Positions 1-54,394 of a stretch of 54,394 nucleotides of DNA are shown in pieces. Source of the stretch: Okeania sp. SIO2C9 (GTDB lineage: Bacteria; Cyanobacteriota; Cyanobacteriia; Cyanobacteriales; Microcoleaceae); assembly GCF_010672455.1 (NCBI RefSeq), contig NZ_JAAHGO010000060.1, positions 1-54,394 on the forward strand. The letters are read 5' to 3'. The translations under genes and the position numbers were made by a program. Below the pieces are notes generated by a model, which saw only the letters and a list, made by a program, of their open reading frames with translations, was not told where the DNA came from and made no database searches. Positions within the stretch are counted from its first letter, which is position 1. Each line of letters opens with the position of its first letter.

Positions 1-772
<772 letters not shown>

Positions 773-2212
773 TTACTCCTGACTGCTGATTGCTGATTGC
801 TTATTTAAGAACACCTTAATTCCTAATATTATGGCTCTTGTAGCTATAAACAATAAGAAAGCTAACCACAAAAGAGCAGAAGAATTTAATTGCCAAGCGA
901 TAAATGCTACAAGCAAAAATCCAACTAAAGAACCAGCTCTACTTCTGAGAACAACCAAGCTTTTGTTTAAACCATTGAAATATCCATCTAAAACATGAGC
1001 GAGAGACATACAAACAAGTAGTGGAAGTAACCAAAAAACCTGATTAATAACAACAGCAATTACTTCAGCATTATTTGTGAAGACCCCAAAGAGTTGCTCT
1101 GGAAATAAGACAAACATTGAACCAATAGGTAGTACTAAACTGAACCCAATTAGAAAAGAAAATTTCAGAATAGGGAGTAATTTTTGATTAACTCCAGCAC
1201 CATAATAACTTCCCACTAAAACTTGCGTTGTTGAAGCTAACCCCCCAAGTATATTAGTTGACATACTAACTATTTGAAACATTAAGCTATTGCTCAGTAA
1301 GATCAAAGTGCCAAAACTTGCGCTCAGGTTGATGAAAATTACATAGGTCAAGATAGATATGACTGTGGCAATAAAAAAGTTTCCCTTTAGCTGAAAACTA
1401 CTTTTCAGTTCCTGTAGTTGAAATATCTTTTGATATATTTTTGGAATTAACCCCCGAAAGTTTTCCCAAGGCAAGAATATTATTCCTACAACCAAAGTCA
1501 GATACTGACTAGCTGCTGTTGCTATCCCAGCACCGAAACTCCCCCATCCCCAATTCACTATCAATAAGTAATCAAGAAATATATTTGTTCCACCTACAAC
1601 CAATGACATTGCTAAAATTTTATTCCCTTGTTGTTGTGCGACAAACCAACCCATCAGTACCATGTTAATCAGAGTAGGAGGAGCATCCCAAATTCTGCCT
1701 TGAAAATATTTTTGACCCAGGGTTTTAACTTCTGGAGTGCCAGCAAGCAAGTGAAATCCTATATTCTTTAGCGGGTTTTGCAACAGCAGTATCAGCACTC
1801 CTAAAAGTAAAGCTATGAGACAGTTGCGTAGTAAAACCAGCAAAACTTGATGGCGATCGCCACGTCCTGATGCTTGAGCTGTTAGTCCAGTTGTTCCCAC
1901 ATATAGAAAAAGACAACTCCAGTAAAGATAGTTGAAAATTACACTAGCAAGAGAAACTCCTGCTAAGTGATGAATATTCGGCAAATGTCCTAAAAATGTT
2001 GTATCTACTAAACCTGCTAGAGGAACTATGATGTCTGAAAGAATATTGACAGTAGTGAACCGCAGGAAACGAGGGCGAAAATTTTCTGGTGAATTTTGCT
2101 GGTTGAAATTCTTGTTTCCCATACTTTGGGAGCCTAAATTTGCTCTCTCAAATTCTATTTCCTCAGTGGGTAACTGATTTTTTTCTTTGATTCTTTTGCT
2201 TGCCTTTTTCAA
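773..2212 (-). CDS. MATE family efflux transporter (DinF-like)
   Basis: This is a 479-residue integral membrane protein with about twelve hydrophobic segments in two similar halves, as expected for a Na+- or H+-driven multidrug and toxic-compound exporter of the inner membrane. The N-terminal half carries VDTTFLGHL and ASVIFNYLYW, typical of the DinF subgroup. A hydrophilic tail of about 48 residues precedes TM1; an internal Met31 (around 2122) is an alternative start. The last residues (KQSAISSQE) are encoded by a tandem heptamer, so the stop lies in repeat DNA. It is 20 nt downstream of the acyltransferase-like gene and probably cotranscribed with it, which suggests export of a small product. 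The substrate is unknown. Confidence 0.88.
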   Translation of the reverse strand: MKKASKRIKEKNQLPTEEIEFERANLGSQSMGNKNFNQQNSPENFRPRFLRFTTVNILSDIIVPLAGLVDTTFLGHLPNIHHLAGVSLASVIFNYLYWSCLFLYVGTTGLTAQASGRGDRHQVLLVLLRNCLIALLLGVLILLLQNPLKNIGFHLLAGTPEVKTLGQKYFQGRIWDAPPTLINMVLMGWFVAQQQGNKILAMSLVVGGTNIFLDYLLIVNWGWGSFGAGIATAASQYLTLVVGIIFLPWENFRGLIPKIYQKIFQLQELKSSFQLKGNFFIATVISILTYVIFINLSASFGTLILLSNSLMFQIVSMSTNILGGLASTTQVLVGSYYGAGVNQKLLPILKFSFLIGFSLVLPIGSMFVLFPEQLFGVFTNNAEVIAVVINQVFWLLPLLVCMSLAHVLDGYFNGLNKSLVVLRSRAGSLVGFLLVAFIAWQLNSSALLWLAFLLFIATRAIILGIKVFLNKQSAISSQE

Positions 2213-2232
2213 AATTGTTTCCCTCAGTTAAA

Positions 2233-2925
2233 TTAAACTGTTATCAACAAATTTTGATAGGTTTGCATGAGATTGTTCAATACATAGGGATCTGAATTAG
2301 CATGGTCGAAGGTAATGCTTAACGGAACAGTCTGTCGTTGGTACAAATTGTGGCGTTGTCCAAAATAAAACATAGGCCGACCAGTTTTCATAACTCCACG
2401 GTGCATTTGAAATGACGTAAAGTTTAGGTAAGGTAGGTTTCCAATAAAATGAGAAATTTCCCATACTAATCGCGCAAAAGAACCAGGATCGGTGTTGCAG
2501 TTGTCAATAGAATCTCGATATACTCTACAAAACTTTGTCCAATCCATGAAGATGACATCGTTAATAATTACATCTTTAAATCTATCCTCCCCACCAATAG
2601 AAACTGGAAAATAAACTGGAAGATTTTTAAAGAGATACCACTCCTCGTCAATTTTGCGGGTATTAAAAGTCCATTCTAGAGATAAAGCCTTAACTAAATT
2701 CCATACAAGATAACTTTGAAAAGATGCTTCTTGGGCATTTTGAAAAGACCTTTCATAAACCTCACGAGGTTTTACCAAGTCTAACTGTATAGTTACTGAA
2801 AGGTTTGAGTTCAAGACAAAATCTTCGTTATGGAAAAAAGAGAAAGCCCACTGTTGATATTTGCTTAATTCATTGAGGTTGAGTTTAGTACCTTGATATC
2901 TTTCTAAAGCCTCTTGTAAGTCCAT
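2233..2925 (-). CDS. Chloramphenicol acetyltransferase-like acyltransferase
   Basis: The 230-residue protein looks like a CAT-fold acyltransferase. The C-terminal third follows the CAT pattern: FTSF near 169-172, a PMFYFG segment near 184-189, then a PLSITFDHANSD strand containing the catalytic HxxxD motif as H208-A-N-S-D212. Length is close to that of CAT trimers (about 215-220 residues). In this fold the His acts as base for acyl transfer from acyl-CoA to a hydroxyl or amine. The acceptor is unlikely to be only chloramphenicol, because the gene sits between a cupin gene (81 nt upstream) and a MATE exporter (20 nt downstream). I infer modification of a small molecule before export. Confidence 0.72.
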   Translation of the reverse strand: MDLQEALERYQGTKLNLNELSKYQQWAFSFFHNEDFVLNSNLSVTIQLDLVKPREVYERSFQNAQEASFQSYLVWNLVKALSLEWTFNTRKIDEEWYLFKNLPVYFPVSIGGEDRFKDVIINDVIFMDWTKFCRVYRDSIDNCNTDPGSFARLVWEISHFIGNLPYLNFTSFQMHRGVMKTGRPMFYFGQRHNLYQRQTVPLSITFDHANSDPYVLNNLMQTYQNLLITV

Positions 2926-3006
2926 TTAACTACTTTTTTTTACCTGAATATTTCAAGTATTATCTTAATATTAGGTAATTTTTTACCACAAAGTAGAACT
3001 CTCTTT

Positions 3007-3480
3007 TCAATCTGCATATCTAAAGTCTACAGAACCATCACTTCTGATAATCCCAGGCGTTTGAGTAGATAGGAAAAGCGTAGGTTCATCTCCTACTTCA
3101 AAGCCATGACTTATACTTTTTGGGAAATCAAGCACATCACCTGGTTGGTAAAGTATAGGCTTTCCGTTAATTACTACAACACCAGTTCCAGTAATTATTT
3201 TGATAATTGCATCTGATTCATCATGGATATGAGCTCTATGACGAGAATTAGGCAGATACATTACAAGTTCTTCAACAATTGGCGCTTGTCCTGCTCGGGA
3301 AAATACCCCCAACCTTGCAACTGCAAAAGGTGGAGAGTCTTCAATCACCTTAATTGGCATAAATTGACCCACAAGTTCTCTCATTGCTGAAGCAATCTTG
3401 TTGTACTTGGTAGGATGATCTACAAAATTAATTACTTCATTTGAATTGGGTGTCATTTCAGTTATCAGTACTTTGTGCAA
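3007..3480 (-). CDS. Cupin-domain protein
   Basis: A 157-residue single-domain cupin. Motif 1 is visible as H84-I-H86 followed by acidic residues and GTG near 98-100. Motif 2 is GDVLDFP with His125 (SISHG). The metal-site histidines are therefore present, which fits a small metal-dependent isomerase, epimerase or oxygenase, or a binding protein; the exact reaction cannot be read. It is the first gene of a minus-strand run with the CAT-like and MATE genes. A repeat-filled spacer of about 900 bp lies upstream, so the promoter of the run is presumably just above 3480. Confidence 0.75.
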   Translation of the reverse strand: MHKVLITEMTPNSNEVINFVDHPTKYNKIASAMRELVGQFMPIKVIEDSPPFAVARLGVFSRAGQAPIVEELVMYLPNSRHRAHIHDESDAIIKIITGTGVVVINGKPILYQPGDVLDFPKSISHGFEVGDEPTLFLSTQTPGIIRSDGSVDFRYAD

Positions 3481-4336
3481 TAGTGGAGGCTTGAAATACT
3501 AAAGTTTATTCTTTTCATCCCCTTAAAAGGCTATGTTTTATCAACATATTTCTTAAGATAAAACTTGACAAAAGAGATAAGTTATAAAGTTGCCAGAGAA
3601 TCAATATTTCGGAATATTAAACCTATTTAAGAATAGGCTTTTCCATAATTTTACCGAAAAATTGTGAGTATGCGCCTCCCTTTTTAAGGGTATAAAAAAG
3701 CGGTCGAGAGATGGCGTTAGCGGAGCGACTCTGATCAGAGCGGGTCTCCTCGCCATATCTAATCGACCAAGAGAAGAGAATATTCGCCAAGGTCAAGCCT
3801 CCTTATTCCAGAGGTACTGATAACTGATAACTGATAACTGATAACTGATAACTGAAATTACCCTCCCAAACTCCTTTCATTAATTGATAATTGATAATGG
3901 ATAATTGATAATTACCTCAGGTTTTAACAGCTACAGAATTGAATATAAGGAAATATCCTAGTGCAGGATGGCGGAAATAACTGACCAGTTACAAAATCCC
4001 AAAACAATTACAAATCAAAAATGATTGACTTTTGAATGTTGACTTTTAACTTCCGCGTAGCGGCACTAGCACTTTTTTCCCCTTAAAAGGGTTGGCTTCA
4101 AGGCGCGAATTATTTAATTATTAATTATTAATTATTCGGTAATAATTATAGAAACTAAATAAAAAATAGAGGGAAAATTATTAATTCCCTCTACAAAATT
4201 TTTATTTATTATACCTTATAACAATTGCAGGAAAGGTTAGGACAGATCAAAAGCTTAAAACTCAGAAAATGTAAGATTTTTCCTTCTTCCTTCTTTCTTC
4301 TTCCTTCTTTCTTCTGCTATATCTAAAATTTTCCCA
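3481..4336. repeat. Repeat-rich spacer between psaC and the cupin run
   Basis: No gene is seen. Contents: an inverted, degenerate copy of the 14001-14132 element (about 3640-3800), an ACTGATA tandem heptamer at 3816-3855, a 112-bp inverted-repeat element at 3958-4069, AATTATT runs near 4105-4135, and a perfect hairpin (TAGAGGGAA 4167-4175 with TTCCCTCTA 4185-4193). Confidence 0.7.
3958..4069. mobile_element. Small inverted-repeat element (CTAGTGC family), copy 1
   Basis: A 112-bp unit bounded by CTAGTGC and GCACTAG. A 104-bp relative with the same ends and a largely identical interior (GATGGC, AATAACTGACCAGTTACAA, CTTCCGCGTAGCGGC) lies at 18006-18109. There is no coding capacity, so a non-autonomous mobile or repetitive element is likely. 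Confidence 0.6.
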
Positions 4337-4373
4337 CCCTCTATTAAATCTAAAACCAAAAACCAATAGAGGG
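4337..4373 (-). terminator. Probable psaC terminator
   Basis: CCCTCTATT at 4337-4345 pairs with AATAGAGGG at 4365-4373 around a 19-nt A-rich loop. It begins about 10 bp past the psaC stop, and on the minus strand is followed by a short A/T tract. The stem is perfect over 9 bp. Confidence 0.55.
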
Positions 4374-4382
4374 AAAAGAGTA

Positions 4383-5071
<689 letters not shown>

Positions 5072-5977
5072 TCAAAGTCCTAACTTTTCTAATACTGGAC
5101 GAGTTGAGACTACATGACGATCCAAACCCAATTCTGTTGGAGAAATGCCTAAAGCTAAAGCTATCAGTTGAGGTAAGTGCAACACTGGTAAACCTAATTT
5201 ACGTCCAATCACTTTTTCTACCTCTGGTTGACGAGAATCTAAGTTTAAGTGACACAAAGGACAAGGCGTTACCATACAATCAGCACCTTTGTCAATAGCT
5301 TCGCTCACATGATTTCCGGCCATTTGAAAAGCTTGATTGGTGGCATAACTAGAAAGAGGCCAACCACAACATTGAGTCCGGCCTCGGTAATAAATTGGAG
5401 TCGCCCCAATAGCCCGAAATACATTTTCCATAGATTCTGGTTGATAGGGGTCATCTAACGGCAAATTAGTTTGACCTCTAAGTAGATAGCAACCATAGAA
5501 CGCAGCACATTTGAGGCCAGATAGTTTACGGGTAACAAGATTTTGAATTTCTTCTAGACCATAATCTGCAACCAGGGCATGAAGTAAATGTTTGACCTCT
5601 GTGCTGCCTTGATAGGGAGAACAAGTCTGTTTTTGTAAGAGGCCATTAATTTGATCTACGTAGTCAGGATTGACTTGTTGAGATTCCTTGAGACGTTCAT
5701 CGACATGACCAATTACCCCTTGACAAGTACTACAGTGCGTTAGTAAGGCTAAATTTAGCTCTTCGGCCAAAGCTATATTACGGGCATTAACAGTATCTTC
5801 TAGTAGTTGAGAATCCTCTTTAAAAGTGCCAGAGCCACAACAGGCAGCTTTTTTCAATTCTATTAGCTCTATTCCCAGAGCTTGAGTAAGAGCTTGGGTA
5901 GATTGATAAAGCTCCCGGCAAGCTCCTTGAGCAACACAGCCAGGGAAGTAAGCATATTTCAGTGTTTGAGATGGCAT
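5072..5977 (-). CDS. HdrB-like CCG-domain iron-sulfur protein
   Basis: The 301-residue protein has two cysteine-rich CCG domains: ACCGSG near 46-51 followed by a downstream HCSTC segment, and QCCGWPL near 203 followed by a CPLCH segment. This is the layout of heterodisulfide reductase subunit B and of the SdhE-type anchor of some succinate dehydrogenases, whose CCG cysteines bind an unusual [4Fe-4S] cluster. In cyanobacteria the partner enzyme is not settled; SdhE-like membrane association is one option. No hdrA or sdh genes are nearby. It diverges from acpP across a 232-bp spacer. Confidence 0.85.
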   Translation of the reverse strand: MPSQTLKYAYFPGCVAQGACRELYQSTQALTQALGIELIELKKAACCGSGTFKEDSQLLEDTVNARNIALAEELNLALLTHCSTCQGVIGHVDERLKESQQVNPDYVDQINGLLQKQTCSPYQGSTEVKHLLHALVADYGLEEIQNLVTRKLSGLKCAAFYGCYLLRGQTNLPLDDPYQPESMENVFRAIGATPIYYRGRTQCCGWPLSSYATNQAFQMAGNHVSEAIDKGADCMVTPCPLCHLNLDSRQPEVEKVIGRKLGLPVLHLPQLIALALGISPTELGLDRHVVSTRPVLEKLGL

Positions 5978-6209
5978 AACATTAACTAATTATATAAGGA
6001 AGGCAAGTATTATAGACATAACTTATTAGTATATATAATTTCTTTGTTACTTATTTATAATTATAAGATTGTATTCTAATACAAAATTTAACCGCAAAAT
6101 CAAAAAAGGCATTTACAAAACTCATTTGCCTGTATGCCGTAATAGAGCGATCTCAGTTTTCAGATAAGATTATAGACGCAATATCTAAAACCAAAAAGGA
6201 GAAAATTTT

Positions 6210-6461
6210 ATGGGCCAAGATGAAATTTTGGACAAAGTACAAACAGTTGTGGCCAGCCAGCTAGAAAAAGAAAAAGAAGAAGTCAAACCAGAATCTAACT
6301 TTGCCAATGATTTAGGAGCTGATTCTCTAGATACCGTAGAGTTAGTTATGGCATTGGAAGAAGAATTTGAAATCGAGATTCCAGATGAAGAAGCAGAAAA
6401 AATTTCTACTGTTCAAGCTGTTGTGGACTATATTAACGAACAACTAACAACCAAAGCATAA
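6210..6461 (+). CDS. acpP: Acyl carrier protein
   Basis: An 83-residue acidic protein with the phosphopantetheine attachment motif [10 protein letters not shown], the modified serine being Ser39. It carries growing acyl chains in type II fatty-acid synthesis. A strong AAGGAG Shine-Dalgarno lies about 8 nt before the ATG. fabF follows in the same direction, the usual acpP-fabF order, so the two probably form one transcript ending at the hairpin at 7797-7817. Confidence 0.98.
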
Positions 6462-6522
6462 CATCATTCCCAAAACCCAAAGTTTCTGCCTTCTGGGTGT
6501 GGAATTTCTGGAAACGAAAATT

Positions 6523-7773
<1,251 letters not shown>

Positions 7774-7796
7774 AGGTTAGGACTAGAAATTATTCA

Positions 7797-7817
7797 GGGG
7801 GCGCAAGCCCCCTTTTT
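7797..7817 (+). terminator. Rho-independent terminator of acpP-fabF
   Basis: A textbook intrinsic terminator: GGGGGC stem (7797-7802), GCAA tetraloop, GCCCCC (7807-7812), then five T residues. It lies 24 bp past the fabF stop. Confidence 0.92.
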
Positions 7818-7985
7818 AATACTTCAGGTAAATCTTTTCCTTTTGATTCAGCAGACCCTAAGTATTCAACCGAACATGATATTAGAAATTAATACTTTGA
7901 GGAATGCGACCTCAAAATATTAAGACGGATGTAGTAGATGAATAGTCTGATGGAAAGCGATCGCATTTTCCCACTTTGCTATCTG

Positions 7986-10160
7986 CTAAATATTGATGCT
8001 TTGAGGAATTTGGGAAGGTAGTAAAAACTCGTAAGGCATTAAACGGTCAGCATTGCGATTTCGCTCCTTAATTGTGGTCTCAGCCGCTTGTAAATTATCC
8101 TGGAATTTATTCAACGCCTCTTGCAATCTATCATTATCTGGAAATGCTGATGGGGAATATTTACCTAGCTGAGTGTAATAGACAGAGCCAAGTAAATAAA
8201 GCGTATCAATCTGCTTTTGAGCTTGACTGAGTGAAGGCAAACCCTTGATAAAACTCTCAGGATCTTGGGGATTTATTGGGGCTGGAAGATAGCGAGCCAA
8301 AGGAAATGCTGGCGTGTACATCATTTCTTGTTGAGAAAAGTTCACCGCTGCGTGTTGAGCGCTCGCCGTAAAAATCACTGTCGAGATTGTTTTGACTAAA
8401 CAATTTATGGTGTTAAATTTGCCTTGTCCATCATCACCAAAGTTTTGCAACCGTCCCCCTTCCAAAGAGACTAATGTTGATCCCCAAGTTTGTAAATCGC
8501 TATCATTCTCAACTGCTGAGTCGTTGCTGTAGTAGATGCTGAAATAATCTCTTACCCAAATTTCAATAGCATTCCAAATTAGTAACCCGTCATCTCGGTA
8601 GGGATAGGTTGGTAACTTGTTAATATCAGTTACACGCCGATTGGCTAAAGTTTGGGGAAATGAAATTTCATTAAAGTTAAACAAATAACTCTGTGTAGCT
8701 TTAGCAGCCATAGCTTGATCAGCACCGACGCTGCTGGCTAATAGAGAGTCTACCTTACCACCGGGCGCAACTAATATTGCATGAGCGCCGTAATTGATCA
8801 GCACAGTCCCCTCGAAATGAGGTACCAAAAGTTTTCTTAAACAATGATCTTCGGGTAGGTGATTAGTGGGAACAATAAAAGGCTCCACAACTAAATGAGT
8901 GCGTCCCAAATGGCTGATGAGTTCATGATAGTTAGAATCAGTCATTTGGACAATGTTTTTAGCAGTCATCCAAGATTCCCCATCTAGGGGCGTAAACAAA
9001 ATCCATTCAGTGCTAATGGCTGTTCGTTGATAACTAATGGCAACCGGAAATAAAGGTCTAGACCAACTGTCAGTAGGTGGAACGGCAAATAGTGCTACTG
9101 GAGTGGCAATATACTTTTGTTGTTCTAATTCTTGGCTAACAAAAGAACCGTTAACCAAGCTATTCAAAAGCGCATAGTCGGCCACGTAAAGCCGACCGTC
9201 TGCCATTGCTGCCTCCAGTGAATCAGCAATACCAAATTTTGCTGCAATTTGGGAATATTGTTCTGCGGTAACTGGTAAACGAGAATCACTGCATTGGAAT
9301 TGCTCAATTACCAGGGGGTTTGGTCCAGCAACTTGTAAATAAGCAAATATCAGGTCTTGTTGGAAGTTATAGGCGATCGCCGGTTTGCGGATAATTGTGA
9401 ATTGCTTGTCGTAATCATCAAGAGTAGGAGACTGTGGAGAAAATTCTACACTTGAATCTGAAGTTGAAGACTTATTAGCATCAGCTATTTCTGCTAGTTT
9501 GGCACTGTATTTGACTATTTTCTGAAGATTGTCTAATAAAGTTTTTTCACCAGTAGATGCTAACTCATCGATCTTTTCTTGGGGGATTTGAGATAATTTA
9601 TTTTCAATTTCTTTAAAATCATTATCAACTATTTGCACAAGGTTTTCCTCGGCAGATTTTTGTTGAGAAAGTTCTTGCCATTGGCGGTCAATTTCCGGGT
9701 CTTTGTCAATTTTTTCTAAGTTTAAATTTAGTTGCTCAATTACATCTTTTAAACTTCCCTCTGGAATGTCGCCAAAATCATTACTAATTGGAAATAATTT
9801 AGTCCATTCAAAAGAGTTTGCTTTTGATAAGCCAGAATTTTTGGAAAGGGATTCATTTATGAATATCTTGATCAAGGATAATACTACCTTGATCAGCCAT
9901 TGCAGAGTTGGAAATGTGCCTTTAGGTAGGTGTATTAAAGGAAAACCCACAATTTTATCTATAATTTTGTTTCTTGGTACATTTGTCATCGCTAGAGGAT
10001 TGAGATAGTTGTAATTATATTCATATTTAGCTGGGTGGTCACGCTCTGTGATGTAAATGATGTACAACCCTACTAAAAAAGCCGCCACTTTGACTAGAGT
10101 CGTGGCAGTGTTTTTTTCGCTATTTTTAGATGAAGAATTTGCTAGCTGGACTTCAGACAT
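7986..10160 (-). CDS. Lipoxygenase with N-terminal membrane anchor
   Basis: The 724-residue protein has the non-heme iron ligands of a lipoxygenase: His417 and His422 in HLGRTH (Hx4H), His603 and Asn607 in QHAAVNF, and Ile724 as the free C-terminal carboxylate (QSINI). These enzymes add O2 to polyunsaturated fatty acids to give hydroperoxides. In place of a PLAT domain there are about 250 residues with a hydrophobic segment at 21-37, a second near 85-101, and a charged helical stretch at 135-225. Ala459 (INYGAH) aligns with the Coffa Ala/Gly determinant; Ala there usually goes with S products. It converges on fabF and is apparently monocistronic. The chemistry call is firm; membrane attachment is inferred. 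Confidence 0.93.
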   Translation of the reverse strand: MSEVQLANSSSKNSEKNTATTLVKVAAFLVGLYIIYITERDHPAKYEYNYNYLNPLAMTNVPRNKIIDKIVGFPLIHLPKGTFPTLQWLIKVVLSLIKIFINESLSKNSGLSKANSFEWTKLFPISNDFGDIPEGSLKDVIEQLNLNLEKIDKDPEIDRQWQELSQQKSAEENLVQIVDNDFKEIENKLSQIPQEKIDELASTGEKTLLDNLQKIVKYSAKLAEIADANKSSTSDSSVEFSPQSPTLDDYDKQFTIIRKPAIAYNFQQDLIFAYLQVAGPNPLVIEQFQCSDSRLPVTAEQYSQIAAKFGIADSLEAAMADGRLYVADYALLNSLVNGSFVSQELEQQKYIATPVALFAVPPTDSWSRPLFPVAISYQRTAISTEWILFTPLDGESWMTAKNIVQMTDSNYHELISHLGRTHLVVEPFIVPTNHLPEDHCLRKLLVPHFEGTVLINYGAHAILVAPGGKVDSLLASSVGADQAMAAKATQSYLFNFNEISFPQTLANRRVTDINKLPTYPYRDDGLLIWNAIEIWVRDYFSIYYSNDSAVENDSDLQTWGSTLVSLEGGRLQNFGDDGQGKFNTINCLVKTISTVIFTASAQHAAVNFSQQEMMYTPAFPLARYLPAPINPQDPESFIKGLPSLSQAQKQIDTLYLLGSVYYTQLGKYSPSAFPDNDRLQEALNKFQDNLQAAETTIKERNRNADRLMPYEFLLPSQIPQSINI

Positions 10161-10949
<789 letters not shown>

Positions 10950-12968
10950 ATGGCTGTTGCAACTCAATCACTCGAAGAACTTTGTATTAACTCAATCCGC
11001 TTCTTAGCAATTGATGCAGTTCAAAAAGCTAATTCTGGCCACCCTGGACTACCCATGGGTGCTGCACCAATGGCCTTTGTCCTCTGGGATAAGTTCATGC
11101 GCTTTAACCCCAAAAATCCTAAATGGTTAAATCGCGATCGCTTCGTTCTCTCTGCGGGCCATGGCTGTATGTTACTGTACGCTCTCATGCACCTCACGGG
11201 TTTTGACAGTGTACCTATGGAGGAAATTAAACAATTCCGTCAGTGGGATTCTAAAACTCCTGGCCACCCAGAAAATCACATCACTGAAGGTATCGAGGTT
11301 ACTACAGGTCCACTAGGACAAGGTATTGCTAATGCTGTAGGATTAGCTGCTGCTGAAGCTCATTTAGCTGCTACATTCAATAAGCCAGACTGTAACCTAA
11401 TTGACCATTACACTTATGTGATTATGGGTGATGGTTGTAACATGGAAGGAATTTCTGGTGAAGCTGCTTCCTTAGCTGGACATTGGGGTTTAGGTAAGTT
11501 AATTGCTTTCTATGATGATAACCACATTTCCATTGATGGTCATACAGACATATCCTTTACTGAAGATGTAAGTAAGCGTTTTGAAGCTTACGGTTGGCAC
11601 GTTCAGCACGTTGTGGATGGTAATACTGGTTTAGATGCGATCGCCGAAGCAATTGAAAAAGCAAAAGCGGTTACTGACAAACCTTCCATGATCAAAGTTA
11701 CCACTCTTATTGGTTATGGTTCTCCTAATAAAGCTGATACTCACGATGTTCACGGTGCAGCACTGGGACCAGATGAGGTAGCAGCTACTCGCAAAAATCT
11801 TGGTTGGGAATATCCAGAATTTGAAGTTCCTGCGGATGCTCTGAGTCATTTCCGCCAAGCAGTTGACCGAGGAGCAAAATATCAGGAAGAATGGGATAAG
11901 CTTTTCTCCGACTATAAGTCTAAGTATCCTGAAGATGCAGCTACTTTGGAAAGAATGGTAAGTGGTAAATTACCTGATGGTTGGGCGGATGCACTACCTA
12001 AATATACTCCTGAAAGCAAGAAGGATGCTACTCGTAACCAGTCTGGTGCAACATTGAATGCTATAGCTGGAGTTTTACCAGAATTAATTGGTGGTTCTGC
12101 TGACTTAGCACCTTCTAACAAGACTTTAATGAAAGGTTTAGGAGATTTCCAAAAAGGTCAATACCAAAACCGGAATATGCGTTTTGGTGTGCGGGAACAT
12201 GGAATGGGAGCTATTTGTAACGGTATTGCTCTCCATGGTTCTGGTTTAATTCCTTATGGTGCAACTTTCTTGGTATTCACCGACTATATGCGGAACTCTA
12301 TCCGTCTATCTGCTTTAGCTGAAGCTGGTGTTATTTGGGTAATGACTCACGACTCTATTGCTTTAGGTGAAGACGGACCTACTCACCAACCTGTTGAGCA
12401 TATTGCATCCTTGCGTTTAATTCCACAATTACTTGTGATGCGTCCTGCTGATGGTAACGAAACTTCTGGTGCATACAAAGTAGCAGTGGAAAAAGCTAAA
12501 GGAAGTCATCCTCAACCTACTTTGTTAGCATTATCTCGTCAAGGTTTGCCTAATTTAGCAGGTAGTTCTATTGATGGGGTTGCTAAAGGTGCTTATATTG
12601 TTAGTGACAGCGAAGGTACTCCAGATATTATCTTAATTGGTACTGGTGGGGAAACTTACCAATGTGTTGACGCTGGTGAAAAACTCCGTGCTGAAGGTAA
12701 GAAAGTGCGAGTGGTTTCTATGCCATGTTGGGAATTATTTGAAGAGCAGGATGCAGCTTACAAGGAGTCTGTGTTCCCTGCATCTGTGAAGAAGCGTTTG
12801 GCAGTTGAAGCAGGTGTTAGTTTTGGTTGGCATCGTTATGTAACTGATGAAGGTGCGACTTTGAGTGTTGATACTTTTGGTGCTTCTGCTCCTGGTGGTG
12901 TTGTGCTTGAGAAGTTTGGGTTTACTGTTGATAACATTGTTGCTAAAGCTAAGGAAGTTTTGGGTTAG
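10950..12968 (+). CDS. tkt: Transketolase
   Basis: The 672-residue thiamine-diphosphate enzyme of the Calvin cycle and pentose-phosphate pathway moves two-carbon units between sugar phosphates. Visible landmarks are the N-terminal [10 protein letters not shown], the TPP/Mg motif [18 protein letters not shown], and [10 protein letters not shown] plus [11 protein letters not shown] in the pyrimidine-binding half. An open frame continues 39 codons upstream, but the ATG at 10950 ([11 protein letters not shown]) fits the family N-terminus. It is monocistronic, with a hairpin at 13113-13140 downstream. Codon use is regular, as for a highly expressed gene. Confidence 0.98.
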
Positions 12969-13112
12969 TTTTGATGGTGAATAAGCGTTGAGCATTTAGC
13001 ATTCAGCAGTCAGCTACAAAATAATAGCGTTAAAGTTTTATAGTTGTCTTAACTTGAGTGCGTAGTGCTATATCTGCCTATTAGCTGTATCAAAATATCA
13101 ACTATAATTAAG

Positions 13113-13140
13113 GAGGTTCTCTAGAAATAGGGAACCTTTT
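13113..13140 (+). terminator. Terminator between tkt and the toxin-antitoxin pair
   Basis: GAGGTTC pairs imperfectly with GGGAACCT around a TCTAGAAATA loop and is followed by a T tract (TTTTTAATTTTTTT). It is about 145 bp past the tkt stop and directly before the toxin-antitoxin leader, so it could stop tkt read-through. Confidence 0.7.
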
Positions 13141-13165
13141 TAATTTTTTTATATAATTGGAGGAA

Positions 13166-13459
13166 ATGATGACTCAAGCTTCTGTGGAAAAAAATACAGC
13201 AATTAAAAGAATTTCAGAAATGATTGATAAAATAATGGAAAAGGAGAACATTTATCAAAAATTAGACCGAAATGAACTAATTGAGACTTTCTCGAAATTA
13301 TTAGACAAAATTTCTCCTCAAGAGATAAACTCTCTGGATAATCTGGAATTAACAAAAAGAATAGAAGGAGTAATTATAGTAGACGCAATGTCTCATTTAT
13401 TAGATGATTTTACGCCAGAACAAATAGAAATTTTTGAAGCAGGAGTAGCAGGTAAATAA
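13166..13459 (+). CDS. Putative antitoxin of a PIN toxin pair
   Basis: A 97- or 98-residue, mostly helical, charged protein (MTQASVEKNTAIKRISEMID...). I do not recognise a named family. Its place 5 nt before a PIN-domain gene, with a GGAGG Shine-Dalgarno at 13159-13163, makes it the likely antitoxin or chaperone partner. Two ATG codons (13166 and 13169) are in tandem; the second gives MTQASVEKN, the start also preserved in the decayed copy at 16883. Acidic and basic residues alternate in the first half and the C-terminus is FTPEQIEIFEAGVAGK. No DNA-binding motif is obvious. Confidence 0.7.
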   Translation: MMTQASVEKNTAIKRISEMIDKIMEKENIYQKLDRNELIETFSKLLDKISPQEINSLDNLELTKRIEGVIIVDAMSHLLDDFTPEQIEIFEAGVAGK

Positions 13460-13464
13460 CAATA

Positions 13465-13881
13465 ATGAGTTACTTATTAGATACAAATATAGTGACGGCT
13501 ATTATCAAAAAAAGTCAAGGATTAATAAATAAATTAAAATTAGTTAATTTCCAAGGTAAGTCATTATTTATTAGTTGCATTACTTACTATGAAATTAAAA
13601 GAGGATTATTATATATTAATGCTACAAGACAGCTATCTGACTTTAATGATTTGTGTAGCAGAAGGTGGAGTATTTTATTCTTAGACAATTTAGAAATTAT
13701 TGAGAAAGCATCAGAAATTTACATAGATTTGAGAAAGAAAGGCAGACTAATACAAGATGCTGATATACTCATTGCATCAACGGCAATTATTCACAATTTA
13801 ACTCTAGTTTCTAATGATTCTGATATGTCTAGGGTGCAGGGAATAAATTTAGAGAATTGGTTAGATGTGGAAAAGAATTAA
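13465..13881 (+). CDS. PIN-domain ribonuclease toxin (VapC-like)
   Basis: A 138-residue PIN-domain protein. The acidic catalytic set is visible: Asp6 (LLDTNIV), Glu43 (YYEIKRG), Asp98/Asp100 (QDADILIA) and Asp118 (SNDSDM). VapC-type PIN proteins are Mg2+-dependent ribonucleases held inactive by a cognate antitoxin; here that is the gene ending 5 nt upstream. The pair is intact. Two degraded copies of the same module lie about 3.7 kb downstream (16883-17366 and 17412-17610), which points to local duplication and loss. Confidence 0.88.
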   Translation: MSYLLDTNIVTAIIKKSQGLINKLKLVNFQGKSLFISCITYYEIKRGLLYINATRQLSDFNDLCSRRWSILFLDNLEIIEKASEIYIDLRKKGRLIQDADILIASTAIIHNLTLVSNDSDMSRVQGINLENWLDVEKN

Positions 13882-14000
13882 AGAGATTTTTGCCCAAGTT
13901 ATTAATATAATTAGAAATAACTAAACGCCAGTAGGGTGTGTTAGCGATAGCGTAACACACCACAACCCTATATCTATAAAAAAGGTTGGACTGGAGGTAT

Positions 14001-14132
14001 TCAACAATTAATAATGAATAATGAATAATGAATAATTACCTCTCCTTGAAAAGAAGAGGATTGACTAATAATGAAAATTTTTATTTATTATCCCCTTAAA
14101 AGGGGAGGCTTTAAACCACAATTTTTCGGTAA
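14001..14132. repeat. Conserved 125-130 bp interspersed element, copy 1
   Basis: Starts TCAACAATTAATAATGAATA, has a TGAATAA minisatellite, an ATTACCTCTCCTTGAAA segment and CCCCTTAAAAGGGG, and ends CACAATTTTTCGGTAA. Near-identical copies lie at 21818-21941 and 23331-23455. Inverted or degraded relatives occur near 3640-3880, 30625-30780 and 35402-35570. Confidence 0.8.
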
Positions 14133-14208
14133 AAGTAGTGGCAACTCATCCCCAATGCAGATTAGCTTTGTGTAAAGTTATTTCAGAAAGCGGGAAATTG
14201 CTCTAAGT

Positions 14209-15400
14209 TTAATTTTGACAATTTCTCACATATTCCTGAAAAATTGGAGACAATTTAAAATGAACTTTTCCATTGTAAATTTTCTTGACTAAATACCTTT
14301 GTTGTAAAGATTGCCAGCTATTAATTAAATTCATTGATGACCAATCTAAAGTTGTAATTAAATCTTTTCTGGTTACAGGTTGGTCAAATTTACTCAATTC
14401 TAAAACAAGTTGTTTTTCTAATGGTGATGATTTGTTAAATAATTGTTTGAGAATACCTTGTATATCTTTAGTAATTAATAAATCATTTTCAGCTAAAAAA
14501 ACAGCTACATGACCGTCAAAAATATTTTTGATTAAACCAGCAATGCTTTTTAAGTAAACTGGATTACCTTGATATAAATTGATTAACTTTAACCAACTCC
14601 CTTCATCTTTGAATCCTACACCTTTGAGAATCGCCACTTCATCTAAACCTGATAATTCTAAGTATTTAATAGGATATAAATCCTGGTCTAAACATTCCAT
14701 TTCTGCACATTGCTCTTGACTAATTAAAATTAGACTGCTTTGATGTTCAATTTCTGTCATCATTTGCCAAAAGCTTTGATAATCTTGATATTCTTTTTGA
14801 TATTGTCCGGCAAATTCACCACTGATAAATATATTTTGCACATCATCTAGAATAATTAAACATTTTTTCTCAGTCAGTAGAGCAAATAATTGTTTTAACT
14901 GCTCATCAATGGTTTATTTTACTTCTTCTTGGCAAACTTGTAATAAATCATTCAGAAGTAAAGGCAAAGATTTGGGATATTTCAAACTTTTCCAGATGAT
15001 CAATTCAAATTTTTGTAAGTTAGAATCGACAAACTTTTTAACTAGAGTTGTTTTACCAATTCCACTTGTTCCTAAGACTGATATTAAACGAGTATTTTGA
15101 TTGAATATCCAGTTCTCAATGTTTTTTAGTTCGGAATATCTACTATAAAAATTAATGATTTTAGGTGCCAGGTTTAAATCTTGAATAGCTGATTGAAATT
15201 GAGAATTTATATCAGTTTCTTGGAATTTTTTTTTTGGGAGTGACTTGATTTAATGTTTGGGGATTAGACAAATGATTATTAGCACAATTGATATGGTAAA
15301 TATTGAAATTTTCAGATGATTCAATATAGATTCTTTCTAATGTAGAACGAAAATTATTTTTTTTATGTTTTCCCCTAATACTTCTGATAAAAGCTTCCAT
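14209..15400 (-). pseudogene. Broken STAND/NB-ARC-type ATPase gene
   Basis: Three consecutive frames on the minus strand read as one protein. The N-terminus MEAFIRSIRGKHKK starts at 15400. A frameshift at a 10-base homopolymer (15226-15235) joins it to a segment with a P-loop (LGTSGIGKTTLVKKF). That frame is then cut by an in-frame TAA (14914-14916) where EEVK runs into TIDEQLKQL. The last part contains a Walker B-like CLIILDDV and a winged-helix-like tail ending EYVRNCQN. Such ATPases act as signal-controlled switches in defence, regulation or cell death. About 397 codons would be a short member lacking C-terminal sensor repeats. The nonsense codon argues for a dead gene. Confidence 0.8.
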
Positions 15401-15488
15401 AAATCCGCATCGTAAAAGGGGTTGACTTATAAATATCGTTACATTTACAAGGCTACCCTTACTTTTACACCAGATGCTTCGTCAGAAA

Positions 15489-16646
15489 TCAAACTTTTCG
15501 AGCAATAACATTTGCCCATAAGGAACGACGCCAGGTAATGTCAATATCCACAAAGCCAATTTCTCTCAGCCAATCTACGACTGTCATAATAGGGATATGC
15601 TGGTCATAGCGTCGATCATGATCCCAAAAATGATTCCATTCCTCATCTGTTGCCCCTACCTCATAAGCTGCTCTTTTCCATTCTTCATTATAGCGTTCAT
15701 GGACCCGATCATTAATCCCACGAAAGATATCGGAGTAAGAGAATAACCCATCAGACTTTAACCACCGATGTACATTGTGGAACAATTGTTTTTTATTGGT
15801 ATCATTTAGATGATGCAGACTGATGTATGAGAGAACGTAATCAAAGGTGGCTTCTTTGAAATCCAGCGTCATAAAGTTCTGCTCATAAAGGTGGATGTGC
15901 TCATTCTTCGCAAAGCGCTGTTGACAAAAATCGATCATCTTACTGGAACTATCTACAACATGAACATTCGCTTGTGAGTAGCGTTCTAGCACAGCAGCGG
16001 AAAGATTACCAGTGCCACCACCGAGTTCAAGGACATTCGGCGCAGTGGACTCATTTTGTAAGTTATCCAGCGTTACCCCAAGATTCTCTTCGTACCAGGG
16101 AACCCACAAACGGATGAGTTGATTATATTCTCGTGCGAGTGAGTCGAATTCTGCTTGTATGTAAAAGGAACGTACTACACCAACTGTTAATTTAATACGA
16201 GTCCACAAACCCGCACTTTTGACAAATTCATCGAACTCAATGAGACCATTACCATCGACATCAGCTTGTTGCATCAACGTTTCGATGCCACGATCGCTAA
16301 CGTTAATATTCAAACCATCAAGCAATTCTCGTAGTTCATCAGTTGAGATAGTACCGTCGTTATCCAAATCAATTAGGCGAAAAATCTCTAATAAATCGTT
16401 TTTAGAAGTTATATCGACTTTATCTACAATCCATTGAGAAAATTCGTCAAACTCAATCGTATTGCTTACATCTTTATCAGTACTAATGAAGATGGACTTT
16501 ATATCTTCAGTGTTTGGGTTCATTCCCAGAGAACGCAGAACATTCATTACCTCTTCAGGTGATAATGAGCCATTACTATCAGTATCAAATGAATCAAAGA
16601 CTTGTTTCAATTCATTAAGAGATAATTGTGTAGTTTGTTTAGACAT
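15489..16646 (-). CDS. Calmodulin-like EF-hand / SAM methyltransferase fusion
   Basis: The 385-residue protein has two parts. Residues 10-145 hold four EF-hand loops: D21-E32, D57-E68 (Asn in place of the Gly), D93-E104 and D129-E140. They are spaced about 36 residues apart as in calmodulin, and each keeps the acidic 12th residue. Residues 165-385 form a class I SAM-dependent methyltransferase: motif I VLELGGGTGNLS (205-216), Asp232 at the end of strand 2, and FDYVLSYISLHHL (268-280). It looks like a Ca2+-switched methyltransferase; the substrate is unknown. The gene appears less AT-rich than its surroundings and sits between a dead STAND gene and decayed toxin-antitoxin copies, so transfer is plausible. 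Confidence 0.9.
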   Translation of the reverse strand: MSKQTTQLSLNELKQVFDSFDTDSNGSLSPEEVMNVLRSLGMNPNTEDIKSIFISTDKDVSNTIEFDEFSQWIVDKVDITSKNDLLEIFRLIDLDNDGTISTDELRELLDGLNINVSDRGIETLMQQADVDGNGLIEFDEFVKSAGLWTRIKLTVGVVRSFYIQAEFDSLAREYNQLIRLWVPWYEENLGVTLDNLQNESTAPNVLELGGGTGNLSAAVLERYSQANVHVVDSSSKMIDFCQQRFAKNEHIHLYEQNFMTLDFKEATFDYVLSYISLHHLNDTNKKQLFHNVHRWLKSDGLFSYSDIFRGINDRVHERYNEEWKRAAYEVGATDEEWNHFWDHDRRYDQHIPIMTVVDWLREIGFVDIDITWRRSLWANVIARKV

Positions 16647-16882
16647 TACTTAAATATTTTTTCAAATTATACCGTTATTCTTTGATTAGGTCAATCCTAT
16701 ATTCAAAGTTCGGATTAGTGCAATTCAATAATACTTTAGTTTGGACTAATTTGCATTCAAAAGCAATAAAGAGGATGGATGGCAGGAGAAATTTATCCAT
16801 TTGAAATAGTCTATAATTCAAGAGTTTTTCTAGTAATCAAGAACCCTTTTAATTGATCTGAATGATAAGCAGAATAAATATT

Positions 16883-17174
16883 ATGACTCAAGCTTCTGTG
16901 GAAAAAAATACCGCCATTAAAATAATTTCAGAAACAATTGACCAAGTAATGGAAAGCAAAAATATTTACCAATAATTAGATCAAAATCAACTCATTCATA
17001 CTTTCTCTAATAATTTAGAGAAAGTGTCACCTCAGACGGTAATATATCTAGATGATGAACTACTGACAAAAAAAGTTAGAGGAGTAATGTCAATAGAACT
17101 ATTATCAACAATATTTGATTATTAGCCCAGAGCAAATAGAAATGTTTAATGCAGTAGTAGAAGGGAGATATTAG
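16883..17174 (+). pseudogene. Decayed copy of the 13.2-kb antitoxin
   Basis: Begins MTQASVEKNTAIK like the intact gene at 13169. An in-frame TAA at 16973-16975 replaces the residue after NIYQ, and a frameshift near 17120 precedes SPEQIEMFNAVVEG. Otherwise it aligns along its length with the 97-residue antitoxin. Confidence 0.85.
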
Positions 17175-17175
17175 G

Positions 17176-17366
17176 GTAACTTATATACTAAATATTAGTA
17201 TAGTTTCAGCAGTTGTCAACCAGAATTAAAAAATTATAGGAGGAGATTATGATATCATGTCCGTTTGCAGCAACGGGAATTATTCATAATTTAATTCTAG
17301 TTTATAATGATTCTGATATGTTAAGAACTGAAGGAATAAAATTAGAGAATTGCTTAGAGATATAAT
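17176..17366 (+). pseudogene. Internally deleted PIN toxin copy
   Basis: The first 60 bp match the start of the intact toxin with stop codons. After a large internal deletion the C-terminal part is readable: AATGIIHNLILVYNDSDM followed by GIKLENCLEI and a stop at about 17366. It directly follows the decayed antitoxin copy, as in the intact pair. Confidence 0.75.
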
Positions 17367-17411
17367 AGAGTAATATCGCTGTTTAATTAAAGTCAATTTA
17401 CAGGAGGATAT

Positions 17412-17610
17412 GATGATTCAAGTTACCGTGTTTAATGAGTTTTGTTAAGAAGTTACAATTTTATTGTTAGACAATTTATCAATTATCGAAACAGCATCAG
17501 AAATTAACATAGACTTGAGACGAAAAGGAAGAACAATATAAAATGCCGATCTATTGATCGCAGCAACGGCAATAATTTATAATTTAACTCTGGCCTCTAA
17601 TAGACATCTC
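17412..17610 (+). pseudogene. Third, fused toxin-antitoxin remnant
   Basis: A GGAGG-led start (MIQVTV) resembling the antitoxin N-terminus runs straight into toxin sequence: ILLLDNLSIIETASEINIDLRRKGRTI, a stop codon, then NADLLIAATAIIYNLTLAS. The middle of the module is lost. With 13166-13881 and 16883-17366 this makes three copies at successive stages of decay. Confidence 0.75.
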
Positions 17611-18314
17611 CAATAATAAAAAATAAAATCAATTATCGCACTCTTATTTATCAATTATTTCCCTCTACTCCCTACTCCCTACTCCCTACTCCCTCTTTTC
17701 CGGAGAGGTTTAATTATTTTGATATATTGAAAGTTGAGGGGATAAATGCAGAGAATCACTTACAGGCTAAATAGAGCGATCGCAGTTACTTAATATTTTT
17801 TTATAATTCCTCATACTTGTATAATTATACTTATTTTTATTGATTGCTTAAGATTTTGAGTTAGGGGAAATTAATGATATATTTAAAGATAATGGAATAA
17901 TAGTTATTAGTATTAAGTGAAATTATCATGTATATACTAACTCCATAAAAGTATCAAGTTCGTATTTCAGTCATTGAATAATCTTGACAAAATTTATAAA
18001 ATAGTCTAGTGCCGGATGGCAGAAATAACTGACCAGTTACAAAATCCTAAAACAATTACAAATCAATACTTTTGACTTTTGACTTTTAACTTCCGCGTAG
18101 CGGCACTAGGGAGAAAAATCTCACTAGGATAAATATCATTATTAAATATATATATTTTTTGGTATAGTAATTAACCGGAATTAACTCACATCGCCAAGAA
18201 TAGTTGAATTAAAGCATCCGTGTAATTTCTTGAGAAAATGTTAAATATTAAAAATCATCTTTGAAGTAAAATTACTAAAGATTAAGAATTGTAAAAAATG
18301 GGAGTTATGCAGTA
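17611..18314. repeat. Spacer upstream of the GT4 gene
   Basis: No gene is seen. Contents: a CTCCCTA tandem heptamer at about 17662-17694, a HIP1 octamer near 17778, and the second CTAGTGC-family element at 18006-18109. The last 200 bp, free of repeats, should contain the glycosyltransferase promoter. Confidence 0.55.
18006..18109. mobile_element. Small inverted-repeat element (CTAGTGC family), copy 2
   Basis: A 104-bp unit with CTAGTGC and GCACTAG ends and the same interior as 3958-4069. The two differ mainly in the number of CTTTTGA heptamers before the right end, so length varies by tandem-repeat slippage. Confidence 0.6.
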
Positions 18315-19502
18315 ATGAAAATTCTTGTATTAAGCTGGGAGTTTCCACCAAGAATTATTGGAGGCATAGCACGTCATGTTGCAGAATTATACCCAGAAAT
18401 GGTGAAATTAGGACATGAAGTGCATTTAATCACAGTCAAGTCTGGCGAAGCGCCAATGTATGAAATTGTAGAAGGAATAGAAGTACATAGAGTGCCAGTC
18501 GGACCCAGTCAAAACTTCTTTCATTGGATAGCAAATATGAATGAAGCTATGGGTCGTCATGGAGGCAAACTAATAAAAGAAGAGAAAAATTTTGATATAA
18601 TTCATGCCCATGATTGGTTAGTCACCGATGCAGCGATCGCTCTTAAACATATCTTTAAACTACCATTAATAGCTACAATTCATGCCACAGAAAATGGTCG
18701 TCACAATGGTATTCATAATCATAGTCAACAGTACATAAATGAAAAGGAAAAAGAGCTAGTTTATAATGCTTGGCGAGTTATTGTTTGCTCTAGATATATG
18801 AAGGTAGAAGTTGCAATAACTTTAGGCAGTCCTTGGGATAAAATAGATATAATTTATAATGGTATTTGTGGGGCAAAAAAACCAAGCAGAGATGAGTTTG
18901 ATGCAGTAAACTTTCGCAGGCATTTTGCAGAAGATCGAGAAAAAATTGTCTACTATTTAGGTAGGATGACCCCAGAAAAAGGTCTTTCTGTGTTAATTCA
19001 TGCAGCGCCGAGAGTAATTGCAGAAATGGGAGACAGGGTAAAATTTATTATGATCGGTGGCGGAAAAACAGACCTTTGGAAAAGAGAAGTCTGGCATTTA
19101 GGAATTTCTGAAAGATTTCATTTTACTGGGTTTATGTCTGAGGAAAATTTAGATAAGTTTCAAGCGATCGCTGACTGTGCAGTATTTCCGAGTTTGTACG
19201 AACCTTTTGGTATTGTTGCCTTGGAAAGTTTTGCTGCGCGGGTACCTGTGGTGGTTTCGGATACGGGTGGTTTACCAGAAGTGGTAGAACATGGTAGAAC
19301 AGGTATTGTTACGAAAGTTGGTAATTCTGCTTCTTTAGCACAAGGCATTTTGGAGGCGTTGAGAGACTCTGGTTATATGCAAAAATTGGTTAGTAATGCT
19401 TATCAGGAATTAGAGTATAAATTTTGTTGGGGTAGGATAGCGAAACAAACAGACATGGTTTATCAGAGAGTTGCAGCAGAAAGGTTACAAGTGGTTTGGT
19501 AA
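18315..19502 (+). CDS. Glycosyltransferase family 4 protein
   Basis: A 395-residue GT-B fold retaining glycosyltransferase. The N-terminal domain opens with MKILVLSWEFPPRIIGGIARH, the glycine-rich loop typical of GT4 and glycogen-synthase-like enzymes. The C-terminal nucleotide-sugar domain has YYLGRMTPEKG and the E-x7-E pattern in EPFGIVALE, then DTGGLPEVV. No signal peptide or membrane segment is seen, so it is cytosolic or peripheral. The acceptor (exopolysaccharide, glycolipid or glucan) cannot be read. It is a single gene ending at a strong hairpin (19503-19545). Confidence 0.9.
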   Translation: MKILVLSWEFPPRIIGGIARHVAELYPEMVKLGHEVHLITVKSGEAPMYEIVEGIEVHRVPVGPSQNFFHWIANMNEAMGRHGGKLIKEEKNFDIIHAHDWLVTDAAIALKHIFKLPLIATIHATENGRHNGIHNHSQQYINEKEKELVYNAWRVIVCSRYMKVEVAITLGSPWDKIDIIYNGICGAKKPSRDEFDAVNFRRHFAEDREKIVYYLGRMTPEKGLSVLIHAAPRVIAEMGDRVKFIMIGGGKTDLWKREVWHLGISERFHFTGFMSEENLDKFQAIADCAVFPSLYEPFGIVALESFAARVPVVVSDTGGLPEVVEHGRTGIVTKVGNSASLAQGILEALRDSGYMQKLVSNAYQELEYKFCWGRIAKQTDMVYQRVAAERLQVVW

Positions 19503-19545
19503 TACATTAAAGAGGGAAGTTCCATAGACTTCCCTCTTTAATGTA
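19503..19545. terminator. Long perfect hairpin terminator
   Basis: An 18-bp perfect inverted repeat, TACATTAAAGAGGGAAGT (19503-19520) with its complement at 19528-19545, around a 7-nt loop. It starts at the base after the glycosyltransferase stop. TTTA/TAAA arms allow action on both strands. Confidence 0.85.
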
Positions 19546-19559
19546 TCGTAATATTAATA

Positions 19560-19824
19560 GGACTTACGCACCTGCAACGTATTTTAGTCCGAAGCGACCG
19601 ACAGGGTTTGCGGAGCATTCCGGGACGGAAAGCAATCTCATATAAAATCCGGTTGAATACTTATCTTATATTTGGGGGTGGGAAGTGTGGGGAGGGTGGG
19701 GAGTGTGGGGAGAAGGGGAGGTCGAGAGATTGAAGGCTCCGAAAGTGTGGATAGAATTATAAACATATACTGTATAACCGGATTCTATATCAAATCCTAG
19801 TTTTTCGTACCTCATGCGTAAGTC
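19560..19824. mobile_element. GGACTTACGCA-family element with a nested insertion
   Basis: Ends are GGACTTACGCA and TGCGTAAGTC. It matches the uninterrupted 112-bp copy at 44631-44742 (shared GACAGGGTTTGCGGAGCA and CTAGTTTTTC), but is split after AGCAATCTCA by a 149-bp insertion at 19641-19789. Confidence 0.75.
19641..19789. mobile_element. Nested MITE with 3-bp TCA duplication
   Basis: Ends TATAAAATCCGG and CCGGATTCTATA (11 of 12 paired) are flanked on both sides by TCA. The uninterrupted homologue at 44631-44742 has a single TCA at the matching point. The interior is GTGGGGA-type tandem repeats. It belongs to the TATC..TCCGG family seen at 25684, 40862 and 53647. Confidence 0.75.
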
Positions 19825-20378
19825 ATATTTCTGAAGATTTCATATATAGCACTGCGCGCAGGCAACAGGCAATAGGGGGAATAATACCAGTTTGAAAAAA
19901 GAATGTTATAGAAAGTGCATCTCGAACGGATCTGCTTAAAAATAGCTTCTCCAGTTCGTTTTAGATGGTTATATCTATCGTTTTCCCTTTTTTTTTAATA
20001 TTTCTTCCTTCTTCCTTCTTGCTTCTTCCTTCTTCCTTCTTTCGTACGGACGTTGCATGCAACGTCTCTACTATTTGCAACAAACGTTGATCAAATTGGT
20101 ATAAAAAAGCTGATAATATAGAACCCATTTGATAGCTATATAATTATGGTAGTCAAGTCTTTTCGCGCATCAATTTTGACCGAAAATCAGTTATCAGTTC
20201 AGGACTTACGCAAATTCACCTTTGAACTCAACATTCTTTGTTAATCAGGACTTACGCAGGGACTGGCGAGGGCGTTAGCGGAGCTTGGCGTTAGCCAATG
20301 CCATTTGCCCCTACAGATGGTGCTTTAAAGGTCAATTTGCCTAAGTCCTATTAATTTTAAAACTGACAAAGAAAAAAC
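19825..20378. repeat. Repeat-filled spacer before the cysteine desulfurase 3' end
   Basis: No gene is seen. It contains the second TAATACCA-family element (19882-20104) with a CTTCCTT minisatellite inside, and further AGGACTTACGCA ends at 20203 and 20249 with the partner CTAAGTCCTA near 20342. Confidence 0.6.
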
Positions 20379-21566
20379 TCAATTATTTTTGACTTTTGAC
20401 TTTTGACTTTGAGTAGCTTGACGTAAAGATGTAATAGTAGCGATCGCGTGTTCGGCCACCAAGTCTATTTCTTCAGCAGTATTAAACCGCCCGATGCCAA
20501 AACGCACGGAAGCATAAGCTAATTTTTCTGAACGTCCCAAAGCTGCCAAAACATGGGAAGGCGCTATTTTTGCAGAAGTACAAGCAGAACCGGAAGACAC
20601 TGCCACCACAGGTTGTAACCCCAATAACAATGCTTGCCCATCCACACCCTCAACACTAATATTCAAATTTCCTGGCAAACGCTGAGTCGGATGTCCGTTG
20701 AGAAAAATATTTTCCACTGTTTGCAGCTTTTCCCACAACTGTTGTCGCAAAGTAGTTAACTGTTTTGCCTCTGACTCCATTTCTGTTACTGCCAATTCCA
20801 CAGCTTTAGCAAAACCGACTATTTGGGGAGTATACAAAGTGCCAGAACGCATACCTCTTTCGTGACCGCCCCCATGTATTTGAGGTGCTAATTTTACTCT
20901 GGGATGACGACGACGTACATAGAGAGCGCCAACACCTTTTGGTCCGTAAACTTTATGGGCAGTTAATGATAGTAAATCAATATTCATTGTCTGCACATCT
21001 AGAGGAATTTTGCCAATAGCTTGTGCAGCATCAGTATGGAAAATAATGGAATTTTCTTTACATATTTCTCCTATTTTTACCAAAGGTTGTAAGACACCAA
21101 TTTCATTATTTGCTGCCATAACAGAGACTAATATTGTATCAGGACGTATGGCAGTTTTTAGGGAAGTTAAATCAATAATTCCATCTGTATTTACTGGTAA
21201 ATAAGTAACTTCAAATCCCAAGTTTTGTAAATATACACAGGGGTCGAGAACGGCGTTATGTTCGGTAGCAATAGTAATAATATGTTTACCTTTATTGAAG
21301 TAAGCTTCAGCAACTCCTTTTATTGCTAAATTATTTGCTTCTGTCGCTCCACTGGTAAAGACAATTTCTTCAGGGGTGGCGTTAATAGCTGAAGCTAAAA
21401 TTTCTCTAGCTTTTTTAACTGCTGCCTCTGCTTCCCAACCATATTGATGAGTGACACTGGCAGGGTTGCCAAAATATTCGGTGAAATAGGGCAACATTGT
21501 TTTTAATACTCGTTCATCAAGAGGAGTAGTCGCGTTGCAGTCGAGATATATAGGACGTTTTAACAT
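20379..21566 (-). CDS. Cysteine desulfurase (IscS/NifS family)
   Basis: A 395-residue PLP-dependent enzyme that takes sulfur from cysteine for Fe-S clusters and thiocofactors. PLP and active-site residues are visible: His103 (TEHNAV), Asp179 (HTDAAQ), Lys205 (TAHKVYGPKG) and the persulfide Cys329 (SSGSACTS), with GGGHERGMRSGT at 232-243. The extended loop around Cys329 fits the IscS/NifS (group I) type. No isc, suf or nif genes are adjacent, so the housekeeping IscS role is only likely. The last 10 or so residues (QSQKSKVKNN) are encoded by CTTTTGA heptamer repeats and probably are not conserved. Confidence 0.95.
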   Translation of the reverse strand: MLKRPIYLDCNATTPLDERVLKTMLPYFTEYFGNPASVTHQYGWEAEAAVKKAREILASAINATPEEIVFTSGATEANNLAIKGVAEAYFNKGKHIITIATEHNAVLDPCVYLQNLGFEVTYLPVNTDGIIDLTSLKTAIRPDTILVSVMAANNEIGVLQPLVKIGEICKENSIIFHTDAAQAIGKIPLDVQTMNIDLLSLTAHKVYGPKGVGALYVRRRHPRVKLAPQIHGGGHERGMRSGTLYTPQIVGFAKAVELAVTEMESEAKQLTTLRQQLWEKLQTVENIFLNGHPTQRLPGNLNISVEGVDGQALLLGLQPVVAVSSGSACTSAKIAPSHVLAALGRSEKLAYASVRFGIGRFNTAEEIDLVAEHAIATITSLRQATQSQKSKVKNN

Positions 21567-21973
<407 letters not shown>

Positions 21974-22603
21974 TTAATTGATAACTTGACCTAATTTTTT
22001 TAAGATACTGAGTACATGATAAAGTTCATTATTTTGGGGATTAGAAATTGTGAATTTTTTAGATAAAGCATATTGAGGTGAATTTTGTTTAACTAATTTG
22101 ATAAATTGAAAATCATCTCCGTTAGTTACTAATCCAAAAATTGGTTGTTCTGGATGAGGATTAGCCATCATATAAGTAAGGCCTTGAGGGATACCATTAA
22201 TTATAGATAATCCAGCATTTTTTGACTCAATTACTAATAACCATAGATGATGTTTAAAAACTATTATATCAATCCGACCTTTGATTATTTCATTCTGTGT
22301 TTCCACAGAAATATCAATAGAATTTTCATCTACAATATCAAAAGGAAGCTGATAAAAATTTGCCCAAGCAAGTAGGGGAGCAATTACTGTCATTTTTACC
22401 AAATTTTCTGAAATTTCCCGATGTTTAATAGCATTCAAATAATTTGCTTTTGCTCGGTCTAACACTTGTTTTTCTATATCGGTTATCTCTGGTAAACCAT
22501 CAAACCATTCTCTAAAGAATTGAATATCATCTGTTTGGTTGAGACTAAATTTATGCTCAACATCAATCATATTTAGTTTATTTGCTTGAATAATTGCAGT
22601 CAT
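21974..22603 (-). CDS. Orphan PD-(D/E)xK nuclease-like protein (type I restriction R N-domain-like)
   Basis: A 209-residue protein resembling the N-terminal nuclease domain of type I restriction R subunits, often found alone in cyanobacteria. The candidate core is GRIDIIVF (Asp), then LLVIESKN (E-x-K) after a beta turn, with GIPQGLTYMMA helical sequence and a VTNGDDFQFIKL strand behind. There are no helicase motifs and no HsdM or HsdS neighbours, so it is not a complete restriction system. Possible roles are nuclease, phage-related defence, or a domesticated domain. The gene is flanked by conserved-element copies at 21818 and 23331. Confidence 0.72.
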   Translation of the reverse strand: MTAIIQANKLNMIDVEHKFSLNQTDDIQFFREWFDGLPEITDIEKQVLDRAKANYLNAIKHREISENLVKMTVIAPLLAWANFYQLPFDIVDENSIDISVETQNEIIKGRIDIIVFKHHLWLLVIESKNAGLSIINGIPQGLTYMMANPHPEQPIFGLVTNGDDFQFIKLVKQNSPQYALSKKFTISNPQNNELYHVLSILKKLGQVIN

Positions 22604-22964
22604 ATTTTTCCTTAGTCAGTCCAGTAGTGGCGTGACACGCCTAAAATGGTGCAATAGTAGGGGCGGGTTTAGCGTTAAATTAATGGTGTTACAGATTATC
22701 TTATGAACCCGCCCCCAACCCAAGGATATAATGCACAGTAGCGTAACTGAGCAACACCCTATATTTATTGTCACTGGGTAAATCCTGTTCGTATTATATC
22801 ATGTTCCGTTAAATACTTATCAAATCTTTCTTGATATCCCCACACTTCCCACACTTCTCATAATAGCGCGATCGCTACTTTTTAGCCTACCATATTATCT
22901 TCTTTCCTTCAGAATAGCTCCTGTTTCCCCCTGACTCCTGACAACTGATAACTGATAACTGAAT
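22604..22964. repeat. Spacer with inverted repeats
   Basis: No gene. Near 22620-22645 lies a GTGGCGTGACACGCC block as at 31244, then a left end of the TATC..TCCG MITE family at 22797 preceded by TTA. ACTGATA heptamers lie near 22940-22960. Confidence 0.5.
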
Positions 22965-23310
22965 TCATCCTTCTCCTTGACAAACAAAACCTGCCCAATA
23001 AAAAGGATGATTAAAAGGCTTTTTGTCCTCTCTCAATTTTTGAGCTTTAGCTACTAAATTCTGAACTTCCTGACAGTTATCAGCTATTTTCTCCTGTTCC
23101 TCATACTCTCTGCTCCCTTCTGCCAATTCATCTAATTTTGCCTCTGCTTCTTTCGTACTCTCATCCGCTTTTGCCAATGTTAATTCTTTCAACTCCATCT
23201 GTGCTTCCCATAACACATCTGCACTCGTAATACCTGCCGCCCGGTTGCGGTGGTAAAAATATGATAATATGGTTGTCGCTAAATCGTTCACTGATGACAA
23301 ACTACTAACG
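22965..23310 (-). pseudogene. C-terminal remnant of a CHAT-domain protein
   Basis: The frame reads SVNDLATTILSYFYHRNRAAG, a charged helical insert, then HPFYWAGFVCQGEG. This is the characteristic end of TPR/CHAT caspase-like peptidases, in which a helix with AxALrxAQ and the HPxYWAGFV strand close the domain. The catalytic His and Cys and everything upstream are missing. Homology stops where a GGACTTAC repeat end begins (about 23311), and the open frame only continues through repeat DNA, so the gene was truncated there. Confidence 0.75.
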
Positions 23311-23330
23311 GGACTTACACAAAAAAGCAT

Positions 23331-23455
23331 TCAACAATTAATAATGAATAATGAATAATTACCTCTCCTTGAAAGAAGAGGATTGACAAAGAGATGAAAA
23401 TTTTTCTTTATTATCCCCTTAAAAGGGGAGGCTTTAAACCACAATTTTTCGGTAA
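23331..23455. repeat. Conserved interspersed element, copy 3
   Basis: Starts TCAACAATTAATAATGAATA and ends CACAATTTTTCGGTAA, nearly identical to the copies at 14001 and 21818. The block after it (to about 23610) resembles 10480-10620. Confidence 0.8.
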
Positions 23456-23740
23456 AAAATAGGCTCAAATATAGACAGGAAGAGCTTTTTACGCCTAAAA
23501 GGTATAAATCCTTTATTACCAAGGGTTTTAGCTATTTTTAAGGAGTTGACGTAATTCCCTTGTCTAGACTGGTTTTCAACCAATTTTTCTGCCAAAAAAT
23601 ATCTAAGTACCATTAGGAGACTTATTTCTGTCCTGTTGTGAAACCGCATTAGGCAACTCAGAATTAACGGACGATATTTTTACCGTTCTTAGAAACCTAC
23701 GACTATTTGTAAAAATCTATGATTTTCTATATAGTTTGTT

Positions 23741-24102
23741 CTATTCTTGTCTCAACCTGGCAACGTCGGCGTTATCCAGTCCACAAGCTGTCACGGTCGA
23801 ACTGAGGTAGAATTTTGGAATTGATTTATTGTGGAAGAATCGTGCTTACTTTTCTTCTGAAACTTTGGATTTTTATCTAACTCTTGAAAAAAACTCTTAA
23901 ATGCTCCACCCAAGTTTATGAAAGCATATTGGTAAACTTCAGACGACAAGTCTTTTATCCAGAGTTCAACAGGTTTTATATGGTTGGTAAAAACTTCTCT
24001 AAGCTTACGAGCATTCGGCTTATAAACATTAAAATAAGCTTGCTCCCACAAACTTAAACCCCGGTCATAACACCATTTGAGTTTAGTGATAATGAATTTC
24101 AT
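23741..24102 (-). pseudogene. Collapsed TnpB (IS200/IS605-type) gene
   Basis: The first 95 or so codons match the TnpB N-terminal region (YQYAFINLGGAFKSFF, then NPKFQKKSKHDS). They are joined, after loss of the RuvC and zinc-ribbon domains and a frameshift, to a typical TnpB tail readable as TVTACGLDNADVARLRQE and a stop at 23741-23743. This is an internal deletion derivative that has kept both ends of its element. Confidence 0.75.
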
Positions 24103-24165
24103 AGAAATGAAAATTAAGATAAAGGTATATTTTATGATTTATAATATCGTTATTAGTTGATTAGG

Positions 24166-24307
24166 TCAATTCTCTATTAATTTGATAAATAAGCTAGTCG
24201 CATATTTTAGTTGGGGATCGTCAAGAACTTCTGTCGCTTTAACTGCTACAGTCGTTATACCTCTAAATGCTGCAATAACTACGCCAGAATCTATATAAGT
24301 TTTGGGC
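24166..24307 (-). pseudogene. N-terminal fragment of a PIN-domain protein
   Basis: Readable as PKTYIDSGVVIAAFRGITT followed by VAVKATEVLDDPQLKYATSLF and KLIEN, the N-terminal third of a VapC-like PIN protein (Asp in YIDSG). It stops at 24166, next to the upstream end of the collapsed TnpB element, so an insertion probably cut it. The start is frameshifted relative to MLQSPK. Confidence 0.65.
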
Positions 24308-24773
24308 TTTGTAGCATGAAAGTATATAGCTGCCGCACTTGCTCCGCATATCTACAACAATAACGTGCTGAAGCTGCTGTAACTATTGGGCAATAGATCA
24401 ATAGAACATCAATCTTGGAAATAAAAAGGCTGAAACTTTTACAGGTAAAGGTTTTGAAATTTGAACGGTCAGCCATAACTATTGGACAATAGTAAATAGA
24501 ACATCAATAATCACGAAACAGAGCGATCGCTCTTATTGCAGAGCAATAACTATTGGACAATAGTAAATAGAACATCAATAACCGCCAAACAGAGCAATTA
24601 AGCTACGCAATGGATGTTAAGAACGCTACTTTCATGCAACAAAGCCTAAGTTTTGGTAAAAGTTACTCTCTTTAATCTTGGAAATAAAAAGGCTGAAACT
24701 TTTACCTGTCAAAGTTTTGAGATTTGAACGGTCAGCCCTAACTATTGGACAATAGTAAATAGAACATCAATAT
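24308..24773. repeat. Four-copy CTATTGGACAATAG repeat region
   Basis: A direct repeat of about 33 bp with the palindrome CTATTG-GA-CAATAG and AATAGAACATCAAT recurs at 24381-24413, 24477-24509, 24548-24580 and 24740-24772. A flanking block of about 75 bp (TTGGAAATAAAAAGGCTGAA to GAACGGTCAGCC) is duplicated at about 24414-24474 and 24678-24738. No gene is seen. Confidence 0.8.
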
Positions 24774-25511
24774 TTATTTCAGTGGATATAGTGGTTCTTT
24801 TCCATTCAATTGCCAAATCCTAAATACTAATATAGCCGCCACAGTTAACCATACACAAGAAGGGGCTAAAATCATTCCTGCTGTAGGATTAATTTGCCAG
24901 TAAAATATAGTAACTATGAAAGCAGATAACCAAGGACCTAAAATGACGACGGGAACAGCAGCACCTAACCTACGTTCTACAGTGAATATTGTATTCCAAG
25001 TATCTCCTAAAGCAAGATGCACTACAAAAGTTATTAAAGGAAGCACTAAAAATTGTTGGTTCATCTCCTGCCAAACTAATAACGAAGAGATAACTCGTAA
25101 GACTGCAATTGTCATCCACACTATGGGAAAAGCTAAAGGTGGAGGTGCCCATTTTGGTCTGACTATACTATCATAAGTCTGACGAGAACGAGTATTATCT
25201 AATGGGGAAAAAATTCGCGAACGAATACTTAATAAGGTAAAAAACATTCCTGCAAGTACGGTACTTAACCAATTAGGAAAAGAAGAATAACTATCAACTA
25301 AAGTTACCAATTTTTCCATTCCCCAGAAAGCAAGAAGAATGATTCCTATTTGTACAATAGTTCCTAATTTATACATTAAAAGTGCTTTGATATCTAGCTC
25401 TTTTGTAGAAACTATTTGTTTGGGGATGGATTGATTTTTCGACTCAGTTTTTACCCCCATTACTGTATTAACAAGCTGTTCGACTGTTCCACCATCATTT
25501 GATTGAGTCAT
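24774..25511 (-). CDS. TspO/MBR family membrane protein
   Basis: The C-terminal 160 residues match TspO (tryptophan-rich sensory protein): RPKWAPPPLAFPIVW is the WxPPxxxFxxVW signature, GDTWNTIFTVERRLG the second, followed by five hydrophobic segments. TspO proteins bind or degrade porphyrins and act in stress responses. The frame opens with a TTG at 25562 inside repeat DNA; the ATG at 25511 (MTQSNDGGT) is the better start, giving 245 residues. An N-terminal extension of about 80 residues with its own hydrophobic segment (LGTIVQIGIILLAFWGM) is longer than usual. The gene is monocistronic, with repeats on both sides. Confidence 0.88.
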   Translation of the reverse strand: MTQSNDGGTVEQLVNTVMGVKTESKNQSIPKQIVSTKELDIKALLMYKLGTIVQIGIILLAFWGMEKLVTLVDSYSSFPNWLSTVLAGMFFTLLSIRSRIFSPLDNTRSRQTYDSIVRPKWAPPPLAFPIVWMTIAVLRVISSLLVWQEMNQQFLVLPLITFVVHLALGDTWNTIFTVERRLGAAVPVVILGPWLSAFIVTIFYWQINPTAGMILAPSCVWLTVAAILVFRIWQLNGKEPLYPLK

Positions 25512-25562
25512 AATCAGAATATTCAGAAAACTATTAACTTTATTTTCATAGGACTTACGCAA

Positions 25563-26021
25563 AAGACGAAATTATACACCATTTGTAGGGGTTGGCCATG
25601 TACGGGTTAACGGCCGTTAACCCCTACTTTATGTGGTGGTTATGCGTAATTCCTGTCTCATCTAAAATCTGATTATACAGTAATATCATGTCCGGTTGAG
25701 TAATTAGATTTTGCTGGAAGGAAGGCAGCTATGCTGTTTGCGTAGCATTCGGTAGGAAAGGTTTTTTTCTCATTGCCACCTTATTTTATACACGCTCCGA
25801 TGCTACTAGAAATGATATAATTGCTAAGTTATACCAAATTGAAATGAAACTGCTATAGAATAATATTTCAAGTATAATTGACCGCCGGTAAGCGTAGATA
25901 AATATAGATCAATTTAATGAATTTCATCATTGTATGCAACCTCATATAAAACTGGTATTAGTTCATTTGAATATAGATACTTTATTGAATACGAATTTAA
26001 AAATTCATGCTATTCAAATCC
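25563..26021. repeat. Spacer with two small inverted-repeat elements
   Basis: No gene. It has an AGGACTTACGCA end at 25550, a palindromic GGGGTTGGCC..GGCCGTTAACCCC block near 25590-25625, the MITE at 25684-25817 and a TAATACCA-type element at 25829-25960. Confidence 0.6.
25684..25817. mobile_element. MITE, TATCATGTCCGG family
   Basis: The left end TATCATGTCCGG pairs imperfectly with the right end CTAGAAATGATA, and TAA flanks both sides (25681-25683 and 25818-25820). The interior has the GTTTGCGTAGCATTC motif shared with 40770-40805. Confidence 0.7.
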
Positions 26022-29000
26022 TTATATTTCTCCTGACTCCTGACTTCTGACTCCTGACTCCTGATTAATTGGAATTTGAATAATAAATTCAGTTCCTTGA
26101 CCTAGTTGAGAATTACAGAATATTTGACCTCTATGTTTTTGTACTATAATTTCATAACTAATAGAAAGCCCTAAACCAGTTCCTTTTCCTACCTCTTTAG
26201 TAGTAAAAAACAGGTCAAATATTTTACCTTTTGCCTCTTGAGTAATTCCCAAGCCATTATCAGAAATTTTAATTAAAACTGTGTCTGGATTATCTTGATT
26301 AATTTCTGTAGTAATCGTAATAGTAGGAATAAAAAGTTGATCTGTTTCCAGTTTTTCTTCTAATGCATCGATGGCATTACTAAGCAGGTTCATAAATACC
26401 TGATTAATTGGAGCTGCATAACACGGAACTAAAGGTAATTCCCCATAATTTTTAACCATTGTAATCTGAGGAAGTTCTGATTTAAGTTTCAATCTATGTT
26501 GCAAAATTAACAGGGTACTATCAATTCCTGCATGGATATCTATTTCTTTTTTTTTAGACTCATCAAGGCGGGAAAATGTTCTTAATGATAATACTAATTG
26601 ACGAATTCTTTCAGCTCCCATTTTCATAGAATTTATCATCTTAGGCAAATCTTTAATAATAAATTCCAAGTCAATATCTTCTGAAAAATCTTTAATTTCT
26701 GGAACTGGGTCAAGATAATGTTGATGATATAATTTCATCAAAGTGAGCAAGCTTTGTGCATACTCATCGACATGAGTCAGATTACCAAAAATAAAATTTA
26801 CAGGATTATTAATTTCATGGGCAATTCCTGCTACTAACTGCCCTAAACTAGCCATTTTTTCACCCTGAATCATCTGCAGTTGAGTTTGTTTTAACTCCCG
26901 CAGAGTTTTTGTTAGTTCTTCAGTTTGGGTACGGGTTTTTTCCAGTAATTCAGCTTGTTGTAAAGCAATACCTAACTGCACTCCCACCTGTGCCAACAAA
27001 TTAATTTCTTCATCTTGCCAATAACGAGGGCTAGAATTTTGATAAGCAACCAGTAACCCCCAAAGTTTATCTCCCTGCAAAATAGGTACAAAAGTTTCAT
27101 TTCTGGGAAGTTTAGCAGCATGAGTCAGTTTACTGATTACAGGATTAATTGCTAGAGGAGTATGAACCATGGGAGTCCATTCATCAATCATTGAATCTGC
27201 GACAAACTCCCCACTCCAGTCTGGATAAAAACGATAAATAGCGACTCTCTCAACTTCTAGTAACTGTCGTACCTCTTGAGTAGTCGTCTGAAAAATCGTA
27301 TTAATATCCAGAGACTGACGAATTCTATCAATAGTAGTTGAAAGCGCTTTTTGTCGTTCCGTTGCTTTTTCCAATTCTGCCGCTTGAGCTTGAACTTGTT
27401 TGAAATACTGAGCTTGTTGTAGTGCAACTCCCAACTGACCGCCAATTTGAGCCAACAATTCTACCTCTGCTACTTCCCACTCACGGGGAGCCGAATTTTG
27501 ATAAGCTGCCAGCAAACCCCAAAGTTTTTCTCCCTGATAAATAGCTACGATAGCATAAGCTCTTGCTTGATAAGACTCTAATACTTCAATGTAACAGTGA
27601 CTAAAACCTCCTTTGTAGATATCGTTGCAGGTGCAATAAACTTTTTGGGCAAAATTTTCGCCTTTGTTTTCCTGCAAATAAGTATCATCCACATAATTTG
27701 GCAAATCTCTAACGGAACATAGATTAACATTTGCAGGAATTTTAGGATTTTCCTTTTGCTCCTGTATTAACTTCACCCAACCCTCAGCTACTGACTCAGC
27801 TACAAACTCCCCACTCCAATCAGGATGGAAGCGGAAGATAGCAACTCTGTCTGCATTCAATAATTGTTGTACTTCTTGGGTAGTTGTTTGGAAAATTGTC
27901 TCAATATCAAGAGACTGACGAATTTTATCAACAATCGCAGCGAGAGTTTTTTGGCGTTCTGCTGATTTTTCCATTGCTACTGCTCTGATGGCAAGTTGTG
28001 TTGACTGCTCTTGAACCTTCTGAACATACTCAGCTTGTTGTAGAGCTACCCCTAACTGAGTACTTATTTGAGTTAGCAACTCCACTTCATCCTTTTGCCA
28101 ACAACGGGGACCAGAATTTTGATAAGCTGCCAGCAAACCCCAAAGTTTTTCTCCCAGATAAATGGCAATAATCCCATAAGACCTGGCTTGATAAGACTCT
28201 AATACCTCAATGTAACAGTCACTAAAACCTGCATTATAAATATCGTTGCAGATATGATAAACTAATCCTTTATTAAAAGGCCTGCCATCAGTTTCCTGCA
28301 AATAGGTATCAGTATGGGGATTTGCCAAATCTTGGACGGAACATCTACTAACATTTTTGTTGATTTCGGAATTTTCCTTTTGCTCCTGTATTAAAGAATT
28401 CCAACCTTTAGCTACTGACTCAGCAACAAACTCCCCACTCCAATCAGGATTAAAGCGGTAGATAGTAACTCTGTCTGCATCCAGTAATTTTTGTACTTGT
28501 TGAGTGGTTGTTTGGAAAATTGTCTTAATATCCAGAGACCGACGAATTTTATCAACAATTGCTACTAGAGTTTTTTGCCTTTGTGCTGATTTTTCCTGCT
28601 CTGCTGCTTTTGCTAGTTGTACCGACTGTTCCTGAACTTTCTGAAAATACTCAGCTTGTTGGAGAGCAACTCCCAACTGAGCAGCTATTTGAGCTAGCAA
28701 GTCTACTTCATCTTTTTGCCAATGACGAGGAGCAGAATTTTGATAAGCTGCCAGCAAACCCCAAAGTTTTTCTCCAGGTAAAATTGGCACAAGTGCATAA
28801 GCTCTGGCTTCAAATTGTTCTAAAAGTTGAACATAACACTCATCATGACCTACCTCATAAATATCGTTAACAGCAAAAGTTTCATTGTTTGCATACCGCC
28901 CCCCCTGAGTTTCTTGTAAAAAAGTATCTTCAATAATGGGCTGAACTCCGACTAGGGAAGTCCATCCTTCTGCAAAAGATTCGGCAATAAATTCCCCACT

Positions 29001-30296
29001 CCAGTTAGGCAAAAACTGATATATTGCCACTCGTTCTACTTGCAGCAGTTCTCTTACTGCTTGGGTTGCAGTGTCAAAAATTGTCTCAATTTTTAGAGAT
29101 AAACGAATTTTGTCAAATAATTCACCTACAATTTTCTGGCGTTCGGCTAACTTTTCCTTTTGTCTACTTATAGCTAGTTCTGCTGCCTGTTGTTCAAGTT
29201 GTATCAGAGCATCTTCTTGTTGTAGCGCTACACCAAAATGATCGGCTATTTGTTGGACAAATTCTATTTCGTAGTCTTGCCAATGACGAGGTCTACTGCA
29301 TTGATGAATGCATAGCAAACCCCACAGTTCGGGTAATGCTTCTGTACCTGCACCTTTGAGTAGAGGCACAACTAGATTGGCGCGTACTTGAAATTGCCCC
29401 AATATTTCTGCATGGCAATTACTTAATCCTGCTTGATAAATGTCTGCTACTGCTTGTATTCTACCTTCTTGATAATGAACAGCGAATTGTTCCCCAAAAC
29501 AGTGGTCGTATACTTTAACTGCTAATGCTGAATTCCATTCTACTCCTACATCTTCGGAAACTAATTCTCCTTCCCAGTCTCTTTCAGGATAAAAACGAAA
29601 CACTCCCACGCGGTCAGCTTTGAGTAGTTGACGTACTTCTGTGGCAGTAATCTTAAAAATTTCTTCTAAATCTAGTGGGGTACGAATTCTCTTGATTACT
29701 CTAGCTAAGGCTTTTTGTTGTTGTACTTGGTAATGTGCTGCTTCTAGAAGGTCTGTATTTTTGATTACTACTCCTAGATTTTCAGCCATTTTATGAGCAA
29801 GTTCAATCTCCACATCTTGCCATTCCCGAGGTCTGCTACATTGATGTATACAAAGTAATCCCCACAGTTTGGGTTGAGTTAATGTTGTAGCATCTTTGGT
29901 GTTATCTACTTTGGGTATAGGAACTACCAAATGAGCTTGTACCTGAAACTCTTGGCAAATTTTGCCCTCAGATTCACTTAATGTTCCTTGCTCAATATCC
30001 GTTACAGTCTCAATGTATCCTTCTTTATTGTATGCAGCTAATTCTTTCCCAAAAAGCCAATCTTCTACCTTCATCCCTAAAACAGAATTCCAATCATCTG
30101 TTACATCTTCGCAAATAAATTCTCCTTGCCAATTTAACTGAGGATAGAAGCGAAGCAAGGCCACTCGGTCTGCATTGATTAACTGTCGTACCTCTGTCAC
30201 AGTAATTTTGAAAGTAGTTTCTTGGTCTAGAGATGCTGGAATACGAGCGATCGCTGTTGCTAATTTTTTTTTATATTCTTGATTTTCTACAGACAT
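26022..30296 (-). CDS. Six-GAF hybrid sensor histidine kinase with a bilin-type GAF
   Basis: The 1424-residue cytosolic sensor has six GAF domains (roughly 12-180, 205-360, 390-550, 575-757, 785-965 and 985-1115) joined by helical linkers, then a histidine kinase core: His1160 (GIAHEINNP), N-box around Asn1307, DNGLG 1346-1350 and GTGLGL 1372-1377. GAF2 contains DIYQAGLSNCH with Cys294-His295, the cyanobacteriochrome chromophore motif. GAF3, 4 and 5 have Cys-Tyr there (487, 694, 901); GAF1 has no Cys and GAF6 lacks the loop. There is no receiver or membrane segment. The tail after residue 1410 is encoded by CTCCTGA heptamers. The regulator at 31701 is a candidate partner. Confidence 0.93.
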   Translation of the reverse strand: MSVENQEYKKKLATAIARIPASLDQETTFKITVTEVRQLINADRVALLRFYPQLNWQGEFICEDVTDDWNSVLGMKVEDWLFGKELAAYNKEGYIETVTDIEQGTLSESEGKICQEFQVQAHLVVPIPKVDNTKDATTLTQPKLWGLLCIHQCSRPREWQDVEIELAHKMAENLGVVIKNTDLLEAAHYQVQQQKALARVIKRIRTPLDLEEIFKITATEVRQLLKADRVGVFRFYPERDWEGELVSEDVGVEWNSALAVKVYDHCFGEQFAVHYQEGRIQAVADIYQAGLSNCHAEILGQFQVRANLVVPLLKGAGTEALPELWGLLCIHQCSRPRHWQDYEIEFVQQIADHFGVALQQEDALIQLEQQAAELAISRQKEKLAERQKIVGELFDKIRLSLKIETIFDTATQAVRELLQVERVAIYQFLPNWSGEFIAESFAEGWTSLVGVQPIIEDTFLQETQGGRYANNETFAVNDIYEVGHDECYVQLLEQFEARAYALVPILPGEKLWGLLAAYQNSAPRHWQKDEVDLLAQIAAQLGVALQQAEYFQKVQEQSVQLAKAAEQEKSAQRQKTLVAIVDKIRRSLDIKTIFQTTTQQVQKLLDADRVTIYRFNPDWSGEFVAESVAKGWNSLIQEQKENSEINKNVSRCSVQDLANPHTDTYLQETDGRPFNKGLVYHICNDIYNAGFSDCYIEVLESYQARSYGIIAIYLGEKLWGLLAAYQNSGPRCWQKDEVELLTQISTQLGVALQQAEYVQKVQEQSTQLAIRAVAMEKSAERQKTLAAIVDKIRQSLDIETIFQTTTQEVQQLLNADRVAIFRFHPDWSGEFVAESVAEGWVKLIQEQKENPKIPANVNLCSVRDLPNYVDDTYLQENKGENFAQKVYCTCNDIYKGGFSHCYIEVLESYQARAYAIVAIYQGEKLWGLLAAYQNSAPREWEVAEVELLAQIGGQLGVALQQAQYFKQVQAQAAELEKATERQKALSTTIDRIRQSLDINTIFQTTTQEVRQLLEVERVAIYRFYPDWSGEFVADSMIDEWTPMVHTPLAINPVISKLTHAAKLPRNETFVPILQGDKLWGLLVAYQNSSPRYWQDEEINLLAQVGVQLGIALQQAELLEKTRTQTEELTKTLRELKQTQLQMIQGEKMASLGQLVAGIAHEINNPVNFIFGNLTHVDEYAQSLLTLMKLYHQHYLDPVPEIKDFSEDIDLEFIIKDLPKMINSMKMGAERIRQLVLSLRTFSRLDESKKKEIDIHAGIDSTLLILQHRLKLKSELPQITMVKNYGELPLVPCYAAPINQVFMNLLSNAIDALEEKLETDQLFIPTITITTEINQDNPDTVLIKISDNGLGITQEAKGKIFDLFFTTKEVGKGTGLGLSISYEIIVQKHRGQIFCNSQLGQGTEFIIQIPINQESGVRSQESGEI

Positions 30297-31700
30297 AATT
30301 TATTGATTTTTATTAAAAATTTTATAGATAATGTTTCAGAGCGAGTATCGTTAATATTTGTACCTCATATACGACTGAATCTTTTGTATCTCTAACTCCC
30401 GAGCAAATATCTATGAATTATAGACAGAAACTATCTGAATGATTTAGTTATGATGAATCTACATTTTTTGTAGACAATAATTTTAATTTTATTTAACAAT
30501 TTTTTATACAGTATTATATGATATAATTTAATCATTGTCAATAGTGTCAGCATCTTGCTGGCACTACTGACAGTTACAGCACTTTTGAGGGTAGTGAGGT
30601 ACAGCTTAATACTAATCTCTATTACCGAATAATTAAGGTTTAAAACCTCTCCTTGGCTGCGCCGCGAGCTGTCGCTCTACAAGGACAAACAGCGGTCGAT
30701 CTTCAAAGCGAACCGTAGGGTGGGATGGTGAGGAAACCTGCGCCATATCCAATCGGTCGCTAAAAATACAGCATATTTCGGGTAAATGATGTACAAGATG
30801 AATAGTGAAAATATTGTAGTGCGGGCATCTTGCCCGCGATTGGTATACCTCATAGAGTCACAAAGTGCTGTAGACAATAGACTTGTCGCTTTATAACTCA
30901 AAAAATCCCCAAAAATTTTGTTCTGTAAGGATTGTAGCTATTGGCAAGCAAAAAATCTTGGAATTATTGCTCTGTCTAGCTTGAAGCGATTTTTCCCTCT
31001 ATTTAGCGACAACTCTAATCAAAAATAAGCGATCGCCTATTTTTGACTGTCTATTTTTAGCGATCGCTTGTCAGTCCAATAGTCACTTTTGGCTGACCAT
31101 TCTAATGCACCATTTTAGATGAAACAGTCCAGTAGTGGACTGACACAGCTAATTTAGTGCAATAGATTTTTATTCAAATACATGAGCAGTAAAGATTAGA
31201 GCATTTTTCTAATGCACCATTTTAGCTGTGTCAGTCTAGTAGTGGCGTGACACGCCTAAAACTGTGTAATAGATTTTTGTTTCTAGGTGTCTTGATCTCC
31301 CCACACTCCCCACACTCCCCACACCCCCCACACTCCCCACACCCCCCATCTAATCCACCATTTAAGGTGTGTCACGCCAGTAGTGGACTGACACAGCTAA
31401 TTTAGTGCAATAGATTTTTATTCAAATACATGAGCAGTAAAGATTAGAGCATTTTTCTAATGCACCATTTAAGGTGTGTCAGTCTAGTAGGGTGTGTTAG
31501 CAGTAGCGTAATGCACAAAACCCTATATCTATTGTCAGTGCGTAAGTCCTGATATTATTATGTTTACTTCTCCCCCACTCCCCCACTCCCCTACTCAATA
31601 AAATGTGGAGTGGGAGCATCTTGCTCCCTTGCTTGTATCTTGCTCCCATGAAGCGTCGTTGTTCATCCTCATCTACCATTACGCGAGCAGAACTATCATA
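30297..31700. repeat. 1.4-kb spacer packed with inverted-repeat elements
   Basis: No gene is supported. From left to right: the kinase upstream region (about 30297-30540), TACAGCACTTTTGAGG and GTGAGGTACA ends near 30577-30603, an inverted relative of the 14001 element near 30625-30780, HIP1 octamers near 31030 and 31061, and an array at 31127-31490 in which a 92-bp segment is duplicated exactly. CACACTCCC runs lie near 31298-31350. Confidence 0.7.
31131..31472. repeat. Array of GTGGACTGACAC-type elements with exact 92-bp duplication
   Basis: Positions 31131-31222 and 31381-31472 are identical over 92 bp (AGTAGTGGACTGACACAGCT to AATGCACCATTT). Between them is a related unit with ends GTGGCGTGACACGCC and GGTGTGTCACGCC. 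Each unit has a GTGCAATAGATTTTT arm facing a TAATGCACCATTT arm. Confidence 0.85.
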
Positions 31701-32393
31701 TTATTTAGTTAACCCATGCTCTAAAGCATAACGAACTAATTCTGTTCGACTGTTTGTGCCGGTTTTTGTAAATAGTCTACTGACATACTTTTCTACATTG
31801 CGAACACTGGTGTTTAGGTCTCTAGCTATTTCTTTATTCATTAGTCCTCTGGCTACTAAATCTAAAACACTTTGTTCTCTTGGGGTTAAATCTATTTTAA
31901 TTGGTGATGGGGTTTGAGCGATTGTATTTTTCCCCATTAACATTGCTTTAATTTCGGCAATTTGACTTGCTAAAACAGCGATATCTGAAGTATTTTCACC
32001 TTCATTCGTGGTTTTCGCTACCATTCTACGTTCTAACAAATTTTCGACTATAGCTACTAACTCTTCAGGATCGAAGGGTTTAGAAAGGTAAGCATCACAA
32101 CCTGCTTGATAACCTTGAATCCGGTCTGTAGTCATTCCTTTGGCTGTCAAAAATACTACTGGCAAAACTTTAAACCTTGGATCTTCTCGTAATTTTTGTA
32201 GAAATTGATAGCCATCTATTTGAGGCATCATAATATCTGTAATTACTAAGTCTGGTAAATATGATTGTAGAATATCCCATCCTTCATTGGCATTACTAGC
32301 AACGTTTACATTAAATCCACTATCTTCTAAATAAGCTTGTACGGCTTCCCGTAATCCTGGTTCATCATCCACTAATAATATTTTTCCTGACAT
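31701..32393 (-). CDS. Response regulator with REC and LuxR-type HTH
   Basis: The N-terminal receiver domain has the acidic pair in LLVDDEPG, the phospho-acceptor Asp in LVITDIMMPQ and Lys in LSKPFDPEEL. The C-terminal LuxR/NarL helix-turn-helix reads LTPREQSVLDLVARGLMNKEIA to VEKYVSRLF. The frame opens 17 codons earlier at 32444, but MSGKILLVDD at 32393, preceded by GAGG about 12 nt upstream, is the probable start (230 residues). It is a DNA-binding output protein. The six-GAF kinase on the same strand, 1.4 kb downstream, is a possible partner, but they are separated by repeats and not an operon. Confidence 0.92.
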   Translation of the reverse strand: MSGKILLVDDEPGLREAVQAYLEDSGFNVNVASNANEGWDILQSYLPDLVITDIMMPQIDGYQFLQKLREDPRFKVLPVVFLTAKGMTTDRIQGYQAGCDAYLSKPFDPEELVAIVENLLERRMVAKTTNEGENTSDIAVLASQIAEIKAMLMGKNTIAQTPSPIKIDLTPREQSVLDLVARGLMNKEIARDLNTSVRNVEKYVSRLFTKTGTNSRTELVRYALEHGLTK

Positions 32394-32529
32394 TTTTAAT
32401 TTTTCCTCTAACACATTTTTAGCTTGAATTGTTTGAGATATCATAATTTATTTTAGTTTTACTACTTTTTTATAATTTAGCTAATTTTCATTATTATCGG
32501 GGTTAAAATAATATAAGGTTAACAATACT

Positions 32530-34165
32530 TGATTGACATACTCCCGACGCTCCCCTACGGAAGAGCGCGGGATTCTTCAGCCAGATAAGCCCTGACCGCA
32601 GTTTTAACAGAAGTGATGTCCTCCTCCTGTGTTGACAACAATCCTATCTTTTGTATTAGAAGAGCTGAGTTATAGTCCCTATCTAACTCTTGACCACATT
32701 TAGGGCATGAATGCCAGCGTTCTGATAAGCTTTTAGATACTTTATTCAAACATTCCCAACAATACTGAGACGTACCTTTTGGATCTACTTTGATAATTCT
32801 CTTGCCTAACTTCCAGGCAACATACTCTAGAATCTGAACAAACTGACCAAAAGCTGCATCTTGCAAAGACTTATTTAGTCCTGACTTAGATGATTGACCA
32901 TTGGGTAAGAATTGACCATTATCACCTAATTTAGCTTTGCAACGTCGGACTAAAGAAGCTATTTGTAGGTCTTCTAAAAATATCACCTGACAATCACTGA
33001 ACAAATGATAAGCCAGTTTGAATTGCCAGTCTAAACGTTGTCTAGCTATCAACTGATGCAGTTTCGCTATTTTACGTTTAAGAATATTCCAAGGCTTTGA
33101 ATGTTTTTGTCTGTTAGCTAATCTTGCTTGAAGTTGAGACAGCCGATGTTCAGAGTGCCTAAAAAACTTAGGCACTTCTATAAACTCACCATCAGATGTA
33201 ACAGCATAGTGCAATAATCCCAAATCAATACCTTTTGAGTTTTCTTCAGTGGGTTGAATTTCTACAACCTCGCGAGGTACAGCCTTATCTTCTATCGTGA
33301 AGCTAATGTAGCACCCGTCAACTTCACGAATTACTGTACCTGTCTTAACCTTGAAACCTTCTGGTATTGGGCGATTATAGACAAAGGGGACTAAGCCAAT
33401 CTTTGGTAGATTGACACAAAAGCGACCGTTAGCATTTTTGACAATATGGGTATTTGACAACTGAGGATAACTGAAAGAATTATAATAATGCCGACCTTTA
33501 AATTTAGGTCTACCACTGGTTTTACCGTTTTGATCGGGTAAGGTATAGTTATCCATTGTTGTTTGTACACGCTGAATCACATCTTGCAATACCTGAGAGT
33601 GCATGGACTTGTATTCACCGAAGAGTTTTTTAGTTTGTGCTAAGTTGGCTAACTGTACTGTTTCCCAGGCTACATAACCATTTATTATGTTGGGATGTTT
33701 GTCACCTTTTCTAGTTATCGAATTACCATTACTGTCCTTTTTTCTACCGTCGCGGGTTTGTATCCTAAATTCTGGAATGTTTTGGTAAATTCGTTCTACT
33801 GGTACTACTGAAACATTAAGAGGACAAGCGTTTACTGGCGTGCGCGTTGCTTCAAACCAGTTTAGCCTTTGAGCTAAACGGTAATTATATTGCTGCCTCG
33901 CCATGGACAACCAATTAGATATAATCACCCCTTGGGTTTTGTGTGGTTTGAGCTTGTACTTATATTTCAGTAGCATTGCAGAATCTACCAGGATTTCTCA
34001 AAAAGCTATCATAATGGCTGTGTATATAATTGTCAATAGCTATAGCAAAAAGACCTTATGAAAACCACACACTCTAGCCCGGCTCTCATCCCGACGCTCC
34101 CCTAATAGCTGCCGCACTTGCTCCGCCAACGGGAGAGCGCGGGACTTCCCGCCGGGGGAGTTAAA
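32530..34165 (-). mobile_element. Stand-alone tnpB element (IS1341/IS605-like)
   Basis: One tnpB gene lies between two related subterminal hairpin regions. Near the right end (32537-32573) CTCCCGACGCTCCCC faces GGAAGAGCGCGGGA. Near the left end (34088-34160) CCCGACGCTCCCC faces GGGAGAGCGCGGGA and a CCCGCCGGGGGAG stretch. No tnpA is present, so transposition would need a transposase in trans. The exact ends cannot be fixed without relatives. Confidence 0.7.
32555..33976 (-). CDS. tnpB: RNA-guided nuclease TnpB
   Basis: The 473-residue protein has the RuvC-like triad of TnpB: Asp251 (GIDLGLLHYAV), Glu335 (FLEDLQI) and Asp434 in LDRDYNSALL. A zinc ribbon lies at Cys406/Cys409 (CWEC) and Cys424/Cys427 (CPKC). 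The helix-turn-helix and wedge region occupies the first 240 residues, with GRPKFKGR near 155-162. All catalytic residues are present, so activity is likely. In TnpB systems a guide RNA is made from the 3' end of the gene and the adjacent right end; the 32520-32600 hairpin region is the candidate. An insertion of about 50 residues (near 45-95) makes it longer than the usual 400 residues. Confidence 0.93.
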   Translation of the reverse strand: MLLKYKYKLKPHKTQGVIISNWLSMARQQYNYRLAQRLNWFEATRTPVNACPLNVSVVPVERIYQNIPEFRIQTRDGRKKDSNGNSITRKGDKHPNIINGYVAWETVQLANLAQTKKLFGEYKSMHSQVLQDVIQRVQTTMDNYTLPDQNGKTSGRPKFKGRHYYNSFSYPQLSNTHIVKNANGRFCVNLPKIGLVPFVYNRPIPEGFKVKTGTVIREVDGCYISFTIEDKAVPREVVEIQPTEENSKGIDLGLLHYAVTSDGEFIEVPKFFRHSEHRLSQLQARLANRQKHSKPWNILKRKIAKLHQLIARQRLDWQFKLAYHLFSDCQVIFLEDLQIASLVRRCKAKLGDNGQFLPNGQSSKSGLNKSLQDAAFGQFVQILEYVAWKLGKRIIKVDPKGTSQYCWECLNKVSKSLSERWHSCPKCGQELDRDYNSALLIQKIGLLSTQEEDITSVKTAVRAYLAEESRALP

Positions 34166-34300
34166 GTTTGTTTTTGTGGTATTCAATTATATTTAAAAGT
34201 TGGTTTGGTTGAGGAAGAAAACCCATGACTTATAAAAGTCCTTGGGTTTCACTCTTTCTAACTCAACCTACCTGCGAATTAGCTGAAAACTGTTTTATGC

Positions 34301-35158
34301 CTAACAGCTAACTTGGGAGCGATCTGTTAAAATTTCATAACCAGTATTTGTTACTAATACTGTATGCTCAAACTGAGCTGAAAGAGAATTATCAACAGTA
34401 ACAGCAGTCCATTTATCGGATAAAATTCGTGTAAATCTAGAACCAGCATTCAGAATTGGTTCAATAGCTAAAGTCATACCTGCTCTTAGTTTCACATTTG
34501 GCAAACTGTTAGTTCTAGAGTTAAAAACTGAAGGTTCTTCGTGTAAATTTCTTCCCACACCATGACCTGTAAATTCTTCGACTATACGAAAACCATTTGC
34601 TTCTACATGATCTTGAATAGCTCCTGCAAGATCGAGTAGATAAGCACCAGCTTTGACTTGTTCGATACCTTTATACATTGCTTCTTCTGCTACACGAATT
34701 AGTTTGGCTGCTTCTGGAGCAACTTCAACTACGCCAATAGTAATACAAGAGTCTCCATGAAATTCTTGATAGTAAGCTCCTGTATCTACTTTTAAAACAT
34801 CACCAACTCGAATAATTTTTTTCTTACTGGGAATACCATGGACAACTTCGTTATTTATGCAAGCACAAATAGATCCAGGAAAACCATGATAACCTTTAAA
34901 ACTTGGTGTTGCCCCCATTTCCCGAATGCGTTTTTCTGCATAGACATCTAGATCAGCAGTTGTCATTCCTGGTTTAACAATCTGAGAAATTTCTTTGAGT
35001 ACTGTTGCGACTATTTTACAGGATTGTCGCATAATTTCTATTTCTCGTTGAGATTTGATTTCTATTCCTCGACGTTGTTTTTTCTTAACAGTAGGACGTG
35101 GTTTAGGTTTTGCTGGAGCTGCAAGTATATTACTAAAAATGTTCATGTTTTCTGACAA
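34301..35158 (-). CDS. map: Type I methionine aminopeptidase
   Basis: A 285-residue dinuclear metalloenzyme that removes the initiator methionine from new proteins. The metal ligands are visible: Asp in VDTGAYY, Asp in HGDSCITI, His in [13 protein letters not shown], Glu in AIEPIL and Glu in QFEHTV. A lysine- and arginine-rich N-terminal tail of about 40 residues ([14 protein letters not shown]) precedes the catalytic domain, as in several cyanobacterial paralogues that may be ribosome-associated. Met5 is an alternative start. It appears monocistronic. Confidence 0.97.
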
Positions 35159-35805
35159 GTTGTTAAATATTATCTATGATATCTTAAAGTTTAGGTATAA
35201 CTAAAGTCAAATGTTAAATATATACCTGAACTGATACAAGATAAATTGAGAATATTTTAACCCAACTGGGAATTGATAGATTGAGTTTTTTTTTGACTAC
35301 AATATTATGAAATTATTGGTTGACTTGCTTTTTTTTGATCATATTCAAATGAGATGTAAATCTAGATAGAGTTTTTTCTAAGAAAAAAAGCTAGCCGACT
35401 GATTACCGAATAATTAAGGTTTAAAGCCTCTCCTTTGAAAGGAGAAAAAAGCGGTCTAGGGATGGCGAGGTCTCGGAGCCATATCCAATCGACCAAGAGA
35501 ATAAAAAATTTTCCCTACCACGTTAATCCTATCTTTGAAAATAAGAGGTAACTATTAATTATTAATTGTTGAATTTATATCCTTATATTTGCTACTATTT
35601 AATGCTGTTTGATATCCTCTAGTCTTCCCTATTTCCTGTTTAATCGTACTTGGTTTCCACATCTTAAAAGCGTTTCTCAGTAAGCGTGAGGTACAGTCTT
35701 GTCTTTACTTCACTATTGCCAGAGGAGCTGTTGCCTAAAGCCTGGAGTTTTGTACCTCACTCTTTTTGGGAATTGCTATATATCTACTATTAATTTTTAA
35801 TAATT
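35159..35805. repeat. map upstream region and repeats
   Basis: No gene. The first 240 bp should carry the map promoter. An inverted relative of the 14001 element (ACCGAATAATTAAGG to AATTATTAATTGTTGAA) occupies about 35402-35570. A GTGAGGTACAG..TTTTGTACCTCAC inverted-repeat element occupies about 35680-35762. Confidence 0.6.
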
Positions 35806-36120
35806 CTATGATTCTACTATAGTTGTATTTGATTCTGTATTTTGCTTGGGTTTCTTTTTATTAAATAAGCCACTCATAATAATACCTGTTACTAACATCC
35901 AGATTAATCCGATACCATTTAGGAGTACATAAAAAGGTTTAATGTCTTCTCCAAGATATTCGGCTTCGTGAATTACCATTAAAATATGTGCCTGGTCTCT
36001 GGATAAACCAAACCAATTTCTACCAAGTCGGTAAGCTATTCCTGTAATGACAGTGACAAATAATGGTAGAAAAACTATTGGGGCGACTATTCTATGTAAT
36101 TTACGGAATGTTTGTTTCAT
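35806..36120 (-). CDS. Small PepSY-TM-like membrane protein
   Basis: A 104-residue protein with two hydrophobic segments (about 12-30 and 63-86). It opens with MKQTFRKLHRIVAPIVFLPL, the pattern of PepSY-associated TM proteins, and has HEAEYLGEDIKPFYVLLNG between the helices. Related proteins are inner-membrane components often linked to iron or metal handling, but the function of this small cyanobacterial type is not established. No neighbours form an operon with it. Confidence 0.65.
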   Translation of the reverse strand: MKQTFRKLHRIVAPIVFLPLFVTVITGIAYRLGRNWFGLSRDQAHILMVIHEAEYLGEDIKPFYVLLNGIGLIWMLVTGIIMSGLFNKKKPKQNTESNTTIVES

Positions 36121-36241
36121 AATTTCCTTTAAAGTTTAAAGTTACCAGCAATGAAGTAAACTAGAATATTTAACGCTTTGCTTTATTGTATTTTTTTCTA
36201 GAAGCAAGGCTATCACATACTACAATAATTGAATGCTGCAT

Positions 36242-36362
36242 TTTTACAGCACTTTTTAGGGAGCGTGAGGTACAGTTTTAAGATTAATCTTTTTTTCCCT
36301 ACTCCCTACTCCCTAAAGTCCTAAAATTTTGTACCTTATCAACTCCAAAACTGCTGTAAAAC
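36242..36362. mobile_element. TACAGCACTTTTTAGG-family inverted-repeat element
   Basis: The left arm TTTTACAGCACTTTTTAGG continues with GTGAGGTACAG; the right arm has TTTGTACCTTAT then CTGCTGTAAAA. Relatives are at 48265-48374 (both arms present, CAACAGG repeats inside) and partially near 21712, 30577, 35680 and 40671. The interior is a CTCCCTA tandem repeat. Confidence 0.6.
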
Positions 36363-36386
36363 CTTAAGAGCATTGTGCAATTTACT

Positions 36387-36824
36387 CTAAGGATTTAATT
36401 TTCTAATAAATTCTAGAGGTAAACCATCACAGTCAGCAATAAAAGCAACTTCATAAACATTATTTCCAATCATTTGTTGAGTAGGTTCTAAAAGAATTTT
36501 CAATGGTTGAAATATTTCTGGTTGTGCTACTTTAGCAGCATGAAATTGCTGTTTTAAATCATTTAACCAACCAGGTAAATCTGTAGTATTTTGAGTCAAA
36601 TCAAATGATAAATGATAATATCCAACATAATGCTCATCCCCAAAAGCATCAGGTGCAGATTTTGGTTGAGGAATTTCAATCAGTTCAATTCTACCATTTA
36701 ATCCCTCCATCCAACAAGCTAAAGTATAGCCTGTACTAAAGCGTTCGCATACCGTAAAACCTAGTTTTTCATAGAAAGCGATCGCCCGATGAATATTGGC
36801 TGTCCGAATCGAGGCATGGTGCAT
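36387..36824 (-). CDS. VOC (glyoxalase-fold) protein
   Basis: A 145-residue vicinal-oxygen-chelate protein: MHHASIRTANIHRAIAFYEKL at the start, a central GYYHLSFDL strand with His, and a C-terminal NVYEVAFIADCDGLPLEF strand. Candidate metal ligands are His3, Glu56, His99 and Glu139, as in lactoylglutathione lyase, though the family also includes dioxygenases and binding proteins. Removal of methylglyoxal is one plausible role. It is monocistronic. Confidence 0.85.
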   Translation of the reverse strand: MHHASIRTANIHRAIAFYEKLGFTVCERFSTGYTLACWMEGLNGRIELIEIPQPKSAPDAFGDEHYVGYYHLSFDLTQNTTDLPGWLNDLKQQFHAAKVAQPEIFQPLKILLEPTQQMIGNNVYEVAFIADCDGLPLEFIRKLNP

Positions 36825-37178
36825 TCTAGTTTAATATTTTTAACCTGATTTTCAGTATTAATTTTACAGTAAATAGAACTCAGCTAAGACTAATTTATTT
36901 TAGCAATAAATAAGGATAACTTTTCAAGAGAAAAGGGAAAGACTTTTCAGCTATCAACCCTATTCAATCAATCAATATTTATAAATCATTTATAAATGCT
37001 AGACCTCCTGCAAAAGTTTTAATTAAATCAATTCAAGATATTAAATCAACAATTTCACCTCCCTATTCCCTATTCACTATTCTCTCTCTTGGTGCGCTAC
37101 CAGGTGCGTCTGTCGCCGACGCGGGGTCGCACCGCTATTCCTTATTCCCTGACTTCCGCAAGAAGTCTGCTGAATAGC
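36825..37178. other. Spacer, nothing identified
   Basis: The VOC upstream region is AT-rich and featureless. Near 37090-37140 a GGTGCG..CGCACC inverted block and short CTCCCTA-like tracts mark repeat DNA. No gene is supported. Confidence 0.5.
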
Positions 37179-37703
37179 TTATTCAAACAATCGAAAATAG
37201 GGATATCGAACGGGTACTCCTGCTTCTTTGTCCAACTGAAAATTGATTACTTCCCAGCAAGGCTCATCCTTGGGGTCGGGACTAAATTCTACAGGTAAAC
37301 CATAAAGTTTGGGCTTACAGGAAGAGTCAAAATTAGAACGCCAAGGGGTACTACGTTCCAAATAGGTACTAACCAACTCCTGATATCTTTGAGCAATAAT
37401 CACACGAGTGGCTCTATATCCTTCAGTATAAAGTCGATCCAGCGCTTCATGGATTTCAAACCTAATACCATCGGGATGAGTATGTTGCCGATACCACTCA
37501 TCGTTCCATAGACGCCAGTGACGGCCAGACTGAAGATGACACAATTTACCAGTATTTGGGTCAACCTCAAAAGCTCCGTGACGAGGACATAAATAGGTAT
37601 CTGTCAAGGTGAGAGCTGGTATGGTCTGGCGACAGTGAGGACACTGAATTTCAGGGCCAAACATTGGGTATTGGAGGGCAGAATTGATAGAGGATTGGGT
37701 CAT
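37179..37703 (-). CDS. TIGR02652-type conserved cyanobacterial protein
   Basis: A 174-residue protein found across cyanobacteria. The N-terminus has a zinc-ribbon-like CPHC (residues 21-24) paired with YLCPRHG near 38, followed by the strongly conserved block LQSGRHWRLWNDEWYRQHTH and DGIRFEIHEALDRLYTEGY. No biochemical role is known to me. It is soluble, without a signal peptide, and transcribed away from the carbonic-anhydrase-like gene. Confidence 0.8.
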   Translation of the reverse strand: MTQSSINSALQYPMFGPEIQCPHCRQTIPALTLTDTYLCPRHGAFEVDPNTGKLCHLQSGRHWRLWNDEWYRQHTHPDGIRFEIHEALDRLYTEGYRATRVIIAQRYQELVSTYLERSTPWRSNFDSSCKPKLYGLPVEFSPDPKDEPCWEVINFQLDKEAGVPVRYPYFRLFE

Positions 37704-38019
37704 AGTTTCTAGAGAGCTGTGGTGACTTAATTATAGTTAGCTTGGTTAAAGAATCTGAGCCAAATAGCTACAGGATAGTTACTAAAGTACTACATCAAAC
37801 TCTTAACCTACATTATGGGGTAGAGAATTTGTGATGTTTCAACCAGGAGTCAGGAGTTAAATATTTTTTAGCCTATGGCAAGGAACGGGTTGATTAGGAT
37901 ATGGACTAATGATGAATCTTAGATTAGGTAATGTTTTTCCCACTGTTGCCTGTTGCCTGTTGCCTGTTGCCTGCTATAAAATTCCGATTAAGCAAACATC
38001 ACTAATATTAACGAAGATC
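37704..38019. repeat. Divergent promoter region with TTGCCTG tandem repeat
   Basis: It separates TIGR02652 (minus) from the carbonic-anhydrase-like gene (plus). A TTGCCTG heptamer is repeated about four times at 37946-37974. It keeps an upstream frame open (ATG at 37909), but this is repeat sequence, not coding. Confidence 0.6.
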
Positions 38020-38547
38020 ATGTCAAATCAGCCCTCTTTTTGGCCTCCTCCAGATTTATCCCAAGCTGCTTTTGTGGCAGATAACGCTGTAGTTATGGGT
38101 GTTGTGGAAGTAGGAGTGGGAGCTAGTATTTGGTATGGGACTGTTGTCCGAGGGGATGTAGAACGGATCGTGATTGGAAACCATAGTAATGTCCAAGATG
38201 GGGCAGTGCTTCATGGAGACCCTGGTTTAGTAACTGTTTTGGAAGATCATGTGACTATTGGACATCGAGCTGTGATTCACTCGGCTCATGTAGAAAGAGG
38301 TTGTTTAATTGGTATTGGAGCTGTAATTTTGGATGGCGTACGGGTAGGGGCAGGTAGTATTGTGGGAGCTGGGTCTATTGTTACTAAGGATATACCCCCA
38401 TTGTCTCTGGTGGTAGGAGTACCGGCGAAAAAAGTTAGGGATATTTCAGAGTCAGAGGCTGCTAATTTGATTGAACACGCTCAACGTTATGAAAAGTTAG
38501 CTTTAGTCCATGCTGGCAAGGGAACTGATGTTGGATTTACCAACTGA
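38020..38547 (+). CDS. Gamma-carbonic anhydrase-like left-handed beta-helix protein
   Basis: 175 residues of hexapeptide repeats (VVRGDVERIVIGNHSNVQDG, VLEDHVTIGHRAVIHSAHV, CLIGIGAVILDGVRVGAGS, IVGAGSIVTKDIPPLS). The gamma-class zinc histidines are present in the TIGHRAVIHSAHV segment and at HGDP. Such trimers are carbonic anhydrases or inactive relatives (YrdA/PaaY type). The open frame starts at 37909, but MSNQPSFWPPPDLSQ at 38020 is the family-like start; the 37 extra codons come from tandem repeats. Confidence 0.9.
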   Translation: MSNQPSFWPPPDLSQAAFVADNAVVMGVVEVGVGASIWYGTVVRGDVERIVIGNHSNVQDGAVLHGDPGLVTVLEDHVTIGHRAVIHSAHVERGCLIGIGAVILDGVRVGAGSIVGAGSIVTKDIPPLSLVVGVPAKKVRDISESEAANLIEHAQRYEKLALVHAGKGTDVGFTN

Positions 38548-38754
38548 AGTCAAAAGTCTAAACTCAAAAGTCAAAAGTTAATTGAAGATAATATTATTGA
38601 AGAAAGATAACCAACCTTTTTCCTCTTTCCTTGTTAGTTCTTCCTTTCTTGGTAAATGCTGCGCAAACCATTAAAAATTTTCTTCAAAAAACTTAATTTT
38701 AGATTAAGATTATAAGAAATGATAAATCTTTAAAAATCTTTAGGAGGGGAGTAA

Positions 38755-38880
38755 ATGGAATTTGACTTTCGTTTGTTAATTGTTCTATTACCTATAATTG
38801 CTGCTGGTGGTTGGGCAGTTTACAATATTGGGGCTGTAGCCATTCAACAAATCCAAAAGTTCTTGAACAAAGAAGCTTAG
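38755..38880 (+). CDS. psbY: Photosystem II protein Y
   Basis: A 41-residue single-span membrane protein, [20 protein letters not shown] followed by [21 protein letters not shown], matching cyanobacterial PsbY in length and in the [16 protein letters not shown] core. PsbY is a peripheral low-mass subunit of photosystem II near cytochrome b559. A strong AGGAGGGG Shine-Dalgarno lies about 5 nt before the ATG. It ends before a hairpin terminator at 38907-38945. It is too short for routine ORF calling. Confidence 0.95.
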
Positions 38881-38906
38881 ATTTAACCTCAGCTCTTTGC
38901 TAAAAA

Positions 38907-38945
38907 ACCGACTGTTTCTTACACTCAGACAACAGTCGGTATTTT
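38907..38945 (+). terminator. psbY terminator
   Basis: ACCGACTGTT (38907-38916) pairs perfectly with AACAGTCGGT (38931-38940) around a 14-nt loop, followed by ATTTTATT. It lies 26 bp past psbY and before the antiporter gene. Confidence 0.9.
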
Positions 38946-38980
38946 ATTGATTAATTATATAAAAAATTTAGGGGTAATAT

Positions 38981-40558
38981 ATGGCTTTAGAAACTGCTGT
39001 AACTGAAACAGTTATTGAGCAAAATATAGAACAGTTTTTATTAGTTCTTTCTGTTTCTCTGAGTGTGGCTACTCTCTCACGAGTTTTTAGTTGGTTCCGT
39101 AGAATTCCCTTTACATTATTATTAGTAATTTTCGGATTAGTTCTGGCATTTATTGATGTGAGATTAGTCAATTTATCTCCTGAATTAATACTCGAAATTT
39201 TCTTGCCTCCTTTATTATTTGAGGCTGCTTGGAATTTGAATTGGCGAGACTTAAAACGAGATTTAGTTCCAGTGGGATTTTTTGCAATTATTGGTGTAAT
39301 TATTTCTGTAGTTGGTATTGCTTATGGATTGAATTTTTTCACCGGAATTCCCTTGGCGATCGCTTTTCTCGTCGGAGCTAGTTTATCCGCAACAGACCCT
39401 ATTTCTGTAGTGGCTTTATTAAAAGAATTAGGAGCAAGTAAACGCCTACGCACTTTAATGGAAGGAGAAAGTTTATTTAATGATGGGGTGGCGGTTGTTG
39501 CCTTTACTTTGCTAGTAGGAATTCCATTAGGAACAGTAGATAAATTTTCTATTTCAAACTCTCTATCCACTTTTCTCAGTTTTGTTGGCATCGGTGTCGG
39601 TATAGGTTGCTTAATTGGTTTTGGCATTTCTTACCTCACCCAACGTTTTGATTTACCTTTGGTGGAACAGTCACTAACTTTAGTTTCTGCTTATGGCACT
39701 TATATAATAGTAGAAAAATTAGGGGGTTCGGGAGTTATTGGGGTTGTCACCGTTGGTTTGATTTTAGGTAATTTCGGTTCTCGCATTGGGATGAACCCCC
39801 GCACTCGGTTAATAGTTAGTGAGTTTTGGGAGTTTGTGGCATTTTTTGTCAATTCTATAGTGTTTCTGTTAATAGGCGATCAAATTCGATATTCAAATCT
39901 GGCAGATAATATATTATTGATAGCAGTAGCTATTGGAGCAGTTCTTGTCACGCGAGCAATTTCGGTTTATAGTTTGAGTGCTTTGAGTAATTTGGTAGTA
40001 AAGTCAAATATTGGTTTAAAAGAACAAACGTTACTTTGGTGGGGAGGTTTACGGGGTTCGGTTTCTATTGCTCTGGTGTTGAGTGTACCTGTAGTTTTGC
40101 CTGGGCGAGATGAAATTACGGCAGTTGTATTTGGGGTGGTATTGTTTACATTGTTGGTGCAAGGTTTAACAACTCAGTCAATGTTGAAAGTATTGGGTTT
40201 AATAGGTGACCAACCGTTGCGTCAGGAATATATGGAAACGACTGCTCGCCGTGTAGCTTTAAAGCGGGTGCTTAATTATGTGTCTGAGTTGGTCAGGTTG
40301 CAAGAAATTGATCCAGAATATTATCGCTATCAGGCAGAATTTTTGCAAAAGGAATTGAAGCAGTTGCAGGAGAAAATTGATAAAATGCAAGCAGAACACT
40401 CTCAGTTAGTGGCGCTGGATATGAAGTTATTGCGGGAAGAGTTGGTGGATATCGAAGCGGAAACTTATGCTGAGTTTATTCGAGCAGGTAAGTTGAATAG
40501 TAATATTTCTCCTCTTTTGGCAGAAGTATTTGAGGAGAAAGAAGAGCAAGAATCATAA
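38981..40558 (+). CDS. Na+/H+ antiporter, CPA1/NhaP type
   Basis: A 525-residue cation:proton antiporter with about 12 hydrophobic segments (25-400) and a cytosolic, charged coiled-coil tail (about 410-520, e.g. EFLQKELKQLQEKIDKMQ). The ion-binding region reads SATDPISVVALLKELG, then EGESLFNDGVAVV, which has the Asn-Asp pair of the CPA1 family. It exports Na+ or K+ and supports salt and pH homeostasis. Start at GGGGTAATATATG is reasonable. The gene is separated from psbY by its terminator. Confidence 0.94.
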   Translation: MALETAVTETVIEQNIEQFLLVLSVSLSVATLSRVFSWFRRIPFTLLLVIFGLVLAFIDVRLVNLSPELILEIFLPPLLFEAAWNLNWRDLKRDLVPVGFFAIIGVIISVVGIAYGLNFFTGIPLAIAFLVGASLSATDPISVVALLKELGASKRLRTLMEGESLFNDGVAVVAFTLLVGIPLGTVDKFSISNSLSTFLSFVGIGVGIGCLIGFGISYLTQRFDLPLVEQSLTLVSAYGTYIIVEKLGGSGVIGVVTVGLILGNFGSRIGMNPRTRLIVSEFWEFVAFFVNSIVFLLIGDQIRYSNLADNILLIAVAIGAVLVTRAISVYSLSALSNLVVKSNIGLKEQTLLWWGGLRGSVSIALVLSVPVVLPGRDEITAVVFGVVLFTLLVQGLTTQSMLKVLGLIGDQPLRQEYMETTARRVALKRVLNYVSELVRLQEIDPEYYRYQAEFLQKELKQLQEKIDKMQAEHSQLVALDMKLLREELVDIEAETYAEFIRAGKLNSNISPLLAEVFEEKEEQES

Positions 40559-41418
40559 ATAGGAATGGAGTAGAAGCAATTCATGTTTGTGCAGCATTCC
40601 ACAGGAAATTTTCCCTATGGTTTCTTGATTTTTAAATGCTAAAGGTATAAAGAGCGATCGCTCTTGTTGTAATTACAGCACTTCCTGCTGCCCGTGAGGT
40701 ACATATTTTGCAGGTCATATCATGTCCGTTTGAATACTTATACTTTGGTGCAAGAAAGGCAGAGGGCAGCTATGCTGCTATGCTGTTTGCGTAGCATTCC
40801 GTAGGAAAGAGTTTCTTTCAATTAGACATCTGGTAAAAATCAAAAATAAAATCAATTCTTATATCAAATCCGTTGGCTTCGGAGTAATATAATTCTGTTG
40901 ATAGTCATACAATCGGTAAGGGCGCAATTCGGCAGCTTTGCGGAACGCAAATGGCCATTCGCCCCTACAGTATAGACTCTTATCTTTAAAGACTGAATAA
41001 CACCGATGCTACCGGATTTGATATTATCCATAAATTATCAATTATTTCTCCCTGTTGCCTGTTGCCTCTTTTCTGGAGATGTCTATTGAAACTTAGTTCT
41101 ATAGAACCCATTTGAGGTCTATATAATTATGGTAGTCAAGTCTTTTCGCGCATCAATTTTGACCGAAAATCATCTGAAGGAGTGTTGAATTTTTTGTATG
41201 ATCACGAACCCACATCTTTCCTCTTCCCTCTTACCTCCTGTCTCCTGTCTTCCCCTCCTGGGAGGGGTTAGGGGTGGGTTGTCTCCTGACTCCTAGCTAA
41301 AAAAACTTGATATTTATGAAGATACGATCGGGGGTTCTATACACGCTCCGATGCTACCGGACATGATATAAGTCCCCACACAGCAAGAGTTTGACTATTC
41401 ATGCCTTGTACATCATTA
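40559..41418. repeat. Nested repeat block downstream of the antiporter
   Basis: No gene. A MITE left end at 40718 (flanked by TCA), a complete MITE at 40862-41023, a right end at 41358-41368 (flanked by TAA), a TACAGCACTTCC..GTGAGGTACA piece near 40673-40702, a GGCCATTCGCCCCTAC block near 40952-40968, and CTCCTGT heptamers near 41225-41245. Confidence 0.7.
40862..41023. mobile_element. MITE, TATCAAATCCG variant
   Basis: 162 bp with perfect 11-bp ends TATCAAATCCG and CGGATTTGATA, flanked by a direct TTA on both sides (40859-40861 and 41024-41026). The inner right arm GATGCTACCGG is shared with 41350-41360, and its complement lies near 53656. Confidence 0.8.
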
Positions 41419-41865
41419 CTATTTATTCGCATTCTGCTTATTTCTATGACTAGCAATACGAGCTGCTCCACTATCCACAGGACCACCAGCAATAGGAATC
41501 ACCTGATATTTGCGCTCTTGTTCTAAATTTTTTAGTTTAGTATAATCAACCCAGTGAATACAATTTACAGGACAAGTGTCGATCGCCTCTTGGATTAATT
41601 CTTCAGGGTCGCCATCTTGCTGAAAAACCCGCGCTCGCCCATGATCTGATTCTATATAAAAAGTATTATGGGCAACATGAGCGCAGTGTTTACAACCGAT
41701 ACAGGTAATTTCATCAACGTAAACTCCCTTTTGTCGCAACATTCCACCAAGTTCGGGTTCAAAACCTGAACGTTCGGGAGCATCCCGTAATATTCCACCA
41801 AGTTCGGGTTCAAAACCGGAGCGTTCTGTCTCACCTTCTAGGGAGGATGAAGAAAAATCTAACAT
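41419..41865 (-). CDS. [4Fe-4S]-type ferredoxin with duplicated N-terminus
   Basis: A 148-residue ferredoxin-like protein. The cluster ligands are CIGCKHC and, after about 50 residues, CPVNC (TCPVNCIHW); the first motif ends in His-Val-Ala where bacterial ferredoxins have another Cys-x3 spacing, so probably one cluster. It belongs to a cyanobacterial group with a VYVDEITCIGCKHCAHVA core and an HWVDYTKLKNLEQERKYQ tail. Before the domain, ERSGFEPELGG(I/M)LR occurs twice in tandem from a 48-bp DNA duplication (about 41738-41830). The next genes upstream on the same strand encode Ycf35 and a DUF2997 protein; the three often occur together. Confidence 0.88.
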   Translation of the reverse strand: MLDFSSSSLEGETERSGFEPELGGILRDAPERSGFEPELGGMLRQKGVYVDEITCIGCKHCAHVAHNTFYIESDHGRARVFQQDGDPEELIQEAIDTCPVNCIHWVDYTKLKNLEQERKYQVIPIAGGPVDSGAARIASHRNKQNANK

Positions 41866-42088
41866 TTTGTAAAAGTAATAATATTATCTTATGTGTATAA
41901 ACTTTAGTAAGTTGGCCTTCGTTGATATACCCAAAATACGCTATTAATGTTGTATTAGAGTTATTGGGTTTTGCTAATGCTTTTTCTTACGAAATGCTCC
42001 GCTTGCACAGCAAAACCCAACCTAAATTTGAAATCACTTTTCCACAATTTGGAAAGCTGAGTGCTGATCGCTAACTGCTGACTGCTAT

Positions 42089-42475
42089 TTAAGCACTCCA
42101 ACGTTGAACAACTAGACGTACAGATCCATCCTGGTTTTTTTGCTGTTCGGTAACCTGAAATCCTTGTTTAGCAGTTTCATTAACTACTGTATGGAAAGCA
42201 TAGCGCTGAGTCACCATATTAAGAAACCGATCTACAGACCATGCTTGTTGCCAAAATTGTAGATCGGCGACTAGCTCATATTCATTACCATTCCAGGTAA
42301 ACCCTAAGTCATACCCATTATTTTGTTCTACAACTACTTCAGCAGTGCTAGTTTGTCCGCGATAACCCCGGACTTCTGTTGGACCTGATTTCCAGTCAAT
42401 ACCTAAATCTGTGAGAGCAGACTGCAAAGACTTCAGATTACGAATTTGAGTTTTGATTTGACTAAAGTGTGACAT
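42089..42475 (-). CDS. ycf35: Ycf35/DUF1257 family protein
   Basis: The 128-residue protein matches the DUF1257 (Ycf35) family of cyanobacteria and plastids: MSHFSQIKTQIRNLKSLQSA at the start, a central EVRGYRGQ, a YDLGFTWNGNEYELVADLQFW segment and QRYAFHTV. The biochemical role is unknown. It lies 44-256 bp from its neighbours in a minus-strand run DUF2997 - Ycf35 - ferredoxin, which suggests a shared redox or pigment-related task. Confidence 0.92.
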   Translation of the reverse strand: MSHFSQIKTQIRNLKSLQSALTDLGIDWKSGPTEVRGYRGQTSTAEVVVEQNNGYDLGFTWNGNEYELVADLQFWQQAWSVDRFLNMVTQRYAFHTVVNETAKQGFQVTEQQKNQDGSVRLVVQRWSA

Positions 42476-42519
42476 AGTAATTCTAAGAGAAATAAACTGA
42501 ACTCAACAAGAAAAAAATT

Positions 42520-42732
42520 TTAGTAACTGCTAAAAGAAGAAACTTGCGTCCTAGCAGTATCAGACTGATGCTGCTGTTGAGCAAAGTATTCAGAAGTTGA
42601 CTCTTGAGTTAAGACAATACCTAACTCAGATTCAATTGCAGCAGTTACTTCTGTACAGGATGCACCAACAATGCCAGTAACTTTTTCCTGTACGCGACCA
42701 TCCGGATGAATGATGAACTCTAAAGTTTCCAT
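42520..42732 (-). CDS. DUF2997 family protein
   Basis: A 70-residue protein, METLEFIIHPDGRVQEKVTG followed by IVGASCTEVTAAIESELG and a flexible Gln-rich tail. This is the small DUF2997 family usually encoded beside Ycf35. The open frame extends to 42780, and ATG codons at 42738 and 42732 are both possible; METLEF at 42732 fits relatives best. The function is unknown. A single conserved Cys sits in GASCTEV. Confidence 0.85.
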   Translation of the reverse strand: METLEFIIHPDGRVQEKVTGIVGASCTEVTAAIESELGIVLTQESTSEYFAQQQHQSDTARTQVSSFSSY

Positions 42733-43603
42733 GTTCATAGATGAATGATGAACAGTTGTAGGACTATGTACAGATACCAATTTTTTGAAACTGAATATCT
42801 GCTGAAATTGCTTCTTGATTATTTCAATGACTTGCTTTTAATCTAAATCAATTTTTACTAATTGATAGATAAAGAATCATTTCTTAACAAAAGTTATTAT
42901 AATCTGAAGCATTGCATCAGTTATTTGTTAAGTTTGGCGTATATTTTGGAAACCGTCAAGACAATGGACTCAGGCACGAGGAAATATGGGATCAAGAAAA
43001 TAGGCAGGTGAGTAATGCAATAAAACTTCAAGCTAAAAGTGCTTGACAAATATTACTCATACTGTTAAAGAAAATATTTTTCTTTAATATTTCTTGTCCA
43101 ATAAGTATTTTGGAATTTGTCGGTCAGGTATCTCTTGAAAATACAAATGATTTTCTAGGTTAAGCTGATATATATCAGTTGCGATAACCGTTAGAACTGA
43201 TCGAATAGCTGTTTGTGTAGCAGAACCTAGGAGAACTAACATAAGATTAATGACTAATCTTATCTCCTAGATAACTAAAGCCTTCTTTGTTCTTCTCTCT
43301 CCCTTTAGAATAAAGGCTCATTATATAATCTGAAATAATTTTTATGTTTTCTTAGTGAAAATTAGGTTTTGAATTATTTAATTTTCGTTCATTTCTAATA
43401 ATTGCAAAGAGATTTTTTAGATAATTAATTAAGTCGCTAACGAACCAGGAACTTTAGGTTAAATTCCTTCGTCTTTACTTACCTTTTTAACTTTTGATAC
43501 CAATTGTTTAAACTTTTGACTTTTAACTTCCGTCAAATGGTATGACTTCCGCAGTGATGCACCTTAGCAGATAATAAAAGTCTGTCCACTTAAATTAAGT
43601 GCT
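42733..43603. other. Long spacer with one structured hairpin
   Basis: It separates the DUF2997 run (minus) from the oxidoreductase gene (plus). No ORF is convincing. The notable feature is a nested hairpin at 43227-43270. A CTTTTGA-type repeat and a CTTCCGCAGTGATGCACC piece resembling the CTAGTGC element end occur near 43505-43565. Confidence 0.55.
43227..43270. other. Two-tier hairpin, possible ncRNA or terminator
   Basis: The outer stem CTAGGAGA (43227-43234) pairs with TCTCCTAG (43263-43270); the inner stem ATAAGATTA (43241-43249) pairs with TAATCTTAT (43255-43263). No gene ends close by, so it could be a small-RNA terminator. No family is recognised. Confidence 0.45.
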
Positions 43604-44617
43604 ATGAGTGCTATGCAAATCACAACTTCCAATAATCCAATTCATATAGGTGTTTTAGGTTTCGGTGGCCTGGGTCAAGCTGCAGCTAGGGTACTCGCTC
43701 CCAAACAAGAAATGCTCTGGGTTGCTGCTGCTGACCAAAAAGGTTATGCCTACAATACTCAAGGATTAAATCCCGATCAATGTATGACCATGTACAATAC
43801 TCAGGGGTCTTTAGGCTATTTAGAATCTGGTGGCGTTTTAAGTAATCAAAGTATTGAAGAACTAATCAAAGTTGCTGATACTGTAGATGGTTATTTTCTG
43901 GCCTTACCAAACTTGCCTAATACTTTTATGGCAGATGTGGCAAAACAATTTATTGCTGCTGGTTGGAGGGGTGTATTGGTGGATGCCATTAAGCGTACCA
44001 GTGCTGTAGAGCAATTATTGGCCTTGAAAGATGACCTACAAGCTGCGGGTATTACTTATATGACTGGTTGTGGGGCAACTCCTGGTTTATTAACTGCAGC
44101 AGCGGCCATTGCAGCTCAGAGTTATGCTGAAATTCACAGTGTAAAGATTACTTTTGGAGTGGGAATTGCGAATTGGGAGGCTTACCGTGCGACAATTCGT
44201 GAGGATATTGGCCATTTGCCTGGATATGATGTGGAACGGGCAAAGGCGATGACTGATGCTGAAGTTGAGGCTTTGTTGGAAGAGACTAATGGTCTGTTGA
44301 AACTGGAGAATATGGAACACGCTGACGATATTATGTTGGAGTTGGCGGGAATTTGCGATCGCGACCGGGTGAGTGTGGGAGGTATTGTTGATACTCGCAA
44401 CCCGAAAAAGCCTTTGAGTACTAATGTTCAGGTGACTGGTCGTACTTTTGAGGGCAAAATTTCTACACATACTTTTACATTGGGAGATGACACTAGTATG
44501 GCGGCTAATGTTTGTGGCCCTGCTTTTGGCTATTTGAAAGCTGGAGTTGCTTTATATCAAAGAGGTCTTTATGGTTTGTTTACTGCTGCGGAAGTTATGC
44601 CACAGTTTGTGCGGTAG
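43604..44617 (+). CDS. Saccharopine dehydrogenase-like oxidoreductase
   Basis: A 337-residue protein with an N-terminal Rossmann fold ([17 protein letters not shown] near 18-34) and a C-terminal domain of the saccharopine-dehydrogenase-like type found in cyanobacteria. Other blocks are [32 protein letters not shown] and [18 protein letters not shown]. It probably uses NAD(P); the substrate is not known. MQITTSNN (Met4) is an alternative start. It is monocistronic and followed by repeat DNA from 44631. Confidence 0.88.
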
Positions 44618-44630
44618 TTTAAAATAATTA

Positions 44631-44742
44631 GGACTTGCGCAGTACAACGTATTTTCCTCATTGCGACTGACAGGGTTTGCGGAGCAGTCCGGAACGGAAA
44701 GCAATGTCAAACCCTAGTTTTTCCTACCTCATGCGTAAGTCC
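44631..44742. mobile_element. GGACTTACGCA-family element, uninterrupted copy
   Basis: 112 bp between GGACTTGCGCA and TGCGTAAGTCC. It is the empty-site reference for the split copy at 19560-19824. It starts 13 bp past the stop of the oxidoreductase gene. Confidence 0.75.
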
Positions 44743-45514
44743 TGATAATTCAAAAATCAAATTATCAAAATAATTGGGTCGCGCAACCCCGCCTTTTCAG
44801 GCGATCGGGTTTTTGGAGGCTTGCTCAAATTCCCTACTTCCCCTCCTGGGAGGGGGAGGGGCGAGGGGTGGGTTAACTTCAGTAGGGGCGAATGGCCATT
44901 CGCCCCTACTGACTTTTGACTTTTGACTTCGTTAAGGGGGCTGAGGAAAAATTCCCCAAAAAAATGTAGGGACGTTCCATGGAATGTTCCTACAAGGGCT
45001 TTAAAAAAGGTGTATTTGAGGCTTAATGAGATGTTTTATTAATTGTGACTCTGACAAAAAGAAGCCTATGGGCAAAGTTAAGCCTAAGCCCAAATCAATT
45101 AATAATTTTTCGATCAATTATAAACTTACTCAAAAGAATTCTCAACTATAATTGATACAGATTTCAATTAATTTACCCGATATATTCAGAACATAGATAG
45201 GGTTGATAGAAAAATTCCTGTCTATTCCGGGGTTATTTGATAGAGTAGTCTCTAATTGGCCTTTGTTATTTGACTTAATAGGACAAATACCATTTGCCCC
45301 TACAGTTAAAGAAATAATTTCTAATTTTATTGAAATTACTTCTTATTTAGCAAAAAAAAGAGACTAATCTATTAAGAAGAATTTGAAGCAAGAAGATTCT
45401 GCAAATAACTTGTATAAATTACTGAAAACCCTCAAAAATCTGCGTTGAGCTTTGGCAATTGTCTAACTCACCAGATTTAATGAATTTTATCAAAACTGAT
45501 CGGGAGTGTTGATT
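44743..45514. repeat. Spacer with palindromes, upstream of flavodoxin
   Basis: No gene is supported. It has a 30-bp perfect palindrome at 44881-44910 (AGTAGGGGCGAATGG and its complement), a 28-bp near-palindrome at 44966-44993, and CTTTTGA repeats between. The flavodoxin promoter should lie in 45150-45514; the AT-rich GAAATAATTTC inverted repeat near 45309 is a weak iron-regulation candidate only. Confidence 0.55.
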
Positions 45515-46063
45515 ATGGCAAAAATTGGTATCTTTTATGGTAGCACATCTGGCGTAACTGAAGAAATCGCTGAAGCATTGCGCGACAAATTCGGCGAAGA
45601 AATTTGCGATCTTTATAGTATGGAAGAAGATTACGACGAATATAGTCAACTTCTTGATTATGATTATTTGTTATTGGGTTGTTCGACCTGGGGTGCTGGG
45701 GAAGTACAGAATGACTGGCGCGAACCACTTTTTGATATGGATATCGAAAAGCCTGATTTTACAGGAAAAACTATTGCTTTGTTTGGTGCAGCAGATCAAG
45801 TCGGTCATGGAAAGCACTTTGCTGGGGCACTGCAGCTTATGTGTGACCACTTCGAGAAACTTGGTGCAACTATAGTGGGAGAGTTTCCTCTTGAAGGTTA
45901 CAGTTTTGAACACTCTTCAGCAGTGCGTAATGGTAAATTCGTGGGTTTGCCAATTGATGAAGTTAACCAAAGCGAGTTAACTGAGGAAAGAATTACTCAG
46001 TGGGTTGAAGCATTACGCCCCATTTTTGTAGGCACGGAAAGTGCTGTTTTGATACCTGCTTAG
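45515..46063 (+). CDS. Long-chain flavodoxin
   Basis: 182 residues, FMN-binding. The phosphate loop is GSTSGVTEE near 9-17, with isoalloxazine loops around CSTWGAGEVQNDW and FGAADQVGHGKHF, and the long-chain insert present. Flavodoxin replaces ferredoxin as acceptor of photosystem I under iron limitation and can donate to nitrogenase in diazotrophs. Which flavodoxin this is (IsiB- or NifF-like) cannot be settled here. ATG at 45515 (MAKIGIFYGS) is preferred over 45506. A short C-terminal extension (VGTESAVLIPA) follows the usual end. It is monocistronic, with a terminator at 46260-46286. Confidence 0.95.
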   Translation: MAKIGIFYGSTSGVTEEIAEALRDKFGEEICDLYSMEEDYDEYSQLLDYDYLLLGCSTWGAGEVQNDWREPLFDMDIEKPDFTGKTIALFGAADQVGHGKHFAGALQLMCDHFEKLGATIVGEFPLEGYSFEHSSAVRNGKFVGLPIDEVNQSELTEERITQWVEALRPIFVGTESAVLIPA

Positions 46064-46259
46064 ATATTGAAATTTGAAGGTTGATATTAAATCTGGCTAA
46101 CCATCTACGCTAAAGTTGTTACGAGTTGTTTAGAATAAATTCCTAAATTTGAGTATTTTTCGACTTCAGTAATAGCAACTTTTTAGCCGGAAATAGTAAC
46201 ATCTATCGCATCGTATGAAAATTTGTTTTGTTTGCATCTAAGTTCATCTCCTTTTGGAG

Positions 46260-46286
46260 TTGGGGAACATTCCCCAATTTTTTTTT
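46260..46286 (+). terminator. Intrinsic terminator downstream of flavodoxin
   Basis: TTGGGGAA (46260-46267), a 2-nt loop, TTCCCCAA (46270-46277), then nine T residues. A short CTCC..GGAG hairpin lies just before it. Confidence 0.9.
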
Positions 46287-46311
46287 GTGAATATTCATGT
46301 CTGCATCAAAG

Positions 46312-47200
46312 TGGATAATTTTCTCTTTAATGATGCTCAGGAGAAAGTATGGTTTTTTGCGTTGAATAAAAAGTCATGCGTAGGGGCGAACGACTCCTAA
46401 TATATAAATTATCTCACAACTTTTTGGAAGATGCAAGGCAAAAAAAACTTTGCGCCTATTGAGCTTCACAAAATGATGATTTGGAGGCTGAAACGATTAT
46501 TTTCTGTATTTCTGGGGTGAGCTAGCATTTTATAGGAACCCTGTTCGTCTTTTTGTCAAACTGGATAATTTTCTATTGTTGATAGTCTGGAGAAAGTCCG
46601 GTTTTTGCGTTGAATAAAAAGTCATGCGTAGGGGCGAACGACTCCCAATATATAAATTATCTCACAACTTTTTGGAAGATGCAAGGCAAAAAAACTTTGC
46701 GCCACTTCTTGAGCTTAACAAAATGACAGATTGGAGCCTACAGCAATAATTTTCTCTGTTTCTGGAGTAAATTTTCTCCGTTTCATCTTTTTGTCAAACT
46801 GGATAATTTTCTATTGTTGATAGTCAGGGGAAAGTATGTTTTTTTGCGTTGAATAAAAAGTCATGCGTAGGGGCGAACAACTCCCAATATATAAATTATC
46901 TCACAATTTTTTGGGGAATGCAAGACAAAAAAACTTGCGCCACTTCTTGAGCTTCACAAAATGACAACTTGAAGCCTACAGCAATAATTTTCTCTTGTTG
47001 ATGGTCAGGGGAAAGTATGTTTTTTTGCGTTGAATAAAAAGTCATGCGTAGGGGCGAACAACTCCCAATATATAAATTATCTCACAATTTTTTGGAAGAT
47101 GCAAGACAAAAAAAACTTGCGCCGCCGATTTCAGAGCTTCGCAAAATGATAGGTGGAGGCTGAGGTGATTATTTTCTGTATTTCTGGGATGAATTTTGTG
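46312..47200. repeat. Four tandem copies of a long direct repeat
   Basis: Units begin near 46312, 46562, 46800 and 46983, so periods are about 250, 238 and 183 bp. Each contains TTTTTTGCGTTGAATAAAAA, GTCATGCGTAGGGGCGAAC, ATATATAAATTATCTCACAA and CAAGGCAAAAAAACTTGCGCC in that order. Copies differ by a few substitutions and by deletion in the last. No reading frame is conserved. They lie between flavodoxin and the TPR gene. Confidence 0.88.
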
Positions 47201-47257
47201 AGGTTTTTATAGAGGTTAAATAATTAAGGTTAGACCATGAAAAATTAAGTAGTTATA

Positions 47258-48187
47258 TCAAGCAATGGCAGTTTGATTAGATGATAGGAGCCATGTTTGT
47301 AGTTGATTAATCAGAGCTTGAGTTTGATGATAAGCTACCATATCTCCTCCATCGCAGAAACATTTTGCTGCAGCTTGCCAATCTTGAATTGCTGCTTGAT
47401 AAAGTCCCTGGTGGTGGTGTAAAAGTCCTCGGTTTAAATAAGCTTGAGCTTCATGGGGATTAAGTTGTAGGGTTTTGCTAAAATCTTCCATTGCTCCTTC
47501 TATATTTCCCATCTTGCTACAGACACAACCTCGATTTAAATAAGCTCTGGAGTTATTAGCATCAATATTAATAGCATAAGAAAAATCTGCCATTGCCTTG
47601 TGCATTTTTTTTGACATTAAATATGCTAAACCTCGCTCATTATAGATATCTGCTCGATCAAAATTATTGTCTTGCTTAGTATTTGCTAAAGCTAGGTTAT
47701 AGTCTCCTACAGCTTTCTGATAATTTTTCAGTTCAAAATTAGCTAAACCTCGATTATATAAAGCACGAAAATCATTATGATTTTGATTAAGGACTTTGGT
47801 ATATTCTGCAATAGCTTGTTGGTAATTACTAATGTTGTAGTAGGCTAAACCTAGATTAAGATTTGCTTCTAGATTTTCTGGGTTGAGTTTAATAGCTTGA
47901 GTACAGTCAGCGATCGCTTGCTGGTACTTTTCCAACTGAAGATAGACTAAACATCTATTACTATAAGCACTGGCAAAGTTAGAATTAAGTTCTATTGCTT
48001 TGGTGAAATTATTAACTGCTTGTTCATAGTTTTTATCTTGAGTATTAGCTATACCTTCGGTGAAAAATTTTTGATAAATTCCGCTTTCTGAGCTAGCAGT
48101 TGCAGTTTTCATTGGTGGGGAGAATGAAGAAAAGATTACTGCAAAAACTATGCCAATACTTAGTAGAAATCGATAAAAGTTGTTCAT
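47258..48187 (-). CDS. Exported TPR-repeat protein
   Basis: A 309-residue protein with a signal peptide (MNNFYRFLLSIGIVFAVIFS, cleavage near residue 31-33 after ATA) and about seven tetratricopeptide repeats from 36 to 290, e.g. NFTKAIELNSNFASAYSNRC and QAIADCTQAIKLNPENLEAN. TPR arrays are protein-protein scaffolds; here probably periplasmic or thylakoid-lumenal. Partners are unknown. It is monocistronic, and its upstream region holds a TACAGCACTTTT-family element (48265-48374). Confidence 0.9.
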   Translation of the reverse strand: MNNFYRFLLSIGIVFAVIFSSFSPPMKTATASSESGIYQKFFTEGIANTQDKNYEQAVNNFTKAIELNSNFASAYSNRCLVYLQLEKYQQAIADCTQAIKLNPENLEANLNLGLAYYNISNYQQAIAEYTKVLNQNHNDFRALYNRGLANFELKNYQKAVGDYNLALANTKQDNNFDRADIYNERGLAYLMSKKMHKAMADFSYAINIDANNSRAYLNRGCVCSKMGNIEGAMEDFSKTLQLNPHEAQAYLNRGLLHHHQGLYQAAIQDWQAAAKCFCDGGDMVAYHQTQALINQLQTWLLSSNQTAIA

Positions 48188-49038
48188 AATATCTGTGAAG
48201 ATTGATAATAGTTATTAGCGATAATAAGCTATGGCTTTAACATTACAAAAGTTTTCTGGTTGATGAGGTACAAAGTTTTATTGCTCTAGGCAACAGGCAA
48301 CAGGCAACAGGCAACAGGCAATAGGGATAATAGTCTTATAGCTGTACCTCACTATCCTAAAAAGTGCTGTAAATGCTAATTAGCCTCCAATAGTTTTTAT
48401 TACAACTGATTATCCGAGTTCTATCTAAATTTATTATATTTATTTCAATATTAATGTAAGCATTTCCTAGGTCATGCTGCGCAAACAGCCGTCAGCTATT
48501 AGCTATCCTTCTAGGTCGGAACTGCGGACTTCAGCTATTAATTTTAGGGAGGGTAAAAGCAACCTTTGAAATTTAAAAATAATAAAAAGTTACTACCAAA
48601 GTCTCAGGACAAAACCTGAGAAGTAATTATTAATTAGGGTTTGCTGTTTGCGTAGCATTCCCTAGGAATAGCTGACTGCTGATCGCTGTTTGCTTACATA
48701 TTAATATTGGGGTGAACATCTAGAGCAAACTCAGCAGTTTGTTTCGCTCTAAATTTTCACCCCAACTAACTATTAAAGAAAAATTTATTAGGAGGAGAAA
48801 ATTTTCAATGTGAAGTAGAAAATTATTCTCGCTAATATTGTAATGACTTAACACACACAGAAAGTGGGTGCACCTGTGTAGACTTTTGATACTTTTTGAA
48901 GACAGTCAGAACTTTCTGAGAAACAGAAGCAATTTTTGATTAAACAATAACTACTTTGTTTTTTATGACTGTTGATAGTCACCGAACAAGTCCACTCGAA
49001 CTTATTTCAAGATGAAGTTAAATTTTTTATCTAATTTA
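48188..49038. repeat. Spacer with repeat element and long hairpin
   Basis: No gene. It includes the element at 48265-48374 with a GGCAACA tandem heptamer (48289-48324), a GTTTGCGTAGCATTCCCTAGG piece near 48650, the hairpin at 48709-48763, and an orphan AGGAGGAG site near 48791 followed by ATG TGA. Confidence 0.6.
48709..48763. other. Long nested hairpin, possible ncRNA or terminator
   Basis: The outer stem GGGGTGAA (48709-48716) pairs with TTCACCCC (48756-48763), and an inner TAGAGC-AAAC stem pairs with GTTT..GCTCTA. The symmetry suggests a folded transcript, but no gene ends nearby on either strand. Confidence 0.45.
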
Positions 49039-49380
49039 TTACCATTTGTCAGCTTGATCTAAAACATAAGCGACAACATCTTCAATATCATTAGGTTTTA
49101 GACGACCTTTGAAAGCTGGCATTGCTCCCTTACCATTTGTGACTTGATAGGTTACTGCTGCTACACTATCTTCTTTAAAACCTTTGAGATATTTTGTTAG
49201 GGCATCGGTTTTTAGAGTTTTCGGTGCCATGATTGTATTGCGACCTCCCAAATGGCAAGCGTTACAATTACCTTGGAATATCGCCTTCCCATGAGCTAAG
49301 TCTGCAGCTAAAGCGGGGGGTTGTACAGCAACAACAAAAAAAGTTATGGCCAATACCACAATTGATAGTAATTTTTTCAA
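49039..49380 (-). CDS. petJ: Cytochrome c6
   Basis: The 113-residue precursor has a signal peptide (about 1-25, cleaved after PPALA), then a class I cytochrome c of about 88 residues: heme motif Cys39-Asn-Ala-Cys42-His43 and axial Met87 (AMPAFKGRL). It carries electrons from cytochrome b6f to photosystem I or to the terminal oxidase in the thylakoid lumen when copper is short. The upstream palindrome GACAGCCTGTC (49467-49477), 87 bp before the start codon, also occurs beside petE and petR, so PetR-type control is likely. Confidence 0.97.
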   Translation of the reverse strand: MKKLLSIVVLAITFFVVAVQPPALAADLAHGKAIFQGNCNACHLGGRNTIMAPKTLKTDALTKYLKGFKEDSVAAVTYQVTNGKGAMPAFKGRLKPNDIEDVVAYVLDQADKW

Positions 49381-50098
49381 TTTTGTTCTCCTCTCTCAAC
49401 ACAAATACAGAAAATTATTAAATCTGCGTTTTTTATTCTAAATTGCACCTTTATATTAAGTCAAACGACAGCCTGTCAAACATAAAAATCAAATTAATCA
49501 CGAGCAAATAGTTTTGAATGCTACATTTTTAATTTGTGCTGATACTTTAATGTGCTTTATAGTAAAAGGAACTAAGGAAGAAGAAAGAAAGAAGAAGGAA
49601 AATTCTTAATGTTATCTGAGTTTTAAATTTTTGAACTGCCCTATCCTTTTTTTCGACTGCTATATTAAAAAGCGTTTCGGTCTGGAATTCTCCGCAAACA
49701 GATACCTAATTATGTGTGCAAATTTTTGGGCTGATAGATGTTTGCGTAGCATCCCGTAGGGAAGCGCTAATAGCTGATAGCTAATTAATAATAAAAATAA
49801 TTATTCTCCCCCTAAAAGTATCTAAATCACAAGAATTAATTGTGGAAGTTATTAACACTTGTGGTAGATAAATTTTTAGAGGGAGAAATGTTTAAGAGTT
49901 ATAACTGATAACTCTAAATTTTGATTAGTATTATGGTAAGCATTCCGCAGGAAATGCTTACGTATTATGAGACCTAAACTATTTAGTAACTTGCACAAGA
50001 ACAAGTATTCTTGTCATTACTTTAATAAACTACAGTAGAGCAAATTTCAAGTAGAGTAGAGCAAATTTCAAGTAGTTTCTCACACTTAAGTTCTGCTA
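49381..50098. other. petJ promoter region and spacer to petE
   Basis: It contains the petJ upstream region with the candidate operator at 49467-49477, AAGAAGG-type tracts near 49575-49600, a GTTTGCGTAGCATCCCGTAGGG piece near 49740, and an exact AGTAGAGCAAATTTCA direct repeat at 50034-50068. No gene is seen. Confidence 0.55.
49467..49477. promoter_or_regulatory. Candidate PetR operator, petJ
   Basis: GACAGCCTGTC is a perfect inverted repeat (5 bp arms, 1 bp centre) within AAACGACAGCCTGTCAAAC. The same arms and flanks recur at 50631-50641 between petE and petR. Confidence 0.75.
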
Positions 50099-50500
50099 TT
50101 ATTCTACAACCAGATGGCCAACCATTCCTGCACCACGGTGAGGAGTGCAGAAAAATTCATAATCACCAGTCTCAGCATCTGCTGGGATATTTACATCAAA
50201 GCTCTCTCCAGCTTTAAAAGCCAAATCTTTGTGAGAAAGTGATTTGGACAGTTCTGAATCTGGTGATTTAGCTGGATTGAACATTACATTATGAGGTGCA
50301 AGCATACCATTTTTAAATGTAACTGTATCACCTGGTTTAACAGCTATTTTCTTAGGACTAAATTGTAGTCCACCAGCACCCATTGTTACTTCATAGTTCG
50401 CTGCTTCTGCTGGATGAGAAAATACTAGACTACCAATAACTAGCATTACTACCGAAGCTAGTACTGCTACAGACTTGGAAAGTGAAGAAATAAAGCGCAT
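50099..50500 (-). CDS. petE: Plastocyanin
   Basis: The 133-residue precursor has a signal peptide (about 1-34, AEA then ANYEVTMG) followed by the type I copper domain. Copper ligands are His70 (APHNVMF), Cys118, His121 and Met126 in FFCTPHRGAGM. It shuttles electrons from cytochrome b6f to photosystem I in the lumen when copper is available and replaces cytochrome c6. It diverges from petR across 214 bp that contain the shared palindrome at 50631-50641. In Synechocystis PetR represses petE; the layout here is consistent with this. Confidence 0.98.
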   Translation of the reverse strand: MRFISSLSKSVAVLASVVMLVIGSLVFSHPAEAANYEVTMGAGGLQFSPKKIAVKPGDTVTFKNGMLAPHNVMFNPAKSPDSELSKSLSHKDLAFKAGESFDVNIPADAETGDYEFFCTPHRGAGMVGHLVVE

Positions 50501-50630
50501 TTTTACTCCTGTTCTTTTAAAATTATTATGTATTCAGAGATAATTTTACAATAGATATCTCCAAAAAAACCTGAAATCCTGATTCTGTTTAGATAAAAAT
50601 CTAATTTCTGGAGATTTATAATTGTAAAAC

Positions 50631-50641
50631 GACAGACTGTC
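50631..50641. promoter_or_regulatory. Candidate PetR operator, petE-petR
   Basis: GACAGACTGTC within AAACGACAGACTGTCATAC lies 131 bp upstream of petE and 74 bp upstream of petR. It could control both divergent genes, giving autoregulation. It differs from the petJ site only at the centre base of the palindrome. Confidence 0.75.
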
Positions 50642-50714
50642 ATACTTAAATAATTTAGCAGAAAAAGGGAGAAATTTAAACTACGGTGTTGTCAAAATCT
50701 AAAAATAAAAAATA

Positions 50715-51137
50715 ATGAGTACTTTACCAGATCACCGTCCACAACAAATGTCTTTAGGCCCTCTGGAAACAGAGATTTTGAATATTGTTTGGAAATTAGG
50801 TTGTGTCACAGTCAAACAGGTACATGAATATATTCTGGCTGACCCTGACCGAGAACTAGCTTATACTTCAGTAACTACAGTGCTACGTCGCCTGACTCAA
50901 AAGGGTTGGTTAGTTTGTGATGAAAGTGGGCGTGCCTTTATGTGGCGACCTTTAATTTCTCGTCGAGAAGCTGAAATGTTGAGAGCGCATCAACAATTAA
51001 ATAAATTTCTGGAAGTAGGAAACCCAGATTTGGTGGCCTCTTTTGCCGATAGTTTAGATTCTGCTAGTATCGAGCAAATAGAAGCGATCGCCGAAAAGCT
51101 AAAAGCTATACGCAAAGTTAGGGAGGAGAAAGAATAA
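50715..51137 (+). CDS. petR: BlaI/CopY-family regulator PetR
   Basis: A 140-residue winged-helix repressor of the BlaI/MecI/CopY family: LGPLETEILNIVWKLGCVTVKQV and the recognition region AYTSVTTVLRRLTQKGWL, then a helical dimerisation tail. In Synechocystis the orthologous PetR represses petE and activates petJ, and it is degraded when copper is present. Here it is next to petE and petJ and its stop overlaps the start of the protease gene by one base (TAATG), as expected for a regulator-protease pair. The name rests on family plus neighbourhood. Confidence 0.88.
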   Translation: MSTLPDHRPQQMSLGPLETEILNIVWKLGCVTVKQVHEYILADPDRELAYTSVTTVLRRLTQKGWLVCDESGRAFMWRPLISRREAEMLRAHQQLNKFLEVGNPDLVASFADSLDSASIEQIEAIAEKLKAIRKVREEKE

Positions 51138-51982
51138 TGCACCTGATCATCATTTTGGGAGCTATTGGCCTATCTTATGTCCTCAGAAAAGCTTACTTTT
51201 TTGCTCCATGTAATTGGGGCCAACGTTGGGAGCGATCGCTGCTGTTATTTATTTCTCCTCCCATCATATTAATTACGACAGCCATTGCAGTTATTTGTAT
51301 GGGTCATCAAGGAGAGATGCTTGGACTATCTACTGGATGGTTTAGTTATTTATTGGCCTGGGGTTTTTGTGGATGGACAGCTATTTTAGGTTTGGTATTA
51401 GGTTATCAAGGTTGGCGGTCTGCACAAAAGGTGAATGATTATCCTCAGATAATGATTCAGGGTAAATCATTACGTTTACTGGATAATCCTATTTTATTTA
51501 GTGCCCAAATAGGCTTTTGGAATTCTCAGTTAGTAGTTAGTAAAGGACTTGTAGAAAGATTAAATTCCGAGCAACTTTATGCGGTGTTAAATCACGAACA
51601 AGCACATTATTATTATCGAGATAATTTTTGTTTTTTTTGGTTAGGTTGGTTAGGAAAAATTGCGCCTTTTTTACCAAATACTGAAATGTTGTGGCATGAA
51701 CTTTTGACTCTTCGAGAAGTGCGTGCCGATCAGTGGGCAAAAAAACAAGTTGATGGGTTATTATTGGCGGAGACTTTGTTGTTAATGGTGAGTGATCGTT
51801 TAACTCAGCCAGCTAATTTTGCTGCGGCATTTAGTTGTACAACTCCCCCTAACCGTTTGACGGAAAGAATTGATGCGTTATTAGCGGAACCAGATTTTTC
51901 TATACAACAAAATAATTATTGGTCTTGGAGTTGGATATTGTTAAATTTTTTCCCTTTAATAACTATGTTGTTTCATCAGTAA
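51137..51982 (+). CDS. petP: BlaR1-like M56 membrane metalloprotease PetP
   Basis: A 281-residue membrane protease with about four hydrophobic segments and the zinc motif His153-Glu154-x-x-His157 (LNHEQAHYYY), plus Glu194 in LREVRADQW as the probable third ligand. It lacks the penicillin-sensor domain of BlaR1, so it is the short M56 type. In Synechocystis PetP together with copper triggers loss of PetR. The translationally coupled start, overlapping petR by one base, and the adjacent petE and petJ support that role here. Confidence 0.87.
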   Translation: MHLIIILGAIGLSYVLRKAYFFAPCNWGQRWERSLLLFISPPIILITTAIAVICMGHQGEMLGLSTGWFSYLLAWGFCGWTAILGLVLGYQGWRSAQKVNDYPQIMIQGKSLRLLDNPILFSAQIGFWNSQLVVSKGLVERLNSEQLYAVLNHEQAHYYYRDNFCFFWLGWLGKIAPFLPNTEMLWHELLTLREVRADQWAKKQVDGLLLAETLLLMVSDRLTQPANFAAAFSCTTPPNRLTERIDALLAEPDFSIQQNNYWSWSWILLNFFPLITMLFHQ

Positions 51983-52649
51983 AAGAAGGGGTCATTTCAG
52001 TTATCAGTTATCAGTTATCAGTTATCAGGATGAGGAAGGAGGAATAGATGAATAATTATTATAGAAGGGAATAGGGAACAGTGGGAAAAATATTTCCCTG
52101 TCTTAAGGTTTATTATCATTCTATGTTCTAACCAACCCATTCTTTGCTATAGAGTAATTAGATTTATATCAGAGAAGAAAAAAAGAATCTCAATCTCAAT
52201 CAAGACATAAAGTGCCAGAGTTTAGAGGGTCATTTCAGTTATCAGTTATCAGTTATCAGTACCTCTAGTTAAAATCAAAGGCTGGAAATATTGAATTTTA
52301 TTTTTTTTCATCCCCTTGAAATGGGAGGCTTCAGACCTGATTTTTTGCTCATTAAAAACACCCTGAATTTCTTGATAAATTTTCATCTTTTACCTTTTTT
52401 AACCCAGAGATATAGCAATATGCACTGGTATGTTTACAAATTGCAGGAACTACTCAATAGACATCTCCAGAAAAGAGGGAGTAGGGGGAAAGAATTGAGA
52501 ATTTATGTGGGATGATTGATTGGATTTTTTATTTATTATTGGAGATGTCTAATAACTAAAAGTCTGATTATCAGCTTTTTATTCCCCCTATTGCCTATTG
52601 CCTGTTGCCTGTTGCCTGTTGCCTGTTGCCTGCGCAAAGCGCTATATAT
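51983..52649. repeat. Repeat-filled spacer
   Basis: No gene is supported. It has CAGTTAT tandem heptamers at 51998-52027 and 52231-52260, a CCCCTTGAAATGGGAGGC piece of the 14001-type element near 52310, and a TGCCTGT tandem heptamer at 52590-52632. Confidence 0.65.
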
Positions 52650-53201
52650 CTAAGCTGCTGACAAGAAATATTTTTGTCTTTTCTGATGCTGTAAATTATG
52701 CATATGTTCAAACAATTTCCAACAATATTCTTCAGAAAGTCCACAAGTTATAGCTCCTCTAAGTACAACATTCAAATACCAATCGTTAGGAGCTAATTCC
52801 TGAGGCAATTTATCTATAACAGTATAGGTACAAACCTCACTATATAATTTCCCCTGGCTATAAACTTCAACTATTTCTGGTCGATAACCACCGCAGTGAA
52901 TTTGCTTAATAAAATCGAACTTTACAGTTTCTCTTTCATCTAGACGAGGGCGCAACCTAAAAGGTAAATTATAAAGCACTCCTTCTACATTAGAATTCTG
53001 GTCTTTGACTACATCTAATGCTCCACAATTACGCTTTTCTGAATAACGATAAAATCCAATTCTATATCCTTTAAGTGTAGCCGGACCGATGACGTAAGGA
53101 TGGGTATTTTCTCCCATGGTTCTTTTTAAGTCTACAGGACACATACAAGAACCATAGGCAAAGTAGTAAAACTTTTTCTCTGTAGAAGTCTGCTTGTTCA
53201 T
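52650..53201 (-). CDS. Gamma-glutamylcyclotransferase-like protein
   Basis: The 183-residue protein has the GGCT/AIG2 fold signature YFAYGSCMCPVDLKR near 12-26, and an acidic DERE segment near 88-91 at the place of the catalytic Glu. Family members release 5-oxoproline from gamma-glutamyl compounds or trim gamma-glutamylamines. The exact substrate is not readable. The final region (HMHNLQHQKRQKYFLSAA) is basic. It is monocistronic. Confidence 0.85.
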   Translation of the reverse strand: MNKQTSTEKKFYYFAYGSCMCPVDLKRTMGENTHPYVIGPATLKGYRIGFYRYSEKRNCGALDVVKDQNSNVEGVLYNLPFRLRPRLDERETVKFDFIKQIHCGGYRPEIVEVYSQGKLYSEVCTYTVIDKLPQELAPNDWYLNVVLRGAITCGLSEEYCWKLFEHMHNLQHQKRQKYFLSAA

Positions 53202-53344
53202 CTTAGTTATTGATTTGAAACTATGAGTTAGTATATGTCTAGAATGACAAATTTGATTGGAGTATATACATTAAATTGTGCAGAATGTTTGATACTTTTT
53301 TCTGTTAGATTTTGCACAATATAGCGTTTTTATATGGGATATGG

Positions 53345-53446
53345 AGTGTGGGGAGTAGGGGAGTAGGGGAGTAGGGGAGATGGGGAGTAGGGGAGATGGG
53401 GAGTAGGGGAGATGGGGAGTAGGGGAGATGGGGAGATGGGGAGTGT
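53345..53446. repeat. GGGGAGTA / GGGGAGAT tandem repeat
   Basis: About a dozen short units (GGGGAGTAG, GGGGAGATG) in tandem. A complementary tract of CTCCCCAT units fills 54256-54394 at the right edge of the window. Confidence 0.9.
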
Positions 53447-53458
53447 GGTACATTTAAT

Positions 53459-54193
53459 CCTGTAAAAAATAGTGAGATAGGTTTCTAGCTGAGGAATTTT
53501 TATATTAGTCGAAGCAAAGATTAAAACACATCAAAAGCTGAAAACTCAGACAAGGAAATCTTCTACCTTCTGCCTTATATTTTGAGGGTGAAAAATAGAA
53601 TATTAAGCTTTTCATATACATTTTCCTTAAACAAATAATCCTGTAATATCATGTCCGGCAGCATCGGTCTTGTATAGCAAAGGTAAGGAAGAAGGAAGAG
53701 GGAAGAAGGAAGAGGGAAGAGAGAAGAGGAAGAAAGGCTACCCTCGCAAGAAAAAAACCATTATTTCCTGTAGATATTCACCCTTGGGTTTACACAAACG
53801 ATATAAACGGACATGATATAAAAAATAGTGAGATAGCTTCCTAGCTGAGGAATTTTTATATTAGTCGAAGCAAAGCTTGAAACACATCAAAAGCTGAAAA
53901 CTCAGACAAGGCAATATTCTAAATTCTGCCTTATATTTTGATGGTTAAAAATAGAAAATCAAGCTTTTCAGATACATTTTCCTTAAACAAATTAACCTGT
54001 TAAAAATAGTGAGATAGGTTCCTAGCTGAGGAATTTTTATATTAGTCGAAGCAAAGCTTGAAACACATCAAAAGCTGAAAACTTAGATAAGGAAATCTTC
54101 TACCTTCTGCCTTATATTTTGAGGATTAAAAATAGAAAATCAAGCTTTTCATATACATTTTCCTTAAACAAATAATCCTGTAAAAAATAGTGA
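53459..54193. repeat. Three copies of a ~180-bp direct repeat
   Basis: Units start near 53461, 53821 and 54001 (AAAAATAGTGAGATAG..., CTAGCTGAGGAATTTTTATA, CAAAAGCTGAAAACT, TTCCTTAAACAAAT). Copies 2 and 3 adjoin directly. Copy 1 is separated from copy 2 by the MITE at 53647-53818. The start of a fourth unit is cut by another MITE end at 54194. Confidence 0.9.
53647..53818. mobile_element. MITE with perfect 11-bp ends and TAA target duplication
   Basis: 172 bp with ends TATCATGTCCG and CGGACATGATA, flanked by TAA at 53644-53646 and 53819-53821. The neighbouring 180-bp repeats give the empty site (CCTG-TAA-AAAATAG), so the net insertion is exactly 175 bp, i.e. element plus one 3-bp duplication. 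The interior is GGAAGAA-type tandem repeat. Confidence 0.9.
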
Positions 54194-54394
54194 TATCAAA
54201 TCCGTTTAATTCGGCACGTAAAAAATGTTCCATCTTCAACCATTACCAAATATTTCTCTCACTCCCCATCTCCCCATCTCCCACACTCCCACACTCCCAC
54301 ACTCCCCATCTCCCCATCTCCCCATCTCCCCATCTCCCACACTCCCACACTCCCACACTCCCACACTCCCCATCTCCCCATCTCCCCATCTCCA
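54194..54394. mobile_element. Left part of a further MITE, cut by the window edge
   Basis: Begins TATCAAATCCG after a TGA flank within the fourth 180-bp repeat unit (AAAAATAG-TGA). The rest to the edge is mostly CTCCCCAT/CTCCCACA tandem repeat. The right end is not in the window. Confidence 0.6.

Follow-up and report, generated by a model that had tools for sequence, protein, structure and literature searches.

The stretch of DNA analysed here (contig NZ_JAAHGO010000060.1 of Okeania sp. SIO2C9, 54,394 nucleotides; called the window in the following) carries on its minus strand a single uninterrupted open reading frame, from ATG to stop, for a protein of 385 amino acids (Table 1). Two kinds of domains were recognized in it by Pfam, EF-hands (EF-hand_7, 4.5e-27) and a class I methyltransferase (Methyltransf_25, 1e-21, profile positions 1–97 of 97; Methyltransf_12 likewise over its full length), and the strength of both matches is far beyond chance. 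The best two of the 16 EF-hand_7 matches genome-wide are those of this gene. The original prediction had described four EF-hand loops at calmodulin spacing, each with an acidic 12th residue and the second with Asn for Gly, together with a methyltransferase with an intact motif I. All of this was found again: the four 12-residue loops are spaced by 36 residues, each has Asp at position 1 and Glu at position 12, loop 2 comes close to the canonical form (Asn at position 6) and the other three have it, and motif I reads VLELGGGTG.

Table 1. Features of the fusion gene and its surroundings (positions in the window).
Feature	Position	Strand	Basis
Four-EF-hand module and class I methyltransferase, one CDS, 385 aa	15489..16646	-	ORF, Pfam
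EF loop 1, residues 21-32, DTDSNGSLSPEE	16551..16586	-	sequence alignment
EF loop 2, residues 57-68, DKDVSNTIEFDE, Asn at position 6	16443..16478	-	sequence alignment
EF loop 3, residues 93-104, DLDNDGTISTDE	16335..16370	-	sequence alignment
EF loop 4, residues 129-140, DVDGNGLIEFDE	16227..16262	-	sequence alignment
Exit segment W148-F161, WTRIKLTVGVVRSF, resembling the post-EF4 segment of EF-hand/arginase fusions	16164..16205	-	alignment
Methyltransferase domain, residues 162-385, boundary inferred	15492..16163	-	Pfam, solved-structure matches
SAM motif I, VLELGGGTG, residues 205-213	16008..16034	-	alignment
D232, ribose-binding Asp	15951..15953	-	alignment
H278-H279, His-His-Asp metal site	15810..15815	-	alignment
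D348, His-His-Asp metal site	15603..15605	-	alignment
Y174, aligned with the lid gatekeeper of CysG/BelI (Tyr/Phe18)	16125..16127	-	alignment
Block 93.7% identical to an Okeania sp. SIO3B5 contig (L092 5706-6944)	15459..16697	.	contig comparison
Promoter-like site TTGACC-17-TATAAT, 11/12, within the SIO3B5-shared block	16666..16694	-	promoter pattern scan

Among solved structures, calmodulins align with residues 1–143 of the protein (about 1e-25). Judged by its sequence, the N-terminal part is a calmodulin-like four-EF-hand module, for which Ca2+ binding is predicted. A tree of EF-hand modules (12 rows, with long branches) grouped it with calmodulin and with the EF-hands of cyanobacterial proteins of about 800 amino acids (see below), apart from the EF modules of arginase fusions; with regard to a eukaryotic origin of the EF part, this tree gave no clear placement.

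The nearest solved relative of residues 163–384 is the methyltransferase MM_2633 (3dtn, 1.2e-33), followed by CysG and BelI (9fcd, 9fce; E 3e-19 and 6e-21) and, more distantly, by phosphoethanolamine methyltransferases. CysG and BelI are O-methyltransferases of the cystargolide and belactosin pathways, with substituted malates as substrates and a His-His-Asp site which holds a catalytic Ca2+ (PMC11408123). As described in that work from 2024, the metal site is gated by the N-terminus and residue 18; EDTA removes the metal only when the N-terminus, the gate or the site is damaged, and the activity of the wild-type enzymes despite EDTA was interpreted there as tight metal binding. The exchange H123A in CysG led to far lower activity; H123N retained 91% with Ca2+ (PMC11408123).

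Conservation of these residues was assessed in an alignment of 60 methyltransferase rows (57 genome rows, two of them identical, and three solved rows). The Asp at the ribose position is present in 60/60 rows, and the complete His-His-Asp in 44, those of the window protein, MM_2633, CysG and BelI among them. Among the 16 rows without the full set, ten have Asn for Asp, five have a gap there (two of them with another change), and one is the orthologue of the fusion in Okeania sp. SIO3B5, where Tyr at position 279 gives His-Tyr-Asp, one of the three metal ligands being changed; by alignment, then, not even the two fusions share an intact metal site. The gatekeeper column contains 45 Tyr, 11 Phe and 4 gaps, and Y174 of the fusion is aromatic as well. 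As to the closest free-standing methyltransferase family, a tree of 57 rows placed the methyltransferase half on a long branch (1.9), with only L012, L018 and L052 as weak company (73/98).

Concerning the substrate, both a small molecule and a protein had been proposed originally; the nearest solved relatives favour the former and speak against the latter. In docking, the substrate carboxylates of CysG are held by Arg22, His167 and Arg187 (PMC11408123), which correspond in the fusion to Ile178, Trp323 and Asp344, the last by an uncertain alignment. Since these residues are not kept, the protein was not called a 3-isopropylmalate methyltransferase, and its substrate is probably a different compound. 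A related methyltransferase/acetyltransferase protein (L084) lies beside an HMGL-like gene according to Pfam, L086 and L087 appear alike by their similar starts, and L087 also has a PhzF-like gene near the methyltransferase. Such neighbourhoods are reminiscent of the CysG/BelI pathway, which employs an isopropylmalate synthase homologue.

A full-length orthologue is present in Okeania sp. SIO3B5 (L009; 91% identical, 34 of 385 residues different), and neither copy contains a stop or frameshift. An error of assembly or annotation, i.e., separate genes joined artificially, which had been named as a finding that would overturn the fusion, was dismissed because of this orthologue; two assemblies carry the entire frame. 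Between the two copies, 38 changes at 906.9 non-synonymous sites stand against 33 at 248.1 synonymous sites (Fisher p 1.5e-6). The dN/dS ratio (NG86) is about 0.28 overall, about 0.35 for residues 1–147 and 0.25 for residues 166–385; thus, dN is below dS in both halves and the gene is under purifying selection. The neighbouring glycosyltransferase gene of the same two genomes served as control (0.027/0.151, about 0.18); compared with it, the fusion gene appears constrained, but more loosely. Its dS of 0.153 is similar to the 0.151 of the control, and hence the two copies appear to date back to when the genomes split. In the EF loops of the orthologue, positions 1 and 12 are all kept, and changes at coordinating positions are from Asp to Asn only.

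The fusion is rare. In five genomes of the genus Okeania, it was complete in two, and a third (G386) has a fragment of 92 bases, 94.6% identical to positions 15736–15827 of the window, again next to the glycosyltransferase gene; in G387 and G388, the surroundings of that gene contained no fusion sequence. At the order level, 96 of 388 genomes gave a match at 1e-15 or better, and only G000 and G389 matched across both halves; the copy in G389 encodes the same protein as the SIO3B5 orthologue and was counted once. In a sample of the phylum without G389, 56 of 386 genomes matched at 1e-10, and G000 was the only one across both halves. In both searches the best four or five candidates per genome were scored. 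Conservation in several genomes, which had been expected of a real system, was thus obtained in so far as a second genome carries the orthologue; two order-level genomes of 388, with the best few candidates per genome scored, speak against a widespread system. A scan of bacterial contigs, restricted to close relatives, yielded a single fusion, from Okeania, and a single distant methyltransferase.

The halves were also seen apart. Genome G585 has a broken methyltransferase (46–53% identical) with a frame beginning at the N-terminal helix of the enzyme itself, and the 8 kb read there contained no EF match; G442 has a broken EF module (57% identical) with no methyltransferase match after it; because of these two, the fusion point is probably near residue 161. 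Four longer frames with a methyltransferase match (G420, G480, G407, G501) were rejected as fusions, since tblastn gave no EF match; that of G420, the only one of them scanned with Pfam, is a methyltransferase with an acetyltransferase. An origin from phages or plasmids was likewise rejected: phages gave no match to the fusion protein, viral contigs none to the whole protein, and among 26 plasmid records none covered 80% of the query, the 20 matches listed being to the methyltransferase half only.

The block shared with SIO3B5 comprises little beyond the gene and the promoter-like site. Promoter-like sites are hardly commoner in this region than by chance (nine in positions 15200–17200, as compared with a mean of 8.4 in shuffled sequences), which makes the site weak evidence by itself, albeit it scores best of the nine. 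When positions 12900–20400 of the window were compared with the SIO3B5 contig, nothing outside the block matched. There, the gene is situated near a contig end with different neighbours on the visible side, and the glycosyltransferase locus of SIO3B5 itself (L090) lacks it; for these reasons, at least one move of the fusion gene is probable. Its neighbours in the window are two frames without Pfam match, of 210 and 100 aa, and a PIN-domain gene, and no operon was seen among them. Repeated, partly decayed toxin-antitoxin-like units, each a PIN-domain gene with a small partner, were observed at 13157–13881 and 16880–17601 of the window and also in L088–L091; they are located between the transketolase and glycosyltransferase genes, and their copy number varies within the genus. 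The term accessory island, as suggested, applies loosely, to a variable stretch with PIN-domain repeats beside a conserved glycosyltransferase gene; no mobile element was noticed in it.

Residues 146–161 (GLWTRIKLTVGVVRSF), directly after the fourth EF-hand, are identical in both Okeania fusions, and within them the string "IKLTVGVVRSF" joins the EF-hands to the N-terminal lid of the methyltransferase. A counterpart of this exit segment, e.g., "ELKITVAALRSF", is found at the same distance from EF4 in EF-hand/arginase fusions of cyanobacteria. The segment is positioned 17 residues past the F-x-E-F of EF4 in the fusion and in all eight arginase modules with "RSF"; the pattern required "RSF" and left the spacing free from 10 to 22, and was applied to nine arginase loci, of which L099 had no match. 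Three of the eight modules (L083, L096, L097) are from one genus, and two (L101, L020) are interrupted genes. The scores of the segment were attained in 1 to 58 of 100,000 shuffles, and none of 66,144 control pairs of 17-mers from the catalytic halves (against L083) reached 27, the maximum being 21. The likeness ends right after the segment, the next ten residues scoring -18 to -21. The exit segment may therefore belong to the sensor module; it could also be convergent, since the EF tree separates the EF module of the fusion from those of the arginases. The residues W148, V155 and F161 might suggest a 1-8-14 pattern of calmodulin targets; the arginase EF modules lack W148. The hydrophobic moment of the exit segment is modest (0.21).

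The EF-hand/arginase fusions themselves, for which no published name was met, are proteins of about 500 amino acids (L083 2289–3791, L096, L022, L097, L098, L100); Pfam analysis of L083, L096 and L022 gave Arginase at 1e-48 to 4e-50 in addition to EF-hands. The gene in L083 lies directly 3' of a gene for an AMP-binding/PP-binding/thioesterase protein, which suggests a natural-product setting. With such a fusion as query, 15 of 340 order-level genomes matched, eight with both parts in one place, one with the parts in two places and six with arginase only; among the eight, the EF part of G509 is interrupted by an in-frame stop and G565 ends at a contig edge. Thirteen matches came from 386 genomes searched with a profile: the window gene, EF-hand/arginase proteins of two genomes, five relatives from small genomes and five proteins of about 800 amino acids, which match just to the end of EF4. 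The small-genome relatives (L128, L129, L130, L131, L134) are from cyanobacteria of another family with 2.5–3.7 Mb and have an arginase (Pfam checked on L131) but another exit segment, LADLKRLKK. The proteins of about 800 amino acids (L023, L025, L028, L105) possess four N-terminal EF-hands and a C-terminal part with CPYC (Evr1_Alr by Pfam in L105) and are perhaps of the Tic110-like or cysteine-rich type mentioned in PMC7016017; matches of this type with a TAA inside were noticed in G577 and G586, genomes of 1.4–1.5 Mb. Viral relatives of the EF-hand module could not be confirmed.

Predicted structures had a mean pLDDT of 43 (alignment of two sequences) and 57 (nine sequences). In the latter model, the methyltransferase core around residues 200–300 was mostly at 73–91 and the linker below 50; the best Foldseek match was 3dtn (TM by target 0.55), in loose agreement with a class I fold. 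Because of the low pLDDT, particularly of the linker, no claim on domain arrangement was drawn from the models.

Taken together, the protein could be a Ca2+-gated, SAM-dependent small-molecule O-methyltransferase acting probably on a carboxylate, a reading of the sequence data, including Ca2+ control and substrate, to which we would give about an even chance. A rise of cytosolic Ca2+ would fill the EF-hand lobes; these would clasp or shift the exit segment (residues 148–161), which is basic and hydrophobic and continues into the N-terminal lid (residues 162–185) with the gatekeeper equivalent Y174. Movement of the segment would open or seal the active site, together with the metal site under the lid. 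The outcome would be Ca2+-controlled methylation of a small acid, switched either on or off, and Ca2+ may have two roles, in regulation and perhaps as the metal for catalysis. Since the sensor attaches where related enzymes keep their gate, the coupling would be a natural one, and a Ca2+ switch appears plausible. A bolder version, which we regard as rather doubtful, would be a doubly calcium-dependent enzyme with a portable switch, i.e., a cyanobacterial calmodulin-like module with a built-in target helix attached to metal enzymes as unrelated as a His-His-Asp methyltransferase and an arginase, where Ca2+ would open or seal a lid over a second, catalytic metal.

The EF-hands might instead be structural or buffering elements, with Ca2+ always bound, or fed to the His-His-Asp site, stabilising an enzyme whose activity is independent of Ca2+ signals. 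Ca2+ is abundant in seawater outside the cell, which would count for this, and the canonical loops 1, 3 and 4 and the nearly canonical loop 2 would permit constitutive binding. There is precedent in bacterial EF-hand proteins such as calerythrin, apparently buffers or transporters (as treated in PMC10574481). We consider this explanation rather unlikely, for a sensor is fitted better by the calmodulin-like spacing with similarity over 143 residues and by a lid-joining segment which resembles that of another EF-hand enzyme. Less probable still is a young fusion of little or no use which moved as a small cassette, was left in two genomes and decayed elsewhere. The confinement of the SIO3B5 homology to the shared block, the glycosyltransferase locus there without the gene, the fragment in G386, the broken halves in G585 and G442 and the changed metal ligand of the orthologue all fit such a history; against it stand the selection against amino-acid change in both halves and two copies free of stops or frameshifts. 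That the module serves for substrate targeting in a protein methyltransferase, catching helices which resemble calmodulin targets, would agree with the binding of helices by calmodulin-like modules and with the single-chain layout, but is quite improbable, as the solved relatives with a named activity (CysG, BelI, phosphoethanolamine methyltransferases) use small molecules.

If the bolder, doubly calcium-dependent version is correct, the protein would be a self-contained Ca2+-switched bacterial methyltransferase, with a logic analogous to that of plant Ca2+-dependent protein kinases. Second messaging by Ca2+ through calmodulin-like proteins is unsettled in bacteria, largely because few direct couplings of Ca2+ to an enzyme are known, and the fusion gene should be a good test case. 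Sensor, coupling segment and readout would share one soluble chain of 385 residues; Ca2+ affinity and Ca2+-dependent turnover should thus be directly measurable. A comparable linker could be tested independently in the EF-hand/arginase fusions, and, should Ca2+ be required in the active site as well, one ion would be both signal and cofactor.

In comparison with known systems, the EF module shares with calmodulin four loops at nearly the same spacing and 49 of 143 identical residues; calmodulin is a stand-alone target-binding protein, and the present protein is not such a regulator, since its module sits in one reading frame with an enzyme. CysG, BelI and MM_2633 have in common with the catalytic half the class I fold, the His-His-Asp, the lid Tyr and the aligned SAM residues (the lid being outside the aligned stretch of BelI), but are free-standing and without EF-hands, and CysG and BelI belong to beta-lactone gene clusters. 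The N-terminal EF module recurs in the cyanobacterial EF-hand/arginase proteins, which share with the fusion a Trp behind EF2, the "LID" of loop 3 and an exit segment of the form K-x(6)-RSF; they differ in their catalytic partner, a degenerate loop 2 and an EF identity of only 30–34% with the fusion. In the same genome, C-terminal EF-hands were noted on an MFS transporter (L102 1776–3500) and on a pyridoxal-dependent decarboxylase (L103 2472–4850). Ilborin, with two relatives in Moorea producens and Okeania hirsuta, also combines EF-hands with a domain like that of a metabolic enzyme, but this is of the pyruvate-carboxyltransferase/HMGL-like type, and the protein is mostly known from invertebrates (as described in PMC8864356).

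That no fusion of the present kind had been described holds for the methyltransferase partner: bacterial EF-hand/methyltransferase fusions were named in none of the titles and beginnings of abstracts listed by searches of the open PMC literature, and "methyltransferase", "SAM-dependent" and "arginase" do not occur in the main text of PMC7016017. It does not hold for the architecture as such. Schaffer et al. 2020 reported cyanobacterial calmodulin-like EF-hands joined to 7TM, Tic110-like, NO synthase and NADPH oxidase domains (PMC7016017), the same combination of module and effector as in the Okeania protein, where both domains likewise lie in one open frame that is kept in more than one genome. 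Measured against the fusions in the text of that study, only the catalytic partner is new.
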